The position numbers were made by a program, and so were the translations under genes. The notes under the pieces are model-generated. The model was not told the DNA's origin, made no database searches, and saw nothing but the letters and a program-made list of their open reading frames with translations. Below, one piece after another: positions 1 through 38,560 of a DNA stretch of 38,560 nucleotides (the first letter of the stretch is position 1; each line of letters opens with the position of its first letter). Source of the DNA: Runella sp. (GTDB lineage: Bacteria; Bacteroidota; Bacteroidia; Cytophagales; Spirosomataceae); NCBI RefSeq assembly GCF_027484545.1, contig NZ_JAIXST010000171.1, positions 1 through 38,560 of the forward strand, written 5' to 3'.

Positions 1-117
1 TCTTAAAGCGAGAGCCGACTGAAATGAGTTTGGCTCGTAAGCGAAAGAAAGCCGCTCGCGACGATGCTTACCTTAAAACCCTGTTAAACCAACTTAACAC
101 TTGATGCAATCACCCTA
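1..117 (+). mobile_element. 3' end of an ISAs1-like insertion sequence (partial)
   Basis: The window opens inside an insertion sequence, and only its last ~117 bp are present. The transposase C-terminus ends at 104. About 10 bp later comes CACCCTA (111-117); its reverse complement begins TAGGGTG, which would suit a terminal inverted repeat beginning with a GGG core. The exact right end (116-118) is inferred, because the left end and the target duplication lie outside the window. Immediately after it begins an open frame that reads like the interior of a surface protein, which is what an insertion into a gene would leave. Confidence 0.5.
3..104 (+). CDS. ISAs1-family-like transposase, C-terminal fragment
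   Basis: An open frame enters from the left edge and stops at TGA 102-104. The visible residues end in a basic tail (MSLARKRKKAARDD, then AYLKTLLNQLNT). This resembles the C-termini of ISAs1/H-repeat DDE transposases, which commonly end with an S-x-K-x-KRKKA-x-xDxxYL pattern. The catalytic DDE core is outside the window, so activity cannot be judged. The family call rests on about 33 residues and is moderate. The gene would encode the enzyme that moves the element whose right end follows. Confidence 0.5.
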   Translation, partial: LKREPTEMSLARKRKKAARDDAYLKTLLNQLNT

Positions 118-743
118 ATCAGCAGGGCCTTCTTCCTGGTCAAACTCCAGTGAGTCCTTTTGGCGTTGCTACCCCGGCAGGACAACCCTATAAAGCTGCG
201 CCCTCGAATTATTCAGGCACTGAAACAGTGAGCAGTTATGATAGCGATGTAGTAGATTGGGTACTCGTTTCGTTAAGAACAAACATAAGCGATGCCAATT
301 CGGTCGTTTACAAATCGGCTGCTTTACTTCGAAAAACGGGAACGGTTACCCTTGTATCAGCATGTCCCTTACTCAACCCGTCCCAGTCTTATTCCGTTGT
401 AGTCGAACACAGGTCACACATTGGAGCAGCCTCTCATCAGCCTATTGCCATTGTAGCCAATAAAATTACGTATGATTTTACGCTTCAGCAGTCCTATATT
501 CCAATAAACGTCCCTTCTTCTGGTCAACAAAAAGTAGGATCAGTCTATTGTCTATTTGCGGGAGATTGCAGTAAGGCGTCTTTCTCTGAAATCAATGCAA
601 ACGATGCTACTATTTGGAGAACCGACAATGGCAAATTTCCTCGTTATCAGCTTACTGATTTTAATCTGGATGGAAATATTAATGCCAATGATGATACAAT
701 ATGGAGAAGGAACAATGGTAAGTTTTCCGGAATTACTTTTTAA
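105..743 (+). pseudogene. 5'-truncated surface protein with C-terminal dockerin-like repeats
   Basis: The frame is open from just after the transposase stop to TAA at 741-743. The sequence from about 117 (QQGLLPGQTPVSPFGV) has no signal peptide and reads like the middle of a protein. The first possible start is a GTG at 150. Residues up to ~140 contain the motif VVDWVLVSLRTN, seen in large secreted Cytophagales proteins. The C-terminus carries two dockerin-like segments: INANDATIWRTDNGKF, and FNLDGNINANDDTIW followed by RRNNGKF. The second has a calcium-loop-like D-x-N-x-D-G spacing. In cellulosome-type systems dockerins bind cohesins, and the next gene has a cohesin-like region. I infer that the IS insertion removed the 5' part, so the gene is probably dead unless the GTG is used, in which case the product would lack an export signal. 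Confidence 0.6.
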
Positions 744-772
744 AATTGGCACATTTATTGCACTATAAACCA

Positions 773-791
773 AGGAGATAAAACATCTCCT
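773..791. other. Small hairpin between the two surface-protein genes
   Basis: AGGAGAT (773-779) pairs perfectly with ATCTCCT (785-791) around a 5-nt AAAAC loop. No T-run follows on either strand, so it is not a convincing intrinsic terminator. It lies 32 bp before the next start codon and could affect the 5' leader or mRNA end of its neighbours. No function is assigned. Confidence 0.3.
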
Positions 792-822
792 CTCAAAAAT
801 TGGACCAAATTTTTCATTTCTT

Positions 823-2004
823 ATGAAAAAGTTTCTAACTCAATCTCTTTTTATTATTGCAAGCCTATTAGTACTATCTACGCTTGCCAAAGCTCAAACA
901 TCTGCGGGACGTTATGAAGTACGGCTTGTACATAATTCTTTCGACTGTGTAAAAGATTCCGTAAAAGTCTGTTTAGAGATTCGAGCGACCTCTGCCGATA
1001 GCGCGTTTGTAATGGGGAGTGCTAATATTTACCTCGCTTTCCAAAACAATCAACTCGTTGCTCCGGTCATTAATAGTTATTCTAATTTTCATGATACTAA
1101 CATTTATTCTTTTGTAGATTTAGTACCCACAGTAGGTGCTAATTCAACAATCGTAAGTCTTAATATCGTGAATAATGGGCGAAATGGCGCGGGTACAACC
1201 GTTGGAACAAATTGGATGCCAATTGCGTGCCTTAGATTTGGCATAGCAGCTGCTAATCAGACAAAATGCTACAGTTTATCTATTAATGCCTCCCAGCCAT
1301 CTACCGTCGTAACCCGAGCGTTTCCTAATCCATTGAACCCAGCAGGACTTTCATCAACACTGGAAATATCTCAAGGCTCTTTGACTTCGATTACCAATCA
1401 ATGCCCAACAACGCCGATAGCCACATTATCAGGAGGCGGAACAATTGCTTCGGGAGGCAGTGCCAATCTGGTTATCACTTCCCAAAATAATGTACTTCCC
1501 GCTACAGTGGTAATAAGCGGAGGTGCAGGAACAGTAACCCTTACCTCTGTTGATCCCAGTAAGACACTTTCGGTATCACCCACCCAAAATACAAGTTATA
1601 CCATTCAAAGCGTGTCAGGAGAATGCGGTACGGGAAGCGGACAAGGTACTGCCACAGTTACGTTAGCCCCTTGTACTGCACCTATAGTTACCTTGTCGGG
1701 AGGCGGAACAATTGCTTCGGGAGGCAGTGCCAATCTGGTTATCACTTCCCAAAATAATGTACTTCCCGCTACAGTGGTAATAAGTGGAGGTGCAGGAACG
1801 GTAACACTTACCTCTGTTGACCCCAGTAAGACACTTTCGGTATCACCTACCCAAAATACAAGTTATACCATCCAAAGTGTAACAGGTGCATGTGGCGCAG
1901 GAAGCGGTCAGGGAAGTGCGTCGGTAGCAGTAACAGGAGGTCCGGACCCCAATCCTTGCCCTCCGGGCAAATGTGTTCCTTTGACGGTTCGAATACTGAA
2001 ATAG
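823..2004 (+). CDS. Secreted cohesin-like protein with two near-identical Ig-like repeats
   Basis: The 393-residue protein starts with a signal peptide (MKKFLTQSLFIIASLLVLS..., cleavage probably after AKAQ near residue 25). Residues ~25-190 form a beta-rich region resembling cohesin-type domains: a VRL...VCLEIRATS start, then FVMGSANIYLAF. Residues ~200-375 hold two copies of an 89-residue Ser/Thr/Gly-rich module (LSGGGTIASGGSANLV ... NTSYTIQSV), of the kind found in surface adhesins. The end, CPPGKCVPLTVRILK, matches a tail common in Cytophagales surface proteins; a full type IX sorting domain is not evident. It lies 80 bp downstream of the dockerin-like gene in the same direction, so the two products may once have worked together (inference). 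It is convergent with meaB, the two stops being 3 bp apart with no terminator seen. Confidence 0.7.
   Translation: MKKFLTQSLFIIASLLVLSTLAKAQTSAGRYEVRLVHNSFDCVKDSVKVCLEIRATSADSAFVMGSANIYLAFQNNQLVAPVINSYSNFHDTNIYSFVDLVPTVGANSTIVSLNIVNNGRNGAGTTVGTNWMPIACLRFGIAAANQTKCYSLSINASQPSTVVTRAFPNPLNPAGLSSTLEISQGSLTSITNQCPTTPIATLSGGGTIASGGSANLVITSQNNVLPATVVISGGAGTVTLTSVDPSKTLSVSPTQNTSYTIQSVSGECGTGSGQGTATVTLAPCTAPIVTLSGGGTIASGGSANLVITSQNNVLPATVVISGGAGTVTLTSVDPSKTLSVSPTQNTSYTIQSVTGACGAGSGQGSASVAVTGGPDPNPCPPGKCVPLTVRILK
1432..1613 (+). repeat. Intragenic tandem repeat, copy 1 (unit spacing 267 bp)
   Basis: This 182-bp segment recurs at 1699-1880, exactly 267 bp (89 codons) downstream. The two copies differ at seven bases that I could count, all at third codon positions and all synonymous, so the encoded 60-odd residues are identical. 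The less conserved remainder of each 267-bp unit holds the variable loops (GECGTGSGQG versus GACGAGSGQG). Confidence 0.9.
1699..1880 (+). repeat. Intragenic tandem repeat, copy 2
   Basis: Second copy of the segment at 1432-1613. The copies are about 96% identical at the DNA level with identical translation. It encodes the second Ig-like module of the secreted protein at 823-2004. Confidence 0.9.
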
Positions 2005-2007
2005 GAA

Positions 2008-2991
2008 TCAATGCTTAAAAATATCCAATAGATAAGTGGCTGCTCGAATGGGCAGCCATTTTTCGTTTTGGACATTTGCTTCTATCTCAGGCAGCTTTTC
2101 TTTAACTTCCAAATGGTGATAAAACTGTTCTTCTAACGCATAGCGAATGAGGCTGTACATCCATTCCAAATTTTGGCGTTGGCGATTTTGTAGATATGCT
2201 CCATTACTTCTTACCAATGAATAATAATCCGATATCATTTCCCAAATTTCACTCAATCCTCTTTTTTCAAGTGCTGAACAAGTTTTTACTTGTGGAAACC
2301 AACTATTCTCGGCAGGTGGAAACAAATGAAACGCATTTTGGTATTCAGCTACGGCTCGTTGGGTTGCCGTTTGATTCTCCCCATCAGCTTTCGTAATCAC
2401 CACTGCATCAGCCATTTCCATAATCCCCTTTTTAATTCCCTGAAGCTCATCTCCCGCGCCTGCAAGCATCAAAAGCAGGAAGAAATCCACCATTCCTTTC
2501 ACTAACGTTTCTGATTGCCCCACGCCTACCGTCTCTACAAATACCACATCAAAGCCTGCGGCTTCACAGAGAAGCATTGTTTCGCGTGTTTTGTTGGCCA
2601 CTCCTCCCAATGAACCACCCGAAGGAGAAGGGCGAATGTAAGCCAAAGGATCATGAGCAAGCTCTTCCATACGGGTTTTATCACCCATAATACTTCCTTT
2701 AGAGCGTTGACTTGTAGGGTCAATGGCCAACACAGCCAGTTTTTTCCCTGAAGCTGTCAGCTGTTTTCCAAAAGATTCAATAAAGGTACTCTTTCCTACA
2801 CCGGGTACACCTGTAATGCCAATGCGCATGGCATAACCGGCATGTGGAAGAATTTGTTCGAGAACTTGTTGTGACAGGATTTTATCGGAAGGTAATTGAC
2901 TCTCAATAAGTGTAATGGCCCGGCTGAGTATCATTCGGTTGCCCGACAATACCCCTTCTACATAAGCTTCGACGGAGAGACGATTTTGCAA
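2008..2991 (-). CDS. meaB: MeaB/ArgK-type G3E GTPase, methylmalonyl-CoA mutase chaperone
   Basis: MeaB is a cytoplasmic GTPase that gates loading of adenosylcobalamin into methylmalonyl-CoA mutase and removes damaged cofactor. Visible motifs are the P-loop GVPGVGKST (61-69), the switch-region IDPTSQRSKGSIMGDKTRM (89-107), SPSGGSLGGVANKTRE (121-136), ETVGVGQSE (152-160) and the guanine-specificity TKAD (199-202). The length of 327 is usual for the family. The start is unusual: the codon at 2991 is TTG, an in-frame stop lies just upstream (3007-3009), and no ATG precedes the conserved LSVEAYVEGVLSGNR stretch. The start is therefore TTG, or ATT two codons earlier. No mutase gene is in this window, so its partner is encoded elsewhere. 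Confidence 0.92.
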   Translation of the reverse strand: MQNRLSVEAYVEGVLSGNRMILSRAITLIESQLPSDKILSQQVLEQILPHAGYAMRIGITGVPGVGKSTFIESFGKQLTASGKKLAVLAIDPTSQRSKGSIMGDKTRMEELAHDPLAYIRPSPSGGSLGGVANKTRETMLLCEAAGFDVVFVETVGVGQSETLVKGMVDFFLLLMLAGAGDELQGIKKGIMEMADAVVITKADGENQTATQRAVAEYQNAFHLFPPAENSWFPQVKTCSALEKRGLSEIWEMISDYYSLVRSNGAYLQNRQRQNLEWMYSLIRYALEEQFYHHLEVKEKLPEIEANVQNEKWLPIRAATYLLDIFKH

Positions 2992-3070
2992 AGGAATACT
3001 TGCAGTTTACAATCAATAGGCAGTAATTCTCGGTAAAAATAACAGACTGAAACATACCTGCAAATCTAAT

Positions 3071-3766
3071 TTACTCCGATTCATCATCTGCCGGCTCATG
3101 AACCAAAAAAGCTTCGGCCCATAATAAATCTTCGGGAGTTGTAATCTTAATATTTTCGTACGCGCCTTCAACAAGTGTAGTAGGATAACCTACATGGTTA
3201 ATAACACTGGCACAGTCGGTAAACGAACCTTGCTCAGGGGTATCGAACGCAAGTCGCATCCAATCCAATCGAAATGTTTGGGGAGTTTGAATAAGACGAT
3301 AACCCGTACGGTCAACGGCCTGATTCGTACCATTTTCCTCAGCCAATCGCAAAGAATCTTTTAAGGGAACACTCGTAACTGCGGCTCCCTTTTCGGCAGC
3401 AATTTCAAAACCTTTAGCAATGATTTCAGGAGTTACAAAAGGCCGAACCCCATCGTGGACGGCTACTAATCCTTCTTTGGCAGTAATTCTTTTCAGTCCA
3501 TTTTTAACGGATTGAAAGCGGCTGTTACCTCCCGTAACAGTCACAATAGCAGGGTAAAATTTATGCTTATCACACAGTGCGTACCAAGCCTTCATTTCGT
3601 TAGCCGGGAGAACCAGAATAATTTGAAGAGAAGAGTCATACGCGATAAACCGCTCTAACGTATGAATCAGAATGGGCTTCCCTCCTATCAACATAAATTG
3701 TTTGGGAGTTTTCTTACCCATTCTTGTACCGCTTCCTCCGGCTACGACAATGGCAAATTTCGTCAT
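3071..3766 (-). CDS. ispD: 2-C-methyl-D-erythritol 4-phosphate cytidylyltransferase
   Basis: IspD joins CTP and MEP to give CDP-ME, the third step of the non-mevalonate isoprenoid pathway in the cytoplasm. The 231-residue protein shows the nucleotide-binding N-terminus AGGSGTRMG (9-17) with the following K-x-PKQF, the GGNSRFQSV segment (79-87) and HDGVRPF (104-110), all diagnostic for the family. The start lies only 4 bp after the queA stop on the same strand, so the two are almost certainly co-transcribed as queA-ispD. This pairing has no obvious metabolic logic. No separate promoter was seen. Confidence 0.95.
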   Translation of the reverse strand: MTKFAIVVAGGSGTRMGKKTPKQFMLIGGKPILIHTLERFIAYDSSLQIILVLPANEMKAWYALCDKHKFYPAIVTVTGGNSRFQSVKNGLKRITAKEGLVAVHDGVRPFVTPEIIAKGFEIAAEKGAAVTSVPLKDSLRLAEENGTNQAVDRTGYRLIQTPQTFRLDWMRLAFDTPEQGSFTDCASVINHVGYPTTLVEGAYENIKITTPEDLLWAEAFLVHEPADDESE

Positions 3767-3770
3767 TTGA

Positions 3771-4814
3771 TTAAAGAATCAACATTGCATCGCCGTAGCT
3801 GAAAAACTTATATTTCTCCTGCATCGCTATATCATACGCTTCTTTAATAAGTTCATGGCCTCCAAAAGCAGAAGTCATCATCATTAAAATAGATTCGGGT
3901 AAATGAAAGTTGGTCAACAGGCAATTGGAAATCTTGAAATCGTAGGGAGGGAAAATAAATTTATCGGTCCATCCTTCAAATGATTTAACGCGGTTATTCG
4001 CCGACACAGATGATTCAAGTGCTTTAAGCGACGTAGTACCAATAGCACAAACTTTTTTGTTGTTATCCAGCGCCTGATTAATTATCTGAGCACTGGCGTC
4101 GGTAATAGCGAAGTTTTCTGAATCAGTTTTGTGTTTGGTCAAGTCTTCTACATCCACTTGGCGGAATGTTCCCACTCCTACATGCAATGTAATTGGAGTA
4201 AAGTGAATACCCTTTATTTCCATGCGTCGTTGAATGACTTTTGTAAAGTGCATACCCGCCGTAGGAGCAGCGACAGCCCCCACATGTTGCGCAAAAATAG
4301 TTTGATAACGCTCACGGTCAGCATCTTCTACCTTACGATTTATGTCACGGGGTAGTGGTGTTTCACCCAATTCATCGATTGCGCGCATCAACTCTTCGTG
4401 ATTTCCATCGTATAAAAACCGAATCGTACGTCCGCGAGACGTGGTATTATCAATGACTTCCGCCACTAAATCGCTATCGCCGAAATACAGCTTGTTACCT
4501 ACCCGAATTTTACGGGCGGGATCAACAAGTACATCCCAAAGACGCATTTCTCGATTCAATTCACGCAATAAAAATACTTCGATTTTGGCACCTGTTTTTT
4601 CCTTTTGGCCATACAAACGAGCCGGAAAAACTTTAGTGTCATTAACAACCATTACATCACCTTCACTAAAGTAATCTATGATTTCGGAGAATTTCTTGTG
4701 TTCAATTTTCTTAGTTTGACGATTTACCACCATTAGGCGGGATTCGCCACGGTCGGCAGGATAGAGCGCAATTAGGCTCTGGGGAAGGTCAAACTTAAAC
4801 TCAGACAGTTTCAT
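3771..4814 (-). CDS. queA: S-adenosylmethionine:tRNA ribosyltransferase-isomerase
   Basis: QueA transfers and isomerises the ribose moiety of SAM onto 7-aminomethyl-7-deazaguanine in tRNA, giving epoxyqueuosine in the queuosine pathway. The 347-residue protein has the family hallmarks: N-terminal [32 protein letters not shown], the [10 protein letters not shown] motif and the [11 protein letters not shown] motif, and C-terminal [16 protein letters not shown]. Length is normal. It is the first gene of a two-gene unit with ispD. A perfect -7 element (TACTTTTG on the coding strand) lies about 42 bp upstream. Confidence 0.96.
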
Positions 4815-4855
4815 ATATCTTTTTATCTAAAAGACACCTCAAAAAATTAAGACCG

Positions 4856-4863
4856 CAAAAGTA
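4856..4863 (-). promoter_or_regulatory. Candidate -7 element of the queA-ispD promoter
   Basis: The coding strand reads TACTTTTG, matching the Bacteroidota sigma-ABfr -7 consensus TAnnTTTG. It lies about 42 bp before the queA start. No good TTG is found 19-21 bp further upstream, so the -33 element is weak or absent and the call is tentative. Confidence 0.35.
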
Positions 4864-4939
4864 CTAATAAAGTCGCTATAATCAGCCACTTCGGTTCTTT
4901 TTTTTAGATATAACTGGCTTTATCAGGGTAGTAAGTGCA

Positions 4940-5503
4940 TTAGGGAGCTACTGTGATGCTAAAAGTCACGTTTACGTCGTCGCTCCCAGGTGTGATAGTG
5001 CCATTTTTAACTGGTTGCCCATTGATTGGAGGTTGATGACGCAACTGAACTCGTAATGTTCCCATATTGGTAAAACTCGTTATGACAGTGCCCGTAAGTC
5101 CTAAAGGAAAATTGCGACTGTCTTTATCTCCTGCAGTATAGGTAAACAAACTGGAAGGGATAGGTGTAAATGCGATTAAATGTTTGTCAGCTTCGGATTG
5201 AATATCAGCTGTTTTATTAACGGCAGGTGTGCTGCTTTCATCCAGAAATTCTACATCCAGTTTATAAGTACGGCTTGCACGTAAAACAATAGAGGTGATT
5301 GTCGGCGCATTTCCTCCGTCTCCATCCAAATCTTTCCATTGAAACGTTTGGGTGTTGGTCGTTCCGTTTTCGGTAAACTTCAGGCGTACAGTAGTGATCA
5401 ATTCGTTTTCTTCAGCCGGAGTAGGCTGTTCTTTTTTACCACATCCCCCAATGAATAATAAAATTGCCAAAAACAAGGGTACTTTCGTAGGTAATTGCTT
5501 CAT
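4940..5503 (-). CDS. Lipoprotein paired with the TonB receptor
   Basis: The 187-residue protein has a lipoprotein signal (MKQLPTKVPLFLAILLFIGGCGKKE) with the lipobox Cys at residue 21, so it is predicted to be membrane-anchored in the envelope. The rest is beta-rich, with an acidic DLDGDGGNAP segment (around 60-69) and a C-terminal run of alternating residues (VNVTFSITVAP) typical of a beta-sandwich. I do not recognise a named domain. It starts 33 bp downstream of the TonB-receptor stop on the same strand and is very likely its operon partner, perhaps a surface or periplasmic ligand-capture protein (inference). There is no clear terminator between its stop and queA. Confidence 0.7.
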   Translation of the reverse strand: MKQLPTKVPLFLAILLFIGGCGKKEQPTPAEENELITTVRLKFTENGTTNTQTFQWKDLDGDGGNAPTITSIVLRASRTYKLDVEFLDESSTPAVNKTADIQSEADKHLIAFTPIPSSLFTYTAGDKDSRNFPLGLTGTVITSFTNMGTLRVQLRHQPPINGQPVKNGTITPGSDDVNVTFSITVAP

Positions 5504-5536
5504 TTTTGATGAAAAATAAGTTTGAACTATTGGTTT

Positions 5537-7849
5537 TTAAAAGCTCCATTTTAATCGAACTGAACTATTCCTGCCTTGCTCAATCGCGTAGTATCTAAAT
5601 CTATTAAGATAATCTCGATAAGCAGTATCGAACAGATTTTGTACTGTAATGCTCCATTGAAGAACTTTCCCTTTGGATAAAGGCAAATCTCCCCCTGCAA
5701 CTACTGACCAGAGATGATAGGCCGCAGGCGGCTCCATGAAATCGCTGTTGGGCGGTACACGCCGCTGCCTGTCTACCCAAAGATGATTTAATGAGAAATA
5801 CGTGTTATCACATTTCAATGCTTTTCCCAATTGCCAACGCAGTCCACTTTCAAGACGATTGGCGGGAATTAATACCAAATAATTGTTTTGTCGAAGGTCG
5901 TAAGCACGTAAATAGGCCAATTTTTGAGTATGTATGAGTTTGTTAGTGATGATTTCCCATTCAGTATCTACATCAATGCCCGTAAAAACTGCCTGCGTTT
6001 GAACATTTTTAAAATAGGGGAAAGCACCCCGTATTGTTAAAATGGGTTCTGCCTGAGGTTTAAGGTAAATAAAATTCTGAATCAAATTTCGATAAACTCC
6101 TAATTCAGCCCGAAAGCGCTTGTGAGTATAATCAACACTGCCGATCAAATTGTACGCTACTTCGGGTTTCAATTGGTCGTCGCCTTCTTCGTAGGCGGCG
6201 GCCCCGTGGTGCACACCCTTGCTGTATAATTCGCTTGGGTTAGGCGGTCGCCAAGCTGTCCCAAAATTGACCCGAAAAGAAAGCCCTTCTCTTGCTGTAT
6301 GTACCACTCCTGATGTGCCTGACCAACTACCAAAGTAGTGTAGACGAGGGTCCAACGTCGTTCCAATAAATTGAAAAACGTCTAATTTTCTCCAATCATA
6401 CCTTACTCCGGCCTCCCATTCCCACTTTTGATGAACAACACGCTCAATCAAAAACAAACCAAGATTTTTTTGCTCAAAATCAGGAATAAGCGGCCGCCCA
6501 TCCGTAAAATTATATTGGTACAAACCGCTTAGACCCACTTGGCCGTTCACTTTACTGGCTATCGGTTTATGTTCAAAGGTTAAATCGCCCGTAAAAGTCG
6601 TTAACCGAAATAAAAGTGCAGGGTTGGTGGTTGCTTGTGGTCCGTGTAAATCATATTCAGCTCGACGGTTATATTGCCGCCCTACAATCAAATTCAATCG
6701 ATTGCCATTGAAATTTCGGAACGTCTTAATTTTCAGCAAATTGTGGCTAATCAGTTGGTTCGGTCGTTCGATTTGGCGATTGAAATCCACTTTAATAAAA
6801 GGCTCTCCATTTTTAATGACATTAAGCAAATCGGAAGTACTGCCGATGTGCGAACCCGAGAAAATGCCTACATTGGTTTGAAATTGACTGTAAAAAGCTT
6901 CCACTCCGACCTTTCCGGTTCGGTAGCCCGCTGTTACTGAAAAGTTTTGTTCCTGTATGCCCGTATTTGCCAGAAAATAATCAGGCGTTCGGATGTTTCC
7001 TCCGTTTTTAAGCGTTCCCTGAATTCGCCAACCAAATCCTTCCCACTTAGGGATTCCTCCCTGCAATGTACCGGAAACTACCCCCATACGAGCGTTGGAA
7101 AATGCAGCCGTATTGAGTTCACCGTTGATTTTACCGTTCTTTGGCAGCTCTTCCGGCTCAACCAGTATAACACCACCAATGGCATCTGATCCATATCGTA
7201 CTCCTGCGGCTCCTTTCACTACCGTCATTCTTTTAGCAATAAAGGGGTCTATTTCGGGCGCGTGTTCAGAGCCCCATTGCTGTCCTTCCTGTCGAATACC
7301 GTTGTTCATAATCAGCACCCGATTGCTGTGCAGGCCATGAATCACGGGCTTAGAAATGGAAGCCCCTGTCTGAAGAACAGTGACTCCCGTAATTTGTTTA
7401 AGTGCATCGCCCAAGGTCTGCCCTCTTGTTTGTTCAAGCGCCTGACCTTGTAAAACCGTACTTTTTTGAGTTAAAGGTGCCTGAATACGCCGAGCTACAA
7501 TCTCGACATCCTGAAGATGAACTTCGTCTTCATTGAGATTAATATCTTCTTCAGCACTGTGTTGGAGCGAAATCGTTGTTTTAATGACTTTGTAACCCAC
7601 AATTCGGCACTCCAACACGTAAGTTCCCTGACAAAGCTGCTCAATTTTATATTGTCCTTGGGCGTCGGTTATCGCATTCCGACCTGTTTCTTTTAGAATT
7701 AGAACAGCTCCGGCAATGGGTTGACGGGTTTCACGGTCTTTCACCACCCCTTTTATCAGACAATGACAATCAGTGAGTGATTGGGCGAACAATGAGTGTG
7801 TTCCCAACCCTCCCAATAACAGTACCCCAAGCAGTAACCAACGATTCAA
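5537..7849 (-). CDS. TonB-dependent outer-membrane receptor, possibly for a metal
   Basis: The 770-residue protein has a signal peptide (cleavage near AQS, residue 23), a carboxypeptidase-regulatory-like domain (~28-115: KGVVKDRETRQPIAGAVLIL), a plug (~125-235) and a 22-strand-type barrel to the C-terminal F. The plug contains HGLHSN (171-176) with RVLIMNNGIRQEGQQWGSEH and HAPEID (196-201), then VVKGAAGVRYGSDAIGGVI. This His-containing arrangement recalls ZnuD-like and related metal receptors, so zinc or another metal is a plausible substrate, but specificity is not proven. A Cys-His-Cys motif (28-30) sits near the mature N-terminus. It is transcribed from a clear promoter overlapped by a palindrome (7882-7896) and followed by its lipoprotein partner. 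Confidence 0.85.
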   Translation of the reverse strand: MNRWLLLGVLLLGGLGTHSLFAQSLTDCHCLIKGVVKDRETRQPIAGAVLILKETGRNAITDAQGQYKIEQLCQGTYVLECRIVGYKVIKTTISLQHSAEEDINLNEDEVHLQDVEIVARRIQAPLTQKSTVLQGQALEQTRGQTLGDALKQITGVTVLQTGASISKPVIHGLHSNRVLIMNNGIRQEGQQWGSEHAPEIDPFIAKRMTVVKGAAGVRYGSDAIGGVILVEPEELPKNGKINGELNTAAFSNARMGVVSGTLQGGIPKWEGFGWRIQGTLKNGGNIRTPDYFLANTGIQEQNFSVTAGYRTGKVGVEAFYSQFQTNVGIFSGSHIGSTSDLLNVIKNGEPFIKVDFNRQIERPNQLISHNLLKIKTFRNFNGNRLNLIVGRQYNRRAEYDLHGPQATTNPALLFRLTTFTGDLTFEHKPIASKVNGQVGLSGLYQYNFTDGRPLIPDFEQKNLGLFLIERVVHQKWEWEAGVRYDWRKLDVFQFIGTTLDPRLHYFGSWSGTSGVVHTAREGLSFRVNFGTAWRPPNPSELYSKGVHHGAAAYEEGDDQLKPEVAYNLIGSVDYTHKRFRAELGVYRNLIQNFIYLKPQAEPILTIRGAFPYFKNVQTQAVFTGIDVDTEWEIITNKLIHTQKLAYLRAYDLRQNNYLVLIPANRLESGLRWQLGKALKCDNTYFSLNHLWVDRQRRVPPNSDFMEPPAAYHLWSVVAGGDLPLSKGKVLQWSITVQNLFDTAYRDYLNRFRYYAIEQGRNSSVRLKWSF

Positions 7850-7866
7850 TTTTTACGTATTTTTCA

Positions 7867-7898
7867 CAAAGGTAACTCAAATGCAACTTTGTTGCAAA
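7867..7898 (-). promoter_or_regulatory. Promoter of the TonB receptor-lipoprotein operon
   Basis: On the coding strand, TTTG (7898-7895) is followed after 20 bp by TACCTTTG (7874-7867). This matches the Bacteroidota TTG-N~20-TAnnTTTG promoter well. The predicted transcription start is around 7862, leaving a leader of roughly 13 nt before the ATG at 7849. Confidence 0.65.
7882..7896. promoter_or_regulatory. Palindromic operator TGCAAC-TTT-GTTGCA
   Basis: This is a perfect inverted repeat with 6-bp arms around a 3-bp centre, placed between the -33 and -7 elements of the receptor promoter. A protein bound here would block RNA polymerase. The geometry fits a dimeric repressor of the Fur/Zur type, and the receptor looks metal-related, so a Zur-like repressor is my leading guess. 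The regulator is not in the window. Confidence 0.55.
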
Positions 7899-7910
7899 CA
7901 ATAATTTTAC

Positions 7911-7963
7911 ATAAAAAAGCCTGTCGGGTTTCTACTGATAATCAGGACAAACCGAACAGGCTT
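7911..7963 (-). terminator. Intrinsic terminator after the MORN-like gene
   Basis: Arms AAGCCTGTCGGGTTT (7917-7931) and AAACCGAACAGGCTT (7949-7963) pair except for two internal mismatches. The coding strand then continues with a T-run (plus-strand A-run 7913-7918). It starts 4 bp after the stop at 7967 and ends the minus-strand transcript before the receptor promoter. Confidence 0.75.
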
Positions 7964-7966
7964 CTA

Positions 7967-8974
7967 TTATTTTTCTGTTTCGTCGGTATCCGTGGCTGTG
8001 TCTTTGGGACGTTCATAGATAAGCTTGCCTTTTTCGTCCCATTCGCTGATAAGAATGCCTTCGCCATCTTCGTACCAATAACGAGGATAACGCGTCAGTT
8101 TTTTGCGTTGACGGCGGTATTGATAGTATTCATTCCAAGTTCCTACCGGAAAATCATTATCGTATTGGCCTTTCACCATTAGTTGACCGCCATCGTAAAA
8201 CATCAGATAATCACCTTTCCGTTTGCCGTATTGAATCGGAATCACTTCACGCACTTTGGTATGAGCAGAATCATAGTAACTGATAATAGATTCTGCGGGA
8301 AAACCCTGATTCCATTTGGTTTTATCCAACAACCGATAATCAGCGTCGTATGTTTCCCAACGTCCATCTTTAGTTCCTATGTGATAATTGCCTTCTTCTA
8401 CCAGATTTCCTGAGACATATCGCTTATAAGGACCGTGGAGAATCTGTGCGGCGTCTTTGTCTTTTATAGCCGATTTACTCACAATTCGATTACGGTTATC
8501 GTACCAAAACACTTCCAGTCCATCGTAGGTGCGTGGTTGAAGATAGGTTTTTAATACGTGAAATTCCGTCTGTGTGATGCGGTCACCGCTTCCAGTACTT
8601 GTCGTCATCTTAACAATGGAAAGTCCTTCGTAATCGGTATGGTATTTTTTCTTTTTCAGCCGGCGGGCTTTTTCCTGTTTACGAAATTCTTTGACTTTCA
8701 GCCCTAAATCAGGCAATTTTTCCGTAAAAAAGTCTTTTGCGTCTGAAGGTTTTATAGATTTTCCTGCCACAGTTGCTCCTACCCCCAAGTCCGGAGTGGA
8801 AATCCCCGCTTTTTGAAGTAAACTGTCTGCCTGCGCTTTTCTTTCTTTGAATTTTTCAGCCCTTGTCGCCTTTTTTTCGGGCGTAGTTTGCCCCTGCGCA
8901 ATGGTAAGCGTGAAAATGGCAATTGCTGCGCTTGAAAATAGTCGTATTGTGTTCACTTTCATTTGCAAAAACAT
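7967..8974 (-). CDS. Secreted protein with MORN/YwqK-like repeats
   Basis: The 335-residue protein has a signal peptide (hydrophobic LFSSAAIAIFTLTIAQGQ; mature from about residue 29). A basic, Lys-rich coiled region follows (PEKKATRAEKFKERKAQADSLL, then FRKQEKARRLKKKKY). Residues ~175-320 contain MORN-variant repeats such as HGPYKRYVSGNLVEEGNYHIG, KDGRWETYD, GDYLMFYDGGQLMVKGQYDND and GTWNEYY. These are usually annotated as YwqK-family antitoxin repeats in Bacteroidota, a label that does not establish toxin-antitoxin function. The second Met (8962) is an alternative start and leaves a conventional signal peptide. A TAAATTTG -7-like element lies about 55 bp upstream (9036-9029). It appears to be transcribed alone. 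Confidence 0.7.
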   Translation of the reverse strand: MFLQMKVNTIRLFSSAAIAIFTLTIAQGQTTPEKKATRAEKFKERKAQADSLLQKAGISTPDLGVGATVAGKSIKPSDAKDFFTEKLPDLGLKVKEFRKQEKARRLKKKKYHTDYEGLSIVKMTTSTGSGDRITQTEFHVLKTYLQPRTYDGLEVFWYDNRNRIVSKSAIKDKDAAQILHGPYKRYVSGNLVEEGNYHIGTKDGRWETYDADYRLLDKTKWNQGFPAESIISYYDSAHTKVREVIPIQYGKRKGDYLMFYDGGQLMVKGQYDNDFPVGTWNEYYQYRRQRKKLTRYPRYWYEDGEGILISEWDEKGKLIYERPKDTATDTDETEK

Positions 8975-9078
8975 CTGTATCCTAATCTATTTACTTCTAC
9001 CCCAACGAATAGTTTGCCAAAATTGTACCAAATTTAAGAACGTTTACCAGTTAATTTTGTTGCAACAGCAAAAACACA

Positions 9079-9106
9079 AAACCTTTCCGCACGTGCGGAA
9101 AGGTTT
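9079..9106 (-). terminator. Intrinsic terminator after DUF1501: perfect 28-bp palindrome
   Basis: The 14-bp arms AAACCTTTCCGCAC and GTGCGGAAAGGTTT are exact reverse complements with no spacer, so the RNA can form a 12-bp stem with a 4-nt loop. Reading on the minus strand, the stem ends in GGTTT and the transcript continues TTGTGTTTTTG, a broken T-run. It lies 27 bp after the DUF1501 stop and closes that operon. Confidence 0.7.
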
Positions 9107-9133
9107 CAGGCAACGGCTCATTTTATTTTATGA

Positions 9134-10684
9134 TTACGCCTTTATGATGCGAACTACCTTTTGTCCTGCATCACACTGCATTGCGCAAAGATAATGACCG
9201 GGCACAAGACGATTTCCTTCAATGATTTCCATATAAACCCCTGCCCCCATATTTCCCTGACGTAAAATGGAAACTTCACGTCCCAACATATCATACAATG
9301 CTATTTTCACATTCATCTGTTTTTTAAGTGAATAGGCTACACTTGTATAGGTAATGAATGGGTTGGCAGCATTTATATCAAAGGTAAAATCCTGATTGCT
9401 CACCAATAAGGTACTGGTGGCCATTTTGAAAATAGGAAGTCCCGTAAAGTCTTTGTTGCCCATGATACTGCGAGATACCTGTGCTTCTACTCCAAGGTGG
9501 TCTTCCAGAATACTGGTATAGATTTGGCGGAAATCATATTCGAATTTTATGTCACCATTACCATCCAAATCACTAAGAACAGGGTTACGGCCTAAGATAC
9601 CGCCTCTTACACCGCTTCCAACAACAAATACTGGAGCTGCCGAACCGTGATCGGTACCCATTGTACCGTTTTGAGTAACCCGCCGACCAAACTCTGAAAA
9701 TGTCATGACGACAACCTTATCGGCCAAACCTCGTTTTTCTAAATCTTTCTGAAAAGCGGCTACGGCATCCGAAACTGTTTTGAGGAGAGTCGTATGCGTA
9801 CCGGTATTGGTAGCATTGGCAACCACTTGGTTGGCATGGGTATCGAATCCGCCAATCGTAGTTAAATAAATGGGCGTTTGCAGCCCCCCGCCAATCAACT
9901 CTCCTACAATTTTTAATTGATTGGCTAAGTTAGTGGTAGGGTAGGTATAGAGGTTTTTTGCAGCACTGTCCCATTTTTTCTTGATAATATCAGAATACGC
10001 AACCGACTGAGTGGCAATCTGACGCATGAACTTCAACTCTTCACCCGCCAAAGTCTCGGGAACAGGCTCATTATCAACGGTCGTTCCTGTAACGAGGTTG
10101 TAAAAATTAGTAGGATTACTAAATGCTACTCCTGTCGAACCCAAATCCGACTGAATCAGCAGAGATTCCACCGACCCCAATTGAATAGCCATGGGTTGCG
10201 CAGGTATTTGAATGGGAAAGCCCGGATAGAGTTTGGTCAGGTATCTCCCGGCCCAGCCTTCGTCCAACATCTCATTGGCATCCGAACCGGTGAGCCAAAT
10301 ATCGGTTGAACGAAAATGGGAGCGGTTAGGGCTTTCATAACCTACATTTTGTACGACGGTCATTTTACCGCTGTCGTACAGCTCTTTCATGGCCGTCATA
10401 CCGGGATTTAGCCCCATTTGACTGTTGAGAACAAGTACATTTTCTTTTTTGACGGCTATATTGGCTCGTTTGCTGTAATAAATCGGATTTTCATAAGGAA
10501 TTACGGTATTAAGACCGTCGTTTCCTCCCGCAAGCTGTACCAAGACTAAAATCTTGCCATTGGTAGCTTCTATATTTAAAGCAAACGGATTATGAGCAAA
10601 GGCTTTTACCGAAGTGCCTCCCATTCCAAAGGCTACTCCACCCGACAAAAGGCTCAATTGCTGTAAAAATTCTTTACGGTTCAT
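9134..10684 (-). CDS. DUF1501 family protein with type IX secretion sorting domain
   Basis: The 516-residue protein begins MNRKEFLQQLSLLSGGVAFGMGG, an export-type N-terminus, and continues with the DUF1501 signature LVLVQLAGGNDGLNTVIPYENP (about 46-67). Further typical segments are NRSHFRSTDIW, GGFDTHANQ, VVMTFSEFGRRVTQNGTMGTDHG and GGILGR. DUF1501 belongs to the alkaline-phosphatase/sulfatase-like superfamily and keeps potential metal-binding Asp and His residues, but its substrate is unknown. Residues ~435-516 (NPFITYTSVAYSLKKQMNV, LYDMLGREV, GVYMEII, KVVRIIKA) form a type A C-terminal domain that directs export by the type IX system. It starts 27 bp after the DUF1800 gene, its usual partner, and is followed by a strong terminator. 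Confidence 0.88.
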   Translation of the reverse strand: MNRKEFLQQLSLLSGGVAFGMGGTSVKAFAHNPFALNIEATNGKILVLVQLAGGNDGLNTVIPYENPIYYSKRANIAVKKENVLVLNSQMGLNPGMTAMKELYDSGKMTVVQNVGYESPNRSHFRSTDIWLTGSDANEMLDEGWAGRYLTKLYPGFPIQIPAQPMAIQLGSVESLLIQSDLGSTGVAFSNPTNFYNLVTGTTVDNEPVPETLAGEELKFMRQIATQSVAYSDIIKKKWDSAAKNLYTYPTTNLANQLKIVGELIGGGLQTPIYLTTIGGFDTHANQVVANATNTGTHTTLLKTVSDAVAAFQKDLEKRGLADKVVVMTFSEFGRRVTQNGTMGTDHGSAAPVFVVGSGVRGGILGRNPVLSDLDGNGDIKFEYDFRQIYTSILEDHLGVEAQVSRSIMGNKDFTGLPIFKMATSTLLVSNQDFTFDINAANPFITYTSVAYSLKKQMNVKIALYDMLGREVSILRQGNMGAGVYMEIIEGNRLVPGHYLCAMQCDAGQKVVRIIKA

Positions 10685-10711
10685 GTTCTTTTATAATTTA
10701 GGATGGAAGGG

Positions 10712-12088
10712 TTAAGCCAGTTGAAATTCGGGTAAACGCATAATCGCTTTCAGCAAGGCCTTTATTTGATTTTCAGCCCCGGGAGTGCTCGTGGACCAGT
10801 TAGCTAAAATAGTACTCCCTAATAATGTACTGATCAGGGTTTGTCTTTTTGCAGCACTGATCGGAAACTGTAGAAAAACAGTTACCATGTCATCTACCAA
10901 CTTAACGGCATCTTCCGAAGTTTTGTAAGTACGGGCGTAATTAACGGGGTTATTGATAAGTTTAAACTGAGTAGCTCGAGTATTGCCCATCGTATTTACA
11001 ATATAGTCAGATAGACTTCCCCGAGTCACAAAAGTAGTCGAACTTATCCAATCGCGCTGCCCTACCCATCCCTGAACATTTGGTGGATAGAAAAGCTGTT
11101 GTTGAAGCGCCTGAGTTTGGGAATAAATGTAAGCCCAGTCGGCAGTAGGCGTCATTTGAGTAGGCGTTAAATCAAATGCTTTCAGGATACCGATAGTGGT
11201 TTCCATCGGGTTTTTGATTTTAGCGCCTCGGTATTGTGCACCAAAGAACTCATCCGACGTAAGCAGGAATCTTAAAACCGGTTTTATCTCGTAGTTATTT
11301 TTACGAAAAATATCCGCCATCTGCTTTACAAAAGTTTCATTCGGTTTGTAAAACACAAATTCTTTGAAAAGTTTGCGACAAACAAATTCCGCAGCTTCGG
11401 GTTTTTCAAGAATAAGATCAATGACATCCCCGTATTTATAATTACCGGTTTTTCCGAAAATGGTTTTATTAATGTTAGCAAAACGACTTTGATTGAAAAC
11501 TGAATTTAATCCGGTTACCTGCCAACCTGTAAATGCCAAAGCCGCTTGCTTAATATCAGTCTCGGTATAGTTGCCGATGCCAATCGTGAATAACTCCATC
11601 ACTTCACGGGCATAGTTCTCGTTGGGAGTAGTGCCGTTGCTGAGCCGCCCATCCAAGTAAATCAGCATCGCAGGGTCAATCGTGACATCTTTGGTAAGTT
11701 GCCGAAAATTACCCCAAGCCGAACGCCGAAAGAGATTGTTTTGGATGTACATGTGTTGAGGATAACCAACCTTGTCGCGCTCAGAGACGAAATGATTGTG
11801 CCAAAAAAGGGTCATTTTTTCGCGCATATTGGTTCCTTCGCCCAACATAAGGTCATACCACCAATACGTCATTGTACGATAACGATCACCTTCCAGAGAA
11901 TTATTAGTGGGAGTTTCGGTTATCCAATCACCGGGAGGTACAGGCAAAGGGCGATTTGCCAGCAATTCTTTATCAACAAATTCTGCTACTGTCGAATAGG
12001 ACAAAGCTTTCTCCAAATCTTTGCGTGAGTAGCCAAACAAGCAACGCGATAGCAAATGTTTGGCGTTTAATACATCCCAAGCCGGCAT
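10712..12088 (-). CDS. DUF1800 family protein
   Basis: The 458-residue product (start at Met 12088) carries the DUF1800 hallmarks: AKHLLSRCLFGYSRKDLE at the N-terminus, MREKMTLFWHNHF, MLIYLDGRLSNG, PNENYAREVMELFTIGIG, FTGWQV, and YPPNVQGWVG near the C-terminus. The frame stays open upstream to 12151, but those 21 residues (MFKFVHWKVQNKKV...) are not family-like, so I chose the inner ATG. DUF1800 and DUF1501 genes are almost always adjacent in bacteria and their joint role is unknown. No signal peptide is visible, unlike its DUF1501 partner. It is divergent from cutC across a 135-bp gap in which I find no convincing promoter consensus. Confidence 0.85.
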   Translation of the reverse strand: MPAWDVLNAKHLLSRCLFGYSRKDLEKALSYSTVAEFVDKELLANRPLPVPPGDWITETPTNNSLEGDRYRTMTYWWYDLMLGEGTNMREKMTLFWHNHFVSERDKVGYPQHMYIQNNLFRRSAWGNFRQLTKDVTIDPAMLIYLDGRLSNGTTPNENYAREVMELFTIGIGNYTETDIKQAALAFTGWQVTGLNSVFNQSRFANINKTIFGKTGNYKYGDVIDLILEKPEAAEFVCRKLFKEFVFYKPNETFVKQMADIFRKNNYEIKPVLRFLLTSDEFFGAQYRGAKIKNPMETTIGILKAFDLTPTQMTPTADWAYIYSQTQALQQQLFYPPNVQGWVGQRDWISSTTFVTRGSLSDYIVNTMGNTRATQFKLINNPVNYARTYKTSEDAVKLVDDMVTVFLQFPISAAKRQTLISTLLGSTILANWSTSTPGAENQIKALLKAIMRLPEFQLA

Positions 12089-12223
12089 AGTAGATAGATC
12101 TTTTCGTTGTACTTTTTTATTTTGTACTTTCCAATGGACAAATTTGAACAAAAAAGGTTTAATTTTCTAACGAAAATACGCTTTAATTTCTTGAAAATCA
12201 ATCCATACAACCCTTTTCAACTC

Positions 12224-12958
12224 ATGCAAGTAGAAATTTGTGCTTTTTCTATTGAATCCTGTTTGAATGCCCAACGTGCCGGGGCTCATCGCGTAGAACT
12301 TTGTGGAGGTCTATATGAAGGTGGCACTACCCCCAGCTATGGTCTTATTGAAAGAGCCAGAGCAGTATTTTCCATTCAGTTATACGTAATGATACGCCCG
12401 CGCGGCGGAGATTTTTGTTACGATGAAGAAGAATTGTCTGTAATGCGAAGTGATATTCTAACCGCTAAAAAGCTGGGCGCAGATGGCGTCGTCTTGGGTA
12501 TTTTACTGCCCAACGGCAAGGTAGATGTAACCCGAACAGCAGAATTGGTAGAATTGGCTAAACCCATGGCAGTCACTTTCCATCGTGCTTTTGACATGGC
12601 TATTGATCCTTATGAAGCATTGGAGGTCGTCATTCAGACGGGCGCAGAACGAATTTTAACCTCTGGCCAACAAAACACGGCTTTGGAAGGACGCGATTTA
12701 ATTCAGCAATTAACCCAACAAGCAGCAGGACGAATTGAAATTATGGCAGGAAGTGGCGTAAATGCTGACAATGCTTTGCTTTTAGCTAAAACAGGTGTGC
12801 AAGCTTTACATTTAACAGGCAAAGCTACCAAAAGCGGAGCAATGAGTTACCGAAAATCAGAAGTAAGCATGGCCTCTGTTTTGCCTTCTGACGAATACGA
12901 AATCACGTACAGTAACGAACTAAAAATCAAGGCTGTGATAGACGCAGTCAGCAACTAA
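12224..12958 (+). CDS. cutC: CutC family protein (copper homeostasis-type)
   Basis: The 244-residue TIM-barrel protein starts MQVEICAFSIESC (ATG at 12224). The open frame runs back to 12107, but the extra 39 residues are AT-rich and non-family. Conserved segments are AGAHRVELCGGLYEGGTTPSYGLIE, MIRPRGGDFCYDEEE, GADGVVLGILLPNGKVD, VTFHRAFDMAIDP, RILTSGQQNTALEG and IMAGSGVNADNA. CutC was first linked to copper tolerance, but its biochemical role remains disputed. The gene stands between the divergent DUF1800/DUF1501 operon and nagB and appears to be transcribed alone. Confidence 0.93.
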   Translation: MQVEICAFSIESCLNAQRAGAHRVELCGGLYEGGTTPSYGLIERARAVFSIQLYVMIRPRGGDFCYDEEELSVMRSDILTAKKLGADGVVLGILLPNGKVDVTRTAELVELAKPMAVTFHRAFDMAIDPYEALEVVIQTGAERILTSGQQNTALEGRDLIQQLTQQAAGRIEIMAGSGVNADNALLLAKTGVQALHLTGKATKSGAMSYRKSEVSMASVLPSDEYEITYSNELKIKAVIDAVSN

Positions 12959-13015
12959 ATTGCCTATTATTAAATTTTTTTATTAATTTAAGTCGCTAAT
13001 TATCTTACAAATAGA

Positions 13016-13023
13016 TACCTTTG
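13016..13023 (+). promoter_or_regulatory. Candidate -7 element of the nagB-type gene
   Basis: TACCTTTG, followed by C, matches the Bacteroidota -7 consensus TAnnTTTG and lies 29 bp before the ATG at 13053. The TTTA at 12987-12990 is the nearest -33-like sequence but is 25 bp away, longer than usual. The upstream region is very AT-rich. Confidence 0.45.
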
Positions 13024-13052
13024 CCTCGTAAACTACTCCTTCTTTCAGCATC

Positions 13053-15011
13053 ATGATTACTGAACCTTTAATGATTCAAACACAAGTCGCCGACAATGGT
13101 ATGTCAAACGGCATGGTAGGTCAGGCTATCACCTACGAAAAAATTCCAACGCAGATTTATGCCGACTCTAAAGACGCTTCTCGGGCTGTAGCACAAGAGA
13201 TTGCAGACTTGATTCGCAGTAAGCAGAAAGAAGGCAAAAATTGCATTCTTGGTTTAGCAACAGGCTCTTCGCCGAAGACAGTTTATGCCCAACTCATTAA
13301 AATGCACCGTGAAGAAGGGCTAAGTTTCAGAAATGTAGTTTCGTTCAATTTGGACGAATACTATCCTATGCAGCCTGATTCTATTCACAGCTACGTGCGC
13401 TTTATGCGGGAGCAGTTATTTGACCACGTTGATATGCCTAAGGAAAATTATTTTATTCCTGACGGAACCGTTCCCCCAGCTATGATTAATGATTTTGCCC
13501 AACGCTACGATAATAAAATCAATGCAATGGGAGGGATTGATTTTCAATTGTTGGGGATTGGTGGAAATGGCCACATTGGATTCAATGAGCCGGGGTCACT
13601 CATCAACTCGCGTACTCGTCTGATGACACTTGACCATTCTACCCGTGCAGCTACTGCAATGGAATTTGGAGGGCTTCATAATGTTCCTAAGAAAGCCATT
13701 ACCATGGGGGTTTCGACCATTATGAATGCCAAAAGAGTTGTTCTATTGGCATGGGGAGAGCGCAAAGCTACGATGATCAGATCATCCGTCGAAGGGCCGG
13801 TGACAGAATTAGTGCCCGCCTCTTATTTGCAGGCACATCCCAACGTTGCCTTTTTTGTAGATGTTCGGGCTGCTTCTGAACTCACCCGGGTCAAAACTCC
13901 TTGGTTGGTAGATACCGTTGAGTGGAATAATTCCATGATTAAAAAGGCAGTTACTCACCTTTCTTTGACACTCGATAAGCCCATCCTGAAGTTAACCACT
14001 AAAGATTACAACGACAACGGGATGAGCGATATGCTGGCGGCACACGGTTCAGCGTATGATATCAATATCAATGTTTTCAATCAATTACAACATACCATTA
14101 CGGGTTGGCCAGGAGGTAAACCCAACGCAGACGATACCTATCGTCCGGAGCGTGCACATCCAGCTAAAAAACGGGTAATTTTGTTTAGCCCTCACCCTGA
14201 CGATGATATTATCTCCATGGGAGGCACTTTCCAACGTTTGGTAGACCAAGGTCATGAAGTACACGTAGCTTACCAAACCTCGGGCAACATTGCCGTAGCT
14301 GATGATGAGGCGTTTCGTTTTATTGACTTTGTGGTGGATTACAACCAGAGATTTCAAATTGAAAGTCCTGCTGCAATGAAGATTTTTGAAGACGCTAAAG
14401 CGTTTTTGAAGAAGAAAAAAGACAGTGAGATAGATACTCCTGATGTTCGCTACGTAAAAGGACTGATTCGTCGCGGAGAAGCAAAAGCCACCTGTCGTTT
14501 TGTAGGAACTGAACATTTTCACTTTTTGGACATGCCCTTCTACGAAACTGGGACTGTTCAGAAAAAACCCATCGGTACAGAAGACGTAAAAATCATTGCC
14601 GAGTTAATAGAAAAAGTAAAACCTCATCAAATCTACGCCGCAGGAGACTTTGCCGACCCACATGGTACGCACAAAGTGTGTTGGGATGCCATCGAAGGGG
14701 CTTTGAGTCAATTGAAGCACAAAAACTTCATGAAGGATTGTTGGGTATGGCTATACCGCGGCGCTTGGGCGGAGTGGGATATTCACGAGATTGAAATGGC
14801 AGTACCAATGAGCCCTGACCAGGTAATGAAAAAACGAATGGGTATTTTCAAACACCAATCGCAAAAGGACGGGGTAGTGTTTCAGGGTGATGACTCCCGT
14901 GAATTCTGGCAACGTGCCGAAGAACGAAACAGCGGTACAGCCCACCTCTACGATCAGCTCGGATTGGCTGAATATGAAGCCATGGAAGCCTTTGTAAGAT
15001 GGCACTTTTAA
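13053..15011 (+). CDS. nagB: Glucosamine-6-phosphate deaminase fused to a PIG-L/LmbE deacetylase domain
   Basis: This 652-residue protein has two parts. Residues ~30-300 are a NagB-type isomerase/deaminase that converts glucosamine-6-P to fructose-6-P and ammonia. It shows GLATGSSP (67-74), FNLDEYYPM (98-106, catalytic Asp) and GNGHIGFNEP (171-180). Residues ~370-652 are PIG-L/LmbE-like, with the zinc-site motif HPDDD (381-385) and a later DPHGTHKVC (HxxH-type) segment. That suggests N-deacetylation of a GlcNAc-like substrate before deamination, but the second activity is inferred. Single-domain NagB is ~260 residues, so this is the long form known from Bacteroidota. The start may be any of several early Met codons (1, 7, 17 or 21). 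It ends 29 bp before a large inverted repeat shared with the convergent oxidoreductase. Confidence 0.92.
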   Translation: MITEPLMIQTQVADNGMSNGMVGQAITYEKIPTQIYADSKDASRAVAQEIADLIRSKQKEGKNCILGLATGSSPKTVYAQLIKMHREEGLSFRNVVSFNLDEYYPMQPDSIHSYVRFMREQLFDHVDMPKENYFIPDGTVPPAMINDFAQRYDNKINAMGGIDFQLLGIGGNGHIGFNEPGSLINSRTRLMTLDHSTRAATAMEFGGLHNVPKKAITMGVSTIMNAKRVVLLAWGERKATMIRSSVEGPVTELVPASYLQAHPNVAFFVDVRAASELTRVKTPWLVDTVEWNNSMIKKAVTHLSLTLDKPILKLTTKDYNDNGMSDMLAAHGSAYDININVFNQLQHTITGWPGGKPNADDTYRPERAHPAKKRVILFSPHPDDDIISMGGTFQRLVDQGHEVHVAYQTSGNIAVADDEAFRFIDFVVDYNQRFQIESPAAMKIFEDAKAFLKKKKDSEIDTPDVRYVKGLIRRGEAKATCRFVGTEHFHFLDMPFYETGTVQKKPIGTEDVKIIAELIEKVKPHQIYAAGDFADPHGTHKVCWDAIEGALSQLKHKNFMKDCWVWLYRGAWAEWDIHEIEMAVPMSPDQVMKKRMGIFKHQSQKDGVVFQGDDSREFWQRAEERNSGTAHLYDQLGLAEYEAMEAFVRWHF

Positions 15012-15040
15012 CAACCATTTTTTGTAAATAATAAGCTTAC

Positions 15041-15099
15041 TGTAACGAAACAAAAACGTTGGTCGGTTTCAAACCGGTTAACGCTTTTGTTTCGTTACA
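15041..15099. terminator. Bidirectional terminator: 59-nt near-perfect inverted repeat
   Basis: The 20-nt left arm (15041-15060, beginning TGTAACGAAAC) and right arm (15080-15099, ending GTTTCGTTACA) pair with a single mismatch. The 19-nt interior folds into a second stem, CGGTT/AACCG. It sits exactly between the convergent nagB (ends 15011) and oxidoreductase (ends 15104) genes. T-runs beside it are weak, so stem strength would have to do the work. Confidence 0.7.
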
Positions 15100-15103
15100 G
15101 ATT

Positions 15104-17188
15104 TTAGCAGTACACCTGAACGGGTACTCCTCCAAAAACCGCATTTCCTGTCAGCTCATCCAAAATTAATTCATCGGTCAGATCATTGACGCTTACGCCT
15201 GCATGGGCTTGAGCAATGGGTAGCTGCACGCCTGCACGGTCGTGACCATAACCATGTGGAAGACAAACAACACCGCGCATCATTTTATCGGTCAATTTAG
15301 CCGACACTAGGACTTCTCCAACACGAGAGCGAATTTTCACCATAGTGCCCTCTTCAATCTTACGTTGTGCCGCATCCTGAGAATGTATTAACAAGGTACA
15401 GCGATTACGACCTTTTATGAGTCGTTCGGAGTTGTGCATCCACGAATTGTTATCACGCAAATGACGTCGATTAATAAGCAATAAATCAAAATCAGCACTC
15501 AACTTCGTGTTGTTAAACGTTTTATGGATGCGAACTACGTCTTTGAGCAATAGGTCAGGCGCTAAATGAATCTTTTTATCAATAGTCTGTAATCTGTTAA
15601 ATAAACAGGACTTCAAAGGTCCCAAGTCCATTCCGTGAGGATATTTTCTTAATTCATCCAAGTTTAATTTATATGCTCCAAATCGCAATCCCATATCTAC
15701 CTTGGCATGAGGGTCTTGCGCTTGAAAATCAGTCGTATATTCCCCGGTTAAGCGAGCCGTCAGTTCCTGAAAAATCTCCCAATCATACTTTGCTTCATCC
15801 GATTTGGGGAATAACGGTTCCGAAAAGCGAGTTACATTTCTAACTGCCAATGCGTTGAAGGTCAAATCATAATGAGAAACTTCCAAACCCGTAGCCGGTG
15901 GTAAAATAAGATGAGCATGGCGCGTTGTTTCGTTGATATAAATATCTACCGAAACCATAAATTCGAGTTTTTCAAAAGCTACATCTAATTGCCTTCCGTT
16001 GGGTGTTGAAAGAATGGGATTACCGCAACTCGTTATCAATGCCTTAATTTGCCCTTCTCCCTCCGTCAGGATTTCTTCGGCTAATGCCGAAACGGGCAAT
16101 TCTCCCATAAACTCAGGAAGACCCCGAACACGACTTTGATAACGGTTATATTTGTCATACACACCTTTAGAAGTTGATAAAATATCCATCGCCGGCTGCG
16201 TGAACATCGCCCCGCCTACTTTGTCCATATTACCTGTAACGACGTTGAAAGCATTCAACAACCACTGACAAGCCCCGCCAAATGCCTGAGTTGAAATCCC
16301 TATTCTCCCATACGCCACGGCTGATTTTGCGCTTGTAAATTCGTGCACAATGTGCCGAATTGTATCTGCCTTAATTCCTGTTTGGTCTTCCACTTTTTCA
16401 GGAGAAAATTCGGCGACAATTTCTTTGAGCGCCTCTAATCCTGTGACATCATCGGGCGATTTATCCAATCCTTCCGCAAACACTACGTGGAGCATTGCCA
16501 ACAATAAAAACACATCCGTTGCAGGGCGAATAAAATGATGCTCGTCGGCCTTAGCAGCCGTTTCAGTAAACCTTGGGTCAATCACAACCACTTTTCCCCC
16601 GCGCTGTTGAATGGCTTTAAGGCGGTTAGCTACATCGGGCACGGTCATCAAACTTCCATTGGAAGCAATAGGATTCCCGCCCATAATCAACCAAAAATCG
16701 GTATGGTCAATATCAGGGATGGGGAGTAAAAAAGGATGTCCGAACATTTGCCACGCCGCAAAATGATGAGGCAGCTGATCAGTTGAAGTGGCAGAAAAAA
16801 TATTTTTTGTTTTTAAAGCACGCATTAAACCCGTTCCTGCCAAAAAAGTCCCCGAATTATGAACGGAGGGATTACCTGCGTACATGGCAACCGCATTAGT
16901 ACTGTGTTGCGCCTGAATGACTTTTAATTTAGATGCCACTTCGTCAAAAGCTTCCTGCCAACTGATTGTTTCCCAACCTTTTTCTGTTCGTCTTACCGGT
17001 TGTCGAAGGCGATTGGGGTCTTCGTAAATATCTTTTAACGCTACCGCCTTAGGACAAACATGTCCTCTACTGAATTGGTCATTTTTATCCCCTGCAATTG
17101 AGATGACTTGATTCCCTTCATATTTGATTTCGAGACCGCAAATTGCCTCACACAAGTTGCAGGCACGGTAGTGTATACTTGGATTCAT
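15104..17188 (-). CDS. Molybdopterin-dependent oxidoreductase, formate dehydrogenase/nitrate reductase-like
   Basis: The 694-residue protein begins with a [4Fe-4S] site: Cys10-x2-Cys13-x3-Cys17 and Cys45 (HVCPKAVAL). The molybdopterin-binding domains follow (ISWQEAFDEVA, AMYAGNPSVHNSGT, SATSTDQLPHH, WLIMGGNPIASNGS, VVIDPRFTETAAKADEH) and a C-terminal dinucleotide-binding domain (LLINRRHLRDNNSWMHNSE, VCLPHGYGHD). No twin-arginine signal is visible, so it is probably cytoplasmic. The metal-ligand position (in the SATSTDQLP segment) is not an obvious Cys or Sec, and the substrate cannot be assigned. There are no electron-transfer subunits or cofactor-insertion genes nearby. It is transcribed alone and ends at the 59-nt inverted repeat. 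Confidence 0.88.
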   Translation of the reverse strand: MNPSIHYRACNLCEAICGLEIKYEGNQVISIAGDKNDQFSRGHVCPKAVALKDIYEDPNRLRQPVRRTEKGWETISWQEAFDEVASKLKVIQAQHSTNAVAMYAGNPSVHNSGTFLAGTGLMRALKTKNIFSATSTDQLPHHFAAWQMFGHPFLLPIPDIDHTDFWLIMGGNPIASNGSLMTVPDVANRLKAIQQRGGKVVVIDPRFTETAAKADEHHFIRPATDVFLLLAMLHVVFAEGLDKSPDDVTGLEALKEIVAEFSPEKVEDQTGIKADTIRHIVHEFTSAKSAVAYGRIGISTQAFGGACQWLLNAFNVVTGNMDKVGGAMFTQPAMDILSTSKGVYDKYNRYQSRVRGLPEFMGELPVSALAEEILTEGEGQIKALITSCGNPILSTPNGRQLDVAFEKLEFMVSVDIYINETTRHAHLILPPATGLEVSHYDLTFNALAVRNVTRFSEPLFPKSDEAKYDWEIFQELTARLTGEYTTDFQAQDPHAKVDMGLRFGAYKLNLDELRKYPHGMDLGPLKSCLFNRLQTIDKKIHLAPDLLLKDVVRIHKTFNNTKLSADFDLLLINRRHLRDNNSWMHNSERLIKGRNRCTLLIHSQDAAQRKIEEGTMVKIRSRVGEVLVSAKLTDKMMRGVVCLPHGYGHDRAGVQLPIAQAHAGVSVNDLTDELILDELTGNAVFGGVPVQVYC

Positions 17189-17272
17189 TCTATTTTTAGT
17201 TTGTGGGATGCAATTTAAATATTTTTTACCAACTTCTTTTTTTAGATACTTTTTTGATTTTCAAAAAGTTAC

Positions 17273-17280
17273 TATCTTTG
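17273..17280 (+). promoter_or_regulatory. Candidate -7 element of rpmE2
   Basis: TATCTTTG, followed by C, fits the TAnnTTTG consensus. TTTG at 17253-17256 lies 16 bp upstream, shorter than the usual 19-21. The predicted leader to the ATG at 17332 is about 45 nt, long enough to carry regulation, but no strong fold was seen in it. Confidence 0.5.
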
Positions 17281-17331
17281 CATCCCGTTTTGAGACAAAG
17301 CATAGTAACATCATAAAGAGTTGATACACAA

Positions 17332-17574
17332 ATGAAAAAAGGCATTCATCCGGATTACAGAGAGATCGTATTTTGGGACTTAGCAACCGACGATAAATTC
17401 GTAACGCGCTCTTGCGCTCCTACTAAAGAAACCATTGAATTTGAAGGTAAAACTTATCCTGTGTTCAAAGCAGAGGTAACTTCACAGTCGCACCCGTTCT
17501 ATACTGGCAAAAATACGTTGCTTGATACCGCCGGTCGTGTTGACAAATTCCTTAGAAAATACGGTAAGAGATAG
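17332..17574 (+). CDS. rpmE2: 50S ribosomal protein bL31, type B (zinc-free)
   Basis: This 80-residue protein matches type B bL31: [46 protein letters not shown] and C-terminal RKYGKR. It has a single Cys (28) and lacks the CxxC pair of type A bL31, so it should not bind zinc. bL31 bridges the two ribosomal subunits near the central protuberance. In other bacteria, type B genes are often repressed by Zur when zinc is ample; no obvious palindrome is seen in this promoter. It is monocistronic, with a strong terminator downstream. Confidence 0.96.
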
Positions 17575-17617
17575 TTGCCAATTACTGATTACAGTTAATT
17601 GTAACAACATACAGAAG

Positions 17618-17657
17618 GCGATGAATTGTTTAGGCAATTCATCGCTTTTTTATTTTT
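17618..17657 (+). terminator. Intrinsic terminator of rpmE2
   Basis: A perfect 11-bp stem, GCGATGAATTG/CAATTCATCGC (17618-17628, 17635-17645), with a 6-nt loop is followed by TTTTTTATTTTTA. It begins 44 bp after the rpmE2 stop and separates it from the convergent LysE-type gene, whose stop is at 17662. Confidence 0.92.
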
Positions 17658-17661
17658 AGGG

Positions 17662-18288
17662 TTACAAATACAGCTTCAACAATTGCCCCACCGCTAATAA
17701 GACGAATAAAGCCCCTAAAAAGCGATTGAAGTTAAATGTTCCCAATCGTACTAATAAGCTTTCTCTAAAATGGGAGGTTAGATAAGCTGCTCCCATCAAT
17801 AATCCTAACGCTCCAACGGCTGTTCCCAATATAAAAGCAATTTGTTCCAAACGTGATTGCACTCGTAATGCATTATACATCCCAAATTGTACAAGCATTA
17901 TTAGCCAATAAGGAAACAATTGTGGATTGAGTAATCCAAGTGTCAATCCTTTTAAGAAAGAAAATGATTGTTGAGGTTCCTTTTCGAGATTGGTGGGGCG
18001 ATTAGGGGTAACAAAAATAACAATTCCGATGCCTAATAAGAGTGGTACTGCACTCCACTCCAATACATTCCGTATGCCGGGATTTTTTTCTAACCACATC
18101 CCCGCCCCTACTGCAGCCGCAGAATAAATCAATTCTGGCAAACACCCACCTAATGCTATCCATAGTCCTGCCTGTAGATTCCGCTTTAGAACCGATTGAA
18201 TAACTATCAAGTTGACGGGACCTAATTGCAATGAGCCTACAAAACTGATAGCTGCCGTTGCAAAAAAAATAACAAGTGATTTATCCAT
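17662..18288 (-). CDS. LysE/RhtB-type exporter
   Basis: The 208-residue inner-membrane protein shows the family start (FFATAAISFVGSLQLGPVNLIVIQSVLKRNLQAGLWIALGGCLPELIYSA) and about six hydrophobic segments: ~5-25, 37-60, 70-90, 105-130, 143-165 and 185-205. Members export amino acids such as lysine, homoserine or threonine, but the substrate here is unknown. It starts 24 bp after the SDR gene, so it is probably the last gene of a three-gene unit (BASS symporter, SDR, LysE). Confidence 0.85.
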   Translation of the reverse strand: MDKSLVIFFATAAISFVGSLQLGPVNLIVIQSVLKRNLQAGLWIALGGCLPELIYSAAAVGAGMWLEKNPGIRNVLEWSAVPLLLGIGIVIFVTPNRPTNLEKEPQQSFSFLKGLTLGLLNPQLFPYWLIMLVQFGMYNALRVQSRLEQIAFILGTAVGALGLLMGAAYLTSHFRESLLVRLGTFNFNRFLGALFVLLAVGQLLKLYL

Positions 18289-18312
18289 TAGTTATCAATT
18301 CTCCGTAACATT

Positions 18313-19113
18313 TCAGTTGCCGTATGGCGAAGGACTCATGGCCGTCCATCCTCCGTCCACAACCAATGATTGACCCGTTATATGACCTGCCATTGGTGAA
18401 ACCAAAAACAGTGCAGCATGGGCAATGTCCTGAACAGTAGCAGGACGCCCCGTAGGCGTAATTTTCCCCCAAGTTTTAGAGTACTCGGGGTCTTCTGCAG
18501 TCCGTTCGGTCATGGTAGCCCCCGGTGCTACTGTATTGATTGTAATATGATAGGGGGAAAGCTCAATTACCAAACTTTTAGCCAGCATTTCCAACGCAGC
18601 TTTGGTCATTCCGTAGGCCGCCAGGTATTGATGGGCTTGGTGTCCTGTTACAGAAGACATTAGCAAAATTCGCCCACCACTTCCTTGAGAACGCATTTGC
18701 CGTGCAGCCGCTTGAGTTAGAAAAAAACTACCTCGAATATTTAAATCCAACAGTTTTTGTAAAGATTCGGGTTCATAATCAAAGAAATCTCCAAAGGTAG
18801 TCATACCTGCATTGGCTATTACAGTAGTGAGTTTTCCAAAAACCTTAACTGCTTCTTCTACCATCTCCCGTACAAAGTCCACATCTGCCGCATTTCCCGG
18901 GTACGCAATGCACTTTCCTCCTATTTTTTGAATAGCTATTGCAGCATTCTGGGCAAGTTCCGCATCCAAGTCATTGAGCAAAACTGCTGCCCCTTTTTGG
19001 CTAAGTTGTTTGGCTATTTCCAGACCTATTCCCTGCCCTGCCCCAGTTACTATAGCTACTTGGTCTTTGAATTCTTCCTGATCCATAGATTTTTTTTCGG
19101 GTATTTCCGACAA
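18313..19113 (-). CDS. Short-chain dehydrogenase/reductase
   Basis: The 266-residue NAD(P)-dependent enzyme has the Rossmann motif TGAGQGIG (23-30), NAG (101-103), and catalytic Ser154 and Tyr167-x3-Lys171 in SSVTGHQAHQYLAAYGMTK. C-terminal features are TINTVAPGATMTE, GRPATVQDIAHAALFLVSP, and GQSLVVDGGW. These mark a classical SDR. An Asp after beta-2 (LNDLDAE) suggests a preference for NAD. The substrate is unknown. It begins 8 bp after the BASS symporter stop and ends 24 bp before the LysE-type start, so the three genes are probably one operon, perhaps for handling a carboxylate substrate (inference). Confidence 0.9.
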   Translation of the reverse strand: MSEIPEKKSMDQEEFKDQVAIVTGAGQGIGLEIAKQLSQKGAAVLLNDLDAELAQNAAIAIQKIGGKCIAYPGNAADVDFVREMVEEAVKVFGKLTTVIANAGMTTFGDFFDYEPESLQKLLDLNIRGSFFLTQAAARQMRSQGSGGRILLMSSVTGHQAHQYLAAYGMTKAALEMLAKSLVIELSPYHITINTVAPGATMTERTAEDPEYSKTWGKITPTGRPATVQDIAHAALFLVSPMAGHITGQSLVVDGGWTAMSPSPYGN

Positions 19114-19121
19114 TCAAATAG

Positions 19122-20099
19122 TTAATTTTTAAGTGATGTGTCAATCTCTACAGCTTGTAAATTATCAACAGGTTTCTTGCTCCACCAACTCGCTAACAGT
19201 GAGCCTGTGATATTCATAATCGGTCCAAAAAGTGCTGGGGCCAATCCGACAGTAGCTACTTTACCCATTTGAAGTGCAATTCCTGAAGCCAAGCCTCCGT
19301 TTTGAAGGCCTACCTCAATCGCTACTGTACGACAATCCTGCTCAGGCAATTTCAGAAGTCTTGCTCCCCAATACCCTAATAGATAGCCGCTTATATTATG
19401 AATTAACGTACAGATTACTAATATACCTCCCACTTTCAATAAACTTTCCCGTCCTGCTGCTGTAATAATACAAATAATCAATGCAATACCAGCCATGGAT
19501 ACCAAGGGCATATATCTATTTAAAAACTGAGCTTGATTTCTAAAAATTTTATTTACCAACAAACCTACTCCAATTGGTAAAATGATGATTTTCAAAATTT
19601 CAATCATCATTTTGAAAAAATCTACTTCAATAAACGCTCCACCTAATAACTTCATCAGCAACGGTGTTAATATAGGTGCCAAAAACGTAGCACATGAAGT
19701 AATTGTAAGTGACAACGCCACGTTGGCTTTCGCAATATAAGCCATAACATTGGATGCTAAACCACTGGGTGAACAACCAATCAAAATAATGCCTGCTGCC
19801 ACTTCAGGCGGAAAATCAAAGCTGGTGGCCAATATAAAACCTACCAATGGCATAATGGTAAACTGACAAATAAGACCAATCACCACACTTTTGGGCGATT
19901 TTATGACTGCCTCAAAATCCTTAGGACTCATAGTTGTTCCCATTCCAAACATAATGATTTGTAATAAAGGAACAATAAGCGTTTTTAATTGAAAATCTCC
20001 GATTTGAGTAAAAAATTGTGGAAAAAACATAGCTACTGTAGCAGCTATAATGATAGAAAGCGTATAAAGGTAATTTTTCATAATTGAAGGGTTTAGCAA
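19122..20099 (-). CDS. Bile acid:sodium symporter (BASS) family transporter
   Basis: The 325-residue protein has nine to ten hydrophobic helices and the BASS signatures: QIIMFGMGTTMSPKDFEAV, CQFTIMPLVGF, GCSPSGLASNVMAYIAKANVALS and EVGLQNGGLASGIAL (Glu and Gln-Asn in the crossing region that binds sodium). Bacterial BASS proteins carry organic anions, including pantoate, pyruvate or sulfonates; the name does not imply bile acids. The start may be the first Met (20099) or Met7 at 20081 (MKNYLYTLSIII). First gene of the putative operon with the SDR and LysE-type genes. Confidence 0.88.
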   Translation of the reverse strand: MLNPSIMKNYLYTLSIIIAATVAMFFPQFFTQIGDFQLKTLIVPLLQIIMFGMGTTMSPKDFEAVIKSPKSVVIGLICQFTIMPLVGFILATSFDFPPEVAAGIILIGCSPSGLASNVMAYIAKANVALSLTITSCATFLAPILTPLLMKLLGGAFIEVDFFKMMIEILKIIILPIGVGLLVNKIFRNQAQFLNRYMPLVSMAGIALIICIITAAGRESLLKVGGILVICTLIHNISGYLLGYWGARLLKLPEQDCRTVAIEVGLQNGGLASGIALQMGKVATVGLAPALFGPIMNITGSLLASWWSKKPVDNLQAVEIDTSLKN

Positions 20100-20201
20100 A
20101 AAGACGCACTTCTTAAAGCGAAATTATCATTGTAAATACTGATAAATAGGCCAAGCTAAAGATTCATTAAATTACAGAATAAGTAAAAACATCCCCTAAA
20201 T

Positions 20202-20234
20202 AAAAAAACTCCCCAATCGAAACCGGGGAGTTTT
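20202..20234 (-). terminator. Intrinsic terminator of carA
   Basis: AAAACTCCCC (20205-20214) pairs perfectly with GGGGAGTTTT (20225-20234) around a 10-nt loop. On the minus strand the stem runs into T7 (plus-strand A-run 20202-20208). It lies 21 bp after the carA stop at 20256. Confidence 0.88.
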
Positions 20235-20255
20235 CTACAAAAAAAGAAATTGCTT

Positions 20256-21356
20256 TTATGCTTCAAATAATTTCACAAAGCTATCAAACAGGTACCGTGA
20301 ATCGTGGGGTCCAGGAGAAGCTTCAGGATGATATTGCACCGAAAAAGCAGGCTTATCTTTACGTCTGATTCCCTCTATTGTCTTATCATTGAGGTTAATG
20401 TGAGTCACTTCAACGTCCGGATGTGCTTCAATTTCGTCAGGGCTAACCGCAAAACCATGGTTTTGAGAGGTTACTTCACACATTCCTGTCAGGTAATTTT
20501 TAACAGGGTGGTTTAACCCACGGTGGCCGTGGTGCATTTTATAGGTTGAAATACCACTGGCTAAACCCAAAATTTGATGCCCTAAGCAAATACCAAACAA
20601 GGGTTTATTAGTCTCTAAAAATTGCTGAACGGTTTGTATTGCATAAGGCATAGAAGCGGGATCACCCGGCCCATTGGAAATAAAGAATCCATCAGGATTC
20701 CAAGCCATTACTTCTTCGAAAGGCGTTTTGGCAGGAAATACTTTGCAATAACAACCCCGTTGAGTCAAATTCAGCAAGATACTTTTTTTGATACCATAGT
20801 CCATTACCGCTATTCGATACTGAGCTATTGCCTCATCTCCCATGAAATATGCTTCTTTCGTACATACCACAGACGACAACTCTAAGCCATCCATATTAGG
20901 AACCTCTTTCAAGTGTTGCATCAGCTGGTTTTCGTCCAAAATTTCGGACGATATGATGGCATTCATAACCCCTTTCTGACGCACGTGGCGCACCAGTTGG
21001 CGAGTATCAACATCACTGATGCCTACAATCCCAGAGCGTTCAAAATAAGTTTGCAGCGAAAAGTCAGCCGTTTTCCTCGAATAAATTCGTGAAAAGGTAT
21101 TACAAACCATCCCGCTGATTTTAATCGAATTGGATTCTTCCTCACTTTCCAATTGTACTCCATAATTACCAATATGAGAATTGGTGTTAACCACAATTTG
21201 GCCAAAGTAAGAGGGATCAGTATAAATTTCCTGATAACCTGTCATACCTGTATTAAAACAAATTTCGCCACCCATGGTGCCAATTTTGCCTAGGGCTAAG
21301 CCTCTCAAGGCTGTTCCGTCTTCGAGAAGTAAGAGTGCTGGTTGTTGAGAACCCAT
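20256..21356 (-). CDS. carA: Carbamoyl-phosphate synthase small subunit (glutaminase)
   Basis: CarA hydrolyses glutamine and channels ammonia to CarB, which makes carbamoyl phosphate for arginine and pyrimidine synthesis. The 366-residue protein has the N-terminal CPSase domain (ALLLLEDGTALRGLALG, FNTGMTGYQEIYTDPSYFGQIV) and a class I glutaminase with nucleophile Cys257 in FGICLGHQILGL, and His343/Glu345 in QYHPEASPG. Length is usual. carB is not in this window, so the subunits are unlinked here. A hairpin terminator of rplQ lies 39 bp upstream; no convincing TAnnTTTG element is visible, so the promoter may overlap that terminator. Confidence 0.96.
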   Translation of the reverse strand: MGSQQPALLLLEDGTALRGLALGKIGTMGGEICFNTGMTGYQEIYTDPSYFGQIVVNTNSHIGNYGVQLESEEESNSIKISGMVCNTFSRIYSRKTADFSLQTYFERSGIVGISDVDTRQLVRHVRQKGVMNAIISSEILDENQLMQHLKEVPNMDGLELSSVVCTKEAYFMGDEAIAQYRIAVMDYGIKKSILLNLTQRGCYCKVFPAKTPFEEVMAWNPDGFFISNGPGDPASMPYAIQTVQQFLETNKPLFGICLGHQILGLASGISTYKMHHGHRGLNHPVKNYLTGMCEVTSQNHGFAVSPDEIEAHPDVEVTHINLNDKTIEGIRRKDKPAFSVQYHPEASPGPHDSRYLFDSFVKLFEA

Positions 21357-21394
21357 TTTTTTTTCGGTATTGAGTAGTTAGTTCTACAAATTTC

Positions 21395-21432
21395 AAAAAA
21401 AGGGGCTAAACTTTCGTTTAACCCCTTTTTTT
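21395..21432. terminator. Bidirectional terminator after rplQ
   Basis: The 17-nt arms (21395-21411 and 21416-21432) consist of A7-GGGG-CTAAAC and GTTTAA-CCCC-T7. They pair with one mismatch around a TTTC loop. A-run and T-run flanks make it work on both strands. It closes the ribosomal cluster, 40 bp after the rplQ stop, and stands in front of carA. Confidence 0.88.
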
Positions 21433-21472
21433 ATTTTAGCCCTTTTTCATTTCTGAACTATATTGAAAAAGG

Positions 21473-22231
21473 TTATTCTTGACCGCCGTTTAATTCGTCT
21501 TGCCAAGTTTTCAATTCATCAAATTTGCCATCGCGAGCAAGGGCTGCCTGCTGTGGCCAAGTAGCCGGGCTTTTAGACCCAATGCCTGCCGCCGATACAA
21601 TTTCCTGAATGGCTTCGGGAGTCATGTCTGCCAATTGAGCAAAAGTCGTCACACCTGCTTCAGCAAGAGCTTCTGCGATTTTAGGACCAATGCCTTCAAT
21701 GACTTCGATGTCGTCAGCAGCAGCAGTTGCGCTGTCTTCTGAAGTCACTTCTTCAATAACAGCCGCTGCCTTAGTTTCTGCTACAGGGGCATCTGTTGCG
21801 CCACCTTTCTTACCGCCACGACGACTACGACGTGTTTTGGCTGCTTTCTCTTCAACGGAAGTCAATAGAGTTTCGTTGAAATCTACTAATTCCATCATAC
21901 ACATTTCGGCAGCATCACCCTGACGAGTACCTAATTTGATAATACGTGTGTAACCACCCGGACGATCTGCAATTTTATCGGCAATCGTGCTGAACAGTTC
22001 TTTCACCACATCTTTCTCCGGAATATAAGAGAAAATAATACGGCGATTGTGGGTATTGTCTTCCTTAGCCCTTGTCAAAATCGGCTCAACATACTTTTTG
22101 AGTTCTTTTGCTTTTGCTAAAGTAGTTTCAATACGTTTGTGCAAAATAAGTGACGAAGCCATATTACGAAGCAAAGCGCTGCGGTGCGAAGCGGTACGCC
22201 CCAAATGGTTGTCTTTTTTACCGTGTCTCAT
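21473..22231 (-). CDS. rplQ: 50S ribosomal protein bL17 fused to a helix-hairpin-helix domain
   Basis: Residues 1-120 are standard bL17 ([41 protein letters not shown], ...), which lies near the exit tunnel of the 50S subunit. Unlike the usual ~120-residue protein, this one is 252 residues. A basic/Ala/Glu-rich linker (127-172, [11 protein letters not shown]...) leads to a helix-hairpin-helix module (173-250): [41 protein letters not shown] and a [19 protein letters not shown] tail. Such modules bind nucleic acid backbones. Similar tails occur on some Bacteroidota ribosomal proteins; their role is unknown. It is the last gene of the cluster, separated from rpoA by a hairpin terminator. Confidence 0.95.
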
Positions 22232-22303
22232 TGGTTTGAGTTTGTGATTAGCTTCGAGCGGCGATTCTACGCGCTTCAGAATACTAACCGGTTGAACAAT
22301 ACA

Positions 22304-22338
22304 TAAAAAAAGACCCTTCCCGAAAAGTGGGAAAGGTC
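22304..22338 (-). terminator. Hairpin terminator or attenuator between rpoA and rplQ
   Basis: GACCCTTCCC (22312-22321) pairs with GGGAAAGGTC (22329-22338) with one mismatch around a 7-nt loop. The minus-strand transcript then reads through T7-8 (A-run 22304-22311). It starts 9 bp after the rpoA stop and is 73 bp before rplQ, so rplQ must be reached by read-through or has its own start; no clear promoter was seen in the gap. Confidence 0.8.
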
Positions 22339-22346
22339 AAATAAAA

Positions 22347-23336
22347 TTAATCCTCGTCTAAGCGATACTTTGTAACATCCATTCCAAACACTAAATTTTT
22401 CTCAGCGACCAGTTGCTCCAACTCAGTAAGTGATTTTTTACCAAAGTTGCGGAACTTCATCATATCAGCTACTTCAAGTTTAGCCAAATCGCCAAGAGTC
22501 TTAATATCAGCAGATTTAAGGCAGTTGTAAGCCCGTACTGACAAATCAAGATCTGCAAGCGGAGTTTTCAACAATTTGCGCATACGCAACATTTCCTCAT
22601 CTACTTCACTTACTTCGTCATTTTTCTGTGTCTCAAACGTCATCGTTTGATCAGAGAACAACATAAAGTGCTGGATTAAGATGTAAGCAGCGCCTTTGAG
22701 TGCTTCTTCAGGGTGAATTGACCCATCAGTAGTTACTTCAATAAGCAATTTTTCGTAGTCAGTTTTTTGTTCTACGCGCGTATTTTCTACGCTGTACTTT
22801 ACATTTTTGATGGGCGTATAGATCGCATCAATAGGAATATGACCAATTGGTAATTCCATATTACGCGGTTCATCAGCCGGAACATAACCCCGACCCTTCT
22901 CAATGAGAATTTCCATCTCAAAGGTAATTTGGTCGTCAATGTGACAAATAACTAAATCCGGGTTCAAAACCTGAAATGAAGACGTAAATTTGGCGATATC
23001 GCCAGCCGTCACCACTGATTGGTTTTTTACGCTTACTGTTATTTTGTTGTCAACCATTTCCGAAACTTTTTTGAAGCGAGCCATTTTCAGGTTCAGCACA
23101 ATTTCGGTAACATCTTCCACAACACCTTCTATGGAAGAGAATTCATGGAGTACACTTGGAAATCTTACACTTGTAATGGCGTAACCTTCCAGCGATGAAA
23201 GCAGAATTCGACGCAACGCATTTCCAATGGTTACACCGAAGCCTTTTTCCAGCGGCTTGAACTCAAACAACCCGTGAAAGTCGTCGGCCTTTTCCATTAC
23301 GACCTTGTCAGGCATTTGGAATGCTAAAATAGACAT
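22347..23336 (-). CDS. rpoA: DNA-directed RNA polymerase subunit alpha
   Basis: This is the 329-residue alpha subunit; its dimer scaffolds RNA polymerase assembly. The N-terminal domain shows [32 protein letters not shown]. The C-terminal domain (~255-329) reads [43 protein letters not shown], the DNA/activator-contacting alpha-CTD with its helix-hairpin-helix. I start it at ATG 23336 ([12 protein letters not shown]); the open frame extends to 23432, but those 32 residues are not alpha-like. It is bounded by hairpins on both sides. Confidence 0.97.
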
Positions 23337-23388
23337 AGGATTAGCAGTTTTTTTAGAGTCCGAAGAGCGGCAATAAACCGCAAAAAAA

Positions 23389-23406
23389 TATGTTTTACTA
23401 AACATA
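23389..23406 (-). other. Small hairpin in the rpsD-rpoA gap
   Basis: TATGTT (23389-23394) pairs with AACATA (23401-23406) around TTACTA. It follows immediately after the larger terminator-like hairpin in the rpoA leader. It may be part of a compound structure; its function is unknown. Confidence 0.3.
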
Positions 23407-23411
23407 CAAAA

Positions 23412-23453
23412 ACAAAACCCTTGACGTGGCAAACCACCTCAAATGGGTTTTGT
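23412..23453 (-). terminator. Hairpin terminator or attenuator between rpsD and rpoA
   Basis: ACAAAACCC (23412-23420) pairs with GGGTTTTGT (23445-23453), and inside it TTG/CAA and GTGG/CCAC extend the stem to a CAAA loop. On the minus strand it is followed by TTTTTG (plus-strand CAAAAA, 23407-23411). It begins 12 bp after the rpsD stop and 76 bp before rpoA. Confidence 0.7.
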
Positions 23454-23465
23454 ACTGATTTAAGA

Positions 23466-24077
23466 TTACTTCGAATACAATTCGACGATAGCTTGCTCAT
23501 TGACATTCTCCGGAATTTGATCTCTCTCCGGATATTGTACAAATTTACCAACCATCATGCTATTGTCCCATTCCAGCCAGTTATAACGCTTTGTATTAGC
23601 AACGCGCGAAGATAAACTGTCTGCAATAGCTTCGAGTGATTTTGATTTCTCACGAACCCCAACTACTTGACCGGGACGCAATGAGAATGAAGGAACGTTC
23701 ACAATTTCACCATCAATAGTGATGTGTTTGTGAGTCACCAACTGACGGGCAGCGCGACGAGTAGGAGCAATTCCTAAACGATAAACAGTATTGTCAAGAC
23801 GTGCTTCACAAAGTTTGAGCAAGTTTTCACCCGTGATTCCCTCACGAACTGCTGCACGGTGAAATAAGTTACGGAATTGGCGCTCCAAGATACCGTAAGT
23901 ATATTTTACCTTTTGTTTTTCCTGTAATTGAAGTGCATATTCTGACTTCTTACTACGACGTCCTCGGCCATGTTGGCCCGGAGGATAATTCTTTTTGTTA
24001 AGCGCCTTGCTGGGACCCATGATGGCCTCACCAAAACGACGCGAAATCTTTGACTTTGGACCTGTGTACCGTGCCAT
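23466..24077 (-). CDS. rpsD: 30S ribosomal protein uS4
   Basis: This 203-residue protein nucleates 30S assembly and in other bacteria represses its own operon. Visible features are [17 protein letters not shown], the basic [26 protein letters not shown] stretch, and the S4 RNA-binding domain ([30 protein letters not shown]). The N-terminus lacks the zinc-ribbon cysteines found in some uS4 proteins. It is flanked by hairpins: a long one upstream (24109-24161) and another downstream (23412-23453). The upstream one may be a uS4-responsive or attenuator element. Confidence 0.97.
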
Positions 24078-24108
24078 TTGATTTGATTTATTTTAAACAC
24101 AAAAATTA

Positions 24109-24161
24109 CCGTAAGAACAATCCTGCAACCCCAGTGTCCAAATTGCAGATTGTTCTTACGG
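24109..24161 (-). terminator. Long hairpin between rpsK and rpsD, possible terminator or uS4 leader
   Basis: A perfect 14-bp stem CCGTAAGAACAATC/GATTGTTCTTACGG (24109-24122 and 24148-24161), then a one-base bulge and TGCAA/TTGCA, encloses a 14-nt loop. After the stem the minus strand reads TAATTTTTGTG, only a modest T-run. It is in the 103-bp gap, 31 bp before the rpsD start and 19 bp after the rpsK stop, so it could act as a partial terminator or as a translational control element. Confidence 0.6.
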
Positions 24162-24180
24162 CTTTATAAAACATTAAAAA

Positions 24181-24576
24181 CTAAACTCTTCTACGCTTGG
24201 GAGGACGGCAACCATTGTGAGGTAGCGGAGTAATATCTTTGATAGTAGTAACTTCGATTCCTACATTTTGAACGGTACGAATAGCTGATTCGCGACCTGA
24301 ACCTGGGCCTTTTACGAACACTTCTGCTTTACGCATTCCAAGGTCATAAGCTACTTGAGCACAACTTTGAGCTGCTGTTTGTGCCGCGTAAGGTGTATTC
24401 TTTTTAGAGCCTTTGAAACCCATTTTACCTGCTGAAGCCCAAGAAATAACTTGGCCTGACAAATTGGTAACCGAAATAATAATGTTGTTAAATGAAGCTC
24501 TAATATGGACTTGACCCACTTGCTCCACCTGTACAACGCGCTTTTTTGCCTTATCTTTACGCTTATTTTGAGCCAT
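24181..24576 (-). CDS. rpsK: 30S ribosomal protein uS11
   Basis: This 131-residue platform protein contacts the decoding region and mRNA exit path. It shows [46 protein letters not shown] and the C-terminal [30 protein letters not shown] signature. The 96-bp gap from rpsM holds a short GC-rich stem (AGCGG/CCGCT near 24641-24655) of uncertain meaning. The rpsM-rpsK-rpsD-rpoA-rplQ order is the classic alpha operon. Confidence 0.97.
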
Positions 24577-24672
24577 TTTTGTATTTTCGTTATTAGTTAT
24601 GGCTAACAGTCAGGTTTCAACCCACGATTAACAATAACTGGAGCGGGAATGCCGCTATTAACTTTTTAAGTA

Positions 24673-25050
24673 TTACTTAGTAGCTTTTTTCTTGTTAGCC
24701 ACTGTCTTACGCTTGCCTTTACGAGTACGGCTATTGTTCTTAGTTCTTTGACCACGAACAGGCAAGCCCTTCCGATGTCGCAAACCTCGATAACAACCAA
24801 TATCCATTAAACGCTTTATACTCAGCTGGACTTCTGAGCGCAATGCGCCTTCTGTATTAAATTCACCGTTAATGATTCCCCGAACAGCGTTCGCCTCTTC
24901 GTCCGACCATTCAGTTACTTTCTTGTCATAATTAATTCCGGCTTTTTCCAAAATTTTACGAGCGGAACTACGCCCAATCCCATAGATGTAAGTCAACGAG
25001 ATTTCTCCGCGTTTTTTGTCCGGAATGTCAACACCTGCAATACGTGCCAT
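24673..25050 (-). CDS. rpsM: 30S ribosomal protein uS13
   Basis: This 125-residue protein of the 30S head forms intersubunit bridges and contacts P-site tRNA. Family features are [51 protein letters not shown] and the basic tail KKKATK. It directly follows rpmJ, with an 8-bp gap, and is probably co-transcribed with it. Confidence 0.97.
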
Positions 25051-25058
25051 ATCTTAAA

Positions 25059-25175
25059 TTATCCTTGTCTTTGTTTGTACTTGGGATTTTTTCTATTGAT
25101 AACGTAAAGTTTACCTTTGCGGCGAATCACTTTACAATCAGCACTGCGCTTTTTAATAGACGCTTTTACTTTCAT
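25059..25175 (-). CDS. rpmJ: 50S ribosomal protein bL36 (zinc-ligand-free)
   Basis: This is a 38-residue gene read directly from the minus strand: [20 protein letters not shown], then [18 protein letters not shown]. It matches bL36 throughout. In the zinc-binding form, ligands are Cys11, Cys14, Cys27 and His33; here they are Ser/Asp-type (RSAD), Cys14, Asn27 and Tyr33, so only one remains and zinc is not expected. Its place between infA and rpmM-type rpsM is the standard one. Confidence 0.95.
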
Positions 25176-25283
25176 TGTCGTATTTGATTTTGGATTTTAG
25201 ATTTCGGTTTATTGAAGTCGGGATTCAGATTATCACCTTTTATCTTAAGTTCTACAACCTATCAATCTACAATCAAGTTACTA

Positions 25284-25502
25284 CTATTTATAGCGATAAA
25301 TAATTCGAGCTTTTGATAAATCATACGGCGACATTTCCAATTTAACTCGATCACCTTGCAAAATTTTGATATAATTCATTCGCATTTTGCCGGAGATATG
25401 CGCAATTACTTCATGCTTATTTTCAAGTTGTACTCGAAACATGGCATTAGAGAGTGCTTCTACTATGATTCCGTCAACTTCGATGAGTCCTTGTTTTGCC
25501 AT
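25284..25502 (-). CDS. infA: Translation initiation factor IF-1
   Basis: This 72-residue OB-fold protein binds the 30S A site and helps IF-2 and IF-3. The sequence [72 protein letters not shown] is canonical in sections such as [15 protein letters not shown] and [11 protein letters not shown]. It lies 24 bp after map and 108 bp before rpmJ. The latter gap has no TAnnTTTG element and no strong hairpin that I can find. Confidence 0.97.
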
Positions 25503-25526
25503 ATACTGATTTTTTGGTAAGAGATT

Positions 25527-26330
25527 TTAGACGCTTACCATTAACGTCGTATTTTTGGTTACTTCTTCAATGTACTTAAATGTAGTCAAGATTTCTGCTT
25601 TCCCTTTCTGTACTACTACAGTATGCTCAAAATGAGCGGCAGGCTTACGATCAGTAGTTCTAATTGTCCACCCATCTTTCTCTTGAACCACAGACCTCTT
25701 TCCTAAAGTTATCATTGGCTCAATCGCAATGACCATCCCTTCTCTTAACTTTGGGCCTTGTCCCCGTTTTCCATAATTTGGAACTTCAGGACTTTCATGC
25801 AAATTGCGACCGACACCATGTCCAACTAATTCTCTAACTACACCATATCCGAAACGCTCCACATAAGTTTGAATAGCATATCCGATATCACCTATCCGCT
25901 TTCCATCCGTTGCCTGTTCAATACCCAGATAGAGAGACTGCTTTGTTCTTTTAAGCAGATTTTCTACTTCATGGCTTACATTCCCAATTGGATAAGTGTA
26001 AGCGCTATCGCTATGAAACCCTTTTAATTTTACTCCACAATCAATCGAAATCACATCACCTTCACGCAATTGATATTGACTTGGGAAACCATGAACTACT
26101 GTTTCATTAATAGAAATACAGAGCGCTGCGGGAAACCCATTGTACCCTTTAAAAGAAGGACTTCCGTGATTATCACGAATATAGTCATCAGCTACTTTAT
26201 CCAATTGCTTAGTAGTTACTCCCGGTTTTATCCATTTTGCTACTTCAGCATGCGCTTTACCTAACACCTCAGCACTTTCTTTTATCAGAGAAATTTCTTC
26301 ATCTGATTTAAGAAAAATCATCTTTGTCAT
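25527..26330 (-). CDS. map: Type I methionine aminopeptidase
   Basis: Map removes the initiator Met from nascent proteins, using a di-metal site. The 267-residue protein carries the pita-bread fold markers: FPAALCISINETVVHGFPS (His ligand region), ISIDCGVKLKGFHSDSAYTYPIG with two Asp ligands, ELVGHGVGRNLHESPEVPNYG (His), VIAIEPMI (Glu) and AHFEHTVVV (His/Glu). The start codon overlaps the secY stop by one base (TAATG), indicating translational coupling; Met4 is an alternative start. Confidence 0.96.
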   Translation of the reverse strand: MTKMIFLKSDEEISLIKESAEVLGKAHAEVAKWIKPGVTTKQLDKVADDYIRDNHGSPSFKGYNGFPAALCISINETVVHGFPSQYQLREGDVISIDCGVKLKGFHSDSAYTYPIGNVSHEVENLLKRTKQSLYLGIEQATDGKRIGDIGYAIQTYVERFGYGVVRELVGHGVGRNLHESPEVPNYGKRGQGPKLREGMVIAIEPMITLGKRSVVQEKDGWTIRTTDRKPAAHFEHTVVVQKGKAEILTTFKYIEEVTKNTTLMVSV

Positions 26331-27643
26331 TACACTGCCACTGTTTCAGTGCGTCCTTTTACTCTACCCGATTTCATCAAACCTTCGTAGCGTTTCATTA
26401 GCAAATAGCTTTCAACTTGCTGTAAGGTATCCAAAACAACCCCTACTAAAATTAAAAGTGAAGTACCTCCAAAAAACTGTGCAAATTCCCGTGTCATTCC
26501 TGTCATACTTGCAAGGGATGGTAAAATAGCTATTACCGCTAATAATATACCGCCAGGCAAAGTAATTCGATCAAGGACGGTAGCAATAAAATCTGAAGTT
26601 GACAAACCAGGCTTAACTCCCGGAATAAAGCCTCCTCCTCTTTTCATGTCATCAGAAATCTGCTGAGGACTGATTGCAATAGCAGTGTAAAAGAAAGTAA
26701 ATACAATAATTAATGTTGCAAACAAAGCATTGTATTGCCATGTTGTATAATCATTGAAAGTAGTTGCTACAGAGTTTGCAAAATCACTTTTCTCAGCAAA
26801 TAATCCAGCCACTAAAGATGGAATAAACATCAATGCCTGAGCGAATATAATAGGCATTACACCCGAAGTATTAAGTTTTAAGGGTAAATATTGTCTTTGT
26901 CCGCCCATTACTTTATTACCTACTACCTGCTTTGCATATTGAATAGGTACTCTACGAACAGCTTGAGTCAATGCTACTGCGAACATTACAACAACAAACA
27001 AGGCAACAATTTCAACTACGAAAATCAATAAGCCTCCACTACCGCGTGACGTAGCTTCCTGAATGATTGCTTTAGGGAAACGAGAAACAATTCCAATCAT
27101 AATCAGCATCGAAGTACCGTTGCCAATTCCACGATCTGTGATCCGCTCACCTAACCACATACAGAAAATAGTACCAGCAGTTAGAATAAAGACAGAAGAT
27201 ACTGTAAAAGCAGCACGACTAATCAACAAAGCATCCGTCGAGATTGTTGTTTGCAAATAACTGATTGACTGAGCGATTGTCACAAAAATAGTTAGAACCC
27301 GTGTAATTTGATTCAACTTTTTACGACCTGATTCCCCTTCCTTCTGCATTTTCTGAAAATAAGGAAGCGCCATCGTCAATAACTGAATTGCGATTGATGC
27401 CGAAATGTAAGGCATGATACCCAGAGCAAAAATAGACGCCTTGCTGAAAGCTCCTCCCAGAAAAGTATCCAATAACCCCAATAGACCCGCTGTATCGATA
27501 TTAAGTTTGGAACTATCAACTCCAGGGAGCACAATATAGTATCCTAACCGATAAACAGAAATCAAAAGAAGAGTATAGAGAATACGATTTCTCAACTCTT
27601 CAATTGAAAAGATATTTTTTAAGGTCTGTATAAACCGTTTCAT
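26330..27643 (-). CDS. secY: Preprotein translocase subunit SecY
   Basis: This 437-residue, ten-helix inner-membrane channel moves unfolded proteins with SecE, SecG and SecA. It shows the N-terminal RNRILYTLLLISVYRLGYYIVLPGVD, FALGIMPYISASIAIQLL, WLGERITDRGIGNGTSMLIM, RRVPIQYAKQVVG, LPLKLNTSGVMPIIFAQAL and GFIPGVKPG. It is placed after rplO as in most spc operons. A good internal promoter (27676-27706) lies just upstream, so secY and later genes may be expressed at their own level. Confidence 0.97.
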   Translation of the reverse strand: MKRFIQTLKNIFSIEELRNRILYTLLLISVYRLGYYIVLPGVDSSKLNIDTAGLLGLLDTFLGGAFSKASIFALGIMPYISASIAIQLLTMALPYFQKMQKEGESGRKKLNQITRVLTIFVTIAQSISYLQTTISTDALLISRAAFTVSSVFILTAGTIFCMWLGERITDRGIGNGTSMLIMIGIVSRFPKAIIQEATSRGSGGLLIFVVEIVALFVVVMFAVALTQAVRRVPIQYAKQVVGNKVMGGQRQYLPLKLNTSGVMPIIFAQALMFIPSLVAGLFAEKSDFANSVATTFNDYTTWQYNALFATLIIVFTFFYTAIAISPQQISDDMKRGGGFIPGVKPGLSTSDFIATVLDRITLPGGILLAVIAILPSLASMTGMTREFAQFFGGTSLLILVGVVLDTLQQVESYLLMKRYEGLMKSGRVKGRTETVAV

Positions 27644-27675
27644 GCATTTTTAGATTTACCCGTGAAAAAATCAGG

Positions 27676-27706
27676 CAAAGTTACAAATTCTTTTGTAAGA
27701 TTACAA
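27676..27706 (-). promoter_or_regulatory. Internal promoter upstream of secY
   Basis: On the coding strand TTG (27706-27704) is followed after 20 bp by TAACTTTG (27683-27676), then C. Both elements match the Bacteroidota consensus exactly. The -33 element overlaps the end of rplO and the -7 element is about 32 bp before the secY ATG. It would give secY-map-infA-rpmJ and possibly the alpha genes a start of their own. Confidence 0.6.
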
Positions 27707-28147
27707 TGTAACTGCTTTACCACCCGCTTTTTCGATTGCTTCTACTGCTGTTTTAGAAAAAGCATGAGCTTTAACTTCAACTGCAACTTTAAGTTCACCG
27801 CGGTTAAGGATTTTTACTAAATCAGTTTTTGATACCAAACCATTATTGTATAGCACTTCTGTATCCACTACAGTAACATTGGTTTTCTCAACCAAAGCCT
27901 GTATAGAATCTAAGTTAAGCGCTTTATACTCTACACGGTTAATATTTTTAAAACCGAATTTAGGAACACGTCTTTGAAGAGGCATTTGCCCGCCTTCAAA
28001 GTGACTTTTCTGACTGTATCCAGAACGTGACTGCGCACCTTTGTGACCACGAGTAGATGTGCCGCCCATTCCTGAACCGTGCCCTCTACCAAGGCGTTTT
28101 TTTGTTTTTACCGAGCCTGCGGCTGGTTTCAATGAGCTAAGATTCAT
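27701..28147 (-). CDS. rplO: 50S ribosomal protein uL15
   Basis: This 148-residue late-assembling protein lies near the peptidyl-transferase centre. It has the long Gly/Lys/Arg-rich N-terminal extension (GSVKTKKRLGRGHGSGMGGTSTRGHKGAQSRSG) and the FEGGQMPLQRRVPKFGF segment. Gene order rpmD-rplO-secY is standard. Its stop codon overlaps the -33 region of the secY promoter. Confidence 0.97.
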   Translation of the reverse strand: MNLSSLKPAAGSVKTKKRLGRGHGSGMGGTSTRGHKGAQSRSGYSQKSHFEGGQMPLQRRVPKFGFKNINRVEYKALNLDSIQALVEKTNVTVVDTEVLYNNGLVSKTDLVKILNRGELKVAVEVKAHAFSKTAVEAIEKAGGKAVTL

Positions 28148-28161
28148 TGCTATATCGCTGA

Positions 28162-28341
28162 TTAAATCTCTTCAACTTTCACTAAATGATCTACCTTACG
28201 AATCATCCCAATAAGGGCAGGATTCGGTTCAACCTCAATACTACGGTTGATTTTGCCAAGACCCAAAGCAGCTAATGTGCGTTTTTGGTTCTCAGGACGG
28301 CCAATCATACTTCTAACTTGTGTAACTCTTATCTTTGACAT
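28162..28341 (-). CDS. rpmD: 50S ribosomal protein uL30
   Basis: This is a 59-residue gene read directly from the minus strand (MSKIRVTQVRSMIGRPENQK, then RTLAALGLGKINRSIEVEPN and a short C-terminus). The GRPENQKRTLAALGLGKI core is typical of uL30, a small 50S surface protein. It lies between rpsE (12 bp away) and rplO (14 bp away) in the usual place, with no separate promoter. Confidence 0.95.
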   Translation of the reverse strand: MSKIRVTQVRSMIGRPENQKRTLAALGLGKINRSIEVEPNPALIGMIRKVDHLVKVEEI

Positions 28342-28353
28342 TTTCTCAAAAGA

Positions 28354-28869
28354 TTATCCATTAAACACTTTGGCCAACTTTATTCCACGCTGAAAAGCAA
28401 CTTGGTGAGGTGCTCTCATCTTTAAAAGCGCATCAATCGTGGCTTTCACTACGTTGTGCGGATTTGAAGACCCTTTCGATTTTGCTAATACGTCGTGCAC
28501 ACCAGCAGCTTCCAATACGGCACGCATTGCACCACCTGCGATTACACCTGTACCAGGAGCAGCGGGCTTAACAAATACTAAGCCGCCACTAAATTTACCG
28601 TGCATTTCGTGAGGAACAGTACCTTTAAGAAGCGGCACTTGCACGAGGTTTTTCTTCGCATCTTCGATTCCTTTCGCAATAGCATCAGTTACTTCATTGG
28701 CTTTTCCCAAACCATAACCTACTACTCCTTTGCCGTCGCCGACAACTACAATTGCTGAGAAACTAAAACGACGTCCACCTTTTACTACTTTGGCAACACG
28801 ATTGATAGCTACTACCTTTTCTTTAAGGTCTGCTTCGTTGTATTTCAAAGGTTTGATAATGTTTGACAT
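28354..28869 (-). CDS. rpsE: 30S ribosomal protein uS5
   Basis: This 171-residue protein sits at the mRNA entry channel and helps unwinding and fidelity. It has the double-stranded RNA-binding N-terminus ([42 protein letters not shown]) and the C-terminal domain ([40 protein letters not shown]). It starts 6 bp after rplR. Confidence 0.97.
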
Positions 28870-28875
28870 ATCTTT

Positions 28876-29229
28876 TTAGAATTTGAGACCGCCCTCACGA
28901 GCGCCGTCTGCCAATGCTTTTACTTTGCCGTGATACAAATAACCATTGCGGTCAAATACAACCGCACTAACGCCTGCTGCGAGTGCTTTCTCTGCCAATT
29001 TCAGTCCAACTTTTTTAGCATCGTCTGCATTGACACTTGCTTTCGTCGCATCAAGTTCAATAGATGAAGCAGAGACCAAAGTTTGACCTTTTGTATCATC
29101 AATTACTTGCGCATAAATGCGGGCATTTGATCGGAAAACCGAAAGTCGCGGTTTTTCTGTAGTACCAGCTACTTTTTTCCGAATCCGGTATTTGATACGC
29201 TGTCTTCTTTCGCTTTTTACTGAAGCCAT
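28876..29229 (-). CDS. rplR: 50S ribosomal protein uL18
   Basis: This 117-residue protein binds 5S rRNA in the central protuberance together with uL5. It has the basic N-terminus [38 protein letters not shown] and the C-terminal [28 protein letters not shown]. Position between rplF and rpsE is standard. Confidence 0.97.
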
Positions 29230-29257
29230 GATTGCTTACAATTTTTCAGATTACTGA

Positions 29258-29815
29258 TTACTTCTTAGCAGCAGCTTTACCAGCCTTACGTCTGATTTGC
29301 TCACCTACAAAACGAATACCTTTACCTTTGTAAGGCTCTACCTTGCGGAATGACCGAATTTTAGCTGCAATTTGCCCTAACAGTTCTTTGTCAATACATT
29401 CCAAAAAAACTTTCGGGTTTTGTCCTTTCTCCATTGTAGCTGACACCTTCACTTCTGAGGGTACAGCGAAGAAAATACCATGTGAATATCCAAGACTCAT
29501 TTCAAGAATATTGTTATTAACAGAGGCTTTATAACCTACACCAACAACTTCTAACTGAGCTTTATATCCTTCGCTTACTCCAGTAACCATGTTACTAATG
29601 AGCGAACGGTACAATCCGTGCAGCGCTTTATGACGTTTTTGTTCGGTTGGACGTACAACTGTCAATTCACTGCCATCTATTTCTACCTTAATATCACGGT
29701 CAATACCACGAGTCAGGGTTCCTTTAGGTCCTTTTACTGTAAGGACGTTGTCATCCGACACAGATATTGTAACGTTTGCTGGTAGCGTAATCGGTTTTTT
29801 TCCTATACGAGACAT
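29258..29815 (-). CDS. rplF: 50S ribosomal protein uL6
   Basis: This 185-residue protein near the GTPase-associated centre is needed for late 50S assembly. It has two related domains: MSRIGKKPITLPANVTI...VKGPKGTLTR and then KAQLEVVGVGYKASVNNN..., ending in the canonical EPYKGKGIRFVGEQIRRKAGKAAAKK. It lies 17 bp after rpsH. Confidence 0.97.
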   Translation of the reverse strand: MSRIGKKPITLPANVTISVSDDNVLTVKGPKGTLTRGIDRDIKVEIDGSELTVVRPTEQKRHKALHGLYRSLISNMVTGVSEGYKAQLEVVGVGYKASVNNNILEMSLGYSHGIFFAVPSEVKVSATMEKGQNPKVFLECIDKELLGQIAAKIRSFRKVEPYKGKGIRFVGEQIRRKAGKAAAKK

Positions 29816-29832
29816 TTCTTTTCAGTGTTTTA

Positions 29833-30231
29833 TCAGTAAACGTAACACAGTACTTCTCCACCCACGTTTAGTACACGAGCTTCTTTGTCAGTCATTACCC
29901 CTTTTGAGGTAGATACAATTGCAACGCCAAGGCCATTAAGAATGCGAGGCATATCAATAGCGCCAGAATACTTACGTAAACCCGGTTTACTTACGCGTTG
30001 TAAATCAACAATGGCAGACTGCTTTGTTACTGGGTTGTATTTTAAAGCAATCTTGATTATACCCTGCGGACCATTATCTTCAAACTTATAGTTCTGGATA
30101 TAGCCTTTATCGTAGAGTACTTTAGTAATCTCCTTCTTAATATTTGAAGCAGGTATTTCCACAACCCGGTGCTTCGCCCTTATGGCGTTTCTGATTCTCG
30201 TCAGATAATCTGCTATGGGATCGGTTAACAT
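29833..30231 (-). CDS. rpsH: 30S ribosomal protein uS8
   Basis: This 132-residue protein binds the central domain of 16S rRNA, and in Escherichia coli uS8 also represses the spc operon by binding its mRNA. The sequence starts [29 protein letters not shown] and ends [22 protein letters not shown], including the [16 protein letters not shown] loop that contacts RNA. An internal promoter and two competing hairpins lie immediately upstream, unlike for most neighbours. Confidence 0.97.
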
Positions 30232-30247
30232 TTCTCTACTGATTTGC

Positions 30248-30284
30248 TGCGGCCCTTCCGTAAAAGGGCTGCAAAGTTACGGAA
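30248..30284 (-). promoter_or_regulatory. Two overlapping hairpins in the rpsH leader
   Basis: Hairpin A pairs TGCGGCCCTT (30248-30257) with AAGGGCTGCA (30264-30273) around CCGTAA, with one non-canonical pair. Hairpin B pairs TTCCGTAA (30256-30263) with TTACGGAA (30277-30284), perfectly. They share bases and cannot form together. Hairpin A ends 16 nt before the rpsH start. A transcript starting at the internal promoter would contain only A, whereas read-through RNA from rpsN could form either one. Candidate control site for uS8 synthesis. Confidence 0.4.
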
Positions 30285-30301
30285 TTGATTTTGAAAACAA
30301 A
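30272..30301 (-). promoter_or_regulatory. Internal promoter upstream of rpsH
   Basis: On the coding strand, TTTG (30301-30298) is followed after 18 bp by TAACTTTG (30279-30272), then C. The -7 matches the consensus exactly; the spacing is slightly short. The predicted start near 30267 is at hairpin A and 36 nt before the rpsH ATG. The element lies in the 76-bp rpsN-rpsH gap. Confidence 0.5.
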
Positions 30302-30307
30302 AACGAT

Positions 30308-30577
30308 TTACCAACTTGCTTTGGTAACGCCAGGAATTTTTCCTTGCGAAGCCATTTCACGGAATACAACGCGGCAAATTCCAAACTTGCGCATATATCC
30401 ACGTGGACGGCCTGTTAGACGGCAACGATTGTGTAAACGAACTGCCGAAGAACTACGAGGCAATTTGTCTAAACCTTCCCAGTCACCGGCCTCTTTCAAG
30501 GCAGCACGCTTCTCAGCATACTTAGCAACCAGCTTTTGCTTTTTCAATTCTCTTGCTTTTACGGATTCTTTCGCCAT
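30308..30577 (-). CDS. rpsN: 30S ribosomal protein uS14 (zinc-free, long form)
   Basis: This 89-residue protein of the 30S head has the long, zinc-independent architecture: basic helical N-terminus ([31 protein letters not shown]), then [27 protein letters not shown] and [11 protein letters not shown]. The short zinc form (~61 residues) has two CxxC pairs; here there are two lone cysteines in NRCRLT and GICRV, so zinc binding is not expected. Standard place between rplE and rpsH. Confidence 0.97.
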
Positions 30578-30604
30578 TTCCTTATTTCGTTGAAAAAGGG
30601 ATTC

Positions 30605-31159
30605 TTATTTTTTTCCTTTAGTAAAGGGCATACCAAGTGCTTTCAACAATTCGTAGCTCTCTTCATCTGTTTTGGCAGTAGTTACGAACGTAATATCCAT
30701 TCCTGAAATCTTATTCACTTTGTCAATTTGAATTTCAGGGAAAATAATTTGTTCCTTCACACCAAAAGTGTAGTTACCACGTCCATCAAAGCCTTTATCG
30801 CTTATTCCTTGAAAGTCACGTACGCGTGGTAGCGCTATACTTGTCAAGCGGTCTAAGAATTCAAACATTTTGTCACCGCGAAGAGTAACTTTTACACCAA
30901 TTGGCATTTTTTCGCGTAACTTAAAGTTTGAGATTGCTTTTTTAGAGATAGTCGGTATTGCTTTTTGACCGGCAATAAGCGTAATCTCTTCGATACCTGC
31001 ATCAACCAATTTCTTATCAGCAACCGCTCCGCCTATCCCTTTGTTAATAACAATTTTCGATAAACGAGGCACTTGCATTGCTGACTTGTATTGAAACTTG
31101 TCCTGCAAAAGTGTAACGACATCCTTTACGTATTTTTCTTTTAATCTCGTAGTTGCCAT
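30605..31159 (-). CDS. rplE: 50S ribosomal protein uL5
   Basis: This 184-residue central-protuberance protein binds 5S rRNA and contacts P-site tRNA. Family features are [67 protein letters not shown] and the [18 protein letters not shown] segment. The preceding 118-bp gap is the longest in this part of the cluster and contains a possible promoter (31233-31267). Confidence 0.97.
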
Positions 31160-31232
31160 TTCATTTATAGTTTTGTGGATTTCCGACCCACTTCTTTAGA
31201 GCTTACAGTAAGCAGCTTACAATTTAATTAAC

Positions 31233-31267
31233 CAAAGTTATTTTAGATTGTTGGCTACAGCGACAAA
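31233..31267 (-). promoter_or_regulatory. Possible internal promoter upstream of rplE
   Basis: TAACTTTG on the coding strand (31240-31233) matches the -7 consensus. A TTTG (31267-31264) lies 23 bp further upstream, longer than the usual 19-21. The remaining gap has a short GCTTA/TAAGC inverted repeat (31201-31213) but no T-run. Confidence 0.4.
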
Positions 31268-31277
31268 CTGCTATAAC

Positions 31278-31631
31278 TTATTTAGAAGGATCAGCTATAA
31301 ATTTGCCTGTTTCCTTCGAGTAGCGTTGCAATTTCCCTTGCTCATTCAGTTTACGTCCTGTACGAGTAGCTTCGCCTGTGGCAGGATCAATGACCATCAA
31401 ATTACTGATATGGATTGAGCCTTCTGTCTTTCTAAGATCTCCCTGTGGGTTAGCAGCGGTTGGCTTTATGTGTTTGGTAATCATATTGACCCCTTCCACA
31501 ATCGCACGTTGCTTCTCTACCAGCACTTTGACAATTTTGCCAGACTGACCTTTTGAATTGCCACCAATTACCTTTACTGAATCTCCAGTACGAATGTGTA
31601 ATTTGGGCTGTTTGTTGTATTTTCTTTCCAT
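31278..31631 (-). CDS. rplX: 50S ribosomal protein uL24
   Basis: This 117-residue assembly-initiating protein lies beside the peptide exit tunnel. It has the KOW motif near the N-terminus ([54 protein letters not shown]). Start is 5 bp after rplN stops. Confidence 0.97.
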
Positions 31632-31636
31632 TGCTT

Positions 31637-32005
31637 CTACAATACTTCAGGTGCCAATGAAACAATTTTCATAAAGTTTTTCTCACGCAACTCACGAGCA
31701 ACGGGTCCGAAGATACGGGTGCCACGCGGTTCGTCTTGGTTGTTGAGCAATACTACGGCGTTATCCTCGAATCGAATGTAAGAACCATCTTTCCGACGGA
31801 TTTCTTTCTTGGTACGAACAACAACGGCTTTAGAAACTGTACCTTTCTTTATGTTGCCCGAAGGAATTGCCTGTTTAACTGCCACTACAACTTTGTCACC
31901 GATTGAAGCATATCGTTTTCCTGTTCCGCCTAAAACACGGATTACTAGTACTTCCTTTGCGCCACTATTATCGGCTACAGACAGTCTTGATTCTTGCTGT
32001 ACCAT
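31637..32005 (-). CDS. rplN: 50S ribosomal protein uL14
   Basis: This 122-residue protein makes intersubunit bridges. It has the canonical beta-barrel sequence [76 protein letters not shown] and the C-terminus [12 protein letters not shown]. It is two bases from rpsQ. Confidence 0.97.
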
Positions 32006-32007
32006 TG

Positions 32008-32286
32008 TTATTTCGCTTTTTCAATGATTTCGACTAATCTCCAACGCTTATTCTTGCTGAGCGGGCGGGTTTCCATTACACGAATAGTATCTCCGATACC
32101 ACACTCGTTGCTTTCGTCATGCACCATTAATTTGGTAGTTTTTTTCATAAACTTACCGTATTTTGGGTGCTTTACTTTACGCTCAACCGCTACAACGCAA
32201 GATTTTTCCATCTTGTTGCTTACAACGCGGCCAATTCTGACTTTACGTAAATTTCTTTCTACAGTTGTTTGTGCTGCTGCCTCCAT
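32008..32286 (-). CDS. rpsQ: 30S ribosomal protein uS17
   Basis: This 92-residue OB-fold protein binds 16S rRNA in early 30S assembly. It shows [50 protein letters not shown] and [25 protein letters not shown]. It follows rpmC by 39 bp. Confidence 0.97.
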
Positions 32287-32325
32287 TGTGTCGGTTATTT
32301 TACAATTGGGGTCTCCTGACCATTA

Positions 32326-32526
32326 TTACGCGCTTGCGGCTTTGTTTTTAGCCGACAATTCCGTCATCAACCTGGCAATCAGGCGGCGCGTATTGCGAAT
32401 ACGCATCGGATTTTCAATCGGAGATACGGCATGAGCAAACTTCAACTTGAGTAGACGATCTTGCTCCTCGAAGAGGGTTTGCTGCAATTGCTCTACCGTC
32501 AGCGCTTTTATTTCACTATTTTTCAT
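32326..32526 (-). CDS. rpmC: 50S ribosomal protein uL29
   Basis: This 66-residue all-helical protein lies beside the exit tunnel and helps form the docking site for trigger factor and SRP. Sequence begins MKNSEIKALTVEQLQQTLFEEQDRLLKLKFAHAVSPIENPMRIRNTRRLIARLMTELSAK in family-typical form. It lies 11 bp after rplP. Confidence 0.96.
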   Translation of the reverse strand: MKNSEIKALTVEQLQQTLFEEQDRLLKLKFAHAVSPIENPMRIRNTRRLIARLMTELSAKNKAASA

Positions 32527-32537
32527 TTGACTAATAC

Positions 32538-32972
32538 TTATTCTGCTTCTTCTTGATGATCGCGACGAACTACGAATTTAGTCTTTACGGGCAATTTTTG
32601 AGCAGCTAATCTTAGCGCTTCGCTGGCTAATTCGAGTGATACACCCGTAGCTTCAAATAAAATTGTACCCGCTTTTACAGGAGCTACCCAGTACTCAGGC
32701 GCACCTTTCCCTTTACCCATACGTACTTCGAGTGGTTTTTTGGTAATCGGCTTATCAGGAAAAATCCGAATCCACACTTGACCTTCACGTTTCATTGCAC
32801 GGGTAACAGAGATACGAGCTGCCTCAATTTGGCGTGCTGTGATCCAGCCTGGCTCGAGCGATTTAATAGCAAACGTACCGAAAGCGATCTGATGGCCACG
32901 AGTAGCCATACCTTGTTCAGACCCTTTACTTTTTTGTTGTTTGCGGAACTTGGTTCTTTTCGGTTGTAACAT
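32538..32972 (-). CDS. rplP: 50S ribosomal protein uL16
   Basis: This 144-residue protein near the A-site tRNA elbow is essential for 50S maturation. Family markers are [98 protein letters not shown]. It is 49 bp from rpsC. Confidence 0.97.
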
Positions 32973-33021
32973 GGTTCAGCAGTATTATTCGGTATCAATA
33001 ATGACCCGTTGCTTTCGATAA

Positions 33022-33882
33022 TTACTTTTTCTTGTTGCGATTATTGGCTCCAGCTCCTCGGTTTTTTCCAGCACCAGGTCCATTTCCGGCACCGCGGCGA
33101 TCACCTCCACCGTCACGATCTCCACCGCCACCGCCTCTGCGACGATCTCCGTCTCCGCCACCACCTCTGCGACGATCTCCACGATCTCCGCCTCGGTCAT
33201 TACCACCACTGCGTTCAGCTGATGCTGCACCGCCACTAATTGGTGATAAATCGCGCTTTCCAAAGATTTCGCCTTTGAATATCCATACTTTGATACCTAT
33301 CTTGCCATAGACTGTCAAGGCTTCTGAAATAGCGTAGTCAATATCAGCACGAAGTGTATGAAGAGGTACACGACCTTCTTTGTATTCTTCGGTACGTGCC
33401 ATCTCGGCACCGCCTAAACGACCTGATACGCGAACTTTGATACCTTGAGCACCCACTCTCATTGCTGAAGAGATAGCTTGCTTCATTGCACGACGATAAG
33501 AGATACGGTTTTCCAATTGTTGAGCAATCGACTCTCCAACCAATTTAGCATCAATTTCAGGACGCTTAATTTCGTAGATGTTGATTTGAATGTCTTTACC
33601 CGTAATTTTCTTTAACTCTTCCTTAATTTTATCAACCTCGTTCCCACCTTTACCGATTACGATACCAGGACGAGCCGTGTGAATCGTAAGAGTGATACGC
33701 TTCAAAGTACGTTCAATGACTACTTTGGAGATTGCACCTTTAGGAATACGAGCGGAAATATATTTGCGAATCTGCTCGTCTTCAATCAGCTTATCGGCAA
33801 ACTCACGTCCACCATACCAGCTTGACTCCCAACCACGGACTATACCGAGTCGCAGACCTATAGGATTAACTTTCTGTCCCAT
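33022..33882 (-). CDS. rpsC: 30S ribosomal protein uS3 with a Gly/Arg/Asp-rich C-terminal tail
   Basis: Residues 1-215 are standard uS3: [20 protein letters not shown], a KH domain ([26 protein letters not shown]) and the C-terminal fold ending near GKRDLSPI. uS3 forms the mRNA entry site and has helicase activity. Residues 216-286 form a 71-residue low-complexity tail rich in Gly, Arg, Asp and Asn: repeated DRRRGGGG-type units (for example [20 protein letters not shown]), then a basic end, NRNKKK. RGG-like tails bind RNA. The corresponding DNA is GC-rich and locally repetitive. Length of 286 compares with ~210-235 in most bacteria. Confidence 0.96.
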
Positions 33883-33896
33883 TCGTTATTGAAATT

Positions 33897-34262
33897 TTAG
33901 GCTTCTTGTTGGATTACTTCTGCTGCGTCATCTACCACAATTGTAATGTGGTTAGAGCGTTTACGGACACGGTAAGCACGACCTTGAGGTGCAGGACGCA
34001 GGCGCTTTAACATCGCACCGCCATCCACAAACACTGTCTTTACGTAAAGTTCAGCATCTTCAAGTTTGGCACCTTCATTGAGTTGTTGCCAATTTGCCAC
34101 TGCCGACATCAAAACTTTCTTTAAAACCGGCGCGGTCGCTTGTGGTTGATACTGCAAAATCGCCAGGGCGCGGCTCACTTTTTGTCCTCGAATCATATCG
34201 GCAACAAGCCGCATTTTGCGAGGTGAAGTGGGTACGTTTCTTAATATAGCTCTTGCTTCCAT
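33897..34262 (-). CDS. rplV: 50S ribosomal protein uL22
   Basis: This 121-residue protein lines the exit tunnel; its loop forms the constriction with uL4. I start at ATG 34262 ([37 protein letters not shown]), because the earlier in-frame start at 34358 would overlap rpsS and encode an atypical leader. C-terminal [24 protein letters not shown] is canonical. Confidence 0.95.
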
Positions 34263-34278
34263 TTTCTTTTGACTATTA

Positions 34279-34557
34279 CTATCGCTTACCTTTGTCCTTT
34301 TTGGCAATGTGCCCGCGGAAATTGCGAGTAGGAGAGAATTCGCCCAACTTATGCCCAACCATGTTTTCGGTCACATACACAGGAATAAACTTATTGCCAT
34401 TGTGTACTGCAAAAGTATGACCAATAAAATCTGGGGAGATTGTACTGCGTCTTGACCAAGTCTTTATGACTGACTTTTTGCCTGCACCATTCATGACATC
34501 AATCTTGGTTTGCAAGCGGAAGTCAATGTATGGCCCTTTTTTTATCGAACGTCCCAT
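34279..34557 (-). CDS. rpsS: 30S ribosomal protein uS19
   Basis: This 92-residue protein of the 30S head forms bridges with the 50S central protuberance. Sequence [79 protein letters not shown] is canonical. It lies 10 bp after rplB. Confidence 0.97.
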
Positions 34558-34567
34558 TTATCTTCGA

Positions 34568-35392
34568 TTATTTTTTGCGTTTGCTAATTATCAAACGATT
34601 AGAATACTTTTTCGGAGTACGGGTTTTCTTACCCTTTGCGTACAGACCTGTGCGTGAGCGTGGATGTCCACCTGATGCACGACCTTCACCACCACCCATA
34701 GGGTGATCAACTGGGTTCATAGCAACACCACGAACTCGTGGACGAACACCTAACCAACGTTTACGACCTGCTTTACCCAGACTTACGTTCATGTGATCTG
34801 CATTAGACACAGAACCTACAGTAGCCATACAAGTCGAAAGTATCATACGCATTTCGCTCGAAGGCATACGCAATACTGCATATTTACCGTCACGTGCTAC
34901 TAATTGAGCATAAGTACCAGCACTGCGAACTAACTGACCGCCTTTACCTGGATGCATTTCTACATTGTGAACAATCGTACCAATTGGCATTGAACTAAGT
35001 GGCAATGCGTTTCCTACTTCAGGAGCAACACTTTGGCCAGAAACTATAGTTTGTCCTACTGTAATTCCCTGAGGAGCGATAATATAGCGTTTCTCACCGT
35101 CTTGGTATTCAACCAAAGCAATACGTGCTGAACGGTTTGGATCGTATTCTACTGATAATACCGTAGCAGACACTTCCAATTTATTACGCTTAAAATCAAT
35201 GATACGATACATGCGCTTGTGACCACCGCCGATGTAACGAGCTGTACGACGTCCCTGACTGTTGCGTCCACCCGTCTTTTTGATGGGTGCCAACAGGCTT
35301 TTTTCGGGCTTGTCGGTCGTAATTTCGTCAAACGACGGAGCCGTACGAAAGCGCTGACCTGGGGTTGTTGGTTTGAGCTTAATGACTCCCAT
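34568..35392 (-). CDS. rplB: 50S ribosomal protein uL2
   Basis: This 274-residue protein is required for subunit association and peptidyl transfer. It has the N-terminal [44 protein letters not shown], and the C-terminal segment [21 protein letters not shown] with the conserved His. It lies 32 bp after rplW. Confidence 0.98.
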
Positions 35393-35424
35393 TGTTTTTT
35401 CAGTTATTTGCTACTTCAACGATT

Positions 35425-35715
35425 TTAAACAGTATCAGCGTAGATATCAATTACTTCGCCTTTTTTCAGTGTCACAATGGCTTTTTTATACGTTGAAGTA
35501 ATACCACTTATAGCCTTACCCCGTGACATTCTGGTTTTTTTTCTGCCTATAGCACGCATAGTATCTACACTTGCTACACTCACGCCATACATTTTTTCGA
35601 TGGCATTCGCGATTTCAATTTTATTGGCAGTTTTAGATACCTCAAATACATACTTACCCAAGTTGCTGAGTGCAGTAGCTTTTTCGGTTAATATCGGTCG
35701 TTTGAGTACACTCAT
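35425..35715 (-). CDS. rplW: 50S ribosomal protein uL23
   Basis: This 96-residue protein at the tunnel exit is the main docking site for trigger factor and SRP. Markers are LKRPILTEKATALSNLGKYVFEVSKTANKIEIANAIEKMYGVSVASV and the basic RKKTRMSRGK loop. It begins 4 bp after rplD. Confidence 0.97.
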   Translation of the reverse strand: MSVLKRPILTEKATALSNLGKYVFEVSKTANKIEIANAIEKMYGVSVASVDTMRAIGRKKTRMSRGKAISGITSTYKKAIVTLKKGEVIDIYADTV

Positions 35716-35719
35716 TGTC

Positions 35720-36349
35720 TTACTTGTTCAAGATATTTTCTAGCTTCGACACTGCAGTTTCGCTAATCAATAATATTTCTGCGTTGATTAAGTCATAAGT
35801 ACTGACCTCATCGGCAGTTGTAATGTTCACTTTTGGAATATTACGTCCTGACAAAAACACATTGTTGTCGTAATCCGGCAAAATAAGGAGCGTTTTCTTT
35901 CCAACAAGCGCAAGCGCAGTCAACATTGAAAGATATTGCTTGGTTTTCGGTCCTTCGAAAGTAAAGTCTTCAACAACCGAAATGCCATTTGCTTTTGCTT
36001 TTGCTGAAAGTACTGACTTACGAGCCAATACCTTTACTTTTTTGTTTAGCTTAAAGCTATAATCACGTGGTCTTGGTCCAAAGACACGTCCACCACCAAC
36101 AAATACAGGAGATTTAATCGAACCTGCACGTGCTCCACCTGTGCCTTTTTGACGCTTAATCTTTCTCGTCGAGTATGCAACCTCGGCACGTTCTTTTGAC
36201 TTATGCGTTCCTTGGCGTTGATTAGCCAAGTACTGCTTTACGTCCAAATACACTACGTGTTCATTGGGCTCAATACCGAACACTTCATCGGAGAGAGCTA
36301 TTGTTTTACCCGTAGCCTGTCCTTTTATATTTATTACTGAAAGTTCCAT
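35720..36349 (-). CDS. rplD: 50S ribosomal protein uL4
   Basis: This 209-residue protein lines the exit tunnel; in enteric bacteria it represses its own operon by binding the leader. Markers are AYSTRKIKRQKGTGGARAGSIKSPVFVGGGRVFGPRPRDYSFKLNKKVK, the extended tunnel loop. Here the first gene upstream is rplC, which has a structured leader (37003-37303) where such control could act. The link is speculative. Confidence 0.97.
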   Translation of the reverse strand: MELSVINIKGQATGKTIALSDEVFGIEPNEHVVYLDVKQYLANQRQGTHKSKERAEVAYSTRKIKRQKGTGGARAGSIKSPVFVGGGRVFGPRPRDYSFKLNKKVKVLARKSVLSAKAKANGISVVEDFTFEGPKTKQYLSMLTALALVGKKTLLILPDYDNNVFLSGRNIPKVNITTADEVSTYDLINAEILLISETAVSKLENILNK

Positions 36350-36381
36350 TGTCTTGTGTCTTGATTCGCCGTTGCGATTGA

Positions 36382-37002
36382 TTACTTTTCAATGATTACA
36401 AACGAATTCTTCGCACCTGGCACTGAGCCACTGATAACGACGAGATTCTGCTCAGGGATTACCTTCAACACTTTAAGGTTCTGAACCTTAACTCGGTTAT
36501 TACCCATACGACCTCCCATGCGAATACCTTTAAATACACGCGAAGGAAATGAACAGGCACCAATTGAACCAGGGTGACGTGCACGGTTATGTTGTCCGTG
36601 CGTTTGACCACCTACTCCACCGAAGCCATGGCGTTTAACAACACCCTGAAAACCTCGACCTTTGACAGTACCTACCACATCCACAAAGTCTCCTTCAACA
36701 AATACGTCAATTACAGAGAGCGCCTGACCAAGTGCGAGTTCAACTTCAAACTCTTTAAACTCAACCAATTTACGCTTAGGAGTTGTACCTGCCTTTTTAA
36801 AGTGACCCATGAGCGGCTGGGTCGTATGCTTTTCTTTTTTCTCACCGAAACCGAGTTGAACAGCTTTGTATCCATCAGTTTCTTCGGTTCTTACCTGTGT
36901 TACTACACAAGGACCAGCTTCAATTACTGTACACGCCAGAGCCTGCCCGTCCGCAGTGTACACGCTTGTCATCCCGATTTTTTTTCCTATTAAACCAGAC
37001 AT
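36382..37002 (-). CDS. rplC: 50S ribosomal protein uL3
   Basis: This 206-residue protein is one of the first to bind 23S rRNA and reaches the peptidyl-transferase centre. It shows [19 protein letters not shown], the loop [40 protein letters not shown] (holding the Gln that PrmB-type enzymes methylate) and [17 protein letters not shown]. It is the first gene of the cluster: rpsJ (uS10), which usually precedes it, is absent. It has two upstream promoters and a hairpin in between. Confidence 0.97.
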
Positions 37003-37050
37003 CTTTTTGATTTACAGCAGGTTATAAAATTTATTTTGTAAAACGGATTG

Positions 37051-37082
37051 CAAAGGTCGGCAATCTATTTTATTAATCCAAA
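37051..37082 (-). promoter_or_regulatory. Proximal promoter P2 of the rplC operon
   Basis: Coding strand: TTTG (37082-37079), 20 bp, then GACCTTTG (37058-37051), followed by C. It matches the Bacteroidota promoter at all but the first -7 base (G instead of T; second base A conserved). The leader to the rplC ATG would be about 45 nt. Confidence 0.6.
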
Positions 37083-37113
37083 TTACATCGATTTTTTATT
37101 TTCAAAACAGCAA

Positions 37114-37145
37114 TAAAAAAAGTCAGACGTTTTTACATCTGACTT
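37114..37145 (-). terminator. Intrinsic terminator in the rplC leader region
   Basis: AAGTCAGA (37120-37127) pairs perfectly with TCTGACTT (37138-37145) around a 10-nt loop, and the minus-strand transcript continues TTTTTTTATTG. Its orientation ends RNA that starts at P1, upstream of P2. It is located 112 bp before rplC. Confidence 0.8.
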
Positions 37146-37268
37146 CAGTTAATGTGGCACAGCTAATAAATTGCTAAACCAGATATTGAATTCAGATGCG
37201 GTTTCCTTTCGGACCTTCACCTAATTTGTATTTTCGTAATGAAATTATCAAACTGTCTTTTGAAAAGG
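37114..37268 (-). ncRNA. Predicted ~155-nt RNA or attenuated leader upstream of rplC
   Basis: A transcript from P1 would begin near 37268 and end at the terminator near 37114. It contains a GGUCC-GAAA-GGAAACC stem-loop (37215-37200) with a GNRA tetraloop. Directly after it comes GCAUCUGA (37199-37192), complementary to UCAGAUGU (37142-37135), which covers part of the 5' arm of the terminator. Pairing of these two would prevent the terminator from forming. It could be a stand-alone small RNA or a regulated leader for read-through into rplC. It has not been matched to any known family here. Confidence 0.45.
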
Positions 37269-37272
37269 CTCG

Positions 37273-37303
37273 CAAAGGTCTGCATTTTTTACTAAAAACA
37301 CAA
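37273..37303 (-). promoter_or_regulatory. Distal promoter P1 upstream of rplC
   Basis: Coding strand: TTG (37303-37301), 20 bp, then GACCTTTG (37280-37273), followed by C. The -7 element and spacing are the same as in P2, 222 bp downstream. The shared GACCTTTGC suggests both are used by the housekeeping sigma factor under the same growth control. Confidence 0.6.
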
Positions 37304-37440
37304 CCTATTTTATTATTTTTTTTACGAAATAATTTTTGATGTTTAATTTTGACACCAATCCATATAAATAAAGTAAGTGTGAAATATAAACCTTGGCACT
37401 ATTTTCGTTAATGTGAAATACGAGGACAAACCCGTAAAAT

Positions 37441-38298
37441 ATGGCAAATCTAAGAGTTCGATTGGCAATCATTTTGGTATGTGGGATCGCTTGTCAATCT
37501 ACTTTAGCGCAAACAAGGCGCAATAATATCTATCGCAACGTTCCCGCTTTTGGTGTTTTAAAACTTAGTTTTGGTACGGGTTTTTCCTATTATATAGGCG
37601 ATATGCGGGCTAAAACGGATCTTCGATTTATTCAGCCCCATTTGGCTGTGGCACTCAATTATCGGTTGGCAGAACGTTTTTCGGTAAGAGGTGAAGTAGA
37701 CCTGTATAGAATCTCTGGTAAACAGGCTGGTGGACCTATTTGGTACAACAACCTTTCTTTCCGTTCCGACAATGTCGCCGCTTATGGGGGTCTTCAATTT
37801 GATATTTTTCAGTACAGCGATGACCGCTTTTTGAAGCCTTATTTATTTGGAGGGTTAGGAATAACAGGAATTAATCCAAAGGCTAAATATGAGGGGAATT
37901 GGCAAAGTTTACCTCCGCTTATGACTGAAGGGGTGGCTTATAAGCGCAGTACACGAATTGGGATTTTGGGTTTTGGCGTTTCCTGGAAATATAACAATCG
38001 TTGGAATTTTGCCGTTGAATTAAGCGACAATTTTGCCAATTCAGATTATTTAGATGACGTAAGTACGGTTTATCCCAACCCTGCCGGCATGTCTGAATTG
38101 GCACTCAGGCTTTCAGACCGACGCCCTGAGCTCGACCCTGCCACATTGCCTGTAGGTTTCAGCGCACGAAATGACGCAGGCAATCAACGCGGAAATCCCA
38201 AAGTCAAAGATTCCTATGGATTTCTTTCCTTTCGAGCAGAGTATGTGATTGGGACACAGGCCAAAAGAGCCGAAAAACGGAAACTAAGGTGTTATTAA
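37441..38298 (+). CDS. Outer-membrane beta-barrel protein, DUF6089-like
   Basis: The 285-residue protein has a signal peptide (MANLRVRLAIILVCGIACQSTLAQ, cleavage near residue 24). Next comes a beta-rich sequence with GVLKLSFGTGFSYYIGDMRAKTDLRFIQPHLAVALNYRLAERFSVRGEVDLYRISG, LQFDIFQYSDDRFLKPYLFGGLGITGINPKAKYEG and a final strand GFLSFRAEYVIG. This resembles the DUF6089/OmpA-like barrels abundant in Bacteroidota, but the last 13 residues (QAKRAEKRKLRCY) are basic, so the barrel does not end in the usual aromatic residue. Function unknown. It is divergent from the ribosomal cluster and is monocistronic as far as can be seen. Confidence 0.75.
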   Translation: MANLRVRLAIILVCGIACQSTLAQTRRNNIYRNVPAFGVLKLSFGTGFSYYIGDMRAKTDLRFIQPHLAVALNYRLAERFSVRGEVDLYRISGKQAGGPIWYNNLSFRSDNVAAYGGLQFDIFQYSDDRFLKPYLFGGLGITGINPKAKYEGNWQSLPPLMTEGVAYKRSTRIGILGFGVSWKYNNRWNFAVELSDNFANSDYLDDVSTVYPNPAGMSELALRLSDRRPELDPATLPVGFSARNDAGNQRGNPKVKDSYGFLSFRAEYVIGTQAKRAEKRKLRCY

Positions 38299-38317
38299 GT
38301 AGTTGTACACAATTATT

Positions 38318-38495
38318 TTACATTTTGTTCTTTGAAAATTTGATTTGATAGTTTACTCCAAAAGAACCCCAAATATTATCAAGAGCTATCTTTAAAGTAT
38401 TCAAGTCCTTGTAGTCTTGTGGCTTTATCCGCACGGATTGTCATGGTTATTCCAAACAATAAATCAATTCTTTTGCAAGGATATTTAGGCGGCAT
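38318..38495 (-). pseudogene. Possible frameshifted coding remnant at the right edge
   Basis: Two adjacent minus-strand frames look coding when joined. A 38-residue frame (38495-38379: MPPKYPCKRIDLLFGITMTI...) overlaps a second one ending at 38318 (IKPQDYKDLNTLKIALDNIW, then GSFGVNYQIKFSKNKM). Joining them needs one frame change near CCGTGCGG (38427-38434). The C-terminal alternation (GSFGVNYQIKF) is like a beta-strand of an outer-membrane protein. A third open frame enters from the right edge and stops at 38485 (…SEPIIKNAA). Evidence is thin and may be chance. Confidence 0.22.
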
Positions 38496-38560
38496 TTTTA
38501 ATTATTGGTTCGGATTTTACAAAGTTATCCACATAAGGCCTTTGACTTTTTATTACAGCA

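Follow-up and report, generated by a model that had tools for sequence, protein, structure and literature searches.

A conserved leader RNA before rplC in Spirosomataceae, probably a transcription attenuator of a ribosomal-protein operon

How does transcription reach rplC, which heads a long ribosomal-protein cluster in Runella sp., when an apparent terminator stands between the gene and a promoter upstream of it? In the 38,560-nt stretch of DNA that we analysed (contig NZ_JAIXST010000171.1, hereafter the window), a first-pass annotation had noticed two promoters facing rplC, a terminator between them and an upstream pairing that would exclude this terminator, and had offered two outcomes, a ~155-nt small RNA or a regulated leader. 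The sequence and its comparison among relatives favour the second: we put at roughly 0.8 the probability that this RNA is a cis-acting transcription attenuator, that is, a ribosomal-protein leader, of the rplC operon. Its elements, all on the minus strand, are as follows.

37272–37303, minus strand: predicted promoter P1 of the Bacteroidota type (TTG, 20 nt, GACCTTTGC), from sequence
37268–37115, minus strand: leader RNA before rplC, conserved across relatives
37192–37224, minus strand: anti-antiterminator hairpin, 33 nt (core model R2, MFE, pair counts)
37135–37199, minus strand: antiterminator hairpin (pair conservation, MFE, best pre-terminator fold)
37115–37146, minus strand: intrinsic terminator (terminator scan and covariation)
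37050–37082, minus strand: putative bypass promoter P2 (TTTG, 20 nt, GACCTTTGC), between terminator and rplC
37016–37021, minus strand: CCTGCT element, 19 nt before the rplC start, conserved with the leader
36382–37002, minus strand: rplC (uL3), open reading frame with PF00297

The twin promoter-like sites are present as first described, with a shared −7 element and a shared spacing. By sequence inspection P1 consists of TTG at 37303–37301, a 20-nt spacer and GACCTTTGC at 37280–37272, with a predicted RNA start at about 37268; P2 has TTTG at 37082–37079, again a 20-nt spacer, GACCTTTGC at 37058–37050 and a predicted start at about 37046. Both −7 elements read GANNTTTG, and the Bacteroidota −7 consensus is TANNTTTG; a simple sigma-70 scan, whose coverage this promoter type lies outside, listed neither site. 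Divergent from P1 is a gene at 37441–38298 whose product matches PF13505, an outer-membrane beta-barrel domain, at 29.1 bits (cut-off 28.7), and elsewhere in the window the open reading frame at 33022–33882, recognised as rpsC (uS3), ends in a long Arg/Gly/Asp-rich tail.

Four segments of the leader can form three helices, 1:2, 2:3 and 3:4, each of which excludes its neighbour. Segments 1 (UUAGGUG, 37224–37218) and 2 (CAUCUGA, 37198–37192) are the strands of hairpin 1:2, which contains a conserved internal loop, GAAGGUC (37218–37212) facing GAAACC (37205–37200), and is topped by a variable apical hairpin; in the antiterminator, GCAUCUGA (37199–37192) pairs over 8 bp with UCAGAUGU (37142–37135) and closes a linker helix; in the terminator, segments 3 (UCAGAUG, 37142–37136) and 4 (CGUCUGA, 37129–37123) pair within a hairpin at 37146–37119, after which come seven T at 37121–37115. 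The terminator and its T-run had been recognised in the first pass, with a stem given as 8 bp that the scan lengthens to 12 pairs. A GNRA-capped stem had also been described as abutting the antiterminator; the stem exists, but its 3′ strand is the antiterminator strand CAUCUGA itself, and there are therefore three, not two, mutually exclusive helices.

In the Runella sp. contig the MFE values are −9.6 kcal/mol for 1:2, −20.8 kcal/mol for 2:3 with the linker helix and −14.9 kcal/mol for 3:4, and the leader has a fold z-score of −2.73. Shuffled linkers offer a 7-bp partner in 3.9% of cases and an 8-bp partner in 1.1%; the single sequence is thus modest evidence for the pairing, as the first pass had cautioned in allowing that one complementary 7–8-mer could be chance, and the case therefore rests on relatives. 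Before the 3′ arm of the terminator has been made, the antiterminator belongs to the best fold of the Runella sp. transcript, and in equivalent transcripts of 105 of 108 leaders it lies at most 0.5 kcal/mol from the best fold; two of the three exceptions (L010 and L011) are leaders in which the script took the wrong segment 3, the alignment showing only TCAGRTG-type segments. Complete leaders are near balance, with hairpin 1:2 in 60, the antiterminator in 41 and neither in 7 of the 108, which is what a poised switch would look like in folding models, kinetics lying beyond their reach.

Relatives were sought with two covariance models, R1 of the whole leader (23 sequences) and R2 of the 37-nt core alone (37 leaders), both trained on these same leaders, so that the training rows match by construction. 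R2 found one copy of the core in the Runella sp. genome and a single copy in each of 108 of 200 sampled Spirosomataceae genomes, spread over 18 of 36 genera; in a sample of the phylum it matched 4 of 395 genomes, all of them Spirosomataceae. At E ≤ 0.001 R1 matched 121 of the 200 family genomes, its best 108, down to E 1.8e-8, being real leaders from the identical genomes that R2 had picked out. The matches inspected among the 13 further genomes, from three of them (L230–L232), proved to be terminator hairpins without the core, as did a second match (L229) in genome G011, and these weak matches were rejected as leaders. R1 matches outside Spirosomataceae reached E values down to 6.8e-6, and those of the outsider loci that were inspected, L035–L041, contain no rplC start. 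A DNA search of the 200 family genomes gave near full-length matches within the genus and, in other genera, short 91–97% matches to query positions 80–112, which is the hairpin.

The leader keeps its place. An exact pattern scan of named species genomes returned 85 loci, 77 of them before rplC, whose start lies 175–229 nt past the core; in two (L067 and L115) the piece ends short of rplC, and six (L071, L086, L130, L136, L137 and L143) come from unrelated organisms and have no rplC start in the locus, about the number expected by chance (around 5 by our own estimate). Among the family leaders 107 of 108 stand before rplC, with its start 175–235 nt past the core, the remaining piece ending too soon, and a terminator follows the hairpin in all 108 (that of L019 was mis-called by the script but is present). 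The core was not detected in 92 of the 200 family genomes, some of them incomplete; for the one Runella genome among these, no rplC was found either. A record titled Flavobacterium sp. SUN052 (NZ_JAPQNS010000010.1) has a Rudanella-like rplC locus; because its uL3 is 92% identical to that of a Rudanella, the record is probably mislabelled or mixed.

Rfam 15 yielded no match at its curated threshold in the window or in 20 related loci, and six matches, all far under their cut-offs, when 37000–37320 was searched at E values up to 10. A resemblance of the core to helix 8 of SRP RNA was set aside, as the best SRP-like match of the genome lies elsewhere; the probable SRP RNA of this genome (G000) is on contig C172 at 13480–13579, with 29.6 bits against an Rfam cut-off of 40.

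An alignment of relatives, suggested in the first pass as a check on conservation and covariation, finds the paired segments kept. Pairs were counted in an alignment to R1 of 100 leaders, the 108 less L198, L200, L207, L210, L211, L215, L216 and L225; one alignment (A3) has its Runella sp. row shifted by one base. Helices 1:2 and 3:4 keep 96.6% of their cells, and they covary, with both sides changed in 65 cells against 17.1 in shuffles, none of 500 shuffles reaching as high; the outermost pair of 1:2 is the weakest, being unpaired in 33 of the 100. For the antiterminator, CAUCUGA of the hairpin 3′ strand with UCAGRUG of the terminator 5′ arm, 698 of 700 pairs are kept across the 100 sequences, a count that depends on an alignment fitted to the hairpin-plus-terminator model; sliding the partner by 1–3 columns leaves only 22–37% of cells paired. 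In the two exceptions, L212 and L221, the last pair is lost and the helix is longer at its opposite end, by 6 and 5 pairs respectively. The claim that antiterminator and terminator exclude each other is borne out at the level of pairing.

Changes on both sides of the antiterminator are rare (1 of 700 cells): one sequence with C→U in segment 2 at column 75 has G→A in segment 3, and in L014 segments 1, 2, 3 and 4 have all changed. Letter shuffles between sequences keep 99.1% of pairs against the real 99.7%, and in the first 23 sequences, with the eighth pair included, the antiterminator did not beat shuffles; because shuffling hardly lowers the count, the support for this helix is conservation and an asymmetry of rates, not covariation. 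Of the 85 pattern loci, 71 contain the core and segment 3 together with no less than 600 nt of rplC; on an rplC tree of these named loci we counted 7 changes in segment 3 against 23 in segment 4 (p = 0.005). Rates were compared for these two segments alone, since parts of segments 1 and 2 are set by the pattern that retrieved the loci. Five of the seven segment 3 changes exchange A and G at the base whose partner accommodates both letters. A terminator mismatch is tolerated in 32 of 100 leaders opposite a segment 3 base that is paired in the antiterminator of all 100. Slow change in segment 3 and tolerated mismatches in the terminator are as expected of a segment with two partners, and judged across relatives the pairing is far beyond chance.

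The apical hairpin takes 70 distinct forms among 108 sequences, and its loop is not conserved, which makes the GNRA cap reported for Runella sp. incidental; 56 of the 70 forms nonetheless stay paired, against about 10.5 in shuffles. By length, 50, 37 and 21 of the 108 fall into the three reading frames. Because sequence and length vary freely over all frames while pairing persists, the apical hairpin is not coding, and a leader peptide through the core was rejected, reading frames not being kept there.

The role of the leader would probably be to match the supply of ribosomal proteins to need. The mechanism that follows is inferred as to ligand, direction of switching, promoter activity and termination in the cell. 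RNA polymerase that started at P1, or that in relatives entered from the rpsJ operon, would first make hairpin 1:2 with its conserved internal loop. If the hairpin were unheld, the emerging segment 3 would take segment 2 into the antiterminator and transcription would continue into rplC. Binding of a ligand, for which a surplus ribosomal protein from the operon is the likeliest candidate, would lock the hairpin, so that segment 3 would pair with segment 4 and transcription would stop at the T-run. P2, past the terminator, would give a basal supply of rplC that escapes this control.

We wondered what the ligand of such a switch might be, and whether an attenuator of the same shape could answer to something other than a ribosomal protein of the operon: a small molecule, a tRNA, an RNA-binding factor or the ribosomes on a leader peptide. 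What speaks for this is that we found no rRNA mimic: a two-part scan without weights, run on the 16S and 23S rRNA of E. coli, gave nothing above shuffles, and R2 run against the E. coli rrnH region and Spirosoma 23S (without roughly its first 430 nt) gave no convincing mimic, the best match (E 0.083) being on the strand opposite the rRNA and the rRNA strand giving E 1. Two look-alikes in E. coli 23S, at 625–635 (GAAGGGAAACC) and 777–796, were noticed after the fact and discarded, being not kept in Spirosoma, where the first reads GAAGCGAAAGC and the second ends in AAACU. Resemblance to the rRNA site of the protein, a trait frequent among ribosomal-protein leaders and not required of them, was thus not seen for the rplC leader in these rRNAs. 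Other traits of such leaders are present, namely a structured 5′ UTR element before ribosomal-protein genes, with a hairpin and a terminator supported by covariation, and, as in attenuators with an anti-antiterminator, three helices that exclude one another, the last of them an intrinsic terminator. The place before a ribosomal-protein operon fits a ribosomal-protein ligand, and the spread of apical hairpin lengths over the three frames tells against a leader peptide, so we consider a different kind of ligand improbable. As to which ribosomal protein, precedent from E. coli and from an archaeal candidate makes uL4 a tentative choice, conceivable and on balance unlikely. The motif ACATA, perhaps part of the ligand site, is found within 16 nt upstream of the core in 58 of the 71 named loci; it is absent from Runella sp. 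(37236–37225).

The E. coli S10 leader opens its operon, before rpsJ. The Spirosomataceae leader, unlike it, stands before rplC, either after rpsJ (50 of 71) or without rpsJ (21 of 71), in the named loci with 900 nt or more of upstream sequence, a length that 6 of the 77 do not reach, rpsJ being recognised by a sequence motif. Where present, rpsJ is directly upstream and ends 25–167 nt before the core. All 21 loci that lack rpsJ upstream show a P1-type promoter, as against 9 of the 50 that have rpsJ (Fisher 2.6e-11). Past the terminator, every one of 107 leaders and of 77 named loci has a TTTGC ahead of rplC, the nearest copy standing 51–109 nt from the gene in the 107; of 71 named loci, 64 have TANNTTTG in the P2 zone, and only 46 have a TTG in the −33 zone. 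In other families of the class the gap from rpsJ to rplC is only 11–75 nt in 25 of 29 genomes, too short to accommodate a leader; in this lineage the leader therefore arose between the two genes, by insertion or by growth. The presence of P1 where rpsJ is absent, together with the position of the leader between rpsJ and rplC, speaks for cis control of transcription into rplC.

These observations bear on the other outcome put forward in the first pass. In Runella sp., P1 and the terminator would release an RNA of ~154 nt that might stand alone and act elsewhere, with rplC driven by P2 alone, and the P2-like TTTGC found throughout the leaders would suit such a division. Against this, 41 of the 50 loci preceded by rpsJ lack a recognisable promoter for the RNA, which is always upstream of rplC where that can be checked (77 named and 107 family loci), and the terminator 5′ arm is held constant by the antiterminator pairing; of the two outcomes the leader therefore stands, and a small RNA seems very improbable. 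Slimmer still is the chance of a constitutive insulating terminator with a new promoter, P2, behind it and an incidental pairing with the hairpin, to which the terminator and downstream promoter-like site seen throughout and the short rpsJ–rplC gap of other families would lend themselves, but a plain terminator needs neither a conserved 37-nt core nor a constant 5′ arm, and a P1 that feeds the leader where rpsJ is gone would be needless. A further element accompanies the attenuator-like leader: all of 107 leader genomes carry CCTGCT 19–25 nt ahead of the rplC start, and none of 51 others does (0 of 29 from elsewhere in the class, 0 of 22 family genomes without the leader); at this place it would sit in both P1 and P2 transcripts.

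The rplC leader is a new ribosomal-protein leader family of a known mechanistic kind. The B. subtilis rplJL leader is described, in the accessible parts of the source, as an L10(L12)4 attenuator with an anti-antiterminator, an antiterminator and an intrinsic terminator (PMC4538822), and it likewise places three exclusive structures before a ribosomal-protein operon; it differs in operon, sequence and phylum, in having a leader peptide (PMC4538822) and, according to the portion available of another source, in the kink-turn of its ligand hairpin (PMC10931766). Unlike it, the rplC leader has a promoter-like site after the terminator. The E. coli S10 leader, as far as the latter source could be consulted, shares attenuation at an intrinsic terminator of a cluster with rplC and rplD, and differs in its mechanism, in which uL4 and NusA act at a paused hairpin (PMC10931766). 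An L4 leader candidate of Archaeoglobi also precedes rplC-rplD-rplW-rplB (PMC7247131); it is archaeal and rated borderline in the passages available, and we liken it by position alone. The same source, in the parts seen, lists L13, S4, S15 and S16 leaders in Bacteroidia or Flavobacteria in its Table 1 and L19 in its text, which belong to the same phylum and class of regulator and control other genes, and that table has no bacterial leader before rplC (PMC7247131). A 2024 survey gives an rpsJ motif from Peptostreptococcaceae, its accessible text mentioning neither Bacteroid- nor Spirosoma (PMC11109978).

The literature searched, mostly papers outside subscription, held no description of an rplC-operon attenuator in this lineage, and as far as these searches show the present one would be the first described. 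It amounts to a natural experiment, with the same switch placed behind rpsJ or behind its own promoter and followed, wherever this was checked, by a promoter-like site; its exclusive helices supply exact mutations to test, and its conserved loop an exact bait for the ligand.

What, then, precedes rplC in relatives without this leader, here called type A? We sought rplC in 23 of the 92 core-less family genomes and found it in 22, none of which has rpsJ within 900 nt upstream and 19 of which have TTTGC at most 150 nt from rplC. In these 22 genomes the position of the leader is taken by two further RNAs that are themselves conserved and structured.

~95–410 nt before rplC: type C RNA, 224–287 nt, in 10 of 22 (L272, L279, L281, L283–L289)
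~150–415 nt before rplC: type B RNA, in 12 of 22 (L268–L271, L273–L278, L280, L282)

Rfam had no match in the 20 of these 22 loci that were scanned, and under a strict hairpin-plus-T-run rule no terminator lies inside type B or type C, the one match (L283) being upstream of the RNA. Type A is a terminator-type attenuator in form, present in 18 of 36 genera, and type C reuses a closely similar loop in another architecture, with a GAAGUC/GAAACC hairpin, AAGGNAACAAGG and a final GUUG..CAACCNCUG hairpin. From the likeness of this loop to the type A core (GAAGUC in 8 of 9 and GAAACC in 9 of 9 aligned) we infer that the two loops may be homologous. The front end of rplC might then be a hot spot of regulator turnover, with leaders A, B and C built differently, a tentative idea to which we give a little less than even odds; if true, one binding loop would have been rewired between control outputs while the regulated operon stayed unchanged. 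Type B, found by motif in 11 of the 22 and by eye in L277, differs in architecture and is marked by GUUGGCAGAACU, GUGUCAGAACUGAUA, GAAUGCCCA and AUAUUAAGCUACACAAG. Both sides have changed in 10 of 27 predicted pairs of type B (11 of 12 aligned, L277 left out) and in 15 of 36 predicted pairs of type C (9 of 10 aligned, L285 left out).
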